Shown: one piece after another, positions 1 through 64,000 of the stretch
Layout: each line of letters starts with the position of its first letter
Numbering within the stretch: position 1 is the first letter of the stretch
Assembly (NCBI GenBank): GCA_900114805.1
Contig: FOZN01000002.1
Coordinates: forward strand, 310,001-374,000
DNA length: 64,000 bases
Origin: Agrococcus baldri
GTDB lineage: Bacteria > Actinomycetota > Actinomycetes > Actinomycetales > Microbacteriaceae
Direction: 5' to 3'
Notes under the pieces: model-generated
What the model was told of the DNA's origin: nothing
Seen by the model: the letters and a program-made list of their open reading frames with translations, nothing else
The model's database searches: none
Program-made: the position numbers and the translations under genes

Positions 1-297
1 GTAGACGGCGACCGTCACGATGCCGCGCGGCTGGTGGTGCGAGGCTGCGAGCTCGGTCTCGGCGTGCTCCATGGCGGCCAGCACCGCCTCGGTGTTGCGC
101 ACGAGCTCGAGGCCGACGGGTGTGAGCTTCGCCGTACGGCCGACCTTCTCGAGCAGGGCGGTGCCGGTCTCGCGCTCGAGCAGCGCGAGCTGCTGCGAGA
201 TCGCCGAGTGCGTGTAGGCGAGCTCTCGGGCGGCAGCGGTGATGCTGCCGTGCATCGCGACCGCCCGCAGCATCACGAGGCGGTTGAGATCCAGCAC
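1..297 (-). CDS. LysR-family transcriptional regulator, N-terminal part (runs off window)
   Basis: Reading leftward from a GTG at 297, 99 codons stay open to the window edge. The N-terminus is a typical LysR winged helix-turn-helix: it begins VLDLNRLVMLRAVAMHGS, followed by ITAAARELAYTHSAISQQLA and LLEREIG-like spacing, then KLTPVGLELV. LysR proteins bind promoter DNA and respond to a small-molecule ligand through a C-terminal periplasmic-binding-like domain, which is outside the window. The target genes cannot be named because no divergent partner is visible here. The family call is secure; the GTG start is chosen because it places the HTH at the usual distance from the N-terminus. Confidence 0.85.
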   Translation of the reverse strand, partial: MLDLNRLVMLRAVAMHGSITAAARELAYTHSAISQQLALLERETGTALLEKVGRTAKLTPVGLELVRNTEAVLAAMEHAETELAASHHQPRGIVTVAVY

Positions 298-318
298 AGC
301 CGAAGCCTACGCGGGCCG

Positions 319-1243
319 TCACGAGCCGTCCTGCTCGCCTGCCTGCTCCAGCCCATCGAGCGCGTGCGCGATGCGATCGGCGTCGGGCAGCGCCGCCCGC
401 TCCTCAGCGGGGAGCGCCTCATAGGTGTACGACGACACCGCGAGCGCGCCGTTGGTGGCGCTCAGTGAGTAGCGCACGACGACTCGTTCTTGTCGGAGCA
501 CAGCAGGATGCCCACGGTCGGCGCGTGCTGTGACCGCTTGATGAGGTCGTCGACAACGGCGACGTAGAAGCCGAGCTGCCCGGTGTACTCGGGCTTGAAC
601 TTGCCGGCCTTCAGCTCGAAGACGACGTAGCGCAGCTGCTCGGTGTGGCCTGCTCGAGATCGCGCTCGGCCGCCTCCTTGCCGAGCCCGAGGAAGTCGAA
701 GACATACGGGTCCTTCGCGATCGCCTGAGCCAGCCGGGCATCGCGCTCTTCGAGCTTCCCGTCGAAGCTGCTCGGTGCCGCGCCCTCGCGCTCCCGAAGC
801 TGCCCCATGATGTTGTGCTCGAGGAGCGCGCGCGACCATCCTTCTTGCGCTGCTCGGGTTGCGTACCAATCTCGGTCCTTCCGAGACTCCAGCTTGTCCA
901 GAAGCACCGTGACATGGCGCGACGGCAATTGTGCAACGGGCTGGTGCACAATTGTAGAATCCTCACTCCATGCCTCGGCAAAGCTGCGCATGTACATGAG
1001 ATTGCGTCGCGACAGCCCCGTCATCTCCGGAAACTCCCGCCGAAGATCGCGTGCCAGGCGCTCCACGACTTTGCTGCCCAGCCCGCCTGCCGCTGCTGTT
1101 CGAGGATCGTCTTGCCGATGCGCCAGTACAGCGCGATCAGCTCGGTGTTCACGGTTCGCTGCGCTCTCAGGTGCGCACCGCGCACCTGTTGCTTCAGCGT
1201 CGCCAGATCTCGTCGTAGTGCTCGGGAAGCTCGATCTCGCTCA
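319..1243 (-). pseudogene. Decayed DUF1016 (YhcG-like) PDDEXK nuclease gene
   Basis: The remnant starts MSEIELPEHYDEIW near 1243 and then shifts frame. Recognisable DUF1016 blocks follow in three frames: the N-terminal block around VNTELIALYWRIGKTILEQQ, the block MTGLSRRNLMYMRSFAEAW, then FDFLGLGKEAAERDLEQ, RYVVFELKAGKFKPEYTGQL, and a tail VVRYSLSATNGALAVSSYTY. Frameshifts lie near 1195, 1078 and 470. Between DLEQA and TEQLRYVV (near 645) roughly 45-50 residues usual for the family are missing, including the stretch that carries the catalytic Asp. Intact members are stand-alone or restriction-associated nucleases of about 330-370 residues. Several independent lesions plus an internal deletion make sequencing error an unlikely sole explanation. 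Confidence 0.8.
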
Positions 1244-1320
1244 TGCCGGCGAAGGTAGGTCGCACAGCCGACATCGGCGTCGGGTTCTCCACAGCACGCC
1301 TCGCAGGCGGCGAGCGGGGG

Positions 1321-2070
1321 TCATGCCAGCAGGTGCATCACCCACGTGAAGAGGAGGATCACGAGCGCGAAGGCGGGCATGATGAGCGCGGCGACGCGGC
1401 GACCGGGACCGCGGGACGGCGGCTGCTCACCCGGTGCGAGCACGCTGTCATCCGCGGTGAACTCGCTCCACGAGAGGGCGGTCGAGACGGCGAGCAGCAG
1501 CAGACCCGCGCCGCCGAGCAGCAGCGGCGGCAGCTCGACCACCACCGTCGGCAGGGCGAGGATGATCGCGATCGCGGCGGCGAGGAAGAGCACGGTGCCG
1601 ACGGCCCCGACCCAGGCGCGACGCACCAGGACGCGCAGCGCGCGGTCGGCAGCCAGCGCGAACCCGAGCAGCAGCGCCAGGGCGAGCGCCGCGACGGCCA
1701 ACTGGCCTGCGGTGATGGAGGCGGTGGTGTCCTCGAGCCAAGCGGTGAGTGCGGCTGGCAGCGTGAACATGCCCAGCAGGCCGACCACGGCCGCGATGAT
1801 CGAGCGCGCCGTGACCGGGACTGCGCGGCCGGGTTCGTCGCGCGCCAGCTGCCGCGCGTAGGCGATCGCGTCGCCGAAGGCCTCCCCCACCGCTTCGCCG
1901 GAGTCGCGCACGTGCGCCTCGACCGTGACGAGCGCGTCGCCGATGCGGTGCCCGGGCACGTCGAGCATCCGCAGCTCGAGGATGAACTCGTTCGCCCAGT
2001 CGCGGTCGACGCTGGGTGCGAGGTCGGCCGGATCGCGGCGGGCGACGGACGGCTGCTTGTCGGTGCTCAT
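1321..2070 (-). CDS. HAAS-domain membrane protein paired with PadR
   Basis: This 249-residue protein has a cytoplasmic helical N-terminus (about residues 25-75, WANEFILELRMLDVPGHRIG) resembling the HAAS domain, a helical domain found next to PadR regulators. About six hydrophobic segments follow (about residues 85-235) with a short charged loop near residue 210. Its start overlaps the stop of the upstream PadR gene by 4 bp (ATGA), so the two are translationally coupled. In this family arrangement the membrane protein is thought to sense or transmit an envelope signal, while PadR represses the operon. The substrate or signal is unknown. Confidence 0.75.
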   Translation of the reverse strand: MSTDKQPSVARRDPADLAPSVDRDWANEFILELRMLDVPGHRIGDALVTVEAHVRDSGEAVGEAFGDAIAYARQLARDEPGRAVPVTARSIIAAVVGLLGMFTLPAALTAWLEDTTASITAGQLAVAALALALLLGFALAADRALRVLVRRAWVGAVGTVLFLAAAIAIILALPTVVVELPPLLLGGAGLLLLAVSTALSWSEFTADDSVLAPGEQPPSRGPGRRVAALIMPAFALVILLFTWVMHLLA

Positions 2071-2423
2071 CGGGATGCCTCCTGGTCGGTGAGCGCGCCG
2101 TCGGCGAGCGCGCGGGTGGTGCTCGTGAATGCCGCCCAGCGGCGCGCCTGCTCGCGCGCGTGCTGCTCACCGGCGGGGGTGAGCGCGAAGAACTTGCGGC
2201 CGGGGCCGCCGTCGCCGGGTCGCCACTCGACCTCGACGTGGCCCGCCTGCTCGAGCCTGCCGAGCAGCGGGTAGAGCGTGCCGCCCTTCACCTCGCCGAG
2301 GCCAGCCTCGACGAGCCGCTGCGAGATCGCGTAGCCGTAGCTCGGCCCGTCGAGCAGGATGCGCAGCACGCACACGCCCAGCACGCCGCGAAGCCACTCG
2401 CTCGGCCACTGCTCTTCGGTCAT
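2067..2423 (-). CDS. PadR-family transcriptional regulator
   Basis: A 118-residue winged-helix protein. It opens MTEEQWPSEWLRGVLGVCVL and continues with the PadR signature around LLDGPSYGYAISQRLVEAGL, GTLYPLLGRLEQAG and the wing R-G-P-G-R-K-F-F-A-L-T-P-A-G. The ATG at 2423 is preferred over an upstream in-frame ATG at 2459, because the longer N-terminus (MTCLTSQSYCL) is translated from the palindromic promoter region. PadR proteins are dimeric repressors, commonly autoregulated. The gene is the first of a two-gene unit with the HAAS membrane protein. Confidence 0.85.
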   Translation of the reverse strand: MTEEQWPSEWLRGVLGVCVLRILLDGPSYGYAISQRLVEAGLGEVKGGTLYPLLGRLEQAGHVEVEWRPGDGGPGRKFFALTPAGEQHAREQARRWAAFTSTTRALADGALTDQEASR

Positions 2424-2438
2424 GACTAGACAGTAGCT

Positions 2439-2450
2439 CTGACTAGTCAG
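2439..2450. promoter_or_regulatory. Probable PadR operator palindrome
   Basis: CTGACTAGTCAG is a perfect 12-bp palindrome 16 bp upstream of the padR ATG. Two more CTAG-containing words lie beside it (TGACTAG at 2422-2428 and AACTAGTG near 2458-2465). CTAG is rare in this DNA, so three copies in 45 bp is striking. A PadR autorepressor site is the simplest reading; the divergent gene starting at 2535 may share it. Confidence 0.55.
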
Positions 2451-2534
2451 GCACGTCAACTAGTGCGAGATGCTCGCGGATGCGTGTCGCCACCGCGCTC
2501 GCGTAGGTTGCGTGCACGACGAGATGAGGTGAGC

Positions 2535-3101
2535 ATGCTCGAGCAGGTGCAGCAGCGGGAACCGATCGACCTGGGCGCGGTGCCGCTCGACGGGCTCGAG
2601 GAGCACCCCGACCCGTTCACACCGGCGGAGGAGCAGTGGGCCGACGAGTCGACGGATCCCCCGAGCGACGACGACCGCTTCGGCCACCTCGACGCCGAGC
2701 AGCCGCCGATCCCCGAGGGCGGCGTTGAGGGCGACATGGTCGCGGCGGATGCCGCCTGGGCCGCCGTCGCGCCCCTCGATTGGCTCGGCGCCGCAGCGCT
2801 GTTCGACGCCCGCGAGCGCGCGGTGCACCGACCCGACCTCTCCCCCGGCATCCACGACGAGTCACCGTTCGACGTGCTGCCGCTCGACGCGGATGCCGCA
2901 CGGGCGCACTTCGTCATCGTCGACCAGGGTGCCGAGCGCTGGGTGCTGCTCGACGGCCCGTTCGCCGACTTCGGCGCCGCGATCGTGCCGCTCCACAACG
3001 CGGCGAAGCGTTTCCGCAGACAGCACCGAGCCGCTTCCGACGCAGAGCGGTGGCGCTACTTCGTGCTCGCGGTGCCGGAGTCGCTCGTCTGGGCGATGTA
3101 G
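2535..3101 (+). CDS. Hypothetical acidic protein
   Basis: The 188-residue product begins MLEQVQQREPIDLGAVPLDG. The ATG at 2535 follows GATGAGGTGAGC, a usable ribosome site, so the 24 upstream in-frame codons were left out. The first 60 residues are acidic and proline-rich (STDPPSDDDRFGHLDAEQPP). The C-terminal half is a compact alpha/beta-like region ending FVLAVPESLVWAM. There are no membrane segments, no signal peptide and no catalytic motif I recognise. The gene stands alone between the divergent padR unit and the convergent HNH gene. Function unknown. Confidence 0.6.
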   Translation: MLEQVQQREPIDLGAVPLDGLEEHPDPFTPAEEQWADESTDPPSDDDRFGHLDAEQPPIPEGGVEGDMVAADAAWAAVAPLDWLGAAALFDARERAVHRPDLSPGIHDESPFDVLPLDADAARAHFVIVDQGAERWVLLDGPFADFGAAIVPLHNAAKRFRRQHRAASDAERWRYFVLAVPESLVWAM

Positions 3102-3117
3102 CGCCCTCGGCCAGCGG

Positions 3118-3609
3118 TCAGACGCGCTTGGCCGCCGAGCGCTCGCGCAGCATCCGGTCGGCACCGCTCATGACGGCGAGCACCCGCACATCCGCCCCCA
3201 CCGGGAAGTAGCTGCGGCGGCGGCGCTCGAGCCCGAGCACGTACCACCAGGCCGGCGTCCACGCGCCCTTCAAGCGGTTGTGCGCCCTGCACAGCGCTTG
3301 CCCGTTGCCCACGACGGTCGGCCCGCCGCGCGACCACGGCATCACGTGGTCGACCTCCACCGCCGGATCATCGCAGCGTCCCCAGAAGAGGAAAGCGCTG
3401 CCCTCGCAGCGGCCGCCGGCGCGCTCCAGCACGGCGGCGCGTGCTCCGAACTTGAAGCCGCGCCACGGGTCGCGGCGCGAGGAGTTCGGCCCGCGCCCGA
3501 GCATCGGGAACCGCAGCACGAGCGCCGCGACGACGACCGGGATCAGCCACCACAGCTGCGGCCCGACCACAGGGGCGAAGCCCGCCAGCAGCGGCCCGAA
3601 GATCTCCAT
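3118..3609 (-). CDS. HNH endonuclease-like protein with N-terminal membrane segment
   Basis: A 163-residue protein. Residues 5-35 form a hydrophobic stretch (PLLAGFAPVVGPQLWWLIPV) that could anchor it in the membrane. The C-terminal part carries the HNH fold: a first Cys pair (RCEGS and GRCDD), then EVDHVMPWSRGGPTVVGNGQ and ALCRAHNRLKG. These give the D-H, N and H residues of a beta-beta-alpha metal nuclease and a zinc-binding Cys/His set. Actinobacterial genomes carry many such orphan HNH proteins of uncertain role. No phage terminase or restriction partner is adjacent. Confidence 0.75.
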   Translation of the reverse strand: MEIFGPLLAGFAPVVGPQLWWLIPVVVAALVLRFPMLGRGPNSSRRDPWRGFKFGARAAVLERAGGRCEGSAFLFWGRCDDPAVEVDHVMPWSRGGPTVVGNGQALCRAHNRLKGAWTPAWWYVLGLERRRRSYFPVGADVRVLAVMSGADRMLRERSAAKRV

Positions 3610-3694
3610 GCCGCAATCATCGCCCGCGAACCAGCGGTTGGACTTCCGATCGCCTCAGGACTCGCCGATCAATGCCCAGCTTCGTCCGGAAGCG

Positions 3695-5215
3695 TCAGCC
3701 CTCGCCGCCCAACTGCCCCGACATCCGCTCGCGCATCGACACCGATGCGGCGTTGAGCCCGTGCAGCTCGACCCGCTTCCCGAGCCGGCCGTACTTCGTC
3801 TCGATCGCATCCAACGAGGCCACGGTGGATGCGTCCCAGATGTGCGAGCGCGACAGGTCGATGACGACGTGGTCGGGGTCGTCGGTGTACGAGAACTGCG
3901 TCGTCAGGTCGTTCGACGAGGCGAAGAAGAGCTCCCCCTCGACCGTGTAGTGCACAGCAGTGCCGCCGTCCGAGGTGCGCACCTCGCGCGTCACCGAGGC
4001 GAAGTGCGCCACCCGCCGCGCGAACAGCACCATCGCCACGACGACGCCCACGACGACGCCGATGGCCAGGTTGGAGGTGGCCACGACGACCACGACCGTG
4101 ACGACCATGACGAGCGTCTCTGACACGGGCATCCGCTTCAGGGTCGACGGCGAGATGGAGTGCCAGTCGAAGGTGCCGACCGAGACCATCACCATCACGG
4201 CCACCAGCGCCGCCATCGGGATGAGGCCGACGATGTCGCCCAGCACCACCACGAGGATGAGCAGGAAGAGGCCTGCAAGGAACGTCGAGATGCGCGAGCG
4301 GGCGCCCGAGACCTTCACGTTGATCATCGTCTGGCCGATCATGGCGCAGCCGCCCATGCCGCCGAAGATGCCCGAGGCGAGGTTAGCGACGCCCTGGCCC
4401 CACGACTCGCGCGTCTTGTTCGAGCGGGTGTCGGTGATGTCGTCGACGAGCTTGGCGGTCATGAGCGACTCCATCAGCCCCACGAGCGCCATCGCGAGCG
4501 CGGTCGGCCCGATGATGCCGAGCGTCTCGAGCGTCAGCGGCACGTCGGGCACGAACAGCGCCGGCAGCGACGAGGGCAGCTCGCCCTGGTCGGCGACGTT
4601 CGGCACCGACCAGCCGAACAGCAGCACCGCGGCGGTGAGCACCACGATCGCGATCAGCGGCGCCGGCACCACCTTCTGCACGCGCGGCAGCAGCACCAGG
4701 ATCGCGAGCGCCACCGCCGTCAGCGGGTAGACGAGCCACGGCACGCCCACGAGGTGCGGGATCTGCGCGAGGAAGATGAGGATCGCGAGCGCGTTGACGA
4801 ACCCGACCATGACGCTGCGCGGGATGAAGCGCATGAGCTTCGCCACCCCCAGCACCGCGAGCACGATCTGCAGCACGCCCGCCAGCAGCACGGTGGCAAT
4901 GAAGTAGTCGAAGCCGTGCTCGCGCATGATCGGCGCGATGACGAGCGCGACGGCGCCGGTGGCGGCGGAGATCATCGCGGGCCGGCCGCCGACGAACGCG
5001 ATCGTCACGGCCATGATGAACGACGAGAAGAGCCCGACGGCCGGGTCGACGCCGGCGATGATCGAGAACGAGATCGCCTCGGGGATGAGCGCGAGCGCCA
5101 CCACGAGCCCCGCGAGCGCCTCGCGCGTGAGCAGGCGCGGATTGCGCAGCACGGTGATGGCGGATGGGTCGTCTCGGTACCGCGCGCGATCGAGCGCGGG
5201 GACGGTGGTTGCCAT
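3695..5215 (-). CDS. SulP-family inorganic anion transporter with STAS domain
   Basis: The 506-residue protein matches SulP carriers (sulfate, bicarbonate or other anions). The N-terminal transport domain contains the family stretch EALAGLVVALALIPEAISFS followed by AGVDPAVGLFSSFIMAVTIA and FVGGRPAMISAATGAVALVI. About 10-12 hydrophobic segments extend to about residue 395. A C-terminal STAS domain (about 405-500) contains VVIDLSRSHIWDASTVASLD. The gene diverges from a merR-type regulator with a clear operator between them, so MerR control is likely. Sequence alone does not fix the ion; actinobacterial members include both sulfate and bicarbonate carriers. Confidence 0.88.
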   Translation of the reverse strand: MATTVPALDRARYRDDPSAITVLRNPRLLTREALAGLVVALALIPEAISFSIIAGVDPAVGLFSSFIMAVTIAFVGGRPAMISAATGAVALVIAPIMREHGFDYFIATVLLAGVLQIVLAVLGVAKLMRFIPRSVMVGFVNALAILIFLAQIPHLVGVPWLVYPLTAVALAILVLLPRVQKVVPAPLIAIVVLTAAVLLFGWSVPNVADQGELPSSLPALFVPDVPLTLETLGIIGPTALAMALVGLMESLMTAKLVDDITDTRSNKTRESWGQGVANLASGIFGGMGGCAMIGQTMINVKVSGARSRISTFLAGLFLLILVVVLGDIVGLIPMAALVAVMVMVSVGTFDWHSISPSTLKRMPVSETLVMVVTVVVVVATSNLAIGVVVGVVVAMVLFARRVAHFASVTREVRTSDGGTAVHYTVEGELFFASSNDLTTQFSYTDDPDHVVIDLSRSHIWDASTVASLDAIETKYGRLGKRVELHGLNAASVSMRERMSGQLGGEG

Positions 5216-5346
5216 TGGGCTCCTCGGGTGAGTGCTCGCGCAGGCGTGCCGCAGCGAAGGTCAGTCGGTGTGGTGCGCGTCATCGCGCGGGCTGCCCAGC
5301 CGAACGGGCCAGAATGGACAGCGGGGTCGCCGTAGCGACCAGCAAG

Positions 5347-5374
5347 AACTCTACCCTAACGTGACGGTAGAGTT
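5347..5374. promoter_or_regulatory. MerR-type operator dyad between sulP and merR
   Basis: AACTCTACC (5347-5355) and GGTAGAGTT (5366-5374) are perfect 9-bp inverted arms with a 10-bp spacer. The dyad lies 14 bp upstream of the merR ATG. MerR-family regulators bind such dyads inside promoters with overlong spacing. The site is placed to control merR itself and could also affect the divergent sulP. Confidence 0.7.
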
Positions 5375-5388
5375 GAAGAGGAAAGCCG

Positions 5389-5781
5389 ATGACCGACGAG
5401 ACCGCACCCGCCGAGCTTGCTGGCCGCACCATGCACATCGGCGAGCTCGCTGAGCGCACCGGCCTGTCGCTGCGCTCGCTGCGCCACTGGGATGAGCTGG
5501 GCCTCATGCAGGCGTCGGGCCGCAGCGAGGGTGGGTTTCGCCTCTACACCGAGGCTGACGAGCGGCGCGTGCGCCTGATCATGAGCATGAAGCCGTTCGG
5601 CTTCTCGCTCGACGAGATTGCCGAGCTCGTCGACGCGATCGAGGACTCGCCCGCCGAGCCGTTCACGGCGATGCCCGCCGACCGCGCCGCGTACTTCCGC
5701 ACGGAGATGCGCGCTCGCCGCGACAAGCTCGCCCACCAGCTGATCGAGGCCGACGCACTGGTCGATCTCGTCGGGGCGTGA
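5389..5781 (+). CDS. MerR-family transcriptional regulator
   Basis: A 130-residue protein. The MerR DNA-binding domain is clear: MHIGELAERTGLSLRSLRHW, then DELGLMQASGRSEGGFRLYT, then DERRVRLIMSMKPFGFSLDE. About 50 residues form the C-terminal coiled-coil dimerisation helix (RAAYFRTEMRARRDKLAHQL). The effector-binding tail is short and lacks the Cys cluster of metal-sensing members, so a metal effector is not indicated. The gene is divergent from sulP. The start follows GAGGAAAGCCG. Confidence 0.88.
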   Translation: MTDETAPAELAGRTMHIGELAERTGLSLRSLRHWDELGLMQASGRSEGGFRLYTEADERRVRLIMSMKPFGFSLDEIAELVDAIEDSPAEPFTAMPADRAAYFRTEMRARRDKLAHQLIEADALVDLVGA

Positions 5782-5850
5782 GCGCCGACCTGTTCCCGCC
5801 CCTGTGCGACATCGCCTCCAGTGCGGCCTCTGCGTGAAGCTCGAACTCGG

Positions 5851-6321
5851 TCAGTAGATCGGCAGCTCTTTGCGGAGGCGCCACGCGGCCTCAACCATGG
5901 CACGCGCGTGCTCGATCGCATCCCAGGCATCGTCCTCCGACGCGATCGGCCTCTCAACGGAGGGGTACTCACTTGAGTTGCGCAGTCGGCGCATGCCGCC
6001 GAACGGTCGGATCACGTCCCCGAGGACAGAGCCGAACTGAGCGAACACGGCGTCGTAGACGACGATGTGTCCGCCGCTGGCCGTGGGTCGAAGGCCCTGC
6101 ATGAGCAGCAGCGATGCGAGCGCCTTTCGCGCCGCGTCGTAGGCGAGCTGGAATGCGCCGACCGGGTCTTCTTCGACGTTGCGGCTCGCTGTGCCCAGGT
6201 GCGCCTGTGCTTGGTGGAGATACTCGAACACCAGCTCTGCGCTCGCTGGGGCGCGCTGCAGTTGTCCGCGTTGCAGCATGGCGTCCAGTTCCGCCCGGCC
6301 CTGCTGCCAGCCGGGCGTCAT
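5851..6321 (-). CDS. HEPN-domain protein (putative toxin of HTH-MNT/HEPN pair)
   Basis: The 156-residue all-helical protein starts MTPGWQQGRAELDAMLQRGQ. Its core (about residues 35-75, HQAQAHL...AFQLAYDAARKALA) is typical of HEPN four-helix proteins. Near residues 109-120, GMRRLRNSSEYPS corresponds to the HEPN R-x4-6-H motif, with Tyr119 where the classical His sits; this R-N-x3-Y form occurs in related families. HEPN toxins are RNases or are modified by nucleotidyltransferases. The ATG at 6321 overlaps the upstream nucleotidyltransferase stop by 4 bp (ATGA), which fixes the start and implies a translationally coupled toxin-antitoxin-like module. Confidence 0.78.
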   Translation of the reverse strand: MTPGWQQGRAELDAMLQRGQLQRAPASAELVFEYLHQAQAHLGTASRNVEEDPVGAFQLAYDAARKALASLLLMQGLRPTASGGHIVVYDAVFAQFGSVLGDVIRPFGGMRRLRNSSEYPSVERPIASEDDAWDAIEHARAMVEAAWRLRKELPIY

Positions 6322-6911
6322 TCGCTTGAGGTCTCTAGGGGGATGCTCACAAGCGGGCGATCGTACAGATGACGCAGGAAGAGGTCGGATTTCTGTCCCC
6401 AGGCTCGCGTGGAAACGAGCCGCGGGTTCACCTCGCGTCCGAGTCGACGACGAGCGGACTCGGCCGCAGCATCGACGGCTGCGTGCTCGATGCCGTCGCC
6501 GACGACGAGCAGATCGATGTCTTGAGGATCGGCTCCGACTTCGCCCATGAGCCGCGCGGCCCACGAGCCGTAGATGAACGCATGCGTGAGGCCGGAGATG
6601 TCGCTCAACAAAGGGCCCAGCACGGCGACCGGCCCATATGCGTAGCTCACGATCTCGGCCACGGGCTCGAAGAGCGGATGCTCGGTGTTCGCACGCAAGT
6701 AGCGATTCCGACCTGAGGTGCGTGCGAGCAGGAAGCCGGAGTCCACCAAGCGCCGGAGTTCTCTCGAGGCGTTCGGCATCGTGGTCTCCGCCTGTCGCGC
6801 GAGCTCGGTCGTTGTGCGCTCGCGTGCCGGATGCAGATACAGCTCGGCCAGGAGCCGGCCCTGCACGTCGGATCGCAGGAGCGGTGCAAGCACGGGGACC
6901 GACGGTTTCAT
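6318..6911 (-). CDS. Winged-helix/minimal nucleotidyltransferase (MNT antitoxin-like)
   Basis: The 197-residue protein has an N-terminal winged helix (about residues 10-75, TTTELARQAETTMPNASREL and LRRLVDSGFLLARTSGRNRY). A nucleotidyltransferase domain follows with GSWAARLMGE at residues 115-124 and D-I-D at 131-133, that is G-S-x14-D-x-D. MNT proteins transfer nucleotides; in HEPN/MNT modules they AMPylate and silence the HEPN partner, whose gene follows with a 4-bp overlap. The fused HTH suggests autoregulation from the AT-rich start region, where a small inverted repeat overlaps the ATG. Little leader and no clear ribosome site precede the ATG. Confidence 0.82.
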   Translation of the reverse strand: MKPSVPVLAPLLRSDVQGRLLAELYLHPARERTTTELARQAETTMPNASRELRRLVDSGFLLARTSGRNRYLRANTEHPLFEPVAEIVSYAYGPVAVLGPLLSDISGLTHAFIYGSWAARLMGEVGADPQDIDLLVVGDGIEHAAVDAAAESARRRLGREVNPRLVSTRAWGQKSDLFLRHLYDRPLVSIPLETSSE

Positions 6912-6922
6912 ATTAGTTATGA
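6908..6922. promoter_or_regulatory. AT-rich inverted repeat over the HTH-MNT start
   Basis: TCATA (6908-6912) and TATGA (6918-6922) form an inverted repeat across the start codon of the HTH-MNT gene, within a notably AT-rich 35-bp stretch. Position and symmetry suit an autorepressor site of the winged-helix antitoxin and a leaderless or very short-leader promoter. Arms are only 5 bp, so support is modest. Confidence 0.35.
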
Positions 6923-7001
6923 TATCTATCGCCTATCGCAACTGTCCATCACGACTCGGCGGTTCCCGTTGCCCGCCATCCCGAGATGGCAGCAGCCCGG
7001 T

Positions 7002-7553
7002 CTACTCGCCGCTGGGCGAGACGACGCCGTAGCGACCCCAGCTGACGATCTCCTCGACCGCCTTGCGCCCCGACAGCTGCGGCGATGCCTGAGCCTGCGA
7101 GGTGTCGGTGTGGCCGAGGCCGATCGCCGACCAGGGCTCCATGTGCGATGGAAACCCGAGGAGATCACGCACCTTCCGACGGGCCGTGCCGCTGCTGAAC
7201 CAGGCGGTGCCGCTGCCGATGCCGCGCGCGGCGGCGGCGAGCATGACCCGCTCTTGCAGTCGGCCGTCGTCGAACGCGACCGAACGGCCCTCGCCCTCGA
7301 CGGCCACGACGATCGAGGCGGCCACGCCTGCGAGGAAGTCGGTGAAGTCTCCGTAGCCGGCGAGTGCCGTGTTGGCCTCGGGTTCCGTCACGACAATCAG
7401 GTGCCACGGCTGGGTGTTCTTCGCGCTGCCGGTCCAGCGGGCTACCTCGAGCAACTGCTCGAGGTCCTCGTGCGCGATCGGCGTCGGCAGGAATCGGCGC
7501 GACTGGCGCAGGCTCCGCAGTGTGTCGAGCAGGTCCGGTGCTGGCTTCGTCAT
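7002..7553 (-). CDS. Nitroreductase-family oxidoreductase
   Basis: A 183-residue FMN-dependent nitroreductase-like protein. It begins MTKPAPDLLDTLRSLRQSRR, and the Arg pair in the first helix is the usual FMN phosphate contact. The signature W-T-G-S-A-K-N-T-Q-P-W-H follows. C-terminal motifs include GFPSHMEPWSAIGLGHTD. The family reduces nitro compounds, quinones or flavins with NAD(P)H. The ATG at 7553 is preferred over in-frame codons upstream because the homology-like region begins there. Neighbours give no substrate hint. Confidence 0.82.
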   Translation of the reverse strand: MTKPAPDLLDTLRSLRQSRRFLPTPIAHEDLEQLLEVARWTGSAKNTQPWHLIVVTEPEANTALAGYGDFTDFLAGVAASIVVAVEGEGRSVAFDDGRLQERVMLAAAARGIGSGTAWFSSGTARRKVRDLLGFPSHMEPWSAIGLGHTDTSQAQASPQLSGRKAVEEIVSWGRYGVVSPSGE

Positions 7554-7669
7554 CGCACCATCATGCACGGCCGCCTGCGGCCTCATTTCCTTGTTCCCGC
7601 GACGACCCTCGCTCAGAACGCGCGCGCCACCTCGCGCGAGCAGATCCACGGACATCCGCGGCCGCCAGG

Positions 7670-7864
7670 TCAGTCGCGCCGGAAGTGCCTCCGGATCCGC
7701 TCCGCCTGCTCCTGCGTCAGGTGCCACTCGGTGCCGATCTCGTGCCCCTCGAATGGCCCGCCGCCATCGGCGGGGTTGCGCAGGAAGCCGCGGATCTGCC
7801 GACCCTTGCGATCCATCCCCAGCTCGCGCGAGAGCTCCACCGGTGTGATCGTCGACTCATCCAT
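7670..7864 (-). CDS. Small helical hypothetical protein
   Basis: The 64-residue product starts MDESTITPVELSRELGMDRK and ends QAERIRRHFRRD. The first half reads like a helix-turn-helix (TPVELSRELGMDRKGRQIRG) and the tail is basic. It could be a small DNA-binding protein, but no family is recognised. The ATG at 7864 was chosen because in-frame sequence upstream is arginine-rich and shadow-like. Confidence 0.5.
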   Translation of the reverse strand: MDESTITPVELSRELGMDRKGRQIRGFLRNPADGGGPFEGHEIGTEWHLTQEQAERIRRHFRRD

Positions 7865-7914
7865 GCCTCGACCGTACCGCCGTGGGAGCGCATCGGCCCT
7901 ATGCCCAAAGCGCC

Positions 7915-8715
7915 TCAGGCACGCATCCAAGCGCTGCTGTCTTCGTGCCACAGCATCACCGGCTCAGGTGCGCTCGAAGCGGGAGGCCGGCCGAAGAACG
8001 ACCCCACCGCTTCCTCGAGCGAGCCGAGGGCACGCTGCGCCACAGCCTCATCCGCCGCGACCACGACAGCTGTCACCGCCCCGTCGCCGTCCGTCACCCT
8101 GACGTTGACGACGGTCGCCGCGCCCGCGTCGCCGTGTGCAGGCGTGGTCCGCCCCGCGAAGAGCACCTCGATGGCATCCCACAGCGCACCCGCTCCAAGA
8201 GACGTGAGCAGTGGACGAGCGATGTCGACCAAGATCCAAGGCTCGGGTTCGGACGCGAACTGCAGCGCACGCTGCACCCGCAGCCCGTCGCACTCGACCC
8301 CGTTCGCGAGCAGGCGCTGCTCTGCCTCGATGAGCACCGCATCCGCGAACCACGCGTGATCCGCACGCAGCGACAAGGCCGCGTCGTCGCGCCGCGCACG
8401 CTCCGCGTCGCGAGCGATCGGTATTGTCAGGCTCGCCGACAGCGGATGGATCGCCCACAGCCACTGGTCGTCACCCTTGTGCCGGTCGGTGACGAATCGC
8501 AGCATGCTGACACCGTCTTCACGGTCGACGACGTCGACCTGGAGATTGCGCATGCGCACCCGGTTGTCGTGGTGCGCATGCAGCGAGACCTCGCCCGCGG
8601 TCACCCGGCGGGCGAAGTCCTCCAGGGCTTCCCGCGGGATCCTGAGACCGCCGTACGCGCGAATCGGAGCGTCCGTCATGAGAATCCCGCCGGCCTTGCG
8701 CCACTCTGCATCCAT
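7915..8715 (-). CDS. Hypothetical cytoplasmic protein
   Basis: The 266-residue product begins MDAEWRKAGGILMTDAPIRA; a second possible start is the ATG at 8679 (MTDAPIRAYGG). The protein has no signal peptide or membrane segment. The central part (SLTIPIARDAERARRDDAAL, then LVDIARPLLTSLGAGALWDA) is well-behaved protein sequence with typical codon bias, so coding is likely. The open frame extends far upstream to 9891, but that portion is the antisense of the DUF1963-like gene. No family recognised. Confidence 0.55.
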   Translation of the reverse strand: MDAEWRKAGGILMTDAPIRAYGGLRIPREALEDFARRVTAGEVSLHAHHDNRVRMRNLQVDVVDREDGVSMLRFVTDRHKGDDQWLWAIHPLSASLTIPIARDAERARRDDAALSLRADHAWFADAVLIEAEQRLLANGVECDGLRVQRALQFASEPEPWILVDIARPLLTSLGAGALWDAIEVLFAGRTTPAHGDAGAATVVNVRVTDGDGAVTAVVVAADEAVAQRALGSLEEAVGSFFGRPPASSAPEPVMLWHEDSSAWMRA

Positions 8716-8871
8716 GCCGCGATCATGGCCCCGGGCGCCCACATGCCTGATGACGCGTTCTCCACGCCTGGACCCGCCCGCCCCGCGGCTGCATGACATT
8801 TCCGAGAACTGCTCGCCTTCGGCCGGGTGGCGGGTTACCCTCCGAGCAGTGCACCGATGCAGGAGGAGCCG

Positions 8872-9879
8872 ATGCCCCACGACCTCACCCCCGAGCGCCT
8901 CGAGCTGCTCGACCGCCTCGCCGCCATGCCGTCGCCGACGCAGGTGCTGCTCGCAGCGCTCGAGCATCGGGAGCCGCTGACGCAGGCGCTGCTGAGGGGG
9001 CTCCTCGACCGGGTTCCCGACGGCGACCTGCCGCAGCTGGCCGAAGCGGTCGTCCGCCACCTGCCCGACGAGGGGGCCGATGAGCTCGGGCAGCTGCTCA
9101 TGCTGCAGGCCCCGCACCTGATCGAGCAGCACGCCGACGAGCTCGACGACGTCCCCTACATCTGGCCGGTCGACCCACGGGATGGCGACCGCTCGCTCGT
9201 CGGCCTGCCTCCGCACCACATCGTCATCCGCGAGGGCCTGGTCGACGATTCGAGTATCGAGCACAGCGTGCGCATCGGTCACTCCGCGCAGTGGCAGGCG
9301 CTGGCCTCGCCCGACCCCACCGACCAGCCGTCCGCGCCGTCGATCGGCGAGGGCAGGGTAGGCGGGCTCGCCGATGGCCTCTGCTCGGCTTGCGGCTGGC
9401 AGCTGCACCGCGTGCTCGAGCTCGGCACCTTCCCCGGGGTCGACGACGGCACGGTGCCCGCCCAGATCGTCGTCTGCCCCAACATGCCGTGCATGTGGAC
9501 CGGCCAGTTCTTCTCGCACGCCGACGGCACACCCGTCTCGGTGCCGCGCGTGAACGAGTTCCCCGACGCCGGCATGCCGGTCCCCGATCCGGTGCCCGAT
9601 CTGCCAGCGACGTTCCACCCCACCCCGCCACGCTGGCACGTGCAGGATTGGGGTCTGGGCGGCAACCTCAACCGCGTCGGTGGCGTCGGCAGCTGGGTGC
9701 AGGACATGATCTATCCGACCTGCCCCACCTGCGCGCAGACGATACCGATCGTCGCCCAGTTCGGTGCGTTCACCCCCTTCGAGGGCTCCTACGGCTGGGA
9801 GCGCTGGACCGAGGGCATCATCTACGCCTTCTGGTGCCGCGACTGCCGCATCAGCGCGGTCACCGCCCAGCAGACCTGA
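8872..9879 (+). CDS. DUF1963 (YwqG-like) protein with four Cys pairs
   Basis: The ATG at 8872 sits 3 nt behind AGGAGGAGCCG, which decides it over ATGs at 8827 and 8857. The 335-residue product has a helical N-terminal third. A C-terminal domain follows with GGNLNRVGGVGSWVQDMIYP, which resembles the conserved Gly-Gly-x-P/S-x-W-x-Q core of DUF1963 proteins, and PIVAQFG after it. Four Cys pairs, C171/C174, C202/C207, C284/C287 and C322/C325, are spaced like zinc knuckles. DUF1963 proteins have no firmly established biochemical role. The gene is monocistronic. Confidence 0.65.
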   Translation: MPHDLTPERLELLDRLAAMPSPTQVLLAALEHREPLTQALLRGLLDRVPDGDLPQLAEAVVRHLPDEGADELGQLLMLQAPHLIEQHADELDDVPYIWPVDPRDGDRSLVGLPPHHIVIREGLVDDSSIEHSVRIGHSAQWQALASPDPTDQPSAPSIGEGRVGGLADGLCSACGWQLHRVLELGTFPGVDDGTVPAQIVVCPNMPCMWTGQFFSHADGTPVSVPRVNEFPDAGMPVPDPVPDLPATFHPTPPRWHVQDWGLGGNLNRVGGVGSWVQDMIYPTCPTCAQTIPIVAQFGAFTPFEGSYGWERWTEGIIYAFWCRDCRISAVTAQQT

Positions 9880-9950
9880 CCACGACGACAACGGATGCGT
9901 TGCTGTCGCACGCCCACAGCGTCACCCGGGCGCGTGGCCGGCCCGCAGCA

Positions 9951-10826
9951 TCATGCCTCCGGGATCGGGCGCCCGAACGCATCCATCGTGATGTCCTCCG
10001 GCTCGGGCCCGCCGCGGACGCCGGTCTCGAGCGCGTCGATGGCCGACAGCTCGTCACCGGTCAGCCCGAAGTCGAACACGTCGAAGTTCTCGGCGATGCG
10101 CTCGGCGTGCACCGACTTGGGGATCACCTGGCGGTCCTGCTGGATGTGCCAGCGCAGCATGACCTGCGCCGCGCTCTTGCCGTAGCCGGCGGCGATGTCG
10201 AGGATGACGGGCTCGTCGAAGCTGCGCCTCTCAGAGTCGCGGTAGGAAGTGATGCCGCCGATCGGCGACCAGGCCTGCGTCAGGATGCCGTGCTGCGCGC
10301 CGAGCTTCTGCACCTCGCGCTGCTGGAAGTAGGGGTGCACCTCGATCTGGTTGACCGACGGCAGGCGATCGGCCCTGTCGAGCAGCGTGGTGAGGTGCTC
10401 GACCATGAAGTTGGAGACGCCGATCGCGTGCACCCGGCCGTCGGCCAGCAGCTGCTCGAGCGCCCGGTGGGCCTCGAGCGTGCGCTCGAACTCACCCGGG
10501 AGCGCCTGGTGCAGGATGAGCAGGTCGATCGTGTCGACGCCGAGCTTGGCGGCCGACTTCTCGAAGCCGTGCAGCGTCTCGTCGTAGCCGTAGTCGCTGA
10601 TCCAGATCTTCGTCTCGATGAAGACCTCGTCTCGGGGGACGCCGGACTCGCGGATGGCGTCGCCCACCTCGCGCTCGTTGCCGTACGCGGCGGCGGTGTC
10701 GATGTGGCGGTAGCCGGTCTCGAGCGCCGCGGTCACCGCGGCAGTCGTCTCCTCCGGCGGGGTCTGGAAGACTCCGAGCCCCAGTGCAGGGATCTCGACG
10801 CCGTCGCGAAGTGTGAAGGTTTCCAT
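9951..10826 (-). CDS. Aldo/keto reductase
   Basis: A 291-residue AKR. The catalytic tetrad is complete: Asp43 and Tyr48 in YRHIDTAAAYGNEREVG, Lys73 in ETKIWISDY, and His106 in LLILHQALPG. The C-terminal NADPH-binding part contains QVIPKSVHAERIAENFDVFD. It resembles the 2,5-diketo-D-gluconate reductase-like group of general aldehyde reductases. The ATG at 10826 gives the standard METFTLRDGVEIPALGLG start; the longer frame upstream is arginine-rich and unlike the family. Confidence 0.9.
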   Translation of the reverse strand: METFTLRDGVEIPALGLGVFQTPPEETTAAVTAALETGYRHIDTAAAYGNEREVGDAIRESGVPRDEVFIETKIWISDYGYDETLHGFEKSAAKLGVDTIDLLILHQALPGEFERTLEAHRALEQLLADGRVHAIGVSNFMVEHLTTLLDRADRLPSVNQIEVHPYFQQREVQKLGAQHGILTQAWSPIGGITSYRDSERRSFDEPVILDIAAGYGKSAAQVMLRWHIQQDRQVIPKSVHAERIAENFDVFDFGLTGDELSAIDALETGVRGGPEPEDITMDAFGRPIPEA

Positions 10827-10971
10827 GCGCCCCACGCTACGACCACGCGCGCCAGTCAGGGAGGCCCTGCCAGTACGCGACGAGGCCGAGCAGCAGCGAC
10901 AGCTCGCGAGCGCCCTCATGTCGCGCTGGACCGCGGCGCCGAATCCATGGCGGCGCTCCTAGGCTTGAGCA

Positions 10972-11955
10972 ATGGCTGCAGAGGCGTGGACCCCCGACCT
11001 GCTCGGCGCTCCCTTCGAGCAGCGCACGCTGCCGCTCGGCGAAGATGCCGAAGGCGAACTCGTCGCGACCCTGGTGCGCAGCCTGCCGGGGTGGAGGCAG
11101 CGGATGCTCGCACCGCTCAACGACGTCGACGTGCTGTATGTGCACGGCTGGTCCGACTTCTTCTTCCAGACCGAGCTGGCGCGCGCCTGGAACGATCTCG
11201 GCGCCCGCTTCTATGCGCTCGACCTACGCAAGTACGGCCGTTCGCTGCGCGACGGGCAGGCGCCAGGCTACGTCGACTCCCTCGACACCTACGACGCCGA
11301 CATCGCGGCCGCGCTCGCAGCCATGGGCCTGGGTGATCAGCCCTCCCGTCGGCTGGTGCTGCTGGGGCACTCGACGGGCGGCCTCGTGCTCACCCTCTGG
11401 TCCGCGCGCAACCCGGGTCGCGCATCCGCCCTCATCCTGAACAGCCCGTGGCTCGAACTGCAGACCGGGGCGCTCGCACGGCAGGCGCTCTCGCCCGTGC
11501 TGCGCGCGCACGCGCGGGTGGCGCCGCTTGCCGCCACGCCGGCCATCGACATGGGCTTCTATGCCCGGGCGCAGGGCGAGATCGGCTCGCTGCCGAACCT
11601 CGAGGGGGTCGAGCACTGGCGGCCGGCGGCGGCGTTCCCGATCCACCCGGGATGGCTGAATGCGATCCTGGCCGGCCACCAGCGGGTCGCCGCCGGCGTC
11701 GACGTCGGCTGCCCCGCACTGGTGCTGCTGTCCGCACGGTCGACGCCACCGTTCAAGTGGGTTGATGCGCTGACGAGCACGGACTCGGTGTTGACCGTCG
11801 ACGACGTCGCGCGTGCGGCCGTGAGGATCGGCTCGATGGTCACGCTCGCGCGCATCGAGGGCGCGATCCACGACGTCTTCCTGTCGCGGGCCGCGCCGCG
11901 CGCGCACGCCTACGGCGTGATGCGAAGGTGGGCGACGCAGACGCTGCGCGACTGA
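10972..11955 (+). CDS. Alpha/beta hydrolase (lysophospholipase-like)
   Basis: A 327-residue hydrolase. DVDVLYVHGWSDFFFQTELA provides the oxyanion-hole HG segment. The nucleophile elbow is GHSTGG with Ser134, and the distal His lies in EGAIHDVFLSRAAPRAHA. YALDLRKYGRSLRDGQAPGY is typical of the serine aminopeptidase S33/monoacylglycerol lipase-like group. No signal peptide, so probably cytoplasmic. Diverges from the aldo/keto reductase; the substrate is unknown. Confidence 0.85.
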   Translation: MAAEAWTPDLLGAPFEQRTLPLGEDAEGELVATLVRSLPGWRQRMLAPLNDVDVLYVHGWSDFFFQTELARAWNDLGARFYALDLRKYGRSLRDGQAPGYVDSLDTYDADIAAALAAMGLGDQPSRRLVLLGHSTGGLVLTLWSARNPGRASALILNSPWLELQTGALARQALSPVLRAHARVAPLAATPAIDMGFYARAQGEIGSLPNLEGVEHWRPAAAFPIHPGWLNAILAGHQRVAAGVDVGCPALVLLSARSTPPFKWVDALTSTDSVLTVDDVARAAVRIGSMVTLARIEGAIHDVFLSRAAPRAHAYGVMRRWATQTLRD

Positions 11956-12051
11956 GACGGGCAGCGCGCAGGGGAGTCTCGTCAGCGGCAGTCGGTACAG
12001 TCCGACCAAGGCACGTACCGGGAGGCCATCATCGACGAACTTGCAGGACTG

Positions 12052-12630
12052 ATGCCGGAAGTCGGCATTGCAGTCGCTGGCGCTATCGTAGGCTCCGGTT
12101 TCACCTATTGGCTTAGCCGCCGCAGAGACATCTCTCATGAGAGTCGCATACACGTTCGCGAGGCGGCGTCTGAATTGCGCGAAGCGCTTGTTGCGCTCCG
12201 TCAGCTCATCGACAATTCACCTGGACCCCGCGGCGTCACGTCACGCATGGTGCTCGACGCAATGCGGCGCTGGGGCGTCGCTCACGACCGTTGGAGAGAC
12301 TGGTTCCCTGCTACGGCAACTCACTTGGATCGAAGCGTCAGCGCAGCAACCGGTGAACACTTCGGGGCGATTGGCCGTGCGCATCGGATCACGGAGTGGT
12401 CCGACGCCGCACTGGATCGCAGGTTTGATTCTGAGTGGCGCGAGAACGCGCGCGACTATGTCAGCCACGTCATCAGCTGGCTGGATGCTTGCGATCGTCG
12501 AGGCCAATGGTCCGGGAGCCCTTTGGACTTCGATGCGTGGCTTCGAGCCCGCGTGCGACGGCGCGAGCAGCTTGAGCGCGGCGAATTCTCGACGACTGAT
12601 TCGCTACTGAACAAGCTCTTACCAAACTGA
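12052..12630 (+). CDS. Membrane-anchored hypothetical protein beside the DUF3427 helicase
   Basis: The 192-residue protein has one N-terminal hydrophobic segment (about residues 4-20, VGIAVAGAIVGSGFTYWL) followed by basic residues, predicting a single-pass anchor with a cytoplasmic helical body. AGGA lies about 5 nt upstream of the ATG at 12052. Codon use is less GC-biased than in flanking genes (ATT, GTT and TTG codons appear), a feature shared with the helicase downstream. I see no known domain. Its position suggests it belongs to the same acquired patch, perhaps as an accessory to the helicase. Confidence 0.55.
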   Translation: MPEVGIAVAGAIVGSGFTYWLSRRRDISHESRIHVREAASELREALVALRQLIDNSPGPRGVTSRMVLDAMRRWGVAHDRWRDWFPATATHLDRSVSAATGEHFGAIGRAHRITEWSDAALDRRFDSEWRENARDYVSHVISWLDACDRRGQWSGSPLDFDAWLRARVRRREQLERGEFSTTDSLLNKLLPN

Positions 12631-12925
12631 GCCCCGCAGCTCGCCGAGCTGATTGAGCGTCTGCCGAGCGCGACCTCTGGATAGGCTTCGATCGCGACGT
12701 GGGCGAGGACGAGCCTGACGAGTATCCCCTGCCGGTCGTGCGCTACCGCGACGAGAACGGGCAGGAGCAATCGGGTGGGCAGCCGCCCGATTCCCTGCCC
12801 GTGTTCATGCGCACATGCTGTTGGAGGCGATTTCTGGCGAATCGCAGAGCTTTCGGCGATGTGTTCGGTCGTGTCGGTGCCGGCTGAGAGGATGAATCAA
12901 TTGCCCGCCTGCTGAGGAGTACGGC
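12631..12925 (+). other. Intergenic stretch with possible gene debris
   Basis: About 295 bp between the membrane-anchored unknown and the helicase. A short open frame (12699-12887) reads LPVVRYRDENGQEQSGGQPP, plausible protein sequence but without a start context or family. It may be debris of a lost gene in this accessory patch. GAGGAG at 12914-12919 is the ribosome site of the helicase TTG start. Confidence 0.3.
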
Positions 12926-15900
12926 TTGAATAAGGTCCCTTTCGGCGTCCACGACTCGCTCTTAACTGCAGAACTATTGGCTGCAATCGATTCGATGCGG
13001 CCCGGTATCGGTGAAGCTCGATTCGCCGCCCTCGAACCGGCGACGCTCTCGGACCGCTTGACCCGCCACATCTCGGGGGTCGTTCGACGCCACTTGGCAG
13101 CACTTTCGACCGACGCCGATCGCTTGGATGCCACTAACGAGCTGGTGTCTCGGCTTGAACCGGGTCTCACCGTCAGGAGGCAGGACGAGATCCTCGCCGG
13201 CGTCGTCAAACCCGTGATGGGTTTTCAAGACGTCGACGTCGACCGTCGCCCGCTCATCGGATTCCACGACAGTGCGCTCATCACGAACGCCCCGAAGGAG
13301 CCAAGCCTTGCTTCGCAACTCAACTCGGAGTTTGCGACGGCCGAGTCGATCGACCTGCTCTGTGCGTTTGTCAAGTACTCCGGAATCCGCCTGCTCGAGC
13401 GCCAGCTCCGTCGAGCGATAGAGCGCGGTGTGCCTGTCAGAGTCATCACCTCTACGTACTTGGGCGCTTCCGATGCCGCCGCGATTGAACACCTGACGAG
13501 GCTTGGGGCCACCGTCAAGGTGAACTACAACACAGCCTCGACACGGTTGCACGCGAAGGCGTGGTTGTTTGAGCGCAACGGTGCTCTGTCCACGGCGTAC
13601 ATCGGCAGCAGCAATCTGTCGTCTGCCGCGATCGTTGATGGGTTGGAGTGGAACGTTCGGCTCTCTGATTCTTCGAACCACGACCTCGTTCGCAAGTTCC
13701 GCGCGACGTTTGAGTCGTATTGGAATGATTCTGCGTTTGAGGACTACGACACAACGACGGATCGCGACCGGTTGCGGCTAGCTATTGCCCAGGCTGCTGG
13801 GGGCGAGGCGTCGCGCTTTGGCTTCGATAGTGCGATCGATGATCTCCCCGCCTTCGACATCAATCCGCTGCCGCATCAGCAGGAGATCCTGGAGGATTTG
13901 GAAGGTGAGCGCTCCCGTGGCAATCACCGGAACCTTGTCGTCGCCGCGACCGGAACTGGAAAGACGGTTGTCGCCGCGCTTGACTACCGTCTGCTTTCAG
14001 AGCAGCAGGCAGGTAGGCGCCCTCGATTGCTCTTCATCGCGCATCGTCAGGAGATTCTCCGACAGGCAAGAGCCACATTCCGCGCTGTCCTAAAGGATGG
14101 CAGTTTTGGCGAGATCCTCACTGGCGAGCTTAAGCCGACGGAGTACGAGCACGTTTTTGCGAGTGTGGCATCTCTTCATTCCAAGCACCTGAGCACTATC
14201 GATCCCAAGCAGTTTGAGATCGTCATTCTCGACGAAGCGCACCATGTCGCGGCACGGGGATGGCGACTTGCAGCCGATCACTTCGAGCACCAAGAACTGC
14301 TGGGTCTCACTGCTACTCCTGAACGCGGCGACGGCAAGTCGATCCTCGACGTGTTCGATGGCCGGATTGCTAGTGAGCTCCGGCTTTGGGATGCGCTCAG
14401 CTCCGATCTGCTCTCTCCTTTCCACTACTTCGGCATCGCTGACGATGTGGATCTATCTGGCCTCAAGTGGGCTCGCGGCGGCTACGATTCTGTGCAGCTG
14501 AGTGCTGCGCTTTCACATAACGCAGCACGAGCAGGCAAAGTCGTGGACGCCACCCGACGCTACCTTGGTGATACGTCTCGAATGCGAGCACTTGCATTCT
14601 GCGTTTCAGTTGAGCACGCAACTTTCATGGCGGAGGCTTTCACCGCGGCAGGCTTCAAAGTCGCGGCAATCGTCGCAGGCACGCCGAAGGACGTGCGCGA
14701 GCGGGCAGTGCAGCAACTTCGCCAGGGTGGCCTCCAAGCCATCTTCTGCGTCGACGTGTTTAACGAAGGCGTCGACATTCCGGAGATCGATACGGTCCTC
14801 TTCCTGCGCCCGACCGAGAGCGTGACCGTCTTCTTGCAACAGCTCGGCCGGGGCCTAAGGCGCTCTCAGGGGAAGTCCGTCCTGACCGTGCTCGATTTCG
14901 TTTCCAAGCAGTCCGACCGCTTCTCGTACGCGGATCGCTTTAGAGCACTCACCGGTGTTGGCCACAGACACGTAGTTCGCGAGATTGAAGAAGGCTTTCC
15001 TACCGCGCCACCTGGGAGTCAAATAATCCTCGACCGGGAGTCGCAGGAAACGGTACTCGCGAATGTCAAGCGTGGACTTCGCGCGTCGAAGTCTGTCATG
15101 GCCTCGGATCTTCGTGAGCTTCAGTCACCAGAGCTTGACCCCTTCCTCAGAGACAGTGGCTGGTCGATTGAAGATGTCTACCGCTCGGAAGGCACGTGGA
15201 CTGGGCTGCGGCGGCTGGCGCTCAATGACAAGAGCCCGATCGAAGAGCGAACGGCGAAGCTGCTCAAGCGCTCCCGTTCGCTGGCGCACGTTGATGACCC
15301 AGAGCGGGCTGACGCCTACTCGCGGATTCTGCGCGGTCAATCCGGATCGTACGGAGCCATGACGGAACGTGACCGGGTCTTCGCCGAAATGCTGTTCTTC
15401 AGCGTCTGGCCAGGCAACGAGAAGCAATTCACGTCATTCGAAGCGGGTCTTGCAGAGCTGCGTTCCGATCGACTGTTCGTCGACGAGAATCTCAACTTGC
15501 TGGAGGCAGCAAAGTCCGCCAGCCACGTGGGCAACAGTCCTGCGATCGAGAATCGCCTTCACCTCGTACTTTCCGTGCATGCTCGATATTCACGTGAAGA
15601 GATACTGCCGGCAATTCGCTACTCCCAGCTCGGCAGTCGGCGCCCGAACTCTATTCGCCAGGGTGTGGTTTACTCCAAGACCGAGCGGCTCGACGCGTTC
15701 ATGGTGACCCTAATGAAGGCAGAGCACCAATACTCACCGACGACGATGTACAACGACTATGCGATCAGTCCGACACTTATGCACTGGGAATCGCAAGCGG
15801 GGACGCGCGAGGACAGCCCGACGGGCCAGCGATACATCAATCATGTGGCTGAAGATTCGGCGGTAGTCCTGTTCGTTCGCGAGGAGAAGGACGGACCGAT

Positions 15901-16036
15901 TGGCACCAGTCCCTACGTCTGCATCGGTGGTGCAACTTACGTAGAGCACGAAGGCGAACTCCCCATGGCTATCAAGTGGAAACTCGATAAGGCGATGCCC
16001 ACTACACTCTTCCAGGTTGCAGCAGCCGTCAGCTAA
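12926..16036 (+). CDS. PLD-DEAD/DEAH helicase-DUF3427 protein (defence-type)
   Basis: A 1036-residue protein translated from TTG, with GAGGAG 6 nt upstream. Domain order: a helical N-terminus; a phospholipase-D-like nuclease domain with H-x-K in STRLHAKAWLFERN (about residue 209) and YIGSSNLSS after it; then an SF2 helicase core with Walker A AATGTGKTVVAA (about 340), DEAH in ILDEAHHVAARG (about 435), LTATPERGDGKS, and motif VI QQLGRGLRRSQGK (about 638). The C-terminal region of about 350 residues fits DUF3427 (HYSPTTMYNDYAISP-type stretch QYSPTTMYNDYAISPTLMHW). Such proteins combine nuclease and DNA translocase features and are common in defence islands. Codon use is less GC-rich than its surroundings. 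Convergent with a NUDIX gene 25 bp away. Confidence 0.85.
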   Translation: MNKVPFGVHDSLLTAELLAAIDSMRPGIGEARFAALEPATLSDRLTRHISGVVRRHLAALSTDADRLDATNELVSRLEPGLTVRRQDEILAGVVKPVMGFQDVDVDRRPLIGFHDSALITNAPKEPSLASQLNSEFATAESIDLLCAFVKYSGIRLLERQLRRAIERGVPVRVITSTYLGASDAAAIEHLTRLGATVKVNYNTASTRLHAKAWLFERNGALSTAYIGSSNLSSAAIVDGLEWNVRLSDSSNHDLVRKFRATFESYWNDSAFEDYDTTTDRDRLRLAIAQAAGGEASRFGFDSAIDDLPAFDINPLPHQQEILEDLEGERSRGNHRNLVVAATGTGKTVVAALDYRLLSEQQAGRRPRLLFIAHRQEILRQARATFRAVLKDGSFGEILTGELKPTEYEHVFASVASLHSKHLSTIDPKQFEIVILDEAHHVAARGWRLAADHFEHQELLGLTATPERGDGKSILDVFDGRIASELRLWDALSSDLLSPFHYFGIADDVDLSGLKWARGGYDSVQLSAALSHNAARAGKVVDATRRYLGDTSRMRALAFCVSVEHATFMAEAFTAAGFKVAAIVAGTPKDVRERAVQQLRQGGLQAIFCVDVFNEGVDIPEIDTVLFLRPTESVTVFLQQLGRGLRRSQGKSVLTVLDFVSKQSDRFSYADRFRALTGVGHRHVVREIEEGFPTAPPGSQIILDRESQETVLANVKRGLRASKSVMASDLRELQSPELDPFLRDSGWSIEDVYRSEGTWTGLRRLALNDKSPIEERTAKLLKRSRSLAHVDDPERADAYSRILRGQSGSYGAMTERDRVFAEMLFFSVWPGNEKQFTSFEAGLAELRSDRLFVDENLNLLEAAKSASHVGNSPAIENRLHLVLSVHARYSREEILPAIRYSQLGSRRPNSIRQGVVYSKTERLDAFMVTLMKAEHQYSPTTMYNDYAISPTLMHWESQAGTREDSPTGQRYINHVAEDSAVVLFVREEKDGPIGTSPYVCIGGATYVEHEGELPMAIKWKLDKAMPTTLFQVAAAVS

Positions 16037-16061
16037 TCGCCGGTTCCGCCGACTTGAGCAG

Positions 16062-16469
16062 CTATCGAACTTGGCGTGCAAAGCAGGCTTGGACCCGCTC
16101 AACGGCCGGACGGTCAGCTGGCGCCCAGTCCAACTCGTGGAGGTCGCCCGGTGCACGCCATTCTAGGGCGGCATGCTCGAGGAGTTCGGGCTCGCCCCTC
16201 TGCAGCGCGCAGTAGAACGTGCTTAGTGTCACGACGCCAAACTCGTACTCGTGTGTCGTCGTCTCGACTTCGTCGCCGACGTCAACGCGAATCCGAAGTT
16301 CTTCCGCAATCTCCCGCTCTAGTGCTGCTCGCGCAGTCTCACCCAGCTCGATCTTGCCGCCCGGGAATTCCCACATGCCGGCGAGCGAGCCGCGCTCGCC
16401 CCGTTGCGCGCACAGGATCTCCCCCTCCTTGACGATCACTGCACCGACGACGTTGATCTGCTTCTTCAC
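16062..16469 (-). CDS. NUDIX (deoxy)nucleoside triphosphate pyrophosphohydrolase
   Basis: The 135-residue MutT-like enzyme begins MKKQINVVGAVIVKEGEILC. The Nudix box is complete: GGKIELGETARAALEREIAE followed by EL. This class hydrolyses oxidised or non-canonical dNTPs. The gene converges on the DUF3427 helicase with 25 bp between stops. As I recall, such small dNTP pyrophosphohydrolases recur beside DUF3427 helicases, which would make this a functional pair; that is knowledge recalled, not checked here. Upstream GGGAGGCGTCC is a good ribosome site. Confidence 0.88.
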   Translation of the reverse strand: MKKQINVVGAVIVKEGEILCAQRGERGSLAGMWEFPGGKIELGETARAALEREIAEELRIRVDVGDEVETTTHEYEFGVVTLSTFYCALQRGEPELLEHAALEWRAPGDLHELDWAPADRPAVERVQACFARQVR

Positions 16470-16516
16470 GGACGCCTCCCCCGGTTGCCCTCCACCCTAG
16501 GCCGAGCGAGTGACCC

Positions 16517-16553
16517 GGTCTCGATACTGCGCGCTGCGCGCGCCCGCTCGACC
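16517..16553. repeat. REP-like intergenic palindrome
   Basis: An imperfect palindrome that begins GGTCTCGATACTGCGCGC and ends GCGCGCCCGCTCGACC. The outer parts GGTC-TCGA and TCGACC are complementary around a GC-rich core. It resembles the GGTCTCGATAC...CTCGACC intergenic palindromes I associate with Microbacteriaceae genomes. Only one clear copy was seen in this window. It lies at the right-hand edge of the helicase/NUDIX patch. Confidence 0.45.
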
Positions 16554-16620
16554 ACCGTCAAGAGCGTCACGCGACGTCACATGCTCGCGCTTGCAACGCA
16601 TCCGCGAGACAATGTCTGAT

Positions 16621-16642
16621 AGCCCGTCGTCGGTGACGGGCT
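16621..16642 (+). other. Hairpin in the metN leader
   Basis: AGCCCGTC (16621-16628) and GACGGGCT (16635-16642) form a perfect 8-bp stem with a 6-nt loop, 48 bp before the metN ATG. No U-tract follows. I could not match the leader to a SAM riboswitch consensus, so any regulatory role is open. Confidence 0.35.
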
Positions 16643-16690
16643 GCACCAGACCACAGCCAGGGCGTCGGCCGCGCCCCTACTTGGAGTTCC

Positions 16691-17673
<983 letters not shown>

Positions 17674-17677
<4 letters not shown>

Positions 17678-18477
17678 TCGACGTCAACTCGCCCGACTTC
17701 TGGCCGAAGCTGCTCGAGGTGATGCTCGAGGGCACGTGGGAGACCATCTACATGACGGCCATCGCCATGGCCATCACCTTCGTCGTCGGCCTGCCGCTGG
17801 GCATCGTCCTGGTCGGCACCGAGCAGGGGCGCTTCCTCGAGGCGCCGGCCGGGCAGCGCTGGCTCGGCACCGCCATCAACCGGGTGCTCGGCTTCGTCGT
17901 CAACCTGGGCCGCTCGGTGCCATTCATCGTGCTGATGATCGCGCTCATCCCCGTCACCCGCTGGCTGCTGGGCTCGTTCATCGGCACGGGCCCCGCGATC
18001 GTGCCGCTGACGCTCGTGGCGATCCCGTTCTTCGTGCGCGTGGTCGAGATCGCCGTGCGCGAGGTCGACCCGGGCCTGTTCGAGGCGGCCGACTCGCTCG
18101 GAGCCTCCCGCTGGCTGCTCGTCAAGCGCGTGTTGCTGCCGCAGGCGTGGCCGGCGATCCTGCTCGGCACCGCCACCACCATCACCTCGATCATCAACTT
18201 CTCGGCGATGGTCGGCGTGGTCGGCGGCGGCGGCCTCGGCAACGTCGCGCTGACCTACGGCATGCAGCGCTACAGCGTGCTGCACATCGTCTTCGTCGTC
18301 ATCATCCTGTTCGTGCTCGTGCAGGCCATCCAGTGGCTGCTCACCCTCGCAGCCAAGCGCTTCGGCGCCGTGCCCACCAGGCGCGGCGGCAAGAAGGCGA
18401 TGACGGATGCGCAGGCGCACCTCGATGCGGACGTCCCGAGCACGCGGTCCACGACCGTGCCGCAGAGCCCGCACTGA
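17674..18477 (+). CDS. metI: Methionine ABC transporter permease
   Basis: A 267-residue integral membrane protein with five to six hydrophobic segments. The ABC permease EAA loop is EAADSLGASRWLLVKRVLLP, contacting MetN. NLGRSVPFIVLMIALIPVTR and ALTYGMQRY are MetI-like. ATGA overlap with metN indicates coupled translation. The C-terminal 35 residues after VPTRRGGKK are charged and atypically long, probably a disordered cytoplasmic tail. Confidence 0.92.
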
Positions 18478-18574
18478 GCCAGCCCGGCGGCCCTGCTGCC
18501 GAGCACCCGAACCCGCGCCGGCGCGCCCAGGCCGCCGCAGCGCATCCGAACCCATCACCACCGAAGGAAGCACC

Positions 18575-19402
18575 ATGACTTTCACCATCAAGCGTCGCGT
18601 CGCGACCACCATCGCCGCGGGCCTGACCGTCGCGGCCCTTGCCGCCTGCTCGGCGGGCGCGCCCGCCGAGGCGCCCGAGGACGGCTCGCTCGGCACCATC
18701 CGTGTCGGCGCCCTGCCGGTGCCGGCCGGCGACATGCTCACGTGGGTCGACGAGAACCTCGCCGAAGAGGCGGGCCTCGACATCGAGTGGGTCGAGTTCA
18801 CCGACTACAACACGCCCAACCCGGCGCTCACCGACGGCTCGACCGAGGCGAACCTGTTCCAGAACACCACGTTCATGGAGACCTACAACTCGCAGGCCGG
18901 TGGCGAGCTGGTCTCGGTCGGCGACATCTACCTGCCGGCGGCCGCCTTCTACTCGGAGTCGATCGGCTCGCTCGAGGAGCTGCCCGAGGGCGCCTCGATC
19001 GCCATCCCCAACGACCCGACGAACGAGGCGCGCGCGCTCGAGATCCTCGCGGCCGAGGGCCTGATCGAGATCGCCGAGGGCACCACCAACCTCGACGGCA
19101 TCACCTCGAACCCGCAGAACTTCGCGTTCACCGAGGTCGAGAACGCCACGCTGCCGCTGGCGATCCCCGACAACGACGCCGTCTTCGTCACCGCCTCGTT
19201 CGCGCTGCCGGCCGGTCTGACCGGTGAGCAGGCGATCCTGGTCGAGGGCAGCGACAGCGACTACTTCAACGCGCTCGTCACCACCCCCGAGCTCGAGGAC
19301 GACCCGCGCGTGGCCGCGCTCTACGAGCTGCTCACCTCTGACGAGCTGCAGCAGTACCTGCTCGACACCTGGGGCGGGCTGATCGTGCCGATCGAGAACT
19401 GA
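18575..19402 (+). CDS. metQ: Methionine-binding lipoprotein
   Basis: The 275-residue substrate-binding lipoprotein starts MTFTIKRRVATTIAAG behind GAAGGAAG. The lipobox is LAACSAG, so the mature Cys is near residue 28. The NlpA/MetQ family stretches are present: GTIRVGALPVPAGDMLTWV, FTDYNTPNPALTDGSTEANL, then FQNTTFMETY. It delivers methionine to MetNI at the outer face of the membrane. Separated from metI by 97 bp, but in the same orientation and most likely the same operon. It ends just before a long inverted repeat. Confidence 0.92.
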   Translation: MTFTIKRRVATTIAAGLTVAALAACSAGAPAEAPEDGSLGTIRVGALPVPAGDMLTWVDENLAEEAGLDIEWVEFTDYNTPNPALTDGSTEANLFQNTTFMETYNSQAGGELVSVGDIYLPAAAFYSESIGSLEELPEGASIAIPNDPTNEARALEILAAEGLIEIAEGTTNLDGITSNPQNFAFTEVENATLPLAIPDNDAVFVTASFALPAGLTGEQAILVEGSDSDYFNALVTTPELEDDPRVAALYELLTSDELQQYLLDTWGGLIVPIEN

Positions 19403-19416
19403 GCGACTCCCCCGTC

Positions 19417-19468
19417 AGTTGAGGGTTTGCGTCCGAGTAGTGCTCAACTCGGACGCGGACCCTCAACT
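19417..19468. terminator. 22-bp inverted repeat between metQ and convergent MFS gene
   Basis: Arms 19417-19438 (AGTTGAGGGTTTGCGTCC plus GAGT) and 19447-19468 pair over 22 positions; the two DNA mismatches become G-U pairs in RNA. The loop is 8 nt. It sits between convergent genes and overlaps the last codons of the MFS gene (stop at 19463). No U-tract follows on either side, so it could be a bidirectional terminator or a REP-type element. Confidence 0.6.
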
Positions 19469-20719
19469 CGTCTTCGGCTCCATTGCTGCGGCGATCTGCG
19501 GCCGCGCGTCGCGCAGCATGCCGGCGACCACGAGCGCCGCGGAGCCGACGAGCACGAGCAGCCACAGGCCGAGCGCATACGAATTCGTCTCGGCGTGATA
19601 CGTGGCGCCCATGACCAGCGGCGGGAAGTAGCCGCCCAGGCCGCCGGCCGCGGCCACGACGCCGGTGACGGCGCCCACCTTGTCGGGCGGGGTCGACGGG
19701 CCGATCCAGGCGAACACGGCGCCCATGCCGAGCCCCATCGCCGCCGCCATCAGGATGAACACCACTCCCGTGAGCACACCCTCGGGCGGCTGCTGGCCCA
19801 CGACGTAGGCGGTCACAAGGATGCCGGCGAGCGAGATGAGCGCGACCACCTTCGGCCCGAACCGGTCTGCCAGCACACCGCCGATCGGGCGCGCGACCAC
19901 GGCCGCCGCAGCGAACAGCGCGGTGCGCGTGCCGGCGCCGATCGGGTCGACCTCGTTGGGGTAGATCGTGATCAGGTACTTGGGCAGGTAGGTCGAGAAC
20001 GCGACGAAGCCGCCGAACACGATCGCGTACAGGAACGACATCTTCCACGTGATGAGCAGCCCCAGTGCACCGACGACCTTGGGCACGAGCTTCTGGTGGC
20101 TCGAGGCCCACGCCGGCGACTCGCGCATGCCGAACCAGACCAGCAGCGCGAAGAGCACCATGACTGCGACGATCAGGAGGTGCGTCGGCCAGTAGCCGAC
20201 CCATGCCACGAGCCGCGGCGTGAGGAACGCCGACACGGCGGTGCCGATCATGCCCATGCCGAACACGCCGGTCGCGAAGCCGCGTCGCTGCGGCGCGAAC
20301 CAGGCGCTCGCGAACGGGATGCCGGCGGCGAAGATCGTGCCGGGGATGCCGAGGAGGAACGCCGCCACCAGCAGCAGCGGGTAGCTGCCGATGCTGCCTG
20401 CGAGGGCGACCAGCAGCACCGCCGGCACACCCAGCAGCAGCACCGCGCTGAACATGATGCGCCCGCCGAACCGGTCGGTCATCGCCCCGACGACGATGCG
20501 CCCGAGCGCGCCGACGAGCACGGGCATGGCGAGCAGGATCGACATCTGCCCCTGATCGAGTGCCATCGACTCGGCGTAGATGTTCTGCAGCGGCGCGATC
20601 GCCATCCACGCCCAGAAGCCCACGGTCGAGGCGAGCGTCGCGATGATGACCTGGGTCATGCCGCCGCGCAGGTTCGGTGCAGCAGCAGCTGTCTGCTCAG
20701 CAGGGGCGCTCGTCGACAT
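19463..20719 (-). CDS. MFS transporter, nitrate/nitrite porter-like
   Basis: A 418-residue, 12-segment carrier. AMPVLVGALGRIVVGAMTDR followed by FGGR resembles the first NarK/NNP-family signature, and YPNEVDPIGAGTRTALFAAA and PIGGVLADRFGPK are also MFS-like. NNP carriers move nitrate, nitrite or similar anions. No nitrate reductase or regulator is nearby, so the ion is uncertain. ATG 20719 (MSTSAPAEQTAA) is preferred over GTG 20761 because a GGAG lies just upstream of it. Confidence 0.75.
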   Translation of the reverse strand: MSTSAPAEQTAAAAPNLRGGMTQVIIATLASTVGFWAWMAIAPLQNIYAESMALDQGQMSILLAMPVLVGALGRIVVGAMTDRFGGRIMFSAVLLLGVPAVLLVALAGSIGSYPLLLVAAFLLGIPGTIFAAGIPFASAWFAPQRRGFATGVFGMGMIGTAVSAFLTPRLVAWVGYWPTHLLIVAVMVLFALLVWFGMRESPAWASSHQKLVPKVVGALGLLITWKMSFLYAIVFGGFVAFSTYLPKYLITIYPNEVDPIGAGTRTALFAAAAVVARPIGGVLADRFGPKVVALISLAGILVTAYVVGQQPPEGVLTGVVFILMAAAMGLGMGAVFAWIGPSTPPDKVGAVTGVVAAAGGLGGYFPPLVMGATYHAETNSYALGLWLLVLVGSAALVVAGMLRDARPQIAAAMEPKTS

Positions 20720-20832
20720 CGTCGGCTCCGCTCGTAGGAACGTCGTAGGCGTCAGGCTCACGGTAGCCGTGCGAGTGCCCGGCTGTCACCCCTTGCGACC
20801 GGGCACGGTGACGAGGCGCGAGAGAATGGAGC

Positions 20833-22014
20833 GTGCTCGACCTCTCGCCCCGTGACGGCGCCGCCTCAGCGATCGCCGGCCCGCGCCAGCTCGCAGCCTC
20901 GGCGCCGATCCGCACGGCGGTCAGCGGCACGCAGATCGCCATCCCGATCCTGACCGTCGAGATCACCGGCGACCTGGCCCTCGGCGCGGCGCTCGTCGCC
21001 GTCGCGCTCGTGCCGAGCATCGTCGCCGCACCGCTCGCGGGCGCGCTGCTGGATCGCGCCCGCCGGCCGCGCGCCCTGCTGATCGCCGCCGCCGCCGGCA
21101 TGGCCGTCGCCTACGGCATCGCCGCCGCCCTCGGACCCGTGCCGGTGTGGGCGGTGGCCGCAGCACTGGCCGTCAGCGGCCTACTCACACCCTTCGGCTT
21201 CGGTGGGCTGTCGAGCTTCGTCGCCCCACCGGGCTCGGATGCGCGACGCGCGTACGCGCTGGACGCGCTCAGCTACAACGTGGGCGGGGTTGCAGGACCG
21301 GCGATCGTCGCAGCCCTCGCGCCGACGCTCGGGGCGCGCTGGGCGCTCGCGGCGATGGCGGTGATCGCGCTCGTCTCGCTCGCCGCCTACCCGCTGCTGC
21401 CGATGCGCCCCCGCGACGCGAAGCATCCGGGACTCCTGCGATCGATGGGCGCAGGCATCACCGCGATGGTCGTCCACCGGCGACTTGCCGTCGTCACCAT
21501 CTCTGGCACGCTCGCCGAGCTCGGCCGCGGCATCATGCCGATCGCCGCCATCGGCATCGCGCTGCTCGCCACCGGGGATGCGTCGCTGAGCGCCCTCATC
21601 GTCGCCGGCTACGCGGTCGGGGCGCTCATCGGCGCCGTGATCGAGCCGCTGCGCCGCCGCACGCTCTCGGCGCACGCGACGCTGGGCATCGGCTACGCAC
21701 TCGTCGGCCTCGCCACGCTCGCCGCCGCGATCGATCTCGGCATCGGCTGGACGGTCGCGCTCATCGCGCTCTCCGGGCTGTGCAGCGCGGCACCGACCGC
21801 CGCGATGCTGCTGCTGCGGCGCGACGAGAGCCCCGCCGAGGTCGTCGCGCAGGTGTTCACCATGGGCGCCGCGCTGCGCACCACCGCGAGCGCCGCCGGC
21901 ACCGCCCTCGCCGGCGCGCTGGCGGGGCTCGACCCGCTGCTGATGCTGGCGCTCTCGGGCGGCATCTGGCTGCTGAGTGCTGCGGCGATGCTCGCCTTCC
22001 CCCGCGGGCGCTGA
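20833..22014 (+). CDS. MFS transporter (drug/efflux type)
   Basis: A 393-residue carrier with about 12 hydrophobic segments, starting at GTG 20833 (MLDLSPRDGAASAIAGPRQL). The loop AGALLDRARRPRALLI is a degenerate MFS motif A. The C-terminal half repeats the pattern (ALIGAVIEPLRRRTL). This resembles small MFS exporters with unknown substrates. It diverges from the NarK-like gene with 113 bp between starts. No adjacent regulator. Confidence 0.78.
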   Translation: MLDLSPRDGAASAIAGPRQLAASAPIRTAVSGTQIAIPILTVEITGDLALGAALVAVALVPSIVAAPLAGALLDRARRPRALLIAAAAGMAVAYGIAAALGPVPVWAVAAALAVSGLLTPFGFGGLSSFVAPPGSDARRAYALDALSYNVGGVAGPAIVAALAPTLGARWALAAMAVIALVSLAAYPLLPMRPRDAKHPGLLRSMGAGITAMVVHRRLAVVTISGTLAELGRGIMPIAAIGIALLATGDASLSALIVAGYAVGALIGAVIEPLRRRTLSAHATLGIGYALVGLATLAAAIDLGIGWTVALIALSGLCSAAPTAAMLLLRRDESPAEVVAQVFTMGAALRTTASAAGTALAGALAGLDPLLMLALSGGIWLLSAAAMLAFPRGR

Positions 22015-22051
22015 TCGCGCTCCGACGCGATTAGAGGCACAGCAGTGCGCG

Positions 22052-22312
22052 TCAAGCCGTCGCCTGGCCGCGCGCCTCTACCGCGGCTGCCGCACGGGCA
22101 CGGGCACTGGCGATCAGCAGCAGCGTCACCGGCACCGAGAGCGTCAGGAAGCCGCTCGGGCCGACGATCCAGACGCATCCGAGTGCCCAGGCGCCCAGCG
22201 CGACGCCGACCCAGGCGGGCAGGACCCGGCCGCGGCGGCCCTCGCGCACGCGCGGTCGCGGCCCGGCTACTGCAGCTGCACGATCACCCAGAGCCTCGCT
22301 CCCGGCGGCCAC
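22052..22312 (-). CDS. Small two-segment membrane protein
   Basis: An 86-codon frame with a basic N-terminus and two hydrophobic segments (LPAWVGVALGAWALGCVWIV and GFLTLSVPVTLLLIASARAR), ending in an Ala-rich tail. The start is uncertain; a later GTG inside the basic stretch (VREGRRGRVLP) is also possible. It lies 31 bp downstream of another small membrane protein on the same strand. Function unknown. Confidence 0.45.
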   Translation of the reverse strand: MAAGSEALGDRAAAVAGPRPRVREGRRGRVLPAWVGVALGAWALGCVWIVGPSGFLTLSVPVTLLLIASARARAAAAVEARGQATA

Positions 22313-22343
22313 ATCAGCTGCGTCAGCGCAATGGCGGCGGGGC

Positions 22344-22601
22344 CTACGGCTCCTTGATCTCCGGGTTGCGGCGGGTGATCACCGCGCGCAGCACGATGAC
22401 GCCGACGACCACCGCGACCACGAACAGCGCGACGACCCCGATCGGCACCATGAGGCTCCACAGGCCATCGGATGCGCTGGGCGTCGTCGCCGCGGAGACG
22501 AGCTGGAGCCAGGGCCAGGCGAGGGCGGTGCTGGGGATGTCGGCGGAGTCGGCGACCAGGGAGACGACGTGCGGGGCAGGGTGGAGAGCTATGCATCTCA
22601 C
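22344..22601 (-). CDS. Small single-pass membrane protein
   Basis: The supported part is the C-terminal region with one strong hydrophobic segment (VPIGVVALFVVAVVVGVIVL) followed by a basic stop-transfer RAVITRRNPEIKEP, giving a cytoplasmic tail. GTG 22601 is a plausible start (85 residues); an upstream ATG at 22772 would add arginine-rich sequence that looks noncoding. TAGCGT just upstream resembles an actinobacterial -10 box. Confidence 0.45.
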   Translation of the reverse strand: MRCIALHPAPHVVSLVADSADIPSTALAWPWLQLVSAATTPSASDGLWSLMVPIGVVALFVVAVVVGVIVLRAVITRRNPEIKEP

Positions 22602-22689
22602 GCTAGCCCATCGGGGTACACCTTTGGGGTACACGGCTCGTGCGACCGGCCGACGACCGACTGCATCGCCGACCGCCGTCGGGCTGCCG

Positions 22690-23367
22690 CTACGTGACGC
22701 GGCGGGCGATCGCCAGGCCGTCCCAGCCCTTCGCGCCCACCGTCTGCAGCGCGGTCGACTCGAGCCGCGCATCCGCCCCCATCGCCTCGAGCACCGCGCG
22801 GGAGCCCTGCGTCATCGACGACTCAGCGTGCGCGTGCACGACGTCGCCGGCGCGCACGACGTTGTCGACCACGATGAGCGCGCCCGGGCCGGTCAGCCGC
22901 ATCGCGAAGTCGAGGTAGGCGAGGTTCGACTCCTTGTCGGCGTCGATGAAGACGAAGTCGAACGGATGCGCGGCCTCGTCGACGAGGCGCTGCAGGCTGT
23001 CGACGGCGCGGCCCACGCGGATCTCGACCCGCTCGCCCAGCCCCGCGTCGTCGAGGCTCTCGCGGGCAATCGCGGCATGGTCGGGCTCGAGCTCGAGCGT
23101 GACGACCTGCCCGCCCTCGCCGACGCCGCGCGCCAGGTGCAGGGTGGAGTAGCCGCCGAGCGTGCCGATCTCGAGGGCGCGGCGCGTGCCGGCGATGCGC
23201 GCGAGCAGCTCGAGCAGCCGAGCCTGCAGCGGCGACACCTCGATGTCGGGCAGTCCCTCGGAGTGCTGGCGGGCGCGGGTGCCGGCGGCGGCGCCATCCT
23301 CGACGCGCAGGGTGGCGGCGAGGTAGGCCTCGACCTCGCTCGCGGTGACCTCGGTGGGCTCGGCCAT
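22690..23367 (-). CDS. O-methyltransferase family 3 (SAM-dependent)
   Basis: A 225-residue methyltransferase of the caffeoyl-CoA/catechol type. The SAM-binding motif I is RALEIGTLGGYSTLHLARGV, motif II VVTLELEPDHAAIARESL, and the metal/SAM stretch FDFVFIDADKESNLAYLDFA; a later PGALIVVDNVVRAGDV matches the family. Divalent metal-dependent methylation of a hydroxyl group is expected. Start at ATG 23367, after a GAGGAGGCACC-like ribosome site. No pathway partner adjacent. Confidence 0.88.
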   Translation of the reverse strand: MAEPTEVTASEVEAYLAATLRVEDGAAAGTRARQHSEGLPDIEVSPLQARLLELLARIAGTRRALEIGTLGGYSTLHLARGVGEGGQVVTLELEPDHAAIARESLDDAGLGERVEIRVGRAVDSLQRLVDEAAHPFDFVFIDADKESNLAYLDFAMRLTGPGALIVVDNVVRAGDVVHAHAESSMTQGSRAVLEAMGADARLESTALQTVGAKGWDGLAIARRVT

Positions 23368-23523
23368 GGTGCCTCCTCGCTCGTGTCGCCAGTCTGCGGC
23401 ACGGGCGCGGCGGGCGCCAGGGCTCACTCGTCGGCGGCCGCCACATCCCATTCGCGGCACTCTCGAAGCCGGTCGCGGTCGTGCCACGCGCACATGCTCG
23501 CTCCCTCTGGGAGCATGGCCACC

Positions 23524-24492
23524 ATGGCCAACGAGCACATCATCGGACAGCGCGACGATCCCGGCATGCCCCGCTACGGGGGCATCGCGACGTTCGCGCT
23601 GCTGCCCCAGGCGCACGCGGTGGAGCACGCCGACATCGCCGTCGTGGGCATCCCCTTCGACTCGGGCACCAGCTTCCGGCCGGGCGCGCGCTTCGGCCCG
23701 GCGCATGTGCGCGAGCACTCGAGGCAGCTGCATCCGTATCACTTCATGCACGACGCCCACCCGTTCCGCGACCGCCAGGTCGTCGATGCGGGCGACTTCC
23801 GCGTCGGGCCGTATGACATCGAGGCCGCAGTGGCGTCGATCCATGCGCAGGCGAGGTCGCTCGGTGAGCAGGGCACCCGCATCATCGCCATCGGCGGCGA
23901 CCACACGATCGCGCTGCCGCTGCTGCGGGCGGCGGCCGCGCAGCACGGGCCGCTCGCGGTGCTGCACTTCGATGCGCACCTCGACACGTGGGACACGCTG
24001 CACGGCGCCAGCATCTGGCACGGCTCACCCTTCCGCCGCGCCGCCGAGGAGGGGCTGCTCGACCTGGAGCACTGCCAGCACGTGGGCATCCGCGGCGGCG
24101 TCTACGACCCGAGCGAGCTCGAGGACGACGCGCAGGCGGGCTTCCGGATCATCACCAGCGAGGAGTTCGGCCGCCGCACTCCCGAGAGCATCGCCGAGCA
24201 GATCCGCGCTCGCCTCGGCTCTGGCCCCGTCTACATCTCGATCGACATCGACGTGCTCGACCCGGCGCACGCGCCCGGCACCGGCACGCCCGAGGTCGCG
24301 GGCATCAGCACCCGCGAGCTGTTCGCGGTGCTGCGGCTGCTGCGCGGGCTGCCGATCGTGGGCGGCGACGTGGTCGAGGTGCTGCCGGCGCACGACCACG
24401 CCGGCATCACCGGGCTCGCCGCGGCCCACACCGCGTGGGAGCTGCTGACGCTCATCGACCTGCCGGCGCGGGAGGGCGGCGCCGCCGGCTGA
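23524..24492 (+). CDS. Ureohydrolase (agmatinase/arginase family)
   Basis: The 322-residue enzyme has the full binuclear Mn site: His127 in AIGGDHTIALP, Asp150/His152/Asp154 in HFDAHLDTWD, Asp241/Asp243 in ISIDIDVLDPAHAPGTGTPE. The sequence around HGASIWHGSPFRRAAEEGLL is agmatinase-like. It hydrolyses a guanidino compound to urea plus an amine; agmatine is the likeliest, but guanidinobutyrate or similar substrates cannot be excluded. ATG 23524 is preferred over ATG 23515 because GGGAG is too close to the latter. Confidence 0.87.
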   Translation: MANEHIIGQRDDPGMPRYGGIATFALLPQAHAVEHADIAVVGIPFDSGTSFRPGARFGPAHVREHSRQLHPYHFMHDAHPFRDRQVVDAGDFRVGPYDIEAAVASIHAQARSLGEQGTRIIAIGGDHTIALPLLRAAAAQHGPLAVLHFDAHLDTWDTLHGASIWHGSPFRRAAEEGLLDLEHCQHVGIRGGVYDPSELEDDAQAGFRIITSEEFGRRTPESIAEQIRARLGSGPVYISIDIDVLDPAHAPGTGTPEVAGISTRELFAVLRLLRGLPIVGGDVVEVLPAHDHAGITGLAAAHTAWELLTLIDLPAREGGAAG

Positions 24493-24519
24493 CGCCGGGC
24501 CGCACCCGCCGCGCGCGGC

Positions 24520-25191
24520 TCAGCCGCTCTCGGCGGCGGTGCCGTGCGGCGTGCCGACCGGCTTCGACTCGGGTGAGCCGCGCTGGCGCAGGTAGATCGA
24601 CAGCGCGATCATGCTGCCGACGGCGAGGAACTCCGACTGCCAGTTCTGCAGCGTGCGGTTCCAGAACTCGGCCGAGGCGACGTACTCGAGCCAGCCGATC
24701 GTCTGCTCGCCGTGCTGCAGCTGCTCGTCGTTGTAGACGGTGACGCCGGCCAGCGACTGCGCGAGCCACGAGAGCACGAAGATCACGCCCATGGTCAGCA
24801 GCAGCGAGTTCGAGAAGAGCACATGCCGCCAGCCGCGCACCTTCGCCCACTGCGGCGAATCGGCCTTGGCGAACTCGTGCACCTGTTGCTGCTCGTCGGT
24901 GCCGATGCCCTCTTCGCCGGGCTTCTTCGACTCCGGCGAGCCCTGCTGCACGAGCCAGATGGTGGCGAAGATGTAGAGGAAGAACTGCAGATACTCCGAC
25001 TGCCAGTTCTCGGCCACGTCGACCAGGAACGACGACGAGGCGATGAAGTCGACGTAGCCGACCGTCGCGTCGCCGTGCGCGACCTGCTCGTCGTTGAAGA
25101 CCGCCAGCCCGGCGAACGACTGGCCGAGCAGCGCCAGCAGGAAGATGGCGCCGAAGGCGATCGAGAGCCCGTGTCTGCGCATGCCCATCAC
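24520..25191 (-). CDS. DUF6766-type membrane protein, internally duplicated
   Basis: The 223-residue protein contains two copies of one unit, offset by 121 residues. Copy 1 has GQSFAGLAVFNDEQVAHG (23-40), ENWQSEYLQF (61-70) and QQGSPESK (82-89); copy 2 has AQSLAGVTVYNDEQLQHG (144-161), QNWQSEFLAV (182-191) and QRGSPESK (203-210). Each copy has two hydrophobic segments, so four in total. It resembles proteins named DUF6766, whose function is unknown to me. Its start overlaps the stop of a 37-codon membrane peptide gene by 4 bp. Confidence 0.75.
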   Translation of the reverse strand: MMGMRRHGLSIAFGAIFLLALLGQSFAGLAVFNDEQVAHGDATVGYVDFIASSSFLVDVAENWQSEYLQFFLYIFATIWLVQQGSPESKKPGEEGIGTDEQQQVHEFAKADSPQWAKVRGWRHVLFSNSLLLTMGVIFVLSWLAQSLAGVTVYNDEQLQHGEQTIGWLEYVASAEFWNRTLQNWQSEFLAVGSMIALSIYLRQRGSPESKPVGTPHGTAAESG

Positions 25192-25301
25192 CGCCCCACC
25201 AGCGGCAGCACGATCATGATCGTGAGGCCGATCGCGATGACGGTCAGGCAGACTGCGAACACCGCCCGGGTGCCGGGCGTGCCCCGCTCATCGTCACGCA
25301 T
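25188..25301 (-). CDS. 37-residue membrane peptide coupled to the DUF6766 gene
   Basis: The product starts MRDDERGTPGTRAVFAVCLT and has a single hydrophobic segment to the end (VIAIGLTIMIVLPLVG-R). Its stop overlaps the ATG of the DUF6766 gene by 4 bp, a strong sign that it is translated and coupled. Function unknown; a small partner of the four-segment protein is a reasonable guess. Confidence 0.6.
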   Translation of the reverse strand: MRDDERGTPGTRAVFAVCLTVIAIGLTIMIVLPLVGR

Positions 25302-25464
25302 GCTCGAAGCATGCTCCGCGTCCCTGAGATGGGGCTCAGAGCCGCGCCGCGGCCCCCGGGCGCGCATCAGCGCTGCGCTCCCCCGCGCGGCGGAGGCGAC
25401 CCGACGCATCCGCCCGCCTCGTGACGGAGGCGCGCGCCGCCGCCGCGCGCATAGGCTCGAGCGC

Positions 25465-26694
25465 ATGCCCGTGCGCCCTGCCCCCGACGCGCGATCGCTG
25501 CGCGCCGACGCGCTGCTCGCCGGCGTGCTCGCGCTGGTCGGCTGCCTGATGGTGGCGCTCACCGCGATGACCGGGATGCAGTTCGCCGACGTGCCCATCT
25601 GGCAGCCGATGCTCGCCGCCGTGGTGCTCGCCGCGCCGCTGATGCTGCGCCGGGTGCAGCCGGTGGCGGCCTCGATCGCGCAGGTGGTCATCTACATCGT
25701 CGCGGGCGAGCTGGGCGTGATCGAGATCTACGTCTCGCAGGTGGCGCTGTTCATGGGCTTCTACTCGATCGGCGCGTGGGACGCGAACCGCACGCGCGCG
25801 CTGTGGACGCGCGTGAGCATCGTCGTGGTGATGGCCGCGTGGCTCGCGTCGTCGGCGGTGCGCGGCTTCTTCGACCCGGAGACGGGCGAGCGCGGCGTCT
25901 CGGCGTTCTTCGCGCTGCTGATGATCCAGATCGTCATCAACATCGCCTACTTCGGCGGCGCCTGGATCTTCGGCGACCGCGCCTGGGCGAGCGCCCTCGA
26001 GCAGGAGCGCCTGGCCGCCGCCCACGCAGAGATCGAGGCGCAGCAGTCGCAGCTGGCCGAGCAGGCCGTCTCGCTCGAGCGGGTGCGCATCGCGCGCGAG
26101 CTGCACGACGTGGTCGCCCACCACGTCTCGGCGATGGGCGTGCAGGCCGGTGCCGCCCGGCGCGTGCTGACCACCGATGCGGACAAGGCGGCGGATGCGC
26201 TGCGGCACGTCGAGCAGTCGGCGCGCGACGCGATCGGGGAGCTCCGGTCGCTCGTGGTGACGCTGCGCTCCGACGAGGACGCCACCGCCTCGGCGCCGGA
26301 TCTGGACGCGCTGCCGCCGCTGGTCGCCGCCGCCCAGGCGGCCGGCCAGCGCGTGACGCTGACCGAGATCGGCACGCCGCGCCCGGTCACCCCGATGGCC
26401 GGGCTGACCGCCTACCGCGTCGTGCAGGAGGCGCTCACCAACGCGCGCAAGCACGCCGGACCGATGGCGCAGGTCGACGTGCGGGTGCGCTACCTGGTGG
26501 ACGAGCTCGAGGTGGAGGTCGCCGACGACGGGCACGGCTCCGGTGCCGGCGAGCACGGCGCGGGCGCCGGCCTGCTCGGCATGCGCGAACGCGTCTCCGC
26601 GCTCGGCGGCGAGCTCGAGCTCGGGCCGCGCTCGCGCGGCGGCTGGCTGGTGCGGGCGCGGGTGCCCTCGGCGGCAGCGCGGCCGAGCGACTGA
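25465..26694 (+). CDS. Two-component sensor histidine kinase (NarL-partner type)
   Basis: A 409-residue kinase. N-terminal part: about five hydrophobic segments (residues 15-165), then a linker coiled coil (EQERLAAAHAEIEAQQSQLA). The HisKA_3 H-box is ERVRIARELHDVVAHHVSAM with the phosphoacceptor His near residue 213. The HATPase has an N-box in VVQEALTNARKHAG and glycine box VADDGHGSGAGEHG, then GLLGMRERVSALGGELELG. A leaderless-type -10 (TAGGCT) lies about 10 bp before the ATG. Its likely partner is the NarL-type regulator at 28618, which is separated by an oppositely oriented cell-wall-binding gene. Confidence 0.9.
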   Translation: MPVRPAPDARSLRADALLAGVLALVGCLMVALTAMTGMQFADVPIWQPMLAAVVLAAPLMLRRVQPVAASIAQVVIYIVAGELGVIEIYVSQVALFMGFYSIGAWDANRTRALWTRVSIVVVMAAWLASSAVRGFFDPETGERGVSAFFALLMIQIVINIAYFGGAWIFGDRAWASALEQERLAAAHAEIEAQQSQLAEQAVSLERVRIARELHDVVAHHVSAMGVQAGAARRVLTTDADKAADALRHVEQSARDAIGELRSLVVTLRSDEDATASAPDLDALPPLVAAAQAAGQRVTLTEIGTPRPVTPMAGLTAYRVVQEALTNARKHAGPMAQVDVRVRYLVDELEVEVADDGHGSGAGEHGAGAGLLGMRERVSALGGELELGPRSRGGWLVRARVPSAAARPSD

Positions 26695-26703
26695 GCGGTC
26701 ACG

Positions 26704-26760
26704 GCCCGACCGCGCCGCCACCGCCCGACCACGCCGCCGCCGCCCGACCACGCCGTCGCC
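26704..26760. repeat. 19-bp tandem repeat, three copies
   Basis: Units GCCCGACCGCGCCGCCACC (26704-26722), then 26723-26741 and 26742-26760 with one to three substitutions each. They lie between the convergent kinase and cell-wall-binding genes, just after the kinase stop. Likely replication-slippage products. Confidence 0.6.
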
Positions 26761-26791
26761 GCGCAGCTCAGCCGTCACGGCCGAACGCGAG

Positions 26792-28513
26792 TCAGCAGGT
26801 GGCGTAGCGCGTGGCGACCGCGTTGATCGTGGGCAGGCCGCCCAGCAGCAGCACCTCGGCGGGGTCGGCGGCGAGCATCGTGTCGAGCGTCACCTGCGGC
26901 ACGCAGGACTGGCGCGTGAGCAGCATCGGCGCACCCTCGGCGCCGGCAGCGGCGGCGCCGCTGAGCGCATCGGCGAAGCCCTGCCCGCTGGCGACGTAGA
27001 CGGTGCTCACCGCGCCGAACACGCCCCGCAGCTCCGCGGCGGTCGCGAAGCGGTTGGCACCGGCGTAGCGGCGCACCGTGATACCGCTGTCGCGAATGTC
27101 GGTGCCGAGCGGCCCCGACACCGAGGCGACGTCGCCGACGACCCCGACCCATCCGGCCCCCAGCGCCCCCAGGGTGGCGCGGGTGGCGTCATCGAGCGCG
27201 TCGGCGCTGCCGTCGAGCAGCAGCACCGGCCCGTCGAGGAAGGCGGCGGCGGGGCCGGCGGCGAGCGCGTCGGGGAACCGGGCGCCCGTGGCGACGAACA
27301 CCGAGGCGGCGCCGGCGCCGAAGGCATGCTCGGCGATGAGCCGGCTGGTCTCGTAGCGGTTCACGCCGCCGAGCCGCAGCACCTCGCGCGCGGGGTCGAG
27401 CGCTCGCACGGCCGCCTCGACCTCTGCCGAGACGGACGGGGTGTCGCCGACGATGACGACCCGGGCGGGGGCGAGCCGGCTGATCTCGGCCAGCACCGCC
27501 TCCGGCGCGGTCGCGCGCGGCGTCAGCAGCACCGGCCCGCCCTGGTGCGCGGCGGCGGGCCCGGCGGCGAGGCCGTCGGGGAAGTCCTGGCCGCTGGCGA
27601 GGTAGACCACCGGCGCACCGCTCGGGTAGGCCCGCTGCGCGATCGCGACCGAGGTCTCGAAGCGGTTGCCGCCGGCCAGGCGCGAGGGCGTGGGCAGCGC
27701 GATGCCGGGGCCGGAGACGGTGGGGTCGCCGAACCAGTCGGTCCACATGCGCCAGAAGTTGCGGTTGCCGTAGGCGGAGCAGGAGTCGCCCTCGCCGTAC
27801 AGGTTCGCGAGCGCCGCGGCGTTGGGCTGGTAGGGCGTGTAGTTGTAGAGGCCCGCGGTGGCGGCGTTGCGGATGAACACCGGGCTCGAGCCGCACGCGG
27901 TGTTCGGGTGGAACAGCACCTGGTTGGTCTCGCCCGCCTGGTGGTTGTAGTTCTGCGGCAGCGCCACATAGCGGTTGAACTGCCGGGCGGCGAAGTACAG
28001 CTGGTAGTAGAAGCCGCCGAACTCGCTGTTGCATGGCGCGGTGTCGGGGCAGGCGAAGCCGGTCGCGCGCGCGTACCGGACCGCGTTCGGAGCCGTGTGG
28101 GTGACGAGCGACTGCTCCTTCTGGAGCGTCACCAGCAGGACGCGCTGCGAGATGCCGCACGCGGCGCCGACGCGCGCGATGATGCTCGATGCCCGCTCGT
28201 TCGCGGTGGCGGGCAGCGCGCCGCAGTACCCATCGGCCGGGATCGCCGCCGTGCTCTGCCGGTACGTGTCGAGGCACGTGTAGCCCGCGCTGCAGCCGGG
28301 GTGCTGGGCGTCGATGAACGCCTGCACCTGCGCGGCGCTCATCGCGTCGCCGTCGTAGAACTGCTCGTCGGAGACGAGGTAGCCCGGGTCGAAGAGGGCG
28401 GCGTCGGCGGCGGCTGCCTGGCCGCTGATGCCGGCCGAGGGGATCACCGCCAGCAGCGAGGCGACGAGCGCGGTGAGCAGGGTGGCGACGACGAGACGAG
28501 AGCGCGAGCGCAT
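26792..28513 (-). CDS. Secreted protein with C-terminal cell-wall-binding (CWB2) repeats
   Basis: The 573-residue exported protein starts MRSRSRLVVATLLTALVASL; cleavage is plausible after the AGISGQAAAADA stretch. Residues about 40-300 form a Cys-containing domain beginning FDPGYLVSDEQFYDGDAMSA and ending FWRMWTDWFGDP, a block often found in actinobacterial exported proteins. From about 310, three cell-wall-binding type-2 repeats follow (RLAGGNRFETSVAIAQRAYP, LRLGGVNRYETSRLIAEHAF, VRRYAGANRFATAAELRGVF), each with a YLASGQDFPDGLAAGPAAA-like core. The protein is probably non-covalently attached to the wall. It lies between a kinase and a response-regulator gene, which may control it. Confidence 0.85.
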   Translation of the reverse strand: MRSRSRLVVATLLTALVASLLAVIPSAGISGQAAAADAALFDPGYLVSDEQFYDGDAMSAAQVQAFIDAQHPGCSAGYTCLDTYRQSTAAIPADGYCGALPATANERASSIIARVGAACGISQRVLLVTLQKEQSLVTHTAPNAVRYARATGFACPDTAPCNSEFGGFYYQLYFAARQFNRYVALPQNYNHQAGETNQVLFHPNTACGSSPVFIRNAATAGLYNYTPYQPNAAALANLYGEGDSCSAYGNRNFWRMWTDWFGDPTVSGPGIALPTPSRLAGGNRFETSVAIAQRAYPSGAPVVYLASGQDFPDGLAAGPAAAHQGGPVLLTPRATAPEAVLAEISRLAPARVVIVGDTPSVSAEVEAAVRALDPAREVLRLGGVNRYETSRLIAEHAFGAGAASVFVATGARFPDALAAGPAAAFLDGPVLLLDGSADALDDATRATLGALGAGWVGVVGDVASVSGPLGTDIRDSGITVRRYAGANRFATAAELRGVFGAVSTVYVASGQGFADALSGAAAAGAEGAPMLLTRQSCVPQVTLDTMLAADPAEVLLLGGLPTINAVATRYATC

Positions 28514-28617
28514 CCTGCAACCATTCGATCGGGGCAACGGACGCGCTCAGCGTACGCGCTGCGGGGGCCGCGCGACCAGAGGCAGTTGTGCGGGCCGGCC
28601 GCCGCTAGCGTGGACGC

Positions 28618-29376
28618 GTGACGCGGATCCTGCTGGTGGACGATCAGGCGCTCGTGCGCGCAGGCTTCGAGACGATTCTCACGACCGAGCCGGGCTTCGA
28701 GGTCGTCGGGCAGGCGAGGGACGGCGCCGAGGGCGTGCGCCTCGCGGGCGAGCTCGCACCCGATGTCATCTGCATGGATGTGCAGATGCCGGTGATGGAC
28801 GGGCTCGCGGCGACCCGGGAGATCGTCGCCGGCCCCTCACATGCGGCGGTGCTGATGCTCACGACCTTCGATCGCGAGGACTTCCTGTTCGAGGCGCTCT
28901 CGGCCGGCGCCTCCGGCTTCCTCCTGAAGACCGCCGAGCCCGAGCACCTCATCGACGCCGTGCACGCGCTCGCCCGCGGCGACGCGCTGCTCTCCCCCGA
29001 GGTGACGCGGCGCGTGATCGAGCGCTTCGCGGCCGCGCCCGGTGCCCACGGCGCCGATACCTCCGGCACCGGCACCCACCGCACCGGCATCCACAGCACC
29101 GCCAGCCACAGCACCGGCGTCGCGCCCGGGCCGGACGCAGCCGCCATCGCCCCCGCGCCCGACCCCGCCCTCGCGCAGCTCACCGAGCGGGAGCGCGAGA
29201 CGCTGCTGCACCTCGCGCGCGGTCGCTCGAACGGCGAGATCGCGGCGCAGCTCTTCGTCGGCGAGGCGACGGTGAAGACGCACGTGTCGAACGTGCTGAT
29301 GAAGCTCGGCATCCGCGACCGCATCCACGCCGTCATCTGGGCGTACGAGCACGGGGTGATCGCGCCCCACTCCTGA
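28618..29376 (+). CDS. NarL/LuxR-type response regulator
   Basis: A 252-residue regulator from GTG 28618. Receiver domain: VDDQALVRAGF, phosphoacceptor Asp54 in VICMDVQMPVMDG, Lys near 104 in GFLLKTAEPEHL. The LuxR DNA-binding domain is AQLTERERETLLHLARGRSN, then GEIAAQLFVGEATVKTHVSN. Between them is an unusual low-complexity linker of about 40 residues rich in Gly, Thr, His and Ser (GTGTHRTGIHSTASHSTGV). TAGCGT lies 8 bp before the start, suggesting a leaderless mRNA. The probable kinase partner is encoded at 25465. Confidence 0.9.
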   Translation: MTRILLVDDQALVRAGFETILTTEPGFEVVGQARDGAEGVRLAGELAPDVICMDVQMPVMDGLAATREIVAGPSHAAVLMLTTFDREDFLFEALSAGASGFLLKTAEPEHLIDAVHALARGDALLSPEVTRRVIERFAAAPGAHGADTSGTGTHRTGIHSTASHSTGVAPGPDAAAIAPAPDPALAQLTERERETLLHLARGRSNGEIAAQLFVGEATVKTHVSNVLMKLGIRDRIHAVIWAYEHGVIAPHS

Positions 29377-29379
29377 TCT

Positions 29380-29438
29380 CAACGTGTCAGGTGCTCGTTC
29401 GGCGCACCCAGTGCGGCGAGTCGACAGCTGACACGTTG
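29380..29438. terminator. Gene-end inverted repeat after the response regulator
   Basis: CAACGTGTCAG (29380-29390) and CTGACACGTTG (29428-29438) are perfect 11-bp arms around a 37-nt internal region with a smaller GTGC/GCAC stem. The first arm begins 4 nt after the regulator stop codon; a convergent gene ends at 29468. It may be a bidirectional terminator or a REP-type element. Confidence 0.5.
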
Positions 29439-29467
29439 GATCTCTGGGTGCTCGCAGAAGCCGCGCG

Positions 29468-29677
29468 TCAGACGTCGGGCTCGTAGGCCAGCAGATCGCC
29501 CGGCTGGCACTCGAGCACCCGGCAGATCGCCTCGAGGGTGGTGAAGCGCACGGCCTTCGCGCGGCCGCTCTTGAGCACGTGCAGATTGGCGGGCGTGATG
29601 CCGATCTGCTCGGCCAGCTCAGCGACGCTCAGCTTGCGCTTGGCGAGCTCGACGTCGAGGTTGAGCACGATCGGCAT
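29468..29677 (-). CDS. XRE-family (YozG-like) regulator
   Basis: The 69-residue helix-turn-helix protein contains VELAKRKLSVAELAEQIGIT, then PANLHVLKSGRAKAVRFTTL, and ends EAICRVLECQPGDLLAYEPD. This is the small Cro/CI-like regulator that accompanies DUF2975 membrane proteins. Its ATG overlaps the DUF2975 stop by one base (TGATG). It most likely represses its own operon through the two TATCG-N5-CGATA-type sites upstream. Confidence 0.9.
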   Translation of the reverse strand: MPIVLNLDVELAKRKLSVAELAEQIGITPANLHVLKSGRAKAVRFTTLEAICRVLECQPGDLLAYEPDV

Positions 29678-30153
29678 CAGACCACCTCCGCCATCTCGGT
29701 CTCGAGCGCGGTCGCCTTCGCCAGCAGCCCTCGCATGACCACGAGCAGCAGCCCGATGCCGGCGGCGCCGAAGAAGCCCATGATGAGGAAGATGCCGACC
29801 ACCGGCGGCATCGCGTTCGCGGCCATGAGGATCGCGAACGCGATCGCGAACAGCGCGGTCGCACCGATCGCGCTGCCGGTCATGACGTCGACGACGCGGA
29901 AGGCGCGGCGATCGAAGATGCGCTGCCGCGCGACCATCGACAGCAGCCGCCACATGCACACCAGCGCCAGCTGCGCGCAGAGGATGATCGCCCAGCAGCC
30001 GATGATGCCCGGCCAGCGCAGTCCCTCGGCCGCGGGCAGCTCGCGCACGGCCTCGGCGGCGAGCAGCGGCACGAAGAACACCTGGCCCGCGAGCGACAGC
30101 ACGAGTGCCACGACGATGACGGTCTTCGCGCCGATGGTGGCGATGCGCTGCAT
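29677..30153 (-). CDS. DUF2975 membrane protein
   Basis: A 158-residue protein with four hydrophobic segments (for example TVIVVALVLSLAGQVFFVPL and IGCWAIILCAQLALVCMWRL). The loop MVARQRIFDRRAFRVVDVMT is the DUF2975 hallmark. The gene precedes, and is coupled to, a small XRE regulator, as is usual for the family. Biochemical role unknown; the pair probably responds to a membrane or developmental signal. Confidence 0.85.
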   Translation of the reverse strand: MQRIATIGAKTVIVVALVLSLAGQVFFVPLLAAEAVRELPAAEGLRWPGIIGCWAIILCAQLALVCMWRLLSMVARQRIFDRRAFRVVDVMTGSAIGATALFAIAFAILMAANAMPPVVGIFLIMGFFGAAGIGLLLVVMRGLLAKATALETEMAEVV

Positions 30154-30163
30154 GCGCCGCTCC

Positions 30164-30199
30164 TATCGTTGATCGATCTTTTACTATCGAAAAACGATA
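30164..30199. promoter_or_regulatory. Two tandem XRE operators upstream of the DUF2975 operon
   Basis: TATCG-AAAAA-CGATA (30185-30199) is a perfect palindrome with a 5-bp spacer. TATCG-TTGAT-CGATC (30164-30178) is the same site with one mismatch, 21 bp away, that is two helical turns on the same face. They lie 11-46 bp upstream of the DUF2975 ATG in an AT-rich pocket. Autorepression by the XRE protein is the obvious reading. Confidence 0.7.
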
Positions 30200-30233
30200 C
30201 AGCGGGCGCGCGCCCGCGTCAACGCGGGCGCAA

Positions 30234-30336
30234 CCGGTCAGGCTGCGGCACGAGTGCGTCCGGTCAGCCGCCGGCACCAGTGCGGGCGGCCATCCGCCGG
30301 TGCGAGTGCGACCGTTCAGGCGGCGGCGCGAGTGCG
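30234..30336. repeat. 26-bp tandem array at the 3' end of the TDT gene
   Basis: Four units, at 30234-30259, 30260-30285, 30286-30310 and 30311-30336, share CACGAGTGCG- or CGAGTGCG-like cores on the plus strand. On the coding strand the first unit encodes the last residues of the TDT protein (GRTRAAA then stop); the other three are degenerate copies of that gene tail placed beyond the stop codon. This is duplication by slippage or unequal recombination. Confidence 0.75.
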
Positions 30337-31398
30337 GCCGCTGAGCCGGCGCCCCTCGTGCACGGCCATCGCGACGAACACCAGCGCCCAGACCGCGAGC
30401 GCCACCCACAGCTCCGCGGCGCCGATCATGCCGACCACCGGCAGCTGATCGGCCTGGCCGAGGTAGATGCCGGCCACCGCATACATGCCGAGCGGGAAGA
30501 CGATGCTCCACAGGGTGGCTTCGTACTCGAGCGGAACCTTGTGGTGCCAGTGCCGCCACCAGCCGGCCGCCACCAGTGGCGGGATCAGCCAGGTCGCGAA
30601 CGCCCAGAAGGCGACCGAGACGCCCGAGATGAGGCCACGCGTGGCGGCGATCATGGGCGCGTCCGCCATCTCCAGGATGCGCGCGCCGGCCAGCACCGTG
30701 ATCGCGCACGCCCCCATCGCCACCCAGTAGGGCGCGTTCAGGTCGACCGGCCGCAGCTCGTAGAGCATCATCCGCAGCGCCACCAGCACGCCGGCGAGCG
30801 CGTAGAGGAAGATGCCCACCGACCAGCTCACCACCGCCAGCACCGCGAGCCAGTCGGCCAGCTGCGGCCCCGCCGCCGGCTGCAGCGACGCCGACGCGAC
30901 GGCGATCGACTGACTGGCGACCACCCAGATGAACCACGTGCCGTTGGCGAGCGCGACCACCGGCCGCTCGGTGCGCCCGAGCACCGCAGTCCACGGCACC
31001 ACGTAGCCCAGCAGCAGCCAGGCCAGCAGCGCCATCACCAGCAGCGCGGCGGTCGCGGCCATCCAGCCCTCCAGCGCCAGCCGCACGCCCAGCACGTTGG
31101 TGCCGGCGACGAACGTGAAGAAGCCGAAGCCGCGGCGCGGGTCGTTGAACTCGTCGAAGAACTCGGCCCGGAAGGCGAGCAGCCGCCAGACGTGCAGCAC
31201 CACCAGCAGCGCGTAAGCGATGCCGCAGATCCACGCGAGCACCATCGAGAGCACCTCGAAGCCCACCAGGTGCAGCCCGACCGAGATGATGCCGCTGCCC
31301 ATCACGAGCGCGAAGTAGCCGGGCGCGAGATCGCGCACGATGCCGCGGATGCGTCCGGGCAGCCGGGTGCCCGGCTCCCCCGCGGCGGTGGTTGCCAT
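30316..31398 (-). CDS. TDT-family (TehA/SLAC1-like) transporter
   Basis: A 360-residue protein with about ten hydrophobic segments. GIVRDLAPGYFALVMGSGII at the start, FFTFVAGTNVLGVRLALEGW in the middle and the RHWHHKVPLEYEATLWSIVF block near the end are family features of tellurite-resistance/dicarboxylate (TDT) transporters. The substrate may be an organic acid, tellurite or another anion. It lies 45 bp downstream of arsC on the same strand, but its own -10-like TAGCCT occurs just before the ATG, so it may be transcribed separately. Confidence 0.85.
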   Translation of the reverse strand: MATTAAGEPGTRLPGRIRGIVRDLAPGYFALVMGSGIISVGLHLVGFEVLSMVLAWICGIAYALLVVLHVWRLLAFRAEFFDEFNDPRRGFGFFTFVAGTNVLGVRLALEGWMAATAALLVMALLAWLLLGYVVPWTAVLGRTERPVVALANGTWFIWVVASQSIAVASASLQPAAGPQLADWLAVLAVVSWSVGIFLYALAGVLVALRMMLYELRPVDLNAPYWVAMGACAITVLAGARILEMADAPMIAATRGLISGVSVAFWAFATWLIPPLVAAGWWRHWHHKVPLEYEATLWSIVFPLGMYAVAGIYLGQADQLPVVGMIGAAELWVALAVWALVFVAMAVHEGRRLSGRTRAAA

Positions 31399-31443
31399 GC
31401 TCGCGAGGCTAGCGCGCCACGGTCGGGGCCCGGCGGGACCGAC

Positions 31444-31860
31444 TCAGCCGGCGCGCTCCGGCAGCAGCTCGGCGATCAAGGCCTCGACCCGCCCGCGGAT
31501 CTCGTCTCGGATCTCGCGCACTGCCTCGATGCCCGCGCCGGCCGGGTCGTCGAGCTCCCAGTCCTCGTAGCGCTTGCCGGGGAAGATCGGGCACGCGTCA
31601 CCGCAGCCCATCGTGACGACCGCGTCCGACGCACGCACCGCATCCGTCGTCAGCAGCTTCGGCGCGTTCGCCGCGATGTCGATGCCTTCCTCCCGCATCG
31701 CCTCGACGGCGACGGGGTTGACGCTCTCCTTCGGCGCGGAGCCTGCGGAGCGCACGTCGATGCGGTCGCCGGCGAGCGCCTGCAGATAGCCGGCGGCCAT
31801 CTGCGAGCGGCCGGCGTTGTGCACGCACACGAACAGGACGGTGGGCTTCTGGTCGGGCAT
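31444..31860 (-). CDS. arsC: Arsenate reductase (low-molecular-weight phosphatase fold)
   Basis: The 138-residue enzyme has the catalytic loop VCVHNAGRSQMAAGYL (Cys12-x5-Arg18), a second Cys pair in TMGCGDACPIFPGKRYEDWE and the Asp-Pro loop (LDDPAG). This is the class that reduces arsenate to arsenite with thioredoxin or mycothiol/mycoredoxin. ATG 31860 follows GAGGAGCGCCG. It lies downstream of a Cys-rich micropeptide gene, separated by a 12-bp hairpin, and diverges from arsR. No arsenite efflux gene (arsB/acr3) is present within the window. Confidence 0.92.
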   Translation of the reverse strand: MPDQKPTVLFVCVHNAGRSQMAAGYLQALAGDRIDVRSAGSAPKESVNPVAVEAMREEGIDIAANAPKLLTTDAVRASDAVVTMGCGDACPIFPGKRYEDWELDDPAGAGIEAVREIRDEIRGRVEALIAELLPERAG

Positions 31861-31881
31861 CGGCGCTCCTCGCGGCGGGTC

Positions 31882-31910
31882 GGTCGCTCCCGGCATCACC
31901 GGGAGCGACC
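31882..31910 (-). terminator. Hairpin between the Cys-rich peptide gene and arsC
   Basis: GGTCGCTCCCGG (31882-31893) and CCGGGAGCGACC (31899-31910) form a perfect 12-bp stem with a 5-nt loop. It lies 10 bp after the peptide stop and 22 bp before arsC. It lacks a U-tract but is stable enough to attenuate transcription or protect the upstream mRNA, so peptide and arsC levels may differ. Confidence 0.6.
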
Positions 31911-31919
31911 CGGATGGTG

Positions 31920-32000
31920 TCAGCAGCAGCTCGTCGTGCAGCACTGCTCGTCGAGCTCGGGCGGGCAGCCCAGCTCTAAGCATGTCGCGTCGGCGTTCAT
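31920..32000 (-). CDS. 26-residue Cys-rich micropeptide in the ars locus
   Basis: Too short for routine ORF calling. It reads MNADATCLELGCPPELDEQC followed by CTTSCC: six Cys in 26 residues, arranged C-x4-C-x7-CC-x3-CC. The near-perfect Shine-Dalgarno AGGAGGTGA lies 4 nt before the ATG, far better than most genes here. It is the first gene divergent from arsR, under the arsR operator, followed by a strong hairpin and arsC. The density of paired thiols suggests binding of arsenite or another soft metal, metallothionein-like, or a sensor/leader function. No family is known to me. Coding is inferred from ribosome site, start, length and composition. Confidence 0.65.
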   Translation of the reverse strand: MNADATCLELGCPPELDEQCCTTSCC

Positions 32001-32020
32001 CGTCTCACCTCCTCTCGCTT

Positions 32021-32044
32021 TGCATCGATGGTCATCGATATGCA
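32021..32044. promoter_or_regulatory. Probable ArsR operator
   Basis: TGCATCGAT (32021-32029) and ATCGATATGCA (32034-32044) form an inverted repeat with a 4-bp centre, located between the divergent arsR (ATG 32095) and micropeptide/arsC (ATG 32000). ArsR/SmtB regulators bind such 12-2-12-type dyads. A weaker half-site, CATCGA, lies at about 32059. Confidence 0.6.
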
Positions 32045-32094
32045 GTCTGCTCGCAAGCATCGACGACTGTCAATGTTCGTGGCATGCTGGAGCC

Positions 32095-32445
32095 ATGTCG
32101 ACGCTCGAGCTGCTGCCGCTGCGCGATCTGCAGGCGTGCTGCTCGCCCGTCACAGGCGAGGTGATGAGCGCCGAGCACGCCGCGAGCCTGGCCCGCACGC
32201 TGAAGGCGCTCGCCGAGCCGGCGCGCCTGCGGCTGCTGTCGATGATCGCTGCCCACGAGGACGACGAGGCGTGCGTGTGCGATCTGACCGAGCCGCTCGG
32301 CCTCTCGCAGCCGACCGTCTCGCACCACCTGAAGGTGCTCGTCGACGCCGGATTCCTCACCCGCTCGAAGCGCGGCACCTGGGCGTACTACCGGCTGGTG
32401 CCGGAGTCGCTGGGGCAGGTCTCCGCGCTGCTGACCGAGGGCTGA
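32095..32445 (+). CDS. arsR: ArsR-type arsenic-responsive repressor
   Basis: The 116-residue winged-helix repressor has Cys15-Cys16 near the N-terminus (RDLQACCSP) and Cys60/Cys62 in EACVCDL. The adjacent N-terminal Cys pair plus a further Cys matches the Corynebacterium glutamicum ArsR1-type As(III) site rather than the E. coli C-V-C-only type. DNA-recognition helix: GLSQPTVSHHLKVLVDAGFL. It binds the divergent promoter and leaves when As(III) or Sb(III) binds. Start at ATG 32095. Confidence 0.9.
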   Translation: MSTLELLPLRDLQACCSPVTGEVMSAEHAASLARTLKALAEPARLRLLSMIAAHEDDEACVCDLTEPLGLSQPTVSHHLKVLVDAGFLTRSKRGTWAYYRLVPESLGQVSALLTEG

Positions 32446-32540
32446 CGACCGCGTCCCGCGCGGCCGGCGGGTCGGTGGGCCTGTCCTGGTCATGGATCGC
32501 CGGGCAGCGATGTCGCCACCGAGTACGCCAGCCTGCTGTC

Positions 32541-32765
32541 CGTAGCTACCACCCGTTCGACGATCCCGAGATCGTCGCGGCGATGGCCGAGCACGGTGTC
32601 GCCCGTCGCTCCGGAGCCGGCACCGAGCACCTGCGGGAGATCGCGCCGCTGCTGGCGGTCGAGGGCTTCGACTTGGACAACCTGCCCGAGGACACCGACG
32701 TCGACGCGCTGAACGCGGCCTTGGCGCGCGCGAACGAGCGTCGCAACACGGAGCAGTTCGAGTAG
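32541..32765 (+). pseudogene. 3' fragment of a small conserved protein gene
   Basis: The frame RSYHPFDDPEIVAAMAEHGV, then ARRSGAGTEHLREIAPLLAV and a tail ending ARANERRNTEQFE, is convincing protein sequence, but no suitable start exists. The in-frame region upstream of 32541 is nonsense-like and lacks a ribosome site; an internal ATG at 32583 would give 60 residues without a Shine-Dalgarno. It abuts a truncated convergent gene, suggesting a deletion junction. It could still be a short expressed protein from ATG 32583. Confidence 0.5.
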
Positions 32766-32796
32766 GCGCCGCGCTACGTCGCTGGTGCGTCGCCCT

Positions 32797-33261
32797 GGGC
32801 GTAGGTGGGCCGCCGCGGCTGATACGCGCGGCGAGGAAGTACTGCTGCACCCGCGGATCGAGGTCGACGTAGCCGCCGCGCAGCCGGTTCATGGCGACGA
32901 CGTACATCAGATCCTCCTCGCCGACGGCCATCACCCGCTGCTGCGTCATCGCGCCGATCAGTGCCAGGAACCCCAGGATCGCGAGCATCGCCGGCGAGAA
33001 CCAGCCCTCGTAGCGCGAGGCCTGGCCGAGCAGCCCGATCGTCACGAGCCCGGCCGACACGAGCGTCAGGAAGATCGTGATGCGCGTGAGCACCTCGCTC
33101 TGGGCCGTGCCGCGAGCGGCGAGCATGCCCCAGTGCTCGGTGGCGAGGATCTGCGCCCGTCTGGCGAGCACAGCGTCGGACTCCGCCGCGCGTCGCGTGG
33201 TCGGATCGTCAACGCTGTCGGTGCCGGGCTGCAGCGCGGCATCGGCCGGGTCCTCGGCCAT
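32797..33261 (-). pseudogene. 3'-truncated two-segment membrane protein gene
   Basis: From ATG 33261 the product reads MAEDPADAALQPGTDSVDD, then a helical part (LATEHWGMLAARGTAQSEVL), two hydrophobic segments (ITIFLTLVSAGLVTIGLLGQ and FSPAMLAILGFLALIGAMTQ) and LRGGYVDLDPRVQQYFLAAR. After about 32,820 the frame degrades into low-complexity antisense sequence that runs under the 32541-32765 fragment and arsR as far as 32032, so the normal C-terminus appears lost. The topology is reminiscent of SLATT-type small membrane proteins, but this is only a resemblance. The boundary is approximate. Confidence 0.55.
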
Positions 33262-33330
33262 GGCTCATTGTCCACCCGCGCCCGGCACCTCACCAGTGCC
33301 GGTGTGGGCGGCCCGGGCTAGCGTGCATCC

Positions 33331-33918
33331 ATGGAGCTCGACGTCGAGGTGCATCCCGCGACCGCCGATCGATTCGAGGCGGTGGGCGCGATCCTGGCGC
33401 CCAAGAGCGCCGACGGGAGGGCGTGCTGGTGCCTCAGCTACCGGCTCCCGAACGCCGAGTTCCGCGAGATGCACGGGCCTGCCGCGCTGGCTCGGCTGCG
33501 GCGCTTCGCCGACGAGGGCACCCCGCCCGGCGTCGTCGCCACCGTCGACGGCGAGCCCGCCGGCTGGTGCTCGGTCGCCCCGCGCACGAGTCATCACCGG
33601 CTCACGCACTCGCGCACGATCCCGGTGGTCGACGACGTGCCGGTGTGGAGCATCGTCTGCATCGTCGTGCGACCGCAGTTCCGGCGGCAGGGTATGGCGC
33701 GGCGCCTGCTCGAGGGCGCGATCGACTACGCGCGCGCCGCCGGTGCGCCCATGCTCGAGGCATACCCGGTCGACCCCGAGGGCGCACGCGTCAGCCCGGC
33801 GCTCGCGTACGTCGGCACCACCGGCCTGTTCGCGTCGGTCGGCTTCGAGCGCATCGTCGCGACCGACTCGAAGTCGGCCGGCCTGCAGCGCTGGCTCATG
33901 CGCCGCGAGCTGCCCTGA
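33331..33918 (+). CDS. GNAT-family N-acetyltransferase
   Basis: The 195-residue protein has the acetyl-CoA-binding motif A in WSIVCIVVRPQFRRQGMARR (R-x-x-G-x-A) followed by LLEGAIDYARAAGAPMLEAY. FASVGFERI near the C-terminus is the usual beta6-beta7 region. The substrate is not deducible. TAGCGT lies 11 bp before the ATG, so the transcript may have a very short leader. Confidence 0.85.
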   Translation: MELDVEVHPATADRFEAVGAILAPKSADGRACWCLSYRLPNAEFREMHGPAALARLRRFADEGTPPGVVATVDGEPAGWCSVAPRTSHHRLTHSRTIPVVDDVPVWSIVCIVVRPQFRRQGMARRLLEGAIDYARAAGAPMLEAYPVDPEGARVSPALAYVGTTGLFASVGFERIVATDSKSAGLQRWLMRRELP

Positions 33919-33961
33919 CCAGCGCGCAGGGGTTGACGACCGTCAGGTCGAGGTGCAACAT

Positions 33962-33982
33962 GTAGGCAGTTGCTTACGTAAG
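33962..33982. promoter_or_regulatory. Operator-like dyads upstream of arsR-type/AHSA1 operon
   Basis: GTAGGCA-GT-TGCTTAC (33962-33977) is an inverted repeat with one mismatch. It overlaps the perfect palindrome CTTACGTAAG (33973-33982). Both sit 12-32 bp before the ATG of the ArsR-type regulator, a typical autorepressor position. Confidence 0.5.
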
Positions 33983-33993
33983 GAAGTGCCGAC

Positions 33994-34425
33994 ATGCCTA
34001 TCGCGACCGACCCGCTCAGCCGCATCTTTTTCGCCCTCGCCGATCCCACCCGGCGCGCGATGCTCGAGCGGCTCTCTGCGGGCGCCGCGACGGTCGGCGA
34101 GCTCGCCGAGCCCTTCCCGATCAGTCGTCCGGCCGTCTCGCAGCACCTCGGCGTGCTCGAGGACGCCGGCCTGATCGAGCGCACCAGGCAGGGCCAGTGG
34201 CGCAGCTGCGCGCTGCGGCCGGAGGGCCTCGACGACGCAGAGCGCTGGGTCGCCGAGCACCGCACGGCATGGCAGTCGCGCTTCGACCGGCTCGACGACG
34301 CGCTCGCGAACCTCACGGGCGACCGCGGCGCCCCCGCCGGCACCACCGGGCCCGGGAGCGCGACAGCGACCGACGACGCAGACCAGGCCGACGCATCCGT
34401 CGGCGAGCAGAAGGAGGAGAGATGA
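33994..34425 (+). CDS. ArsR/SmtB-fold transcriptional repressor
   Basis: The 143-residue regulator has the winged helix PLSRIFFALADPTRRAMLER, then FPISRPAVSQHLGVLEDAGL and RTRQGQWRSCALRPEGL. It lacks Cys metal ligands, so it belongs to the non-metal group that controls adjacent AHSA1/SRPBCC genes. The C-terminal 35 residues (GTTGPGSATATDDADQADAS) are acidic and disordered-looking. ATGA overlap with the downstream AHSA1 gene. Ribosome site AAGGAAG. Confidence 0.88.
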   Translation: MPIATDPLSRIFFALADPTRRAMLERLSAGAATVGELAEPFPISRPAVSQHLGVLEDAGLIERTRQGQWRSCALRPEGLDDAERWVAEHRTAWQSRFDRLDDALANLTGDRGAPAGTTGPGSATATDDADQADASVGEQKEER

Positions 34426-34868
34426 CGACGAAGCAGTTCACGATCACGCGCGAGTTCGATGCGCCGCGGGCGGCGCTCTGGCGGGCATGGACCGACCCCG
34501 CGATCGCGGCTCAGTGGTGGCACCCGCACGAGGTGGTCACGCCGCCGGAGTCGGTGCGCATCGACCTGCGCGTCGGTGGCACGTACGAGTACCTGATGGT
34601 CGATCCCGATGGCGGCCGGTGGCCGACCGGCGGCGAGTACCTCGAGGTGCGCGAGCCCGAGCGGCTGCGGTTCTCGTGGGCTGACCCGGGCGACGCGGTC
34701 GCCGATGCCATGCGCATCACCGTCGACCTGCGCGAGCTGCCCGGCGAGCGCTGCGAGATGACCTTCCACCTCGAGGGCGTCGACGAGGACCGCGTCAGCG
34801 AGCAGAGCGTCTCGACCGGCTGGGCCGAGGCGTTCGACGAGCTCGACGGCGTGCTCGTGCAGGCCTGA
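34422..34868 (+). CDS. AHSA1/SRPBCC-domain protein
   Basis: The 148-residue START-like protein begins MTTKQFTITREFDAPRAALW and includes WTDPAIAAQWWHPHEVVTPP and GGTYEYLMVDPDGGRWPTGG. SRPBCC proteins have a deep hydrophobic pocket; members next to ArsR repressors probably bind or detoxify small hydrophobic ligands. GGAGGAG precedes the ATG and the start overlaps the regulator's stop. Confidence 0.88.
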   Translation: MTTKQFTITREFDAPRAALWRAWTDPAIAAQWWHPHEVVTPPESVRIDLRVGGTYEYLMVDPDGGRWPTGGEYLEVREPERLRFSWADPGDAVADAMRITVDLRELPGERCEMTFHLEGVDEDRVSEQSVSTGWAEAFDELDGVLVQA

Positions 34869-34880
34869 CCGCGGCTGGGC

Positions 34881-34915
34881 CCTGACGCCGCCCGCAGCGC
34901 ACGGGCGGCGTCAGG
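34881..34915. terminator. Bidirectional terminator hairpin
   Basis: CCTGACGCCGCCC (34881-34893) and GGGCGGCGTCAGG (34903-34915) form a perfect 13-bp stem with a 9-nt loop. It lies 12 bp after the AHSA1 stop and spans the stop of the convergent gene at 34911, so it can terminate both. Confidence 0.75.
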
Positions 34916-35588
34916 CGCGCGGCCGGCGGGTCAGCTCGAGCCGCACGAGCGGCAGCAGGTGCTTCGGCCACACGATCAGCGCGACCGCGTCGTCGAGCTC
35001 GACGCCGAGGCCCAGCACGTGCTCGTCGTCGATCGAGATCGCCGGCAGCGCTGCGCCGTCCACGATGACGGATGCCTCGGCCGCCTCGTGCGCGGACGGC
35101 GGGTCGACGAAGGTCCACGGCTCGTGCGGGTCGGGGCGGCGCTGCTCGCGGAACGTGTTGCCGATGACGTTGCGCATGTGCAGGGCGAGCCGCTCCGGCA
35201 GCGCCTGGCCGCCGCGCCCGGGCACCTGCGTCTGCACCGCCTCGTAGGCGACGGGGAACCGCAACCACCGTATCCACTCGACGGCCGAGGCCGGGAGCCT
35301 GGGCGAGGGATTCGCGAGCGCCGCCTCGAGCTCGGGCGTCAGGACGACGTGGTTGATCGGGTCGTCGAGGTCGTCGGGGTTCCAGAAGATCGCGTACATG
35401 ATGGCCGCGGCCTGCGCGTCGACGACGCCGTCGCCGCTCGAGACGAACGTGTTCACCCCGATCTCGCGAATGCTCGGCTGCGGCACGAGTGTCGCCAGCA
35501 GCACGGGGAACGCGGCCCCGACCTCATCGAGCGACGGGATCTCGGGCAGCGGCCCGTCGGGCTCCCCGTGCCCCAAACTCCCCATCAT
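34911..35588 (-). CDS. Hypothetical protein
   Basis: The 225-residue product starts MMGSLGHGEPDGPLPEIPSL and ends LLPLVRLELTRRPRA. It contains VNTFVSSGDGVVDAQAAAIM, YAIFWNPDDLDDP and GNTFREQRRPDPHEPWTFVD. No membrane segments, no signal peptide and no motif I recognise. The composition and codon bias are those of a normal gene. Two adjacent ATGs (35588 and 35585) are equally possible. It diverges from the NatA-type ATPase gene. Confidence 0.6.
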   Translation of the reverse strand: MMGSLGHGEPDGPLPEIPSLDEVGAAFPVLLATLVPQPSIREIGVNTFVSSGDGVVDAQAAAIMYAIFWNPDDLDDPINHVVLTPELEAALANPSPRLPASAVEWIRWLRFPVAYEAVQTQVPGRGGQALPERLALHMRNVIGNTFREQRRPDPHEPWTFVDPPSAHEAAEASVIVDGAALPAISIDDEHVLGLGVELDDAVALIVWPKHLLPLVRLELTRRPRA

Positions 35589-35713
35589 GCTCCCCACCCT
35601 GCCGCGCCGGCCCGCGCGGCACCAGCACCGCATCCGCTCCCCCGCTCGGGGGAGGACGAAGTCCAGCCGCACGACGGAGGCGCGCGCCGCACGCGGATCC
35701 CTAGATTCGAAGC

Positions 35714-36595
35714 ATGCTCTCCATCCACGCGATCAGTCGCTCCTTCAACGGGCACCGGGCGCTCACGGACGTCTCCTTCGACGTGCACGACGGCCTGATG
35801 ACCGGCTTCGTCGGTGCCAACGGCGCCGGCAAGACCACCGCCATGCGCATCATCCTGGGCGTGCTCGCCGCCGACAGCGGCGAGGTGCGCGTCGACGGCC
35901 GCCCCATCACCGCCGACGACCGCGCCCAGTTCGGCTACATGCCAGAGGAGCGCGGCCTGTACCCGAAGATGAAGGTGCACGAGCAGCTCGTCTACCTCGC
36001 CCGACTGCACGGCATGACCACCGCCGCCGCCGGCACGCGCGCCGACGCGCTGCTCGAGCAGCTCGGCCTCGGCGAGCGCCGGCACGACACCCTCGAGTCG
36101 CTCAGCCTCGGCAACCAGCAGCGCGCGCAGATCGCCGCCGCCCTCGTGCACGAGCCCACCGCGCTGGTGCTCGACGAGCCCTTCTCGGGGCTCGACCCGA
36201 TGGCCGTCGAGACCACCCTCGAGGTGCTGCGCGACGTCGCCCGCTCCGGCGCCCCGGTGCTCTTCTCGAGCCACCAGCTCGACGTCGTCGAGCGCCTCTG
36301 CGACTCGCTCGTCATCCTCGCCCACGGCGAGGTGCGAGCGGCCGGCACGCGCGAGCAGATCCGTGCCGCCCACACGCGCCCCGAGTGGGTGCTCGAGACC
36401 GATGACGCCGGTTTCGTGCGCGGCATCGGCGGCATCGAGGTGCTCGAGTTCGACGGCGGCCACGTGCGCTTCAGCGCGGCCAGCGACGGCGCGGCCGACC
36501 GCGTGCTGCGCGAGGCGATCGAGCGCGGCGCCGTGCGCAGCTTCACCCCCTCCATCCGCCCGCTGAACGAGATCTTCCAGGAGGTCGTGCGATGA
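35714..36595 (+). CDS. ABC exporter ATP-binding protein (NatA-like)
   Basis: A 293-residue ATPase: Walker A GANGAGKTT at residues 34-42, MPEERGLYPKMKVHEQLVYL in the helical domain, signature ESLSLGNQQRAQIAAALVHE, Walker B ALVLDEPFSGLDPMAVETTL, H-loop FSSHQLDVVERLCDSL. The degenerate signature (LSLGNQQR) is common in NatA-type ABC-2 systems. The stop overlaps the permease ATG by 4 bp. The pair exports sodium, drugs or peptides; the substrate is not fixed by sequence. Confidence 0.87.
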   Translation: MLSIHAISRSFNGHRALTDVSFDVHDGLMTGFVGANGAGKTTAMRIILGVLAADSGEVRVDGRPITADDRAQFGYMPEERGLYPKMKVHEQLVYLARLHGMTTAAAGTRADALLEQLGLGERRHDTLESLSLGNQQRAQIAAALVHEPTALVLDEPFSGLDPMAVETTLEVLRDVARSGAPVLFSSHQLDVVERLCDSLVILAHGEVRAAGTREQIRAAHTRPEWVLETDDAGFVRGIGGIEVLEFDGGHVRFSAASDGAADRVLREAIERGAVRSFTPSIRPLNEIFQEVVR

Positions 36596-37725
36596 GCGCC
36601 ACCGCCGCACGCACCGGCAGCACCGCATCCGCCACCAACCACCGGGGCCGCACGGGCTTCTGGGCCGCGACCGGCATCGTCGCGCAGCGCGAGATCATGA
36701 CCCGGCTGCGCTCGAAGTCGTTCATCATCTCGACCGCGATCATGCTCGCGCTCATCCTCGGCGGCGTCATCTTCGCGTCGGTCGGGCCCGCCCTGTTCGA
36801 CGAGGACACCGCGGTCGCGACGGTCGCCGCCGTCGCACCCGCGCTGCAAGGGCTCAGCGGCCTCGACCTCAGCGTGCTCGGCACTGCGGATGCGGTGCGG
36901 CAAGCCGTGCAGTCGGGTGCGGTCGACGCCGGGGTCGTGCCGGGCAGCGGGCCCAGCGGGCTGCTGGTGCTGGCCGACCGCGAGGCGCCCTCGAGCCTCA
37001 TCCAGATGCTCAGCGTCGCGCCCGAGCTCGAGCTGCTCGACGCGAACGCGCCCGACCCGATGCTCACCTACTACATCGGCATCGCATTCGGCATCGTCTT
37101 CTTCTCGTCGGCGATGACCTTCGGCACCACCATCGCGCAGTCGGTGGTGGAGGAGAAGCAGTCGCGCATCGTCGAGATCATGCTCGCCGCAGTGCCGGCA
37201 CGCGCGATCCTGGCCGGCAAGGTGGTCGGCAACTCGGTGCTCGCCTTCGGGCAGATCCTGCTGATCGCTGCGGCGGTGATGATCGGCGGCGCCATCACCG
37301 GCTCGCAGCTGGTGCTCGACGGGCTGGGCATGCCGATCGTGTGGTTCGTGGTGCTGTTCACCGTGGGCTTCGTGATGCTCGCGGCGCTCTACGCCGCGGC
37401 TGCCGCGCTGGTCTCGCGGGCCGAGGATCTCGGCACGGCCACCAGCCCGGTGATGATGCTGATCATGATCCCGTACTTCGCGGTGATCATCTTCAACAAC
37501 AGCCCGGTCGCGCTGCAGATCATGTCGTACGTGCCGTTCTCGGCGCCGGTGGCGGTGCCGATGCGGGTCTACCTGCAGTCGCAGGCGTGGTGGGAGCCGT
37601 TCCTGTCGCTGGCGATCCTCGCCGCCTTCACGGTGCTGGTGATCGCCTTCGCGGCGAAGGTGTACGAGCGCTCGCTGCTGAAGACCGGCTCGATGGTGAA
37701 GTGGAAGGACGCGCTCAAGGGCTGA
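36592..37725 (+). CDS. ABC-2 type exporter permease (NatB-like)
   Basis: The 377-residue protein has one N-terminal hydrophobic segment (FIISTAIMLALILGGVIFAS), a large extracytoplasmic loop (about residues 65-150) and five or six segments in the C-terminal half, the NatB layout. VVEEKQSRIVEIMLAAVPAR is the conserved coupling region of ABC-2 permeases. Translationally coupled to the ATPase. A strong 12-bp hairpin follows 58 bp after the stop. Confidence 0.85.
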   Translation: MSATAARTGSTASATNHRGRTGFWAATGIVAQREIMTRLRSKSFIISTAIMLALILGGVIFASVGPALFDEDTAVATVAAVAPALQGLSGLDLSVLGTADAVRQAVQSGAVDAGVVPGSGPSGLLVLADREAPSSLIQMLSVAPELELLDANAPDPMLTYYIGIAFGIVFFSSAMTFGTTIAQSVVEEKQSRIVEIMLAAVPARAILAGKVVGNSVLAFGQILLIAAAVMIGGAITGSQLVLDGLGMPIVWFVVLFTVGFVMLAALYAAAAALVSRAEDLGTATSPVMMLIMIPYFAVIIFNNSPVALQIMSYVPFSAPVAVPMRVYLQSQAWWEPFLSLAILAAFTVLVIAFAAKVYERSLLKTGSMVKWKDALKG

Positions 37726-37783
37726 CCGTGCGCCGCGGCCAGGCACAGCGCAGGCCGCAGCGACTCGTCTCCAGGAAAGACAG

Positions 37784-37825
37784 GACCGGGTGGGCGGATC
37801 CTTCAGCGGATCGGCCCACCCGGTC
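37784..37825. terminator. Bidirectional terminator after natB-like gene
   Basis: GACCGGGTGGGC (37784-37795) pairs with GCCCACCCGGTC (37814-37825); after one mismatch, five more pairs form (GATCC with GGATC) around the loop TTCAGC. It separates the ABC operon from the convergent 27-residue peptide gene. Confidence 0.75.
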
Positions 37826-37874
37826 ACGGGTCGTGAAGGGAGCCGGGGCGAGACCCCGATGCCCCGAACTGGTC

Positions 37875-37958
37875 CTAGAGCGCCGAGACGATCCAGATGA
37901 CCAGGGCGATGGCCGCCAGCACGCCCACAATGGTCCAGACAAGGCCGCTTCCACGCAT
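37875..37958 (-). CDS. 27-residue single-pass membrane peptide
   Basis: Below usual ORF size limits. It reads MRGSGLVWTIVGVLAAIALV plus IWIVSAL: a short polar head and one hydrophobic helix. AGGAGGAG lies 7 nt upstream of the ATG, among the best ribosome sites in the window. It is flanked by two strong hairpins (37784-37825 and 37992-38017), which isolate it as its own transcription unit. Similar tiny membrane proteins occur in related actinobacteria as far as I recall; the role is unknown. Confidence 0.65.
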   Translation of the reverse strand: MRGSGLVWTIVGVLAAIALVIWIVSAL

Positions 37959-37991
37959 GTTGACTCCTCCTGTGTGTAGTGGTCATCGCCA

Positions 37992-38017
37992 CCATCGCGG
38001 CAGGGGTGCCGCGATGG
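37992..38017. terminator. Hairpin downstream of the PLP decarboxylase
   Basis: CCATCGCGGCA (37992-38002) and TGCCGCGATGG (38007-38017) form a perfect 11-bp stem with a GGGG loop, 136 bp past the decarboxylase stop and 34 bp upstream of the 27-residue peptide gene. It probably ends the leftward decarboxylase transcript. The interval 38018-38152 holds no gene that I can see. Confidence 0.55.
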
Positions 38018-38152
38018 CCAGCGATCGACCTGACTGCAGGTAACCAGGCTCTCCTGAACCTTTGGTGGGTAACCGGTGCTGCAGGCGTTCTGCGCGCACC
38101 GCAACATTCAGCGCACCGCTGGAGGCCTGCAGGCTCTGGCTGGTGACTGCGG

Positions 38153-39664
38153 CTATCGGCGGGCCGCCGGCTCGACCTGCCGGGCGAGCACCTCGATCAG
38201 CAGGCGCTCGGCGAACTCGGGCGGCAGCTGCTCGAGCAGGGCCATGAGCGGCGCCATCCGCGCCGGCAGCGTCTTGCCGTCGCCCGGCCGGCCGACGCCG
38301 AAGCGCCGCAGCAGGGCCTGCGCCCGCTGGGCCGTCAGCTCGCGGCGGAAGGCGCCCGTCAGCCGCAGCGCCCGCACCGCCAGCCGCATATCGGCCGGCG
38401 CCCTGCCCCGCACGTCGTCGGCGGCGCGCGTCAGCGCCTCGGTGAGCTCCGGCAGCCGCTGCTCGGTCACGGGCGTGATCGTCAGGTGCGTCGTGGGTGG
38501 CAGGCGGGTGCCGTCCGGCTGCTCGAAGCCCGGTTGCAGCTGCAGCGTGAAGCCGAGCTGCGCGACGCGATCGGCCCAGCGATGCGGGTCGACGCGTGCT
38601 CGCTTCGGCACTGCGAGGTCGGTGGCGACTGCCAGCAGCGGCCCGGTGGGCTCGCCCACGACGCGCAGCCCGGTGACGCCGTCGATGCCCGCGCGCAGCT
38701 GCTCGGTCGAGCGGCGGCACGAGGCGACCAGCCCGGCGAAGCCGTCGTCGCCCAGGTGCTGCACGATCGCCCACGCGGCCGCGAGCGCCGTGGCCGACTT
38801 CGAGCCCAGCAGCGTCGGGTTGACCACCGGGTAGCCCGGCCACCGGACGGTGGCGAAGTACTGGCGGCGCTGGCGGTCGCGATCGCGCTGCAGCAGCACG
38901 GATGCGCCCTTGGGCGCGTAGCCGTACTTGTGCAGGTCGGCGGAGATGCTCGTCACCCCTGCGGCCGCGAGATCCCACGCGGGCACCCCGCCCCACCAGG
39001 GCAGCGCGAAGCCGCCGATGCACGCGTCGACGTGGCACGGGATGCCGGCATCCGCCGCTGCCGCGGCGACCTCGGCGATCGGATCGAGCATGCCGAAGGG
39101 GTAGCCGGGGGCCGAGACGACCACGAGCGCGACGTCGGCGCCGAAGCGGGCGATGATGTCGGCGGCCGCCACGACGCCGTCGGCGTCCACCGGAACGAGG
39201 TCGAGGTCGAGGCCGAAGTATGCCGCTGCCTTGTGGAACGCGGCGTGCACGGTGACCGGCGCGACGATGCGCGCCCGCGAGGCCGGCGGCTGCGCGGCTC
39301 GGGCGGCCCAGCCGTCCCGCGCGGTCTTGACCGCCAGCATGCAGCTCTCGGTGCCGCCGCTGGTGACGGTGCCGACCGTGGTCTCGTCGCCGTGCAGCAT
39401 CCGCGTGGCGAAGCCGACCAGCTCGCGCTCGAGCACCGCGACCGAGGGGAAGACCGTCGGGTCGAGCCCGTTCACCGGCTGCATCAGCCGCATCGCCTGG
39501 CCCGCGAGCTCGTCGAGCTCGGCCAGCCCGGGGTCGTAGACGTACGACAGCACCCGCCCGCCGTGGGTGGCGGCATCGGCGGCGCGCAACTGCGCCAGCC
39601 GCTCGAGGATCGCGGTCGACCGGTCGCTCAGCCGCACCACCTCAGGCGCCCGCCGCTGCGGCAT
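38153..39664 (-). CDS. PLP-dependent decarboxylase/lyase (group II, sphingosine-phosphate-lyase-like)
   Basis: The 503-residue fold-type I enzyme has GTVTSGGTESCMLAVKTARD for PLP phosphate binding, HVDACIGGFALPWWGG with the PLP-pairing Asp, and the Schiff-base Lys in SADLHKYGYAPKG. The family covers glutamate/tyrosine decarboxylases and sphingosine-1-phosphate lyase; the SADLHKYGYAPKGAS context is nearest the latter. The C-terminal 100 residues after the catalytic domain are extra and helical. Its start overlaps the end of the upstream GPH carrier gene by 23 bp, so the carrier may import its substrate. Confidence 0.85.
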   Translation of the reverse strand: MPQRRAPEVVRLSDRSTAILERLAQLRAADAATHGGRVLSYVYDPGLAELDELAGQAMRLMQPVNGLDPTVFPSVAVLERELVGFATRMLHGDETTVGTVTSGGTESCMLAVKTARDGWAARAAQPPASRARIVAPVTVHAAFHKAAAYFGLDLDLVPVDADGVVAAADIIARFGADVALVVVSAPGYPFGMLDPIAEVAAAAADAGIPCHVDACIGGFALPWWGGVPAWDLAAAGVTSISADLHKYGYAPKGASVLLQRDRDRQRRQYFATVRWPGYPVVNPTLLGSKSATALAAAWAIVQHLGDDGFAGLVASCRRSTEQLRAGIDGVTGLRVVGEPTGPLLAVATDLAVPKRARVDPHRWADRVAQLGFTLQLQPGFEQPDGTRLPPTTHLTITPVTEQRLPELTEALTRAADDVRGRAPADMRLAVRALRLTGAFRRELTAQRAQALLRRFGVGRPGDGKTLPARMAPLMALLEQLPPEFAERLLIEVLARQVEPAARR

Positions 39665-41030
39665 CCGCCGGCTCGATGTCCGCGCGGCGCAGCCGGTAGC
39701 GGCGCAGCGTGAACAGGCTGAGCAGCATCGCGATGGCCGGCACGACGCTGAAGCTCAGCACGATGCCGATCACCGCGGCGCCGGACTGCTCGACCACCGC
39801 GGCGCCGACCGACTCCCGGTAGCCGGTGACGGCGAGCACCACGGTCAGCGCCGTCGCGCCGAAGGCCATCCCGGTCGTCTCGCCCGCCGTCCACAGGCCG
39901 CCGAAGGTGCCGGCGCGACCCTCGCCGTGGCGGGCGGCGTCGTCGGAGATCACATCGGGCAGCATCGCCAGCGGCAGCGACTGCATGCCCGCGTAGGCCG
40001 CGCCGGCGACCGCGACGGGCAGGTACGCCCAGGGCCCCGGGGCCCACAGCAGCAGCACCAGCGAGGCCGCCGCGACGAGGAAGACGGCGCTGGCGATGCG
40101 GAAGCCGCGCTCCTTGCCGATCCGCTTCGCGACCAGGCCCCAGACGGGCGCCAGCAGCAGGGCGGGCGCGATGAGCGCGACGAACAGCAGCGTCACGGCG
40201 GTCTGGTCCTGCAGCACCCAGGTGGCGACGTACTGGGCCCCGGCGAGCATCATGCCGGTCGCGAGCCCCTGCAGCATGTAGGTCGCCAGCAGCGCACGGA
40301 ACGGCTGGCTGCATCTCAGCGCCCGGATGCCGCTGCGGTAGTGCTGCGCGAGCGCGACCGGCGGCGCTGCCGCAGTCGCGGCCGGGCCCCGCGGCGCGAC
40401 CGTCGACGACAGCAGCAGCGCGACACCGAGCACGACCGCCGCGACGATCGCCATGACGAGGTAGCCGCGGTGCGGGTCAGCCGGGAAGAAGTCGCGCAGC
40501 AGCGGCCCGCCGGCGCCGAACAGCAGGATGGCGATCGCCAGCACCACCACGCGCCAGGTGAGCAGCCGCGTGCGCTCGTCGTAGCGGGCGGTGAGCTCGG
40601 CGGGCAGCGCGATGTAGGGCACCTGGAACAGGCTGAACGCGGTCGCGCAGAGGATGAACGCGAGCGCGACCCAGGCGGCGGATGCCCCAGCCCCGAGGCC
40701 CGGGACGACCGCGAAAGTCAGCACGAAGCACAGCGGCAGCGCGACGCCGCCCAGCAGCATGGAGCGCCGGCGCGAGCCGTCACGCTGCAGGGCGCGGTCG
40801 CTGAACCCGCCGATGACGGGGTCGACCACCACATCCCAGACCTTCGCGAGCGTGAGGATGACGCCGGCGATCAGTGCCGAGACGCCGAGCGTGTCGGTGA
40901 GGTAGTAGACCAGCACCAGGCCGGGGAGCGTCGAGAAGCCGCCGGTGCCGAGCGAGCCGATGGCGTAGCGCCAGATCGTCGATCGCGGCAGCGGCGCGGC
41001 CGGCACGGCGGCATCGCTCGACGTGCTCAT
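39642..41030 (-). CDS. GPH-type MFS symporter
   Basis: A 462-residue, 12-segment carrier. The motif VVDPVIGGFSDRALQRDGSR with RRRS after it is characteristic of glycoside-pentoside-hexuronide:cation symporters (MelB-like), as is VPYIALPAELTARYDERTRL. The gene leads into the PLP decarboxylase with a 23-bp overlap. The pairing suggests the imported compound need not be a sugar. ATG 41030 chosen because it gives the standard short N-terminus before APLPRSTIWRYAIGSLG. Confidence 0.82.
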   Translation of the reverse strand: MSTSSDAAVPAAPLPRSTIWRYAIGSLGTGGFSTLPGLVLVYYLTDTLGVSALIAGVILTLAKVWDVVVDPVIGGFSDRALQRDGSRRRSMLLGGVALPLCFVLTFAVVPGLGAGASAAWVALAFILCATAFSLFQVPYIALPAELTARYDERTRLLTWRVVVLAIAILLFGAGGPLLRDFFPADPHRGYLVMAIVAAVVLGVALLLSSTVAPRGPAATAAAPPVALAQHYRSGIRALRCSQPFRALLATYMLQGLATGMMLAGAQYVATWVLQDQTAVTLLFVALIAPALLLAPVWGLVAKRIGKERGFRIASAVFLVAAASLVLLLWAPGPWAYLPVAVAGAAYAGMQSLPLAMLPDVISDDAARHGEGRAGTFGGLWTAGETTGMAFGATALTVVLAVTGYRESVGAAVVEQSGAAVIGIVLSFSVVPAIAMLLSLFTLRRYRLRRADIEPADAAAAGA

Positions 41031-41103
41031 CGATCGAGCCCGACGATCGCCCGCAGCCACAGCACTGCCATGGCCCGATCCTATGCGGATGCGCGACACG
41101 CGC

Positions 41104-41150
41104 TTGACAGGTTGGTGGGTTGCGTGGTTCATTAGTCGAGTAATGAACCA
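41104..41150 (+). promoter_or_regulatory. Promoter with GntR (YtrA-type) operator
   Basis: TTGACA at 41104-41109 is a consensus -35. TGGTTCATTA (41125-41134) and TAATGAACCA (41141-41150) are perfect 10-bp arms with a 6-bp spacer GTCGAG covering the -10 region. The dyad lies 46 bp before the GntR gene and would block the promoter when bound. Confidence 0.75.
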
Positions 41151-41195
41151 ACGGAGCGAGATGCGCAGCTCGCCCCAGACCCCAAGGAGGCAGTG

Positions 41196-41555
41196 ATGCT
41201 CGATGAGAGCAAGCCGCTGTTCCAAGCAGTCGCTGAGCAGATCGAGGACGGGATCCTCGACGGCACCTACGCCGAGGACGACCCGGTGCCCTCGACCAAC
41301 CAGCTGGCTGCGTTCCTCCGCATCAACCCCGCCACCGCCGGCAAGGGCCTCGGGCTCCTCGTCGACGCGGAGGTGCTCATCAAGAGGAGAGGGATCGGCA
41401 TGTTCGTCGCCCCCGGCGCCCGCGAGGCGCTCCGTCACCGCCGCAAGTTCGCGTTCGAAGACCAGTACATCGCACCGCTGCTCCGCGAGGCAGCCCAGCT
41501 CGGCATCACGCCGGAGGAGCTCGCGGGCATGATCACGAAGGAAGTCGTCCGATGA
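41196..41555 (+). CDS. GntR-family (YtrA subfamily) regulator
   Basis: The 119-residue protein has an N-terminal GntR winged helix (PLFQAVAEQIEDGILDGTYA, then PSTNQLAAFLRINPATAGKG and VLIKRRGIGMFVA) and only a short C-terminal dimerisation segment, the YtrA layout tied to ABC operons. ATG 41196 sits 5 nt after AAGGAGG; the GTG at 41193 is less well placed. ATGA overlap with the ABC ATPase gene. The probable operator is the dyad at 41125-41150. Confidence 0.9.
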   Translation: MLDESKPLFQAVAEQIEDGILDGTYAEDDPVPSTNQLAAFLRINPATAGKGLGLLVDAEVLIKRRGIGMFVAPGAREALRHRRKFAFEDQYIAPLLREAAQLGITPEELAGMITKEVVR

Positions 41556-42469
41556 CCGCCATCCACACCCGCGGCCTCACCAAGCGCTACCCGGAGGTCG
41601 CCGCCCTCGACGGCGTCACCGTGCGCCTCGATGAGAACCGCATCCACGGCCTGCTGGGCCGCAACGGCGCCGGCAAGACGACCCTCATGCAGCTGCTCAC
41701 CGGCCAGGTCTTCGCGACCTCGGGCGAGATGCAGGTGCTGGGCGGCACGCCGGTCGAAAACGTCGAGGTGCTCTCGCAGACCGTCTTCATCCAGGAGAGC
41801 CAGAAGTACCCCGACACCTTCCGTGCCGTCGACGTGCTGCGCATCGCCGCCGGCGCCTACCCCAACTGGGATCAGGCCTACGCCGACCGGCTGGTCGAGC
41901 AGTACCGACTGCCGACCAAGCGCCTCATCAAGAAGCTCTCCCGCGGCCAGCTCTCGGCCATCGGCATCGTCATCGGGCTCGCCTCGCGGGCGCCGCTGAC
42001 CTTCTTCGACGAGCCCTACCTGGGCCTCGACGCGGTCGCCCGGCAGATGTTCTTCGACGACCTGCTCGCCGACTACACCGCGCACCCGCGCACGATCGTG
42101 CTCTCGACCCACCACATCGACGAGGTCGCGAACCTGCTCGAGCACGTCGTCATCCTCGATCAGGGCAAGGTGCTGCTCGAGGCCGACACCGACGACCTGC
42201 ACGACGCAGCCATCACCGTGTCCGGGAAGGCGACGGCAGTGGATGCGTTCCTGTCGGGCCGCGAGGTGCTCGACCGCAAGGCGCTGGGCACGCTGGCCAC
42301 CGCCACCTTCACCCCCCGCGACGGCGACGAGCTCGCCGCTCGCGAGGCCGGCCTGGATCTCTCCCCGGTCTCCCTGCAGGCGCTCTTCGTGCACCTGACC
42401 ACCGCCAACGCGGCCTCGGCCGCCGAGGCGACCGACATCCGCCGCGCGTCCGACCGCGCGATCGTCTGA
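41552..42469 (+). CDS. ABC transporter ATP-binding protein
   Basis: A 305-residue ATPase: Walker A GRNGAGKTTL at about residues 37-46, signature KKLSRGQLSAIGIVIGLASR, Walker B PLTFFDEPYLGLDAVARQMF, H-loop LSTHHIDEVANLLEHVV. The second gene of the GntR operon. YtrA-controlled ABC systems are often induced by cell-wall-active antibiotics, so an envelope-stress role is plausible but not shown. Confidence 0.88.
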   Translation: MTAIHTRGLTKRYPEVAALDGVTVRLDENRIHGLLGRNGAGKTTLMQLLTGQVFATSGEMQVLGGTPVENVEVLSQTVFIQESQKYPDTFRAVDVLRIAAGAYPNWDQAYADRLVEQYRLPTKRLIKKLSRGQLSAIGIVIGLASRAPLTFFDEPYLGLDAVARQMFFDDLLADYTAHPRTIVLSTHHIDEVANLLEHVVILDQGKVLLEADTDDLHDAAITVSGKATAVDAFLSGREVLDRKALGTLATATFTPRDGDELAAREAGLDLSPVSLQALFVHLTTANAASAAEATDIRRASDRAIV

Positions 42470-42480
42470 GAGGAGTCGTC

Positions 42481-43200
42481 ATGCGCATCCGCAACGTCGT
42501 CCAGCTCCACACCGTCAACAAGCTGCAGGCCTTCGGCTGGCCGCTCATCATCATGAGCCTGTCGCTCACCCTCGTGCTCGTCATCGGCGCGCTCATCGTG
42601 AACGTCGGCGGCGCCGGGGCCCGCGAGGGCATGAACCAGGGCATGCAGTACAGCGGCGCGATCTTCGCGCTGCTGGGGCCGCTGATCGGCTTCGGCTTCA
42701 CGGCGATGGGGCAGTACTTCCCGCTCGCGCTGGGCTTCGGCCTCACCCGCCGCGAGTTCGCGGCCGGCACCCTGCTGGTCTTCCTCGGCAACGCGCTGTT
42801 CTACGCCGTGATCGTCACGATCGGCAAGGTGATCGAGGTCGCCACCGGCGGCTTCGGCCTGAGCGTGCGCTTCTTCGACGTGGTCTACACGGGCCTGGGC
42901 GAGTGGTGGCAGACGCTCATCCAGACCTTCCTGCTGATCTTCATGGTGATGCTCGTGGGCGCCGCGATCACCACCGCGTTCCACCGCTGGGGGCAGTCGT
43001 TCCTGTGGATCTTCTGGATCGCGCTGGCGCTGCTCATCCTGCCGGTGGTGGCCGGCTTCCTGCTCTCGGAGGACTTCCGCGCCTTCGCCGGCCAGGTCGG
43101 CGCCATGGGGTGGGTGCCGTGGATGGGCGTCATCCTGGGCTTCGCCGTGGTGGGCGGCGGTACCTGGCTCGCACTCGTGCGCCGCGCCCAGGCCCGGTAG
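42481..43200 (+). CDS. ABC transporter permease of the GntR operon
   Basis: A 239-residue membrane protein with six hydrophobic segments, including FGWPLIIMSLSLTLVLVIGA and QTLIQTFLLIFMVMLVGAAI. It has no EAA importer motif, which suits an ABC-2-type exporter. Ribosome site GAGAGGAGTCGTC before ATG 42481. A 15-bp hairpin follows 37 bp after the stop. Confidence 0.8.
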   Translation: MRIRNVVQLHTVNKLQAFGWPLIIMSLSLTLVLVIGALIVNVGGAGAREGMNQGMQYSGAIFALLGPLIGFGFTAMGQYFPLALGFGLTRREFAAGTLLVFLGNALFYAVIVTIGKVIEVATGGFGLSVRFFDVVYTGLGEWWQTLIQTFLLIFMVMLVGAAITTAFHRWGQSFLWIFWIALALLILPVVAGFLLSEDFRAFAGQVGAMGWVPWMGVILGFAVVGGGTWLALVRRAQAR

Positions 43201-43236
43201 CCCGCCTGCGGCACCCGCCGCATCCGCCACCACGAC

Positions 43237-43271
43237 CAGCGGCGGCCGCCCCTCTCGGGCGGCCGCCGCTG
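43237..43271. terminator. Bidirectional terminator, 15-bp stem
   Basis: The arms at 43237-43251 (CAGCGGCGGCCGCCC) and 43257-43271 are perfect complements around the loop CTCTC. It lies between the ABC operon and the convergent acidic-protein gene. Confidence 0.8.
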
Positions 43272-43282
43272 TCGTGCTGCCG

Positions 43283-43630
43283 TCAGCGCTCTGCGTCGCG
43301 CTCGTCGCCGTGCGCCGAGGCGCCGGTGCCGCGCTCGGGCGACTCCGAGGGGCCCGCCGACTCCGGCGCTCCGCCAAGACCCTCGCGGGGCGATTCGGCC
43401 TCGCGCACCGCCGAGCCGCTCGCTGCCGACGAGCCCAGTCCGTCGACCGGCGAGTCGGCCTCGTGCACGGGCGCGCCGCCGGCGGCGGATGCGCCGAGGC
43501 CCTCGGCAGGCGACGAGCGGATGTGCTCCTGCACCTGCGGGTCATCGACCTCACCGTCGGGGTGCACCGGCCGGGCGCTCTCGGGTGCCTCGTCCTCGTG
43601 CTCGCCGGGCTCTGATGTGTGGTGGTTCAT
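43283..43630 (-). CDS. Acidic low-complexity protein A with 20-residue repeats
   Basis: The 115-residue protein starts MNHHTSEPGEHEDEAPESAR. After a conserved ARPVHPDGEVDDP (19-31) come repeats: SPAEGLGASAAGGAPVHEAD (40-59), SPVDGLGSSAASGSAVREAE (60-79) and a partial third from residue 80. It is strongly acidic, with no Cys, no membrane segment and no signal peptide, and is probably disordered. GGAGGAGCAG before the ATG is identical to the leader of the neighbouring paralogue at 44060. Function unknown. Confidence 0.65.
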   Translation of the reverse strand: MNHHTSEPGEHEDEAPESARPVHPDGEVDDPQVQEHIRSSPAEGLGASAAGGAPVHEADSPVDGLGSSAASGSAVREAESPREGLGGAPESAGPSESPERGTGASAHGDERDAER

Positions 43631-43757
43631 CTGCTCCTCCGCTCCTGCGCGATGCGCGCACGCCGTCGTGCCTGTGCCGTCATCCTGCCCGGGGCGCGCC
43701 AACTACTCCACCCTGGATCTCCTGGGAATCGGCGCACCGAGCGCGCCGGCCCCGCGA

Positions 43758-44060
43758 TCAGGAGCCCGCGCCCTCGACCGGTGAGCCGCTGCCGGCGACC
43801 GGATCGCCCGCGGCGCCGTCCACCGGCTCGGAGGCGCCCTGCGGGGAGGCGCCGTCGAGCGCATCGGTGGCGTCCTGCGCCTCGGCGGCGATCTGCTCGG
43901 CGCCGCCGTCGTGCTCGGCGCCGGTGGTGCCGCCGTGCTGCGGGCTGCCCTCCGGGACGCCGACGTCGTCGACCGGCTCGTCGACCTGGCCGTCGGGATG
44001 CACGGGCCGCGCGTGCTCGGGCACGGCGGCCTCCTCGAAGTCGTGCGAAGTGTCGGACAT
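43758..44060 (-). CDS. Acidic low-complexity protein B, paralogue of A
   Basis: The 100-residue product begins MSDTSHDFEEAAVPEHARPV. HARPVHPDGQVDEPVDDVGV (about 16-35) matches the ARPVHPDGEVDDP block of protein A. The rest is Ala/Gly/Asp/Glu-rich (DGGAEQIAAEAQDATDALDG). The ribosome site GGAGGAGCAG and the first bases of the leader match those of gene A, which supports real translation of both and a tandem duplication. Probably disordered; role unknown. Confidence 0.65.
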   Translation of the reverse strand: MSDTSHDFEEAAVPEHARPVHPDGQVDEPVDDVGVPEGSPQHGGTTGAEHDGGAEQIAAEAQDATDALDGASPQGASEPVDGAAGDPVAGSGSPVEGAGS

Positions 44061-44216
44061 CTGCTCCTCCGATCGTCTCGCGGTGGGCACCGGTGGGCGC
44101 CGCTGGCTCCGCGGGGTCTCCCCACTCGCATTGTGGCGCGCCTCGTCGCCCAGCTGTACCCCGCACTTCTGCGACGCGCATCGTCGGCGGCCGCGCTCGT
44201 CTGCGAGGATCGTCGG

Positions 44217-45281
44217 GTGCAGACGCTCCACGACCCGGCCATCCGCGGCTTCGCCTCCGACAACTACTCCGGCGTGCACCCCGAGGTGCTCGCGGCCATC
44301 GCCGCCGCCAACGAGGGCCACCAGACCGCCTACGGCGCCGACGACTACACCGCCCGCCTGCAGCAGGTGGTGCACGGCCACTTCGGCGAGCAGGCCGAGG
44401 CGTTCCCGGTCTTCAACGGCACGGGCGCGAACGTCGTTGCGCTGCAGTCGCTGCTGCCCCGCTGGGGCGCCGTGGTCGCGGCGAAGAGCGCCCACATCAA
44501 CGTCGACGAAGGCGGCGCGCCCGAGCGGGTCGGCGGCATGAAGCTGCTCACGGTGCCAACACCCGACGGCAAGCTCACCCCCGAGCTGATCGACCAGGAG
44601 GCCTGGGGCTACGGCGACGAGCACCGAGCGCAGCCGCTCGCGGTCTCCATCACGCAGTCGACCGAGCTCGGCACCCTCTACACAGCGGAGGAGATCCGCG
44701 CGATCGCCGACCACGCGCACGCCAAGGGCATGCTGCTGCACGTCGACGGCGCCCGGCTCTCGAACGCGGCGGTCTCGCTCGGCCAGCCGTTCCGCGCGTT
44801 CACGACGGATGCGGGGGTCGACATCCTCTCGCTCGGCGGCACGAAGAACGGGGCGATGGGCGCCGAGGCCGTCGTCGTCCTCTCGGAGGGCGCCGGCGAC
44901 GGCCTCGTCTACCTGCGCAAGCTGAACATGCAGCTGGCGTCGAAGATGCGCTTCATCTCGGCGCAGCTGATCGCGCTGTTCGAGGGTGAGCTGTGGCGCG
45001 AGAACGCCAGCCACGCCAACGCGATGGCGGCGCGGCTGCGCGCCGCGGTCGAGCCCCTCGAGGGCGTCGGCTTCGCCTACCCGACGCAGTCGAACGGCGT
45101 CTTCGCCCGACTGCCCGAAGGCGTGGCCGACCGCGTCCGTGACGCCTTCTTCTTCTACGACTGGGACGCATCCGCCCGGGAAGTGCGATGGATGTGCACC
45201 TGGGACACCACGGAGGGCGACGTGGATGCGTTCGCCGCCGCCGTGCGGGAGGCGGTCGGCGCGCCGCAGCTCGCCGAGTAG
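44217..45281 (+). CDS. Threonine aldolase / beta-eliminating lyase
   Basis: A 354-residue fold-type I PLP enzyme starting at GTG 44217 (MQTLHDPAIRGFASDNYSGV). Key stretches: FPVFNGTGANVVALQSLLPR, LHVDGARLSNAAVSLGQPFR with the PLP Asp, and the Schiff-base Lys in ILSLGGTKNGAMGAEAVVVL. Low-specificity threonine aldolases cleave threonine or allo-threonine to glycine and acetaldehyde. It stands alone, divergent from the acidic-protein genes. Confidence 0.88.
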   Translation: MQTLHDPAIRGFASDNYSGVHPEVLAAIAAANEGHQTAYGADDYTARLQQVVHGHFGEQAEAFPVFNGTGANVVALQSLLPRWGAVVAAKSAHINVDEGGAPERVGGMKLLTVPTPDGKLTPELIDQEAWGYGDEHRAQPLAVSITQSTELGTLYTAEEIRAIADHAHAKGMLLHVDGARLSNAAVSLGQPFRAFTTDAGVDILSLGGTKNGAMGAEAVVVLSEGAGDGLVYLRKLNMQLASKMRFISAQLIALFEGELWRENASHANAMAARLRAAVEPLEGVGFAYPTQSNGVFARLPEGVADRVRDAFFFYDWDASAREVRWMCTWDTTEGDVDAFAAAVREAVGAPQLAE

Positions 45282-45306
45282 CCCCCAGCCGCCCAGATCG
45301 ACACGC

Positions 45307-45321
45307 TTGCCAATCTGGCAA
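45307..45321. promoter_or_regulatory. Operator-like dyad before the 45343 operon
   Basis: TTGCCA-ATC-TGGCAA is a perfect inverted repeat 21 bp upstream of the first ATG of a three-gene unit whose last gene encodes a winged-helix regulator. It overlaps the likely -35 (TTGCCA or TTGCCAAT), while CATAGACT nearby can serve as -10. Autorepression is the simple model. Confidence 0.55.
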
Positions 45322-45342
45322 CTCATGCATAGACTTGCCGGC

Positions 45343-45711
45343 ATGGAAAACAACTTCGGTTCGGGCGAGCGCGATGACTCGGGGGCGCGGCTCACGGCCG
45401 ACGATGCGCGCGCCGCCCTCGAGGGACTCGACGGCGACGGCGCCGCGCTCGCTGAGCGCATCGTGACGCCGGCCTGGTACCACCCGATCCTCGGCGGTCT
45501 GGTCGCGGCGATCGTCGTCGCGACGGCACTGCCGGGCGCCGCCTCCCCGATCCTGCTGGCACTGGGCCTGATCGGCATGGTGCTGCTCGCGCTCGCGTAC
45601 CGGCGGCGCTACGGCGTGCTCACGACGCAGCCCGCCGGTCCGCGCAGCCGACGACTGCTGGCGGCTGCCGTGGCGGTGCTGATGGCTGGCATGGCCGGCA
45701 GCTGGTCGTGA
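45343..45711 (+). CDS. Small membrane protein, first gene of a regulator operon
   Basis: The 122-residue product starts MENNFGSGERDDSGARLTAD. An acidic cytoplasmic part of about 40 residues precedes the hydrophobic segments HPILGGLVAAIVVATALPGA and SPILLALGLIGMVLLALAYR, then a basic loop and a third segment at the C-terminus. Its stop overlaps the GTG of the next gene (GTGA). Function unknown; the operon context suggests a membrane sensor or the regulated activity. Confidence 0.7.
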   Translation: MENNFGSGERDDSGARLTADDARAALEGLDGDGAALAERIVTPAWYHPILGGLVAAIVVATALPGAASPILLALGLIGMVLLALAYRRRYGVLTTQPAGPRSRRLLAAAVAVLMAGMAGSWS

Positions 45712-45842
45712 AGCTCGCCGAGCTGCCGGTGTGGTGGATGCTTGCGCCGGCGCTGCTCGCGATGGTGCTGACCGTGGTGCTCGGGCGGCGCTACGACGCG
45801 GCCCTCCGCGGCGAGATCCGCGGAGACGGCGCGCGGGCATGA
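45708..45842 (+). CDS. 44-residue membrane peptide, middle gene of coupled operon
   Basis: Starting at GTG 45708, it reads MKLAELPVWWMLAPALLAMV and then LTVVLGRRYDAALRGE to a basic tail: one hydrophobic helix. The start overlaps the previous stop (GTGA) and the stop overlaps the next start (ATGA), so all three genes are translationally linked. This double overlap is the main evidence that it is real. Function unknown. Confidence 0.65.
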   Translation: MKLAELPVWWMLAPALLAMVLTVVLGRRYDAALRGEIRGDGARA

Positions 45843-46162
45843 GAGCCAAGGCTGCGCCCGCGTTCAGCGAGGTGATCCACTCCCCCGTCCGGCTGCGCAT
45901 CTGCGGGCTGCTGCGACGCGGGACCGAGCTCGAGTTCGCGGTGCTGCGCGACACCCTGGGCGTCGCCGATGCGAACCTGTCGAAGAACCTCAAGGTGCTC
46001 TCCGATGCAGGGCTCGTGGAGGTGCGCAAGGAGCGCTCCCCGAGCCGTGACGACGCCCGGCGGCTCACCTGGGTCGCCCTCACCCCATCCGGAGCGTCGG
46101 CCGTCGAGGGTCACCTGGCGGCGCTCACGCAGATCGCAGACGGCGCGACCACCGACGGCTGA
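45839..46162 (+). CDS. Winged-helix transcriptional regulator
   Basis: A 107-residue protein of the MarR/ArsR-like winged-helix group: FSEVIHSPVRLRICGLLRRG, then LRDTLGVADANLSKNLKVLS and DAGLVEVRKERSPSRDDARR leading into the wing (LTWVALTPSG). It lacks metal ligands. Coupled by ATGA to the 44-residue membrane peptide. It likely represses its own operon through the TTGCCA-N3-TGGCAA dyad. Confidence 0.85.
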   Translation: MRAKAAPAFSEVIHSPVRLRICGLLRRGTELEFAVLRDTLGVADANLSKNLKVLSDAGLVEVRKERSPSRDDARRLTWVALTPSGASAVEGHLAALTQIADGATTDG

Positions 46163-46201
46163 GGATGCGGCCGCGTCGGCGGCCCGTGGGACGCTGTCCG
46201 C

Positions 46202-46885
46202 ATGGCGACCAAGCGCGCGAACGCGGAGACCCGACCGGGCACGCCCGGCGGCAGCGCCGACCGCCCCGCAGTCTTCTTCCGCGACGCCGACGAGTTCCGG
46301 GCATGGCTCGAGGTCAACCACGACAGCGCGAGCGAGCTCTGGATGGGCCTCAACGCCAAGCACGTCGAGCCGCGCGGCCTCACCTGGGCCGAGGCGGTGC
46401 CCGAGGCGCTCTGCTTCGGCTGGATCGACTCGCTCTCGCAGAAGATCGACGACCACAGCCGCCGCCAGCGCTGGACGCCCCGCAAGCGCACCTCGGTCTG
46501 GTCGGCCGTGAACATCGCCCACGTCAAGCGCTTGACGGATGAGGGGCGGATGCGGCCGGCCGGCCTGGCCGCGTTCGAGGCGCGACCCGCCGGCACCGGC
46601 GCCGGCTACTCGTACGAGACCGCGCCGACGGCGCTGCCGCCCGAGCTGCAGCGGCACGTCGAGGCGTCGCCGTCGGCGCAGGCGTTCCTCGCCGAGGCCA
46701 CGGCGAGCTACCGCAGGGCGGCCATCAGCTGGGTGCTGGGCGCCAAGCGCGAGACCACCCGCGAGCAGCGTGCGAAGCAGCTCGCCGACGACTCAGCCGC
46801 CGGCCGCCTCATCCCGCCGCAGCGCTACGGCGAGACGCCGAAGTGGGTGGAGCGCGCCGCCGTAGCCGCTGCACGAGCGCGCTGA
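46202..46885 (+). CDS. YdeI/OmpD-associated family protein
   Basis: The 227-residue protein has the family core: FFRDADEFRAWLEVNHDSAS, GLTWAEAVPEALCFGWIDSL, then KIDDHSRRQRWTPRKRTSVW and RLTDEGRMRPAGLAAFE. The C-terminal part (ASYRRAAISWVLGAKRETTR) is the usual helical YdeI tail, ending in YGETPKWVE. E. coli YdeI is linked to cationic-peptide resistance; the biochemical role is unknown. Convergent with the Pcp-SRPBCC gene, with stops almost touching. Confidence 0.85.
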   Translation: MATKRANAETRPGTPGGSADRPAVFFRDADEFRAWLEVNHDSASELWMGLNAKHVEPRGLTWAEAVPEALCFGWIDSLSQKIDDHSRRQRWTPRKRTSVWSAVNIAHVKRLTDEGRMRPAGLAAFEARPAGTGAGYSYETAPTALPPELQRHVEASPSAQAFLAEATASYRRAAISWVLGAKRETTREQRAKQLADDSAAGRLIPPQRYGETPKWVERAAVAAARAR

Positions 46886-46886
46886 G

Positions 46887-48074
46887 CTACCGCGCGAGGT
46901 GGCGTGCCAGGTTCGCGAGCGACGAACCGAGCCCGAGCTCGTGATCCGACTGCGAGATGCCGGCCGGCACATCCGTCGCGGCAACCGTCACGCGGGTGCC
47001 AGCCTCGACCGGCTCGAGCCGCCACGTCATGCGCATCTCGCCGCGGAAGCGCTCCTCGCCCGAATCGAACGTCACCGTCTGCTCGACCCGCGAGCCGGGC
47101 ACGAGCTCGACGAACCGCACCTGCGAGACGTCGGTCGTGGCATCGGTCTTCGTGTCGGCCGGATCGGCGAAGCGCAACACGGCGCGGAACCCGCCGCCCT
47201 CGCGCGCATCCATGTGCTCGATCGTGCCGGTCGCGCCTTCCGGCGGCAGCCACGCCGCGAGCGCGACGGGGTCGAGCAGCGCCTCGTAGACCACCTCCGG
47301 CGCCGCGTCGATCACGGTCGACGCCCGGTCGACGCGACCCGTCTCGCGCGTCGATGCCCGCTGCGCGTCGCCGCTCGCGACCGCCCGCACCATGGCGGCC
47401 AGCCCCAGGGCGAGGTCGTCGAAGGTGAGCGCCTCGCCGTCGTGCGTGAGGGCGGATGCGTCCCTCGACGCATCCGTGCCCGTCTCGGTCGCGAGAGCCG
47501 AGCGCGCGGCAGGGGCATCGGTCTCCGCGCCGACCGTGGCGGTGCCGCTCGAGCGCACCGCGGGCACGTGCACGAAGCCGCCGGGGATCGGGGCGCCGTC
47601 GCGCCGCAGCCCCGCGACCAGGTAGGCGACGTGGTTGCAGAGGAACCGGCCGGCATCCTCGCTGGCATCGGCGGGCAGGCCGACGGCGAGCACCGCGCTC
47701 GCGAGCGCATCGGCGTCGAACGCCGACTCGCGTCGCGCCGGGCCTTCCGGGTCGATCACGGTGCCGCGCGGCTGGTCGCCGCCGTTGTCGGGGATGCGCG
47801 CGTCATCCGCGTTCACCGCCCATCGCTCCGGCGTGATCGCCGATCGGCTGCCGGCCTCCCCGACCGCCAGCACCGCATCCGGAGCGTGCTCGTCGACGAG
47901 CGCCGTCAGCGCCGGTCCGGCGGCGGCGAACGCGACCGGGAGCACGCCCGTGACCAGCTCGACGCCTGCCTGCGGGTCGGCCGCCCACGCATCCGCAAGC
48001 CGCCGCACCGCTTCGTGGCTGGCATTCTCGGGATCCCCGCCGAACGGCTCGAAGCCGGTCACCAGCATCTTCAT
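46887..48074 (-). CDS. Pyroglutamyl-peptidase I fused to an SRPBCC (AHSA1-like) domain
   Basis: A single 395-residue frame. N-terminal part (1-175) is a C15 peptidase: MKMLVTGFEPFGGDPENASH, Glu83 in GEAGSRSAITPERWAVNADD, Cys146 in AGRFLCNHVAYL and His169 in GGFVHVPAV, that is the complete Glu-Cys-His triad at almost canonical positions. A linker of about 65 residues follows. The C-terminal part (about 245-395) is an SRPBCC domain: STVIDAAPEVVYEALLDPVA, AWLPPEGATGTIEHMDAREG, MTWRLEPVEAGTRVTVAATD. The peptidase removes N-terminal pyroglutamate. ATG 48074 is preferred over 48083 because of GGAG 4 nt upstream. No frameshift separates the two parts. Confidence 0.8.
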   Translation of the reverse strand: MKMLVTGFEPFGGDPENASHEAVRRLADAWAADPQAGVELVTGVLPVAFAAAGPALTALVDEHAPDAVLAVGEAGSRSAITPERWAVNADDARIPDNGGDQPRGTVIDPEGPARRESAFDADALASAVLAVGLPADASEDAGRFLCNHVAYLVAGLRRDGAPIPGGFVHVPAVRSSGTATVGAETDAPAARSALATETGTDASRDASALTHDGEALTFDDLALGLAAMVRAVASGDAQRASTRETGRVDRASTVIDAAPEVVYEALLDPVALAAWLPPEGATGTIEHMDAREGGGFRAVLRFADPADTKTDATTDVSQVRFVELVPGSRVEQTVTFDSGEERFRGEMRMTWRLEPVEAGTRVTVAATDVPAGISQSDHELGLGSSLANLARHLAR

Positions 48075-48131
48075 GCGCTCCATCCTGCACCCGCGCGATC
48101 ACAGGCGCCTGCGAGGCGGCAAGATGGTCGC

Positions 48132-49166
48132 GTGACAGTGGCAGGCTTCGACATCGGTGGCACCAAGATCGCCGGGGTGGCCCTCGCCGCGCCCAGCGCC
48201 GGCGCCGACCGCCACACGCTCGCCGACGTGCTCGTGCGCAGCCACCGGCCGCACAGCATCCACGGGCCGGAGTCGCTCGTCGACGCCGTCGCGGCCAACG
48301 TGCGCGAGCTCGGCGAGCAGCTCGCCGCCGACGGCCACCCGCCGATCAGCGCGGTCGGGCTCGCGCTCGCCGCGTGGATGACGCGCGATCGGGAGACGGT
48401 CATCTGGGCCGCGCACCTGGGCGTGCGGAACGCGCCCGTGAAGGCCATGCTCGAGCAGCGACTCGGGCTGCCGATCGTGCTCGACAACGATGCCGACGGC
48501 TACCTGCTCGGCGAGGACGCCATGGGTGCGGCGGCGGATGCGTCCACGTCGATCCTGATCGCGCTCGGCACCGGGGTCGGGGGCGCGTACGTCGCCGACG
48601 GGCGGCCGCTCATCGGCGCCAACGGGCTGGGCGCCGAGCTCGGCCACGTCACCATCGACGAGGAGGGTCCGCGCTGCTCGTGCGAGGCCTACGGCTGCCT
48701 GGAGGCGTTCGCGGGCGGCAATGCGCTCGCGCGCGAAGCCGCGGGGGTGCCGGCCGCGGTGGCGCTCGCGCGGGGGGCCGCGGGGGTGGCGGCCGCGGTG
48801 GCGCTGGCCAAGGAGGCCGCCGCAGCGTCAGCGCCGGCGGCGCCCGCGACCGACGTCGCTCCGCGAGCCGAGCACCTCGCGGCTGCCGCCCGCGCGGGCG
48901 ATGCAGCGGCGATCGGCGTGATGGAGGGTGCGGGTCGGGCGGTCGCGGCCGGGCTGCGGCGCCTGCTGCCGGCGTTCGACCCAGAGGTCGTCGTGCTGGG
49001 CGGCACCGTGATGCTCTCCTGCGCCGACCTGCTGCTGCCGGTGATCGAGCGCGAGCTCGCCGAGCACGCGCCGCTGCAGGGCGTGCCGCAGCCGCGGCGG
49101 CTGGTGCTCGCGCAGCTCGGCGGCCACGCGGCCGCGATCGGCGCGGCGGTGCTCGCCGCGCGCTGA
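48132..49166 (+). CDS. ROK-family sugar kinase
   Basis: The 344-residue protein starts at GTG 48132 with the ATP phosphate loop VTVAGFDIGGTKIAGVALAA. LDNDADGYLLGEDAMGAAAD contains the catalytic Asp, GAELGHVTID the zinc His, and CSCEAYGCLEAFAGG the ROK Cys-x-Cys-x4-Cys zinc site. An Ala-rich insert follows with a 13-residue tandem repeat (AREAAGVPAAVAL then ARGAAGVAAAVAL). Substrates of ROK kinases include glucose, fructose and ManNAc; not decided here. Confidence 0.87.
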   Translation: MTVAGFDIGGTKIAGVALAAPSAGADRHTLADVLVRSHRPHSIHGPESLVDAVAANVRELGEQLAADGHPPISAVGLALAAWMTRDRETVIWAAHLGVRNAPVKAMLEQRLGLPIVLDNDADGYLLGEDAMGAAADASTSILIALGTGVGGAYVADGRPLIGANGLGAELGHVTIDEEGPRCSCEAYGCLEAFAGGNALAREAAGVPAAVALARGAAGVAAAVALAKEAAAASAPAAPATDVAPRAEHLAAAARAGDAAAIGVMEGAGRAVAAGLRRLLPAFDPEVVVLGGTVMLSCADLLLPVIERELAEHAPLQGVPQPRRLVLAQLGGHAAAIGAAVLAAR

Positions 49167-49295
49167 CCCGCGCCCGATCATCGCCACTCCAGGGGAAGTG
49201 GGTCGCTATCGGTCGTATCGCGCCGGCGGACGCGACGATTGGTGACCCATTTTCATGGAGCGGACGCCTCGCGCAGCGCGACGGGCGCGGCAACG

Positions 49296-49333
49296 CGAGA
49301 GCGCCGCCCCGGCGTACCGGAACGGCGCTCTCG
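49296..49333 (-). terminator. Terminator of the DEAD-box helicase
   Basis: CGAGAGCGCCG (49296-49306) and CGGCGCTCTCG (49323-49333) are perfect 11-bp arms; inside, CCGG-CGTA-CCGG makes a second stem. It lies 17 bp past the helicase stop on the leftward strand. The interval back to 49167 holds no gene that I can see. Confidence 0.75.
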
Positions 49334-49349
49334 AAAGGCGGGGCGGGAT

Positions 49350-51002
49350 TCAGCCCTGGGCGCGGCGGGGTGCGCGGCGCTCGCCGCCCGAGCGACCGCC
49401 GGAGCGGCCGCCGGCGTCGCCGCCCTGCATCGAGCCGCCGCCGGTCGAGGACCAGGCGACAGCCGAGCCGCCGCGCGGCGCGGCACCGCGGCCGCCCTGG
49501 CGCGCGGGCTGACCCGAGCGGGCGCCGCCCTGGCCGCGCGAGGCACCGCCGCGACCGCGACCGCCCTCGGACTGCTGTCCGCGGCCACCGGCCCCGCCGC
49601 CCTGCTTGGCCTCGGGGCGACCCGAGCGGTCGCGACGGGGACGCTCGGCGCGAGCCGAGTCACCGGCGCCGTGGGCGCCCGAGCCGGCCACGCCATCACG
49701 GGCGCTGCGCTTGCGGCGCGCGTTCGCGCCGGTGGACTTGCCGCCGCCTCGCGGCTGCGGCAGCTCGTTGCCCGAGCCGGGGCCGCCGGGCACCGGAGCC
49801 ACGTGGGGCGCGTACGGTCCGACCAGCACATCGACCGCATCCGAGGAGGCGACGACGATCTGCGGCTGCACCTTGATGTCGGCCTTGCGCAGCAGCGTCA
49901 TCGTGTCGCGGCGCTGCGCGGGCAGCATGACCGTCGCGACGTCGCCGTCCGAGCCGGCACGAGCCGTGCGGCCCGAGCGGTGCAGGTAGGCCTTGTGCTC
50001 CATGGGCGGGTCGACGTGCACCACGAGCTGGACGTCATCGACGTGCACGCCGCGAGCGGCGACATCCGTCGCCACCAGCACGCGCACGGTGCCGTCGGAG
50101 AACTGCGCCAGGTTGCGGTCGCGGGCGTTCTGCGACAGGTTGCCGTGCAGGTCGACGGCAGGGATGCCGGATGCGGTGAGGTGCTTCGCGAGCTTCTTCG
50201 CCTGGTGCTTGGTGCGGGTGAAGAGGATGCGGCGGCCCATGCCCGACGCCAGGCGGCGAACGAGCAGGTTCTTGTCGTCGGGGGCGACCTCGAAGACGTG
50301 GTGCGTCATCGCCGCGACGGGCGAGTTGGCCTCGTCGACCGAGTGCATGACCTCGTTGGTGAGGAAGCGCTTGACGAGCTTGTCCACGCCGTTGTCGAGC
50401 GTGGCCGAGAACAGCAGGCGCTGGCCGGACGAGGGGGTCTTGTCGAGGATCTTCGTGACCACCGGCAGGAAGCCGAGGTCGGCCATGTGGTCGGCCTCGT
50501 CGATGACGGTCATCTCGATCGCCTGCAGCGAGGCGATGCCCTGCTTCATGAGGTCCTCGAGGCGGCCGGGGCAGGCGACGACGATGTCGACGCCGTTGCG
50601 GAGCGCGGTCTCCTGCGGGCGCTGCGAGACGCCGCCGAAGATGGTGGTGACGGTGAGGCCGGCGGCCTTGGCCAGCGGCGCGATCTCGGTCGCGATCTGG
50701 GTGGCGAGCTCGCGCGTCGGCGCGAGCACCAGGCCCAGCGGCAGGCCCTTGCGGCGGCCGCCGCCGGCGAGCTCGCCGGAGAGGCGCGCGACCAGCGGGA
50801 TGGAGAAGGCGAGGGTCTTGCCCGAGCCGGTCTTGCCACGGCCCAGCACGTCGCGGCCTGCGAGCGTGTCGGGCAGGGTGTCGGCCTGGATGGGGAACGG
50901 GGTCTCGCGGTTCGCCTCGCGCAGCGCGGCGACCAGCTTGGCGGGAACGCCCAGCTGGGCGAAGGTCGTGGTGACCTCGGGGGTGGTGATGGTGTCAGTC
51001 AA
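49350..51002 (-). CDS. DEAD-box RNA helicase with Gly/Arg-rich tail
   Basis: From TTG 51002 a 550-residue protein: Q motif (TTFAQLGVPAKLVAALREAN, ETPFPIQADTLP), Walker A GRGKTGSGKTLAF, PTRELATQIA, DEAD in MTVIDEADHMADLGFLPVV, SAT in LLFSATLDNGVDKLV, and motif VI YLHRSGRTARAGSDGD. After about residue 385 the tail becomes Gly/Arg/Gln-rich (GGGAGGRGQQSEGGRGRGGA), typical of RNA-binding extensions. It unwinds structured RNA, for example in ribosome assembly or cold adaptation. A GTG at 51074 would add an unlikely N-terminus. Confidence 0.9.
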   Translation of the reverse strand: MTDTITTPEVTTTFAQLGVPAKLVAALREANRETPFPIQADTLPDTLAGRDVLGRGKTGSGKTLAFSIPLVARLSGELAGGGRRKGLPLGLVLAPTRELATQIATEIAPLAKAAGLTVTTIFGGVSQRPQETALRNGVDIVVACPGRLEDLMKQGIASLQAIEMTVIDEADHMADLGFLPVVTKILDKTPSSGQRLLFSATLDNGVDKLVKRFLTNEVMHSVDEANSPVAAMTHHVFEVAPDDKNLLVRRLASGMGRRILFTRTKHQAKKLAKHLTASGIPAVDLHGNLSQNARDRNLAQFSDGTVRVLVATDVAARGVHVDDVQLVVHVDPPMEHKAYLHRSGRTARAGSDGDVATVMLPAQRRDTMTLLRKADIKVQPQIVVASSDAVDVLVGPYAPHVAPVPGGPGSGNELPQPRGGGKSTGANARRKRSARDGVAGSGAHGAGDSARAERPRRDRSGRPEAKQGGGAGGRGQQSEGGRGRGGASRGQGGARSGQPARQGGRGAAPRGGSAVAWSSTGGGSMQGGDAGGRSGGRSGGERRAPRRAQG

Positions 51003-51414
51003 GGTTGCTCTTTCTGTGAGCGTGCGCGCGCATCCGGGTCCGCACACTCGTGCGGGCGGGCCGGTGCTGGCCACGGGATGGGTGGATGCGTCGACGCAGT
51101 TTCGGCGAGCGCGGCGGAGGCCGCGATCGTTCGCCGTGGAAGGTTCATCGACGCCCGGAGATTCCGGACGGAGAGAGGAGCGTTCAACGACGCAGGCGAG
51201 CTGGCTTCTACGCCCTGCTCACACAGTGACCCCAGCCTAGCAGGAGGGGTCTGACATCACCTAGCGATCGGTCTCGACCGCTGCTTGGTGCGCGCCGCGG
51301 TTCCCGCAACGACTTGCCGCTTCGAGCCGCCGCGGACGGCGATGCGGCACCGCTGCCGGGCCGTGCCGTTCAGGCGGAGGGGTTAGCGTCGGCGGCGACG
51401 GAAGGACGAACCCC
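51003..51414. promoter_or_regulatory. Long leader/intergenic region between helicase and P450
   Basis: 412 bp without a convincing gene. On the minus strand a TAGGCT -10-like box near 51237 would give a helicase leader of about 230 nt. The leader includes the stem CCGCAC-GAGT-GTGCGG just upstream of the start. Rightward, TTAGCGT near 51384 and GGAAGGACGAACCCC serve the P450 gene. Long 5' leaders are known for DEAD-box RNA helicases that control their own mRNA. Confidence 0.4.
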
Positions 51415-52743
51415 ATGGCGACAGCTGCGACCCCCGACGGCACGGCGCTCCTGCGCGACGACACGCTCGCGTTCCTCAGCAAGGGCTACGGCTTCGGCCG
51501 CCACATCTGGCGCCGCGCCCGCAGCGCGACCTCGCGCGCGGTGCCGCTGCGGCTGCTGGGCGGCGACTCGCTGCTGGTGCGCGGCGCCGAGGGCGTCGAG
51601 CTCTTCTACGACCAGGGGCGGATGCGTCGGCACGGTGCGATGCCCGCGTTCATCCAGGAGACGCTCTTCGGGCACGCCTCGGTGCACTCGCTCGACGGCG
51701 CGGAGCACCGCCACCGCAAGGCGACCTTCCTCGAGGTCGCCTACGAGGACGAGCAGGTGGCGCGGCTGCTGCCCCACCTGGAGCGCGAGTGGCGGGCAGA
51801 GCTGGACGCGTGGGTCGCCGGCGGCGAGCGCTCGGCGTACGACGCGGCGGTCGGTGCGCTCGGCCGCGCGATCATGCGCTGGGCGGGGCTGCCCGGCACG
51901 GCGGCGGCGAAGACCCGCTGGGCCGCTCGCGAGGCGCAGATCGTCGACGGCTTCGGCGTGCCCTACTCGCCCGAGTTCCTGCTGGCGGGGCTCAACCGGC
52001 TGTGGTGCGACCGGCACGCGAAGGAGCTGATCGAGGCGGTGCGGGCCGGCACGCTCGAGGCCACCGAGGGCACCGCCCTGCACGCCTGGGCGTGGCACCG
52101 CGACGCCGACGGCGCGCTGCTCGAGGCGAAGCTCGCCGGCGTCGAGCTGCAGAACGTGCTGCGGCCGACGATCGCCGTCTCCCGCTTCGTCGCCTTCGCG
52201 GCCAAGCAGCTGCACGAGCGACCGGAGTGGCGCGAGCGCATCGCCGCCGAGACGGCGGGGCGCGGCGCCCTCACCGAGGGGCCGCTCGCGACCGCCTTCG
52301 CGCAGGAGCTGCGCCGCACCGCGCCCTTCGTGCCGATGCTGCCCGCGCAGGCGACCGTCGACGTCGAGCTCGACGGCGAGCGCGCGAAGGCCGGCGACCG
52401 CGTGCTGCTCGACATCCTCGGCACGAACACCGACGCCGAGTCGTGGGAGCGTGCGCACGAGTTCGACCCGGAGCGCTTCGTCGGCCGTGACGACTGGGAG
52501 TCGATCGCGGCCTTCATCCCGCACGGCGGCGGCGACCCGGCGACGGGCCACCGCTGCCCGGGCGAGAAGCTCGCCATCGCCGGGCTCGCCGCGGCGGTCG
52601 CGGCCCTCAGCGACCCGCGCGTGACCATCCTCGGCGAGGGCCTCGAGGTGAACCGGCGCCGCCTGCCCACCAAGCCCGCGTCGGGCGGTCTCGTGCGCAG
52701 CGCATCCGCCCCCTCCTCCGCCGCGCGCTGCCCGTTCCACTGA
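51415..52743 (+). CDS. CYP152-type cytochrome P450 peroxygenase
   Basis: The 442-residue P450 carries the CYP152 hallmarks rather than those of monooxygenases. The I-helix has Arg250-Pro251 (ELQNVLRPTIAVSRFVAF) in place of the acid-alcohol pair, so substrate carboxylate binding by Arg is expected. The heme-binding loop is FIPHGGGDPATGHRCPGEKL with Cys381. His91 (LFGHASVHSLDGAEHRHRK) is at the position that is His85 in OleT and Gln in the hydroxylases P450 BS-beta and SP-alpha. It should use H2O2 to hydroxylate or decarboxylate fatty acids. Cytosolic; no redox partner genes adjacent, as expected. Confidence 0.87.
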   Translation: MATAATPDGTALLRDDTLAFLSKGYGFGRHIWRRARSATSRAVPLRLLGGDSLLVRGAEGVELFYDQGRMRRHGAMPAFIQETLFGHASVHSLDGAEHRHRKATFLEVAYEDEQVARLLPHLEREWRAELDAWVAGGERSAYDAAVGALGRAIMRWAGLPGTAAAKTRWAAREAQIVDGFGVPYSPEFLLAGLNRLWCDRHAKELIEAVRAGTLEATEGTALHAWAWHRDADGALLEAKLAGVELQNVLRPTIAVSRFVAFAAKQLHERPEWRERIAAETAGRGALTEGPLATAFAQELRRTAPFVPMLPAQATVDVELDGERAKAGDRVLLDILGTNTDAESWERAHEFDPERFVGRDDWESIAAFIPHGGGDPATGHRCPGEKLAIAGLAAAVAALSDPRVTILGEGLEVNRRRLPTKPASGGLVRSASAPSSAARCPFH

Positions 52744-52816
52744 GGCGCGGTCGCGAAGATTCCCGCCCCGCATCCAGCCCGCGGCGATAGCGTGGAATGA
52801 CGACGAGGAGGTCGAC

Positions 52817-53260
52817 ATGCAGCACGATCCCCGCAGCGGCGCCCGCGAGCGCGGGCCGATCATGCACCGCACCGCGCCCGAGGCGGCGCCCATGGTGGCG
52901 GGGCGGGCGACCGGCTGGGGCTCCCGCCGCAACGCCGCCGTCGGCATCGGGATGCTCGTGCTCGGCCTCATCGCCGCGCTCGCGGCGCTCATCGCGCTCG
53001 GCACCCGCATCTTCCCGGCGTTCGTGGCCGCGCGCGAGACCGGCGGCGACGCGGCGACCTACTTCTTCATGGGCACCGCCGGTTCGGTCGGCGAGCTCGT
53101 GCTGGTGATCGCCCTCATCGTGCTCGTGCCGGTCGCGGTGGTCGTCGCCTGGCTGGGCTACCGCCGGGTGACCGACGACGGGCCCTCACTCGCCGGCGTG
53201 CACCAGGCGAACTCGCCCAACGCCGTCCTCAACAACATCGGCGCCGGCAGCGGCTACTGA
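52817..53260 (+). CDS. Hypothetical two-segment membrane protein
   Basis: The 147-residue product starts MQHDPRSGARERGPIMHRTA behind GAGGAGGTCGAC. Two hydrophobic segments (VGIGMLVLGLIAALAALIAL and LVLVIALIVLVPVAVVVAWL) flank a loop of about 35 residues. The polar C-terminus ends VHQANSPNAVLNNIGAGSGY. No family recognised. It follows the P450 gene on the same strand by 73 bp and may be cotranscribed. Confidence 0.65.
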   Translation: MQHDPRSGARERGPIMHRTAPEAAPMVAGRATGWGSRRNAAVGIGMLVLGLIAALAALIALGTRIFPAFVAARETGGDAATYFFMGTAGSVGELVLVIALIVLVPVAVVVAWLGYRRVTDDGPSLAGVHQANSPNAVLNNIGAGSGY

Positions 53261-53281
53261 CGGCGGCGCGAACGCGCGGCG

Positions 53282-54079
53282 TCAGCTGCGCGGCGCGCTC
53301 GGCAGCGTCAGGATCTCGGCGCCGTCCTCGGTGATCGCGATCGTGTGCTCGGTGTGCGCGGTGCGGCAGCCGGTGGCGCTGCGCAGCGTCCAGCCGTCCT
53401 CGTCGGTGACGAGCTCGGCCGTGTCGGCCATCACCCACGGCTCGATCGCCAGCAGCATGCCGGTGCGCAGCTCGTAGCCGCGCGAGGGCCGGCCGTCGTT
53501 CGGGATGGGCGGCTCCTGGTGCATGACCGTGCCGATGCCGTGGCCGCCGAAGTCGGTGTTGACCCGGTAGCCGGCCTCGCGCAGCACGGTGCCGATCGCG
53601 TGCGAGATGTCCCCCGTGCGCCCGCGCGGCCTGGCTGCCGCGATGCCGGCGGCGAGCGCGCGCTCGGTCGCGTCGATGAGCGCGAGGCTCTCGGCGTCTG
53701 CCGACCCTGCAGCCCCCTCGCCCCCGACGACGAAGCTGATGGCCGCATCCGCTGCAATGCCGTCGAGCAGCACCGCGAGGTCGAGGCTCAGCAGGTCGCC
53801 GTCGACCAGCCGGTAGTCGTAGGGCTTGCCGTGCAGCACCCCGTCGTTCACGCCCGTGCAGATGGCGTGGCCGAAGGGACCGTCGGCCCACACGGGCGCG
53901 TAGTCGATGTAGCAGGAGGTGGCGCCTGCCTCGTCGATGAGCTGCCGCGTCCAGCGATCGATCTCGAGCAGATTCGTGCCGGCGACGCTGCGCTGCTTCA
54001 GGGTCTGCAGGATGCCGCCGACGAGCGCACCCGTCGCGCGCCCGCGCTGCACCTCGGCCGGGCTCAGGATCTCGATCAT
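53282..54079 (-). CDS. map: Type I methionine aminopeptidase
   Basis: A 265-residue M24 metallopeptidase. HAICTGVNDGVLHGKPYDYR holds the substrate His; LLSLDLAVLLDGIAADAAIS holds the two metal Asp; GHGIGTVMHQEPPIPNDGRP holds the metal His; MLLAIEPWVM and EHTIAITEDG hold the Glu ligands. It removes initiator Met from nascent proteins. A short Gly/Ala/Ser insertion (GGEGAAGSADAES) follows the second Asp region. Actinobacteria often have two map genes; the other is not in this window. Confidence 0.93.
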   Translation of the reverse strand: MIEILSPAEVQRGRATGALVGGILQTLKQRSVAGTNLLEIDRWTRQLIDEAGATSCYIDYAPVWADGPFGHAICTGVNDGVLHGKPYDYRLVDGDLLSLDLAVLLDGIAADAAISFVVGGEGAAGSADAESLALIDATERALAAGIAAARPRGRTGDISHAIGTVLREAGYRVNTDFGGHGIGTVMHQEPPIPNDGRPSRGYELRTGMLLAIEPWVMADTAELVTDEDGWTLRSATGCRTAHTEHTIAITEDGAEILTLPSAPRS

Positions 54080-54110
54080 GCCTCCATCCTGGCGCAGGCC
54101 GCCGGGCTCA

Positions 54111-55517
54111 TCACCGCCGGGCGAAGACGCTGCCGCTCGCCAGCCCGGTCTCGAGCCCCTCGAGCGTGCGGCCGCGCGTCTCGGGCAGTTGCGTCGCCAC
54201 GAACACGAGCGCGAGCGCGCCGACCGCGGCGAACAGGAAGAAGGTGCCGGTGATGCCGGTCGCCTCGACGAGCGTCGGGAACCACAGCGCCAGCGCGCCG
54301 TTCGCCACCCAGTTCGCGAAGGCCGCGATGCCGATGCCGAGCCCGCGCATCCGCAGGGGGAAGATCTCGGACAGGTAGACCCACGTCGCCACGTTGAGGA
54401 ACGTCTGCATCGAGCCGACGAATGCCACGACGAGCGCCAGGATGACGAAGGGGCGGATGGGGTGCCCTGGCTCGAGCGCGATGGACGCGACGCCGATGAG
54501 CACGTGGCACACCGTGGTGAGGCCGAAGCCGAGCAGGAACGTCGTGCGGCGGTCGACGCGATCCATCATCCACAGCGCGATGAAGCCACCCAGCACGGCG
54601 ATGACGCCGGGCGCGATGTTGGCGATCAGCGCCGCCTGCTCGTCGAAGCCCGACTCGACCAGCACGCTCTGGCCGTAGTACATGATCGAGTTGATGCCGG
54701 TGAGCTGCTGCGCGACGCCCACGCCGATGCCGACCAGCAGCATGCGCCGCAGCCAGCGGCTGCGCAGCACCGCCGACAGCGCCAGTCGCTCGTGGCGGTC
54801 GCCGGCGACGAGCTCGATCTGCGCCAGCTCGGCGACTGCCCGATCCTCTGCGCGCACCGTGCGCAGCACCGCGAGCGCCTCCTCGCGGCGGCCGTGGCGG
54901 ACGAGCCAGCGCGGGGACTCGGGCATCCGCAGCATGCCGGCGAACAGGGCGATCGCCGGCAGCGCGCACACCGCGAACATGATGCGCCACACGCCGTCGA
55001 GGTGGCCGAGCGCGATGCCGAGGATCGCGTTGACGATGAACGCCGCGAGCTGGCCGCCGACGACGGCGACCTCGTTGCGGCCCGAGATCGAGCCGCGGAT
55101 CTCGTACGGCGCCAGCTCCGCCAGGTAGACCGGCACCACCGTCGAGGCGCCGCCGACGGCGAGGCCCAGCAGCACGCGACCGATCACGAGCACCGCGAAC
55201 CCGGGCGCGAGCACCAGCACGAGCGTGCCGACGAAGAACAGCACGGCCAGCGCGACGAGCATCGTGCGGCGACCGAACGCATCCGACAGCCTGCCGCCCG
55301 CGAGCGCCCCGATCGCGGCGGCGAACACGAGCGAGCTGGTCACGATGCCCTGCGTGAGGGCCTCGAGGCCGAGCTCTGCGCTCAGCGGCCGCAGCGCACC
55401 GTTGATGACGCCGGTGTCGTAGCCGAACAGCAGCCCGCCGAAGCATGCGACGAGCGAGATGACCCCGAGCCGCGCGCGGTGCGGGCCGGGCGTCAGCGGG
55501 GGCAGGGCGGAGGCCAT
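54111..55517 (-). CDS. Sugar porter (SP) family MFS transporter
   Basis: A 468-residue, 12-segment carrier with SP-family hallmarks: GYDTGVINGALRPL near the N-terminus, AGGRLSDAFGRRTMLVALAV, PESPRWLVRHGRREEALAVL after segment 6, QQLTGINSIMYYGQSVLVES in segment 7, and PETRGRTLEGLE at the C-terminus. It imports a monosaccharide or inositol, probably with protons. No catabolic genes flank it directly. ATG 55517 follows GGGAGGAAG. Confidence 0.9.
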   Translation of the reverse strand: MASALPPLTPGPHRARLGVISLVACFGGLLFGYDTGVINGALRPLSAELGLEALTQGIVTSSLVFAAAIGALAGGRLSDAFGRRTMLVALAVLFFVGTLVLVLAPGFAVLVIGRVLLGLAVGGASTVVPVYLAELAPYEIRGSISGRNEVAVVGGQLAAFIVNAILGIALGHLDGVWRIMFAVCALPAIALFAGMLRMPESPRWLVRHGRREEALAVLRTVRAEDRAVAELAQIELVAGDRHERLALSAVLRSRWLRRMLLVGIGVGVAQQLTGINSIMYYGQSVLVESGFDEQAALIANIAPGVIAVLGGFIALWMMDRVDRRTTFLLGFGLTTVCHVLIGVASIALEPGHPIRPFVILALVVAFVGSMQTFLNVATWVYLSEIFPLRMRGLGIGIAAFANWVANGALALWFPTLVEATGITGTFFLFAAVGALALVFVATQLPETRGRTLEGLETGLASGSVFARR

Positions 55518-55651
55518 CGTCTTCCTCCCGCGGTGTCCGTCAGTCTGGCAATCGTCATGTCCGCGATCACGGACATCCGCTCAGCGTATGTCTCTCCAGA
55601 GCCCGCATCTGGATCATGGCCTGCGTCAGCAGCCGTCCGTACGATCAGACC

Positions 55652-55903
55652 ATGGCGCTTGACATGGCAGAGATCGAGCAGGCGCTGCCCTCGCTCGCCC
55701 CCGATACCCGAGCAGCTGTCATCGAGCGCGGGCTGCTCAGCCTCGAGGATGTCGACGACGCGCCGGAGGCCGAGATCGCTGAGGCCGGGCGCGTCGAGCT
55801 CCACCGCCGTGTCGAAGTCCATCTGCATGGCGCCACCGAGCTCATCGATGCGGACGAGCGATTCGCGCAGCGCAGAGCGAGGCTCAGCGCGCGCAGGGCG
55901 TGA
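55652..55903 (+). CDS. Small acidic/helical hypothetical protein
   Basis: The 83-residue product starts MALDMAEIEQALPSLAPDTR and ends QRRARLSARRA. Its first 60 residues are acidic and helical, the tail basic. TACGAT lies about 10 bp before the ATG, so the mRNA may be leaderless. An in-frame ATG at 55616 is less likely. No family recognised. The following 124 bp up to 56028 show no gene. Confidence 0.5.
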   Translation: MALDMAEIEQALPSLAPDTRAAVIERGLLSLEDVDDAPEAEIAEAGRVELHRRVEVHLHGATELIDADERFAQRRARLSARRA

Positions 55904-56027
55904 CACTGCGTCGGCGCGGGCCACTGCGCGGGCCGCTCGGCGCCGGCCGAGGATCGTGCCGCTTGCGACCGCTCAACTGCCGCGCGCGGAACGCCGCGAG
56001 CCGGTGCGCAATCGAGTGACGGATCCC

Positions 56028-56522
56028 TCAGAGGCCACGCAGGTGCGCCCGCAGCTGCTCTACGACGAACGCGTGGTCCTCGAGCTGCGGGAGCCCGGAG
56101 ACCCCGACAGCGCCCACGACGCCGAGGCCGTGCACGGTGATCGGCAGCACCCCACCGTTGCCGGCGATCTCGCGCGGATCGAGTCGTGCATCCGACTCGA
56201 AACTGCCCCCGCGAGCACGGAACTGCTCACCGACGCCCAACGACGAGCGGTGGTACTGCAGCGTGGCGCGCGTCTTGCGCTCCAGCCACGCGTCGTTGTC
56301 GGGCGTCGCCCCCTCCAGCGCGGTGTGGAAGAGCCGCTGGCCCGCGAAGACGATGCCGATCACGATCGGCAGTCCGCGCTCGAGTGCAGCGGTGCGCAGC
56401 CTGCTGCCGAGCATCCAGGCGTCGTCGCGCGTGAAGGCGTCGAACACGAGCTCGCGCTCTTCAGCCTGCACCTGTGCGAAGAGCTCGGGGGTGCCGAGCG
56501 GCGGCATGCTCACAGCGCTCAC
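56028..56522 (-). CDS. UPF0303/HbpS-like (heme-degrading-domain) protein
   Basis: The 164-residue protein matches the UPF0303 group: LVFDAFTRDDAWMLGSRLRT, then PIVIGIVFAGQRLFHTALEG, DNDAWLERKTRATLQYHRSS, and GGVLPITVHGLGVVGAVGVS at the C-terminus. The fold is that of HbpS/GlcG; activity is not established for this group. Start GTG 56522 overlaps the AKR stop (GTGA); ATG 56507 is an alternative. It is the last gene of the leftward KDG-type unit. Confidence 0.78.
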   Translation of the reverse strand: MSAVSMPPLGTPELFAQVQAEERELVFDAFTRDDAWMLGSRLRTAALERGLPIVIGIVFAGQRLFHTALEGATPDNDAWLERKTRATLQYHRSSLGVGEQFRARGGSFESDARLDPREIAGNGGVLPITVHGLGVVGAVGVSGLPQLEDHAFVVEQLRAHLRGL

Positions 56523-57571
56523 CCCTCCGACGAGGCGGCCCAGATGTTGAGGCCACCGTCCTGCGCGTGCTCGTCGATCTCGGCGAGTTCAGCGTCGGTG
56601 AGCGGCGTGCTCTGCAAGCAGCGCACCGTGTCGTCGAGCTGCTCGGGTCGACTCGCGCCGATGAGTGCGGAGGTGATGCGCTCATCGCGCAGCACCCACG
56701 TCAGAGCCAGCTGCGCGAGCGTCTGGCCGCGTCGCTCAGCGATCGCGTTGAGCGCTCGCACGCGCTCGAGGTTCTCATCGCTCAGCATGCCGTCGCGCAG
56801 CGTCTTGCCCTGGGTCGCGCGCGAACCCTCGGGCACACCATCGAGGTACTTGTTCGTCAGCAGCCCCTGTGCCAGGCCGGAGAACGCGATCACCCCGACG
56901 CCCTCGGCCGCAGTCGTCTCGAGCAGCGAGGGCTCACCCTCCTCGATCCAGCGGTTGAGCATCGAGTAGGAGGGCTGGTGGATGAGCAGCGGCGTGCCCA
57001 GACGGCGCATCTCGGCGGCGATCTGCCGCGTGCGCTCAGCGGAGTAGGAGGAGATGCCGATGTAGCGGGCGCGACCGGAGCGCACTGCCTCGTCGAGCGC
57101 AGACGCGGTCTCCTCGATGGGCGTCTCAGGATCGAAGCGGTGGCTATAGAAGATGTCGACGTAATCGAGCCGCAGGCTCTCGAGCGAGATATCGAGACTG
57201 TCGAGCAGCGTCTTGCGGCCGCCGCCTGTGCCATTGGGGCCAGGCACGAAGGGATAGCCGGCCTTCGACGAGATGATCAGCTGCTGTCGCAGGCCGGCGA
57301 AGTCCTCGGCGAGGATGCGCCCGACATTCTTCTCCGTCGACCCGGCGGGCGGGCCGTAGCCGTTGGCGAGGTCGAAGTGCGTGATGCCCAGGTCGAAGGC
57401 ATGCCGCAGTAGCTCGCGCTGCCGCTGCAATGGGGTGTCGTCGCCGAAGTTGTGCCAGGTGCCGAGCGAGATGGCGGGCAGCTTGAGCCCGCTGGTGCCG
57501 ACGCGGCGATACTGCATGCGGTCGAAGCGGTCCTCTGCGGGCGCGTATACGGGCTGGATCTGGGCGGGCAT
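56519..57571 (-). CDS. Aldo/keto reductase, YghZ/MgrA-like
   Basis: A 350-residue AKR14-type enzyme: RRVGTSGLKLPAISLGTWHN, catalytic Tyr in FDLANGYGPPAGSTEKNVGR, Lys in IISSKAGYPFVPGPNGTGGG, His in DIFYSHRFDPETPIEETA, and GVGVIAFSGLAQGLLTNKYL. E. coli YghZ reduces L-glyceraldehyde 3-phosphate and methylglyoxal. In this unit it could deal with aldehydes arising from the aldolase step. It lies 8 bp after the eda-like gene and overlaps the UPF0303 start. Confidence 0.87.
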   Translation of the reverse strand: MPAQIQPVYAPAEDRFDRMQYRRVGTSGLKLPAISLGTWHNFGDDTPLQRQRELLRHAFDLGITHFDLANGYGPPAGSTEKNVGRILAEDFAGLRQQLIISSKAGYPFVPGPNGTGGGRKTLLDSLDISLESLRLDYVDIFYSHRFDPETPIEETASALDEAVRSGRARYIGISSYSAERTRQIAAEMRRLGTPLLIHQPSYSMLNRWIEEGEPSLLETTAAEGVGVIAFSGLAQGLLTNKYLDGVPEGSRATQGKTLRDGMLSDENLERVRALNAIAERRGQTLAQLALTWVLRDERITSALIGASRPEQLDDTVRCLQSTPLTDAELAEIDEHAQDGGLNIWAASSEG

Positions 57572-57579
57572 GGGTCTCC

Positions 57580-58200
57580 TTAGTGGGTGACGACTGATGC
57601 GTCGCGGTCGGTCAGTGCTGCGAGCAGCGGCAGCTGCTCTTCGTCATCGAGAGCGGAGCCGACGGCGACGACGGCGGCTCCGGCAGCGAGGAAGGAGCGC
57701 GCGTTGCGGGCATTGATCCCGCCGGTGGCGACGAATCGCACCGTCGGGAAGGGGCCGCGCATCGCGGTGATCCATTCGGCGCCCAGCACCGAGGCCGGAA
57801 ACGCCTTGACCACGTCGATGCCGAGTTCGAGGGCGATCTGCACATCGGTGCCGCTCGCGACTCCTGGCAGATGCGGCATACCGTTCGCGAGGCTGGCCGA
57901 CGCGACGTCGGCCCTCATCCCGGGCGCGACGGTGAACGACGCCCCGAGCGCGGCCGCGCGCTCGACGCGCTCGATCGAGGTCACGGTACCCGCACCTACG
58001 GTCTTGTCACGCCGCGCACCGGCCTCGACGGCAGCGGTGAGGGCAGCGACACCGAGCTCATCCTGGATCGGCACCTCCACGGTCTCGATGCCCAGCTCCC
58101 ACGCTCGCGTTGCCAGCGCGACCGTCTGCTCCGGGCTGTAGCCGCGAAGGATCGCCATCACTGGGCTGCGCGTGAACGACGCCTCGAACCACTCGCTCAT
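57580..58200 (-). CDS. eda: KDPG aldolase-like enzyme
   Basis: The 206-residue class I aldolase: SPVMAILRGYSPEQTVALAT, GIETVEVPIQDELGVAAL with the catalytic Glu region, TVGAGTVTSIERVERAAALG, and the Schiff-base Lys in IDVVKAFPASVLGAEWITAM. FVATGGINARNARSFLAAGA binds phosphate. It splits 2-keto-3-deoxy-6-phosphogluconate (or the galactonate analogue) to pyruvate and glyceraldehyde 3-phosphate. ATG 58200 overlaps the iclR stop (ATGA) and follows GGATGGAG. The adjacent PfkB kinase would supply its substrate. Confidence 0.87.
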   Translation of the reverse strand: MSEWFEASFTRSPVMAILRGYSPEQTVALATRAWELGIETVEVPIQDELGVAALTAAVEAGARRDKTVGAGTVTSIERVERAAALGASFTVAPGMRADVASASLANGMPHLPGVASGTDVQIALELGIDVVKAFPASVLGAEWITAMRGPFPTVRFVATGGINARNARSFLAAGAAVVAVGSALDDEEQLPLLAALTDRDASVVTH

Positions 58201-58940
58201 GGTCTCCATCCGATGCTCTTCGAGATTCCCTCGCACACCTGTGCGAGCCGGGGAAGCAGGCCCTCGAGCTCGTCGAGCTCCGCCTGTGCGCGCAGCGCCG
58301 TGATCGAGACGGCCGCGATGACCTTGCTGTCGGGGCCTCGAACGGGCATCGCCACGCAGTTGATGAAATCCTCGAACTCGCCGTCGTCGCTCGCCCAGCC
58401 GCGCTGGCGGACCGCGGCGAGATCGTCGTCGAAGTCACCGCGCGACGTGAGCGTCGTCGAGGTGAAGCGCTCGAACGCATACCCGTCGAGCATCCGCTCG
58501 AGCACCTCTGCGTCGACGTGCGCGAGGATCGCCTTGGCGACCCCCGAGGTGTGGAGCCTCACCGGCTGCCCGATCTGCGAGTACATGCGCACCGTGCCTG
58601 GCTGGTCGATCTTGTCGGCGTAGACGATGCGATCGTCCTCGAGCACAGCGAGGTGCACGGTGTGACCGCACTCGGCGCCGAGCTCCGCGATGCGGGGTCG
58701 CGCGAGGTCGCGCAGTTCGAACTGCTCCGACGCGAGGCTGGCGAACCAGGTGAGGCGATAGCCCACACCGTAGGTGCCGTCCGGTCGGCGGCGCACCAGG
58801 CCGCTCTCGCCGAGGGTGCCGAGGATGCGAAGCGCGGTCGACCGGTGGACACCCAGGACCTCGGCAACCTCGGACTGAGTCCTTGGCCGGATGCTGACGA
58901 GCTCGAGCACCGTGGCGGCGCGCTGGATGGTCTGTGACAT
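58197..58940 (-). CDS. IclR-family regulator (KdgR-like)
   Basis: The 247-residue protein has an N-terminal HTH (MSQTIQRAATVLELVSIRPR, then SEVAEVLGVHRSTALRILGT) and a C-terminal effector domain (YSQIGQPVRLHTSGVAKAIL, WASDDGEFEDFINCVAMPVR). KdgR-type IclR proteins sense KDG-like acids. Sandwiched between the kinase and aldolase genes and coupled to the latter by ATGA. It probably binds the TGTTGC-N7-GCAACA dyad upstream of tctC. Confidence 0.88.
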   Translation of the reverse strand: MSQTIQRAATVLELVSIRPRTQSEVAEVLGVHRSTALRILGTLGESGLVRRRPDGTYGVGYRLTWFASLASEQFELRDLARPRIAELGAECGHTVHLAVLEDDRIVYADKIDQPGTVRMYSQIGQPVRLHTSGVAKAILAHVDAEVLERMLDGYAFERFTSTTLTSRGDFDDDLAAVRQRGWASDDGEFEDFINCVAMPVRGPDSKVIAAVSITALRAQAELDELEGLLPRLAQVCEGISKSIGWRP

Positions 58941-58944
58941 GGCG

Positions 58945-59892
58945 TCAGGATCCCATCGCGACGGTGATGGGCACGGCAGCGCGGGGGACGAAGTCCTGCG
59001 TGCTGCTGAGCGCGCGAGCCGCAATGTCGTGGCCCTCCTGCAGCCGCCCGGCCGCATCGGCGCCGCGCAGCAGTGCGCCGAGATAGCCCGCCGTGAACGC
59101 ATCGCCGGCGCCGACGACTTCGACCACATCCACCACGTGGGCGGGCACGAAGGTCTGTGAGCCGTCGGCATCCAGCTCGATGGCACCGATCGGGCCGTCC
59201 TTGACGACGAGCGTCCCCCGCAGCCCCAGCAGCCGAGCCACCGGCGCGGCCTCGCCGGTGCCCCACAACGACTCCGCCTCGTCTCGACCGACGAACACGA
59301 GATCGGCTCGGCTGGCGAATCGTCCCAGCACGGGTGCAGCTTTGGCGGCGCTCCAGAGGCCCGGACGGTGATTGACATCGAACGAGACGAAGATGCCGCG
59401 CTGCGTCGCAACATCGAACGTGGCCTCGAGCAGCGCGGCGCAGCTCACCGACAGCCCTGCCGTGATGCCCGAGACATGGATGATCGCGACGTCGTCGAGA
59501 TCGAGGCCATCCAGCAGGTCGGGCCCCATCCGAGACGCCGCCGAGCCAGAGCGGTAGTAGTGCACTGCCGTCCCGTCGCCGCCCGGATCCTTGAAGTAGA
59601 CACCGGTCGGCTCGCCCTCGACCAGCACCGTCGATGACACATCGACACCGTGGGCTTCGACCTCGTCGAGCAGTCGTTGGCCGAGCGGGTCGTCGCCGAG
59701 CCTGCTCGTCCAGGAGGCTCGGTGGCCGGCATCAGCGAGGTAGAGGGCAACGGTCGATTCGGCGCCGCCGACCCGGATCGCGAACCCTTCGGCAGTCCGC
59801 AGCGGCTCTGCGGTGACGGGCGTCACCAACGCCATGCTCTCCCCGATGCACAGCACCCGGTCACGATCAGCGGGGGGCAGCAGCGTCGGCAC
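58945..59892 (-). CDS. kdgK: PfkB-family kinase, 2-keto-3-deoxygluconate kinase-like
   Basis: The 315-residue sugar kinase: VLCIGESMALVTPVTAEPLR and FAIRVGGAESTVALYLADAG in the lid/substrate part, and the PfkB signature VVEVVGAGDAFTAGYLGALL with the catalytic Asp in GAGDAF. The GESM start and the neighbouring KDPG aldolase and IclR genes support KDG kinase over other PfkB sugar kinases. The start overlaps the tctA stop by 26 bp, so kinase synthesis is tied to the transporter. Confidence 0.82.
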   Translation of the reverse strand: MPTLLPPADRDRVLCIGESMALVTPVTAEPLRTAEGFAIRVGGAESTVALYLADAGHRASWTSRLGDDPLGQRLLDEVEAHGVDVSSTVLVEGEPTGVYFKDPGGDGTAVHYYRSGSAASRMGPDLLDGLDLDDVAIIHVSGITAGLSVSCAALLEATFDVATQRGIFVSFDVNHRPGLWSAAKAAPVLGRFASRADLVFVGRDEAESLWGTGEAAPVARLLGLRGTLVVKDGPIGAIELDADGSQTFVPAHVVDVVEVVGAGDAFTAGYLGALLRGADAAGRLQEGHDIAARALSSTQDFVPRAAVPITVAMGS

Positions 59893-61372
59893 GGGGCTTC
59901 GACCTTCTCTTCAGGGTGCGGAGCACGGCGGGCGCGATGAGCGCGAACACGCTCAGCGCGATGAGCGATGCGGCGATCGGGCTCTGGAAGGCCGCGAACG
60001 GGCCGTCGATGAGCAGACCTCGACGGAGGTTGCTCTCAGCGAGCGGTCCCAGGATGAGCCCGAGCACCAGGGGGCCTGCGGGGAAGCCCCACCGCTTCAT
60101 GCCGAGGCCCACGATGCCGAACACGAGCATCACGATCACATCGAAGACGCTGTTCTGCACCGCATAGGTGCCCACCATGCAGAAGGTGATGATGACGACG
60201 GCGAGGGCGTTGAGCGGCAGTTTGAGCAGCTTCACGACGCCCTGCATGCGCACCAGCGCGAGCCCCAGTGCGGCGAGGGTCGCGACGATCATGATGCCCG
60301 AGATGCTGAACACCAGGTCGGGGTTCTCCACGAACAGCGACGGCCCGGGCTGGAGCCCCCAGACGATCATCGAGCCGAGCATCACCGCCATGACCGAGTC
60401 GCCGGGGACTCCCAGCGCCAGGGTCGTCGTGACCGAGCCGCCCATGGTTGCGGTGCTGGCGCTGTCGGGCGCGGCGAGACCCTCCAGTGAGCCCTTGCCG
60501 AACCGTTCCGGGTGCTGGGACGCCCTGCGCGCCTGATCCCAGGCGATGATGCCGGCGATGTCGCCGCCCGCAGCGGGCACGACGCCGACGACCGCGCCGA
60601 TGCCGGTGCCGATCGCCGTCGGCTTGACGAGGGTGCGCCGCTCGGCACGATCCGGCCACCAGCGCCCGAGCTGCTCGATCGGCGACGCCGTCCCGCCGCG
60701 GCGCGCCTCGATGATCTGATTGAAGATCTCGGCGAGCCCGAACACGCCGATGATCACGGCGATGAACGGGAGGCCGGACGTGAGTTCCGGCAAACCGAAG
60801 GTGAACCGGTGATCGCCGGTGATCGGGTCGCGCCCGACAGCGCCGAGCAGCAGCCCGACGGCGCCGGCAGCGAGCCCCTTCGCGATCCGTCCGTTCGAGA
60901 CGCCGACCATCATCGTCATGCCGAACACGACGAGCGCGAAGAGCTCGATCGGGCCGAAGCTCAGCGCGATCCGAGCGATCGGCTGCGCAAGGAACACGAG
61001 GATGAGGATGCTGGCGAGCGAGCCGACGGCAGAGACGAGCGCAGAGCTGGTGAGTGCGACACCTGCACGGCCCGCCTTCGCGAGCGGGAACCCGTCGAAC
61101 GTCGTCGCGATGGATGCGGGTGTGCCAGGAGTGTTCACGAGGATGGCCGGCACACGGTCGCCGAACTGTGCCGCGACATAGATCGACAGCAGCACCGCGA
61201 GTCCCTGGATCGGCTCCAGGGTGAGGGTGAAGCCAGTTGCAAGCGCGACGGCCATTGTGGCGGTGATGCCGGGCACGGCACCCACGAGGGTGCCGAGCAG
61301 CGTGCCGATGATCAGGCACAGCAACACCGTCGGATCGAGGAGGGCGCCGACGCCAGCGATGACGTCGCTCAC
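59867..61372 (-). CDS. tctA: Tripartite tricarboxylate (TTT) transporter large permease
   Basis: A 501-residue protein with about 11 hydrophobic segments. GTLLGTLVGAVPGITATMAV, QFGDRVPAILVNTPGTPASI and AIGTGIGAVVGVVPAAGGDI are the conserved TctA blocks (two inverted halves with Gly-Pro-rich loops). GTG 61372 overlaps the tctB stop (GTGA). TTT systems import carboxylates (citrate, tartrate, terephthalate, sugar acids) by a secondary mechanism fed by a binding protein. Confidence 0.92.
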   Translation of the reverse strand: MSDVIAGVGALLDPTVLLCLIIGTLLGTLVGAVPGITATMAVALATGFTLTLEPIQGLAVLLSIYVAAQFGDRVPAILVNTPGTPASIATTFDGFPLAKAGRAGVALTSSALVSAVGSLASILILVFLAQPIARIALSFGPIELFALVVFGMTMMVGVSNGRIAKGLAAGAVGLLLGAVGRDPITGDHRFTFGLPELTSGLPFIAVIIGVFGLAEIFNQIIEARRGGTASPIEQLGRWWPDRAERRTLVKPTAIGTGIGAVVGVVPAAGGDIAGIIAWDQARRASQHPERFGKGSLEGLAAPDSASTATMGGSVTTTLALGVPGDSVMAVMLGSMIVWGLQPGPSLFVENPDLVFSISGIMIVATLAALGLALVRMQGVVKLLKLPLNALAVVIITFCMVGTYAVQNSVFDVIVMLVFGIVGLGMKRWGFPAGPLVLGLILGPLAESNLRRGLLIDGPFAAFQSPIAASLIALSVFALIAPAVLRTLKRRSKPRADAAAPR

Positions 61373-61887
61373 AGCGGAACCCGCAGGAGCAGCCCGAACA
61401 CGCCGTAGAGCGCGCCGGTCACCACGACGGGGACCAGTACGAGCGATCGCCAGCCCCGTCCGCCGAGCAGCGTCATGATGCCCAGCACCAGCAGCGGGGT
61501 GACGACGAGGAAGTGCGCGAACCGCCACGCGATGCCGTAGACCACGATGAGCCCAAGGATCGCGAGGAGCTGCCAGATGCCGGTCGCACCCGGTTCCTCG
61601 CAGTCGCGGACCGGAGGTCGAAGAGCGCCGACGATCGCGACGGCGAGTCCGAGCAGGGTGATCGCGCCCCCGATGAGGCTCGGCCACCAACGGCTGCCGA
61701 ACTCACTGTTGGCCGCCTCGGCCGGGAGTTGCTGTGCGAGCAGGAGCACCGTGGCGCCGACCGCCACGACCCCGGCGCCGATCAGGATCTCGCGCAGCCT
61801 GGTCGACTGCGCGGGCTGATCCGGTGCCTGCTCTAGATCATTCACCTCTGTCGCCTGCACGGTGCGCTCTTCGACCATCGCGGTCAT
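61369..61887 (-). CDS. tctB: TTT transporter small membrane subunit
   Basis: A 172-residue protein with four hydrophobic segments (LREILIGAGVVAVGATVLLL, WPSLIGGAITLLGLAVAIVG and two more) after a polar N-terminus of about 30 residues. Size, topology and position between tctC and tctA define it; TctB proteins have little sequence conservation. ATG overlaps the tctC stop by 4 bp. Confidence 0.87.
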   Translation of the reverse strand: MTAMVEERTVQATEVNDLEQAPDQPAQSTRLREILIGAGVVAVGATVLLLAQQLPAEAANSEFGSRWWPSLIGGAITLLGLAVAIVGALRPPVRDCEEPGATGIWQLLAILGLIVVYGIAWRFAHFLVVTPLLVLGIMTLLGGRGWRSLVLVPVVVTGALYGVFGLLLRVPL

Positions 61888-62858
61888 CGTCCGGCGAGCA
61901 GCGTGCCGAAGCGCTCATGCTCGGCGCTGACGAAGGCGGTGGTCTCTTCGGCGCCGAGGAAGAGCGGGATGTTGCCGCTGGATTCGATGAACTCGATGTA
62001 CGCGGCGGATTCCGCGGCGACCTGCAGAGCATCCTCCAGCGTGGAGCGCACTGCGGCGTCAAGGCCTACCGGTGCCGCGACGACGGCCCAGCTGCCGATG
62101 ACGACGTCGAAGCCTTGCTCCGTCGCTGTCGGGACGCCGTCGAGGGCTGGCGCCGGCTCCTCAGTGAAGACCGCGAGCACGCGCAGCCGTCCGTCCTCGT
62201 GTGCGGGCGCCGTCTCGCCGATACCGGCCACGACTGCATCGACCTGGCCACCGACTGCGGCGGTCACTGCGGGAGCGCCGCCGTCGAAGGGCACGCCCTG
62301 GAACTCGACGCCTGCAGCCGAGCCGAGTTCGAGCGCGCCAGCCTCCCAGATGGATCCCGCACCTGCATTGGAGATGGTGATGGTGCCGGGCGCGGCCTCC
62401 GCGGCAGCGACGAGGTCGCCAAGTGTCTCGTACGGGCTGTCGGCCGGCACCGCGATCGTGCCGGGCTGCGAGTTCACCTGCGCGAGGAAGTCGTAGTCCG
62501 CAGGATCCGTGTCGTAGTCGAGGTGGCCGAGCATGGCGACCTCGACGGGCAGTACCGCGATGGTGTGGCCGTCGGCCGCCTGACCGGCGACGTGCTCCAT
62601 GCCGACCGAACCGGCGCCCCCGGGGCGGTTGTCGACGATGACGGAGACGCCCAGCTCGGACTCGAGCGCTGTCGCCAGGGTGCGAGCCGTCAGGTCGGTC
62701 GCACCGCCGGCCTGCGTCGGCGTGTAGAAGGTGATGTCGCCGGTCGGGAACGCGTCAGGTGCCGTATCGGCGCCAGCACGGTCGACGCATCCGGTGAGAA
62801 GGACCGCGGCAGCTGCCGCAGCCGTCAGGCCAATGGTTGCAGTACGGAAACGGGACAT
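61884..62858 (-). CDS. tctC: TTT transporter solute-binding lipoprotein
   Basis: A 324-residue Bug/TctC-type receptor: MSRFRTATIGLTAAAAAAVL leads to lipobox LLTGCVDRA (Cys24), so it is membrane-anchored. ITFYTPTQAGGATDLTARTL and VIVDNRPGGAGSVGMEHVAG are the ligand-loop signatures. It binds a carboxylate-bearing solute and hands it to TctAB. First gene of the leftward operon; GGATGG precedes the ATG. The ligand is probably a sugar acid given the kdgK and eda genes downstream. Confidence 0.92.
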   Translation of the reverse strand: MSRFRTATIGLTAAAAAAVLLTGCVDRAGADTAPDAFPTGDITFYTPTQAGGATDLTARTLATALESELGVSVIVDNRPGGAGSVGMEHVAGQAADGHTIAVLPVEVAMLGHLDYDTDPADYDFLAQVNSQPGTIAVPADSPYETLGDLVAAAEAAPGTITISNAGAGSIWEAGALELGSAAGVEFQGVPFDGGAPAVTAAVGGQVDAVVAGIGETAPAHEDGRLRVLAVFTEEPAPALDGVPTATEQGFDVVIGSWAVVAAPVGLDAAVRSTLEDALQVAAESAAYIEFIESSGNIPLFLGAEETTAFVSAEHERFGTLLAGR

Positions 62859-62881
62859 CTTCGTCCATCCAATTCAGTATG

Positions 62882-62900
62882 TGTTGCAGTATGCGCAACA
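62882..62900. promoter_or_regulatory. Probable IclR operator upstream of tctC
   Basis: TGTTGC (62882-62887) and GCAACA (62895-62900) are perfect inverted arms with a 7-bp spacer, 24 bp before the tctC ATG. Nearby AT-rich words (GTTATGCA, CATACT on the coding strand) could supply promoter elements. Control by the operon's own IclR regulator is the simplest inference. Confidence 0.6.
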
Positions 62901-62982
62901 GTGGTGCATAACATGGAGACGTTACTCCTGGTGGAGGCAGCATCGCAACCTCCCGCGCAGGAGGATTTCGCCCGAGCATCGC

Positions 62983-63017
62983 AAATGGCCACCCAGCGCA
63001 GCGCTGGATGGCCATTT
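62983..63017 (-). terminator. Terminator of the clp gene
   Basis: AAATGGCCACCCAGC (62983-62997) and GCTGGATGGCCATTT (63003-63017) form a 15-bp stem with one mismatch and a 5-nt loop; on the leftward strand the stem ends in TTT. It lies 38 bp after the clp stop. Confidence 0.75.
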
Positions 63018-63054
63018 CGAGCACGGCCCGTGGGCCGCCCGCGATTGCCTACGA

Positions 63055-64000
63055 CTAGAGGTCGTCGAGCGGCTCCCCCTCCACGACGTTGGATGCGTCG
63101 GGCTGGATGCTCGGACGCGCGTCGGTGTCGAACGACCACTGCGCCGGCCGCTCGGCGTCGGCGCGGCCGACCCAGAGCCCCGAGCCGCCGGGGGCGACGT
63201 CGACCACGACGGTGTCGCCGTCGCGCACCTCGCCCGCCAGCAGCGCGCGCGCCAGCCGATCGTCGATCTCGCGCTGCATGAGCCTGCGCAGCGGTCGCGC
63301 ACCGTACATGGGGTCGTAGCCGCGCTCCCCCAGCCACTGCCTGGCAGCATCCGTCACCTCGACCACCAGGCGCCGCTCGTGCAGGCGGCGGTCGAGGCCG
63401 CCGATCTGGATGTCGACGATCGAGCCGAGCTCCGAGGGCGAGAGCGCGTCGAAGATGACGATGTCGTCGAGCCGGTTCACGAACTCGGGCTTGAACGCCG
63501 CCCGCACCGCGCCCATCACCTGCTCGTGGGCCTGCGCCTGGGGCACCGTCGGGTCGGTGAGGAACGCGGAGCCCAGGTTGGAGGTGAGGATGAGGATGGT
63601 GTTGCGGAAGTCGACCGTGCGGCCCTGCCCGTCGGTGAGGCGGCCGTCGTCGAGCACCTGCAGCAGCAGGTCGAAGACCTCGGGGTGGGCCTTCTCGACC
63701 TCGTCCATGAGGATCACCGAGTAGGGGCGGCGGCGCACCGCCTCGGTCAGCTGCCCGCCCTGCTCGTAGCCGACGTAGCCGGGAGGGGCGCCGACCAGGC
63801 GCGCGACCGAGTGCTTCTCGCCGTACTCCGACATGTCGATGCGCACGAGCGCCTTCTCATCGTCGAAGAGCAGCTCGGCGAGCGCCTTCGCCAGCTCGGT
63901 CTTGCCGACGCCGGTGGGGCCGAGGAAGAGGAACGAGCCGGTGGGCTTGTCGGGGTCGGAGACGCCCGCGCGGGTGCGGCGCACCGCATCGGCCACCGCG
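63055..64000 (-). CDS. ClpB/ClpC-type AAA+ ATPase, C-terminal part (runs off window)
   Basis: The frame is open to the window edge. It covers the second ATPase domain: Walker [61 protein letters not shown] with the pore Tyr, Walker [21 protein letters not shown], sensor 1 [12 protein letters not shown], arginine finger in [15 protein letters not shown], and sensor 2 [20 protein letters not shown]. This is a class I Clp/Hsp100 unfoldase. No ClpP-contact tripeptide loop was obvious in this part, which favours ClpB, the disaggregase. The last 60 residues are a divergent tail. Confidence 0.88.

Follow-up and report, generated by a model that had tools for sequence, protein, structure and literature searches.

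A cysteine-rich micropeptide gene conserved beside arsR in Microbacteriaceae, with a putative role in arsenite binding

Introduction

An arsenate reductase encoded without an adjoining pump has long been puzzling, since it turns its substrate into something more toxic. The window analysed here, a 64-kb stretch on contig C6 of a 2.9-Mb Agrococcus genome, holds a locus of this kind: arsR and arsC are present, a search for acr3 placed none within the window, and a very short, cysteine-rich open reading frame (ORF) heads the genes divergent from arsR. Is this ORF a gene and, if so, what might its product do where arsenite would be generated? The original prediction had offered two answers, a thiol-rich peptide that sequesters or chaperones As(III), or a sensing leader peptide.

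Results

The ORF (32000-31920, minus strand; 26 codons plus a stop) translates to MNADATCLELGCPPELDEQCCTTSCC, in which six of the 26 residues are cysteines spaced C-x4-C-x7-CC-x3-CC. A Shine-Dalgarno (SD) sequence, AGGAGGTGA (32005-32013, minus strand), stands 4 nt from its ATG and matches at six of six positions, which confirms the six-cysteine frame and near-ideal ribosome site that had been predicted. Divergent from it is arsR (32095-32445, plus strand; HTH_5, with NF033788 over its cut-off), encoding a repressor with Cys15-Cys16 and a CVC motif. The micropeptide ORF is indeed the first gene on the other side, and the operator said to lie next to it may correspond to two ATCGAT-type repeats between the two genes, to which ArsR would bind: ATCGATGACCATCGAT (32024-32039, minus strand), upstream of the SD, and CATTGACAGTCGTCGATG (32058-32075, minus strand), overlapping a -35-like TTGACA (32068-32073) that is oriented towards the peptide and may belong to its promoter. 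A consensus scan gave no sigma-70 match. Between the peptide stop and arsC, a 13-bp GC-rich hairpin without a U-tract (31910-31882, minus strand) is indeed strong; its 62-nt fold reaches -33.3 kcal/mol (z -3.5), and none of 200 shuffles was equally stable. The arsC gene itself (31860-31444, minus strand) encodes an arsenate reductase of the LMW-phosphatase fold, matching PF01451; its scores against arsenate reductase models stay under their cut-offs.

A filter for cysteine-rich ORFs similar to that used in the survey below returned five across the full 64 kb, and only 32000-31920 combined a six-of-six SD with a Cys-Cys end. The peptide matched no family in Pfam or NCBIfam at E 0.001, its sole PDB match was at E 0.83, and a plasmid search with it gave no match; an Rfam search of 31300-32500 gave a single match (E 0.69), far under the gathering score. 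The suggestion that arsenite has no local exit route is right in part: the acr3 search placed no pump gene in the window, but the genome carries an Acr3 pump at a separate ars locus (C4:616805-617791). That second locus (C4:608000-622000) is fuller: besides acr3 and arsR it has arsC in two copies, and genes for a thioredoxin system and a P-type ATPase can be made out by eye; no CC-ending micropeptide was found there. A TDT/SLAC1-family transporter gene (30316-31398, minus strand) lies co-directional and 3' of arsC in the window. We considered it as an arsenite exit route and set it aside, as it was not found in the 3-kb loci of relatives. Elsewhere in the window, a dip in GC content to 0.59-0.61 at 12-16 kb coincides with a gene (12926-16036, plus strand) for a 1036-residue protein combining PLD, helicase and DUF3427, which scores 961 bits against the PADLOC type IV methyl-directed restriction enzyme model and is likely an acquired defence gene.

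A peptide search of 99 genomes, the source genome included, found clear homologues in seven other Agrococcus genomes, and weaker matches, down to E 10, were chance-like among those inspected. ArsR matches of at least 73% identity occur in nine of 24 genomes of the genus, and the peptide occupies the same divergent position in eight of them. The ninth (G018), the only peptide-free member of the Agrococcus clade, has suffered a deletion that cuts into both arsC and arsR and fuses part of the former to the latter, the intervening DNA being gone. All eight Agrococcus peptides share C-x-ELGCP-[PA]-EL and a CC end, with a second CC pair in three and a CCC end in one. In G212 the peptide, MDAETLCFELGCPPALDQSCCSSGCC, is intact and the two repeats persist beside an arsC remnant, with arsR not found alongside. 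A further Agrococcus genome (G006) encodes an unrelated cysteine micropeptide, MDGDIELEVRGECCGDGCC (L056, 1358-1417, minus strand), divergent from an ArsR of 54% identity; an inverted repeat follows it, arsC does not adjoin, and the genome has no acr3 match. A scan for the core pattern in a collection of 84,980 genomes, blind to ars genes, gave ten matches, of which eight are real (five Agrococcus, two Curtobacterium pusillum and one Microbacterium). All eight are divergent from arsR, with arsC next in seven; the other two have neither arsR nor arsC within their 8 kb.

Apart from the peptide search and the core-pattern scan, peptides were sought near arsR or arsC in a survey centred on arsR. 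We searched 398 Microbacteriaceae genomes with ArsR and examined the best-scoring loci, down to about E 1.9e-47, namely 95 arsR-orthologue loci (nine from Agrococcus, 26 further and 60 fetched next-best stretches) from 89 genomes and 35 genera; the stretches of L175, L202 and L221 end at a contig end. ORFs in the arsR-divergent interval were retained if they had 12-45 residues, at least four cysteines making up at least 15% of the sequence, and an SD matching at four or more of six positions. An SD-led, cysteine-rich ORF of 17-27 residues with 4-10 cysteines came first in 37 of the 95 loci; for L154 (G357), which also has a longer in-frame start, the shorter, SD-led start was taken. In 34 of these 37 loci the distance from arsR is equal within 20 nt, and every one of the 37 SDs has 5-6 of the six AGGAGG matches when the filter needed only four. 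The 37 ORFs give 34 distinct sequences, for example MGCCDTDECQVLPDGSCSPDCC, MADGCCGTDASCCEGCCENGCCETSCC, MNGCCDPEEGCCEPGCC and MTDLTVCADCGCDPCCCQDDCC. Each of the 34 has CC at its end, although this was not a filter criterion; cysteine makes up 28% of residues on average (29% after Met), Asp and Glu number 154 against four Lys and Arg, and there are almost no aromatic residues. Raw counts place an [AG]TCGA[CT]-N3-6-TCGATG repeat in 32 of the 37 loci and TTGAC[AG] in 35. By eye, the end of the L121 (G324) peptide gene is tandemly repeated in frame past the stop, with Cys-Cys in each repeat, perhaps a snapshot of the Cys-Cys unit multiplying.

The peptide gene also occurs behind arsC. Eight ORFs in that position passed the filter, seven of them CC-ending and close to arsC (9-22 residues, the shortest being MDECCEGCC). 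The eighth (L183), with an SD of four in six, no CC end and a place far downstream, was set aside as chance. Carriers thus make up 44 of the 95 loci, 41 of the 89 genomes and 15 of the 35 genera, and all 44 peptides end Cys-Cys-stop. Among the matches listed, 52 ArsR loci from order-level (28) and class-level (24) searches, Microbacteriaceae among them, had no CC-ending peptide near arsR, and five cysteine-rich ORFs seen there were set aside, none ending in CC. Four Microbacteriaceae plasmid arsR loci (H1, H3, H4 and H14) have an oxidoreductase first and no micropeptide annotated in their incomplete gene table. Titles and the opening lines of abstracts, drawn mainly from the open-access literature, yielded no description of such peptides.

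Could ORFs of this length arise by chance? Dinucleotide shuffles of the arsR-divergent interval gave no ORF in any of 20 rounds, and the arsR strand put through the same filter gave one in 95 loci. Windows at 400-800 are not clean controls, since their matches are the peptides behind arsC; a single chance-like match lay at 1200-1400. Over 14 equal-length pairs, one sequence being used twice, dN/dS is about 0.26, and 0.42 with the Cys codons left out; cysteines are conserved at 83 of 84 positions and other residues at 163 of 221. The original prediction had made conservation of the cysteine pattern, start and ribosome site in related ars loci its own check, and all three are conserved. Together, the shuffles and dN/dS lead us to reject a chance ORF, and purifying selection with a conserved ribosome site confirms, at the level of sequence, a genuine conserved micropeptide gene.

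The first divergent ars-type gene is arsC in 53 of the 95 loci, with a peptide before it in 26, behind it in seven and in neither place in 20; the peptide is therefore dispensable, those 20 loci (the decayed G018 among them) having been read to 1.5 kb. An aquaporin-type gene followed by ArsC comes first in two loci, both with a peptide. In these (L116 of G333 and L168 of G041) the start of the aquaporin-type gene overlaps the end of the micropeptide, and in L116 the aquaporin-type gene and ArsC share one long open frame; channel-ArsC fusions are known from actinobacteria. No ars-type gene was found within about 1.5 kb in 11 loci, nine of which carry the peptide. These nine stand-alone loci come from five genera and fall in several places among arsC-bearing relatives on a weakly resolved ArsR tree. 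Neither the 16 loci with acr3 first nor the 13 with an ArsO-like oxidoreductase first has a peptide, and reading 20 of them (all 16 acr3-first, four of the 13 oxidoreductase-first) to about 3.5 kb upstream of arsR revealed none; ten Agrococcus acr3 loci, four of them in peptide-carrying genomes, likewise had none.

At the level of loci this exclusion of acr3 and peptide gives a Fisher p of 1.4e-5, on related sequences. Genome-wide, acr3 exceeds its cut-off in seven of 41 carriers versus 18 of 48 non-carriers (Fisher p 0.04, uncorrected for kinship), and among carriers in five of eight Agrococcus, the source genome included, versus two of 33 others. On the ArsR tree (95 rows, 114 columns, weakly resolved) the peptide-first loci are clustered, needing five changes against 29.5 in shuffles. 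Well-supported branches offer only three independent acr3-versus-peptide pairs, too few to separate the exclusion from shared ancestry; striking as the pattern is, ancestry may be all that lies behind it. ArsB was searched for in 70 genomes, of which 43 exceeded Pfam's low cut-off; the matches were weak and scattered, and none passed 102 bits against a model of 423 positions, so other pumps are possible.

The hairpin invites a different reading, in which the peptide is a cysteine-sensing leader: arsenic would deplete thiols, ribosomes would slow on the terminal Cys codons, the hairpin would be blocked, and transcription or translation would extend to arsC. The Cys pair always adjoins the stop, a crude finder (which reported only part of the 13-bp stem in the window) placed a hairpin at most 14 nt from the stop in 23 of the 37 peptide-first loci, and short poly-Cys ORFs are described as cysteine-responsive attenuators in mycobacteria (Canestrari 2020, as relayed in PMC9094748 and PMC13236596). 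However, the peptide lies upstream of a putatively regulated ars gene in only 28 of the 44 loci. In the nine stand-alone loci no ars gene was found downstream, and in the seven loci with arsC ahead of the peptide no further ars-type match appeared in the next 2.9 kb or so. We therefore reject a leader for ars genes, the second answer of the original prediction, as the general explanation. Purifying selection on the non-Cys residues also speaks against a leader, as do the five of 37 loci in which the finder saw no hairpin. The finder placed hairpins in stand-alone loci too. Some stand-alone and behind-arsC loci do have co-directional non-ars ORFs further down, for which a leader role is possible. 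All in all, we consider the cysteine-sensing leader improbable.

The 60 nt after the behind-arsC peptides fold at -21.9 kcal/mol or better in six of seven cases. The stand-alone, behind-arsC and G212 peptides lead us to read the hairpin as a putative terminator of the peptide gene, with read-through into arsC. In Bacillus sp. CDB3, as excerpted from PMC4562236, a comparable intercistronic hairpin had a measured lowering effect on distal ars expression.

Discussion

We think it rather probable that the ORF stands first in a transcript under ArsR control and that its product, a free, acidic micropeptide packed with cysteines, binds As(III) via its vicinal cysteines. This reading draws its sequence-level support from the ORF and its ribosome site, purifying selection, near-invariant cysteines, the terminal Cys-Cys, the fixed place and retention without an adjoining arsC; translation, control by ArsR, termination at the hairpin, the identity of the ligand as As(III) and what becomes of the complex are its presumed parts. 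As(III) binds as a tris-thiolate at sites of the type that a vicinal Cys pair forms with a third Cys nearby, and the ArsR of the window has Cys15-Cys16 as in the ArsR of Corynebacterium glutamicum, which we take to be the arsenic-site motif. For these two reasons we favour buffering or hand-over of As(III), and the thiol-rich binder of the original prediction appears to be the best-supported reading of the conserved gene. Arsenic entering the cell would, as As(III), release ArsR, and the peptide would be made. Its Cys-Cys pairs would capture arsenite produced by ArsC, and the captured arsenite might be buffered, or else passed on to mycothiol, returned to ArsR or delivered to a pump whose gene lies elsewhere. 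A terminator behind the peptide gene that is partly read through would yield peptide in excess over ArsC.

Might the peptide instead serve ArsC as a thiol reductant, replacing or assisting mycoredoxin by reducing the arsenate-mycothiol adduct or the ArsC disulfide? Its company would suit such a role, given that arsC, or an aquaporin-type gene with ArsC, neighbours the peptide in 35 of the 44 loci, and that arsC was found elsewhere in all ten stand-alone genomes searched, G006 included. By eye, however, the variants share no CxxC redox motif; they seem too short and variable for a fold, and the 20 peptide-free arsC-first loci show that the link to arsC is not obligate. We regard this role as unlikely.

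Genomic context alone singles out arsenic, and cysteine-rich peptides may bind many soft metals. The peptide could accordingly be a general metallothionein for Zn, Cu, Cd, Sb or Bi that stands under ArsR by happenstance, and its high cysteine content and near lack of aromatics are metallothionein-like. Against this, the ars-blind scan, the one part of the survey that can bear on the question, met arsR loci in eight of its ten matches, and the neighbouring ArsR has the presumed arsenic-site cysteines. Like the reductant role, a soft-metal peptide of this kind seems a poor prospect. Short, hypervariable, cysteine-rich ORFs with a fixed C-terminus would also suit the precursor of a metallophore or of a modified peptide of the RiPP type. 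This is very improbable: what comes next is arsC or an aquaporin-type gene with ArsC, or else no ars gene follows, and no recurrent modifying enzyme was noticed.

Returning to the As(III)-binding micropeptide, we tentatively suggest, with considerable reserve, that Microbacteriaceae evolved a form of arsenic resistance built on hypervariable micropeptides, 9-27 residues long and encoded by genes under ArsR, which bind As(III) and replace the pump in pump-less arsR-arsC loci, a ribosomal counterpart of phytochelatins. A family of thiol peptides at such loci in many genera of one bacterial family would be a direct possible answer to the puzzle of the reductase without a pump. The variants form a natural collection of candidate minimal As(III) ligands, and they illustrate that position and composition can reveal a hypervariable micropeptide where sequence search fails.

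How do these micropeptides compare with known systems? Mycobacterial poly-cysteine leader ORFs (Canestrari 2020) share with them a short cysteine-rich ORF at the head of an actinobacterial operon, but those are, by the title of that study, leaderless and cysteine-responsive, whereas the micropeptides are SD-led, with selection on their non-Cys residues, and often have no ars gene behind them or stand behind arsC. The bacterial metallothioneins SmtA/BmtA and mycobacterial MymT are likewise small, rich in cysteine (the metallothionein-like range of about 15-30% fits the micropeptides), poor in aromatic residues and regulated by metal stress; the micropeptides are half their size or less, acidic, CC-ending and located in ars loci, and the window peptide has no metallothionein profile match. 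The metallochaperone ArsD also combines an As(III)-responsive operon with vicinal Cys pairs. ArsD, however, has a fold and about 120 residues, and its partner is the pump ATPase ArsA; the micropeptides have 9-27 residues, and the Pfam and NCBIfam searches gave the window peptide no match to the ArsD fold. CCPGCC and CCXXCC tetracysteine tags have two vicinal Cys pairs 2-3 residues apart, an arrangement that MDECCEGCC presents in nature; the tags are designed and bind organic biarsenical dyes, whereas the spacing and number of cysteines vary among the micropeptides and As(III) is their putative ligand. Phytochelatins are acidic thiol peptides that bind As(III), as the micropeptides are predicted to do, and the difference is one of manufacture: phytochelatins are made enzymatically, the micropeptides are encoded by genes.
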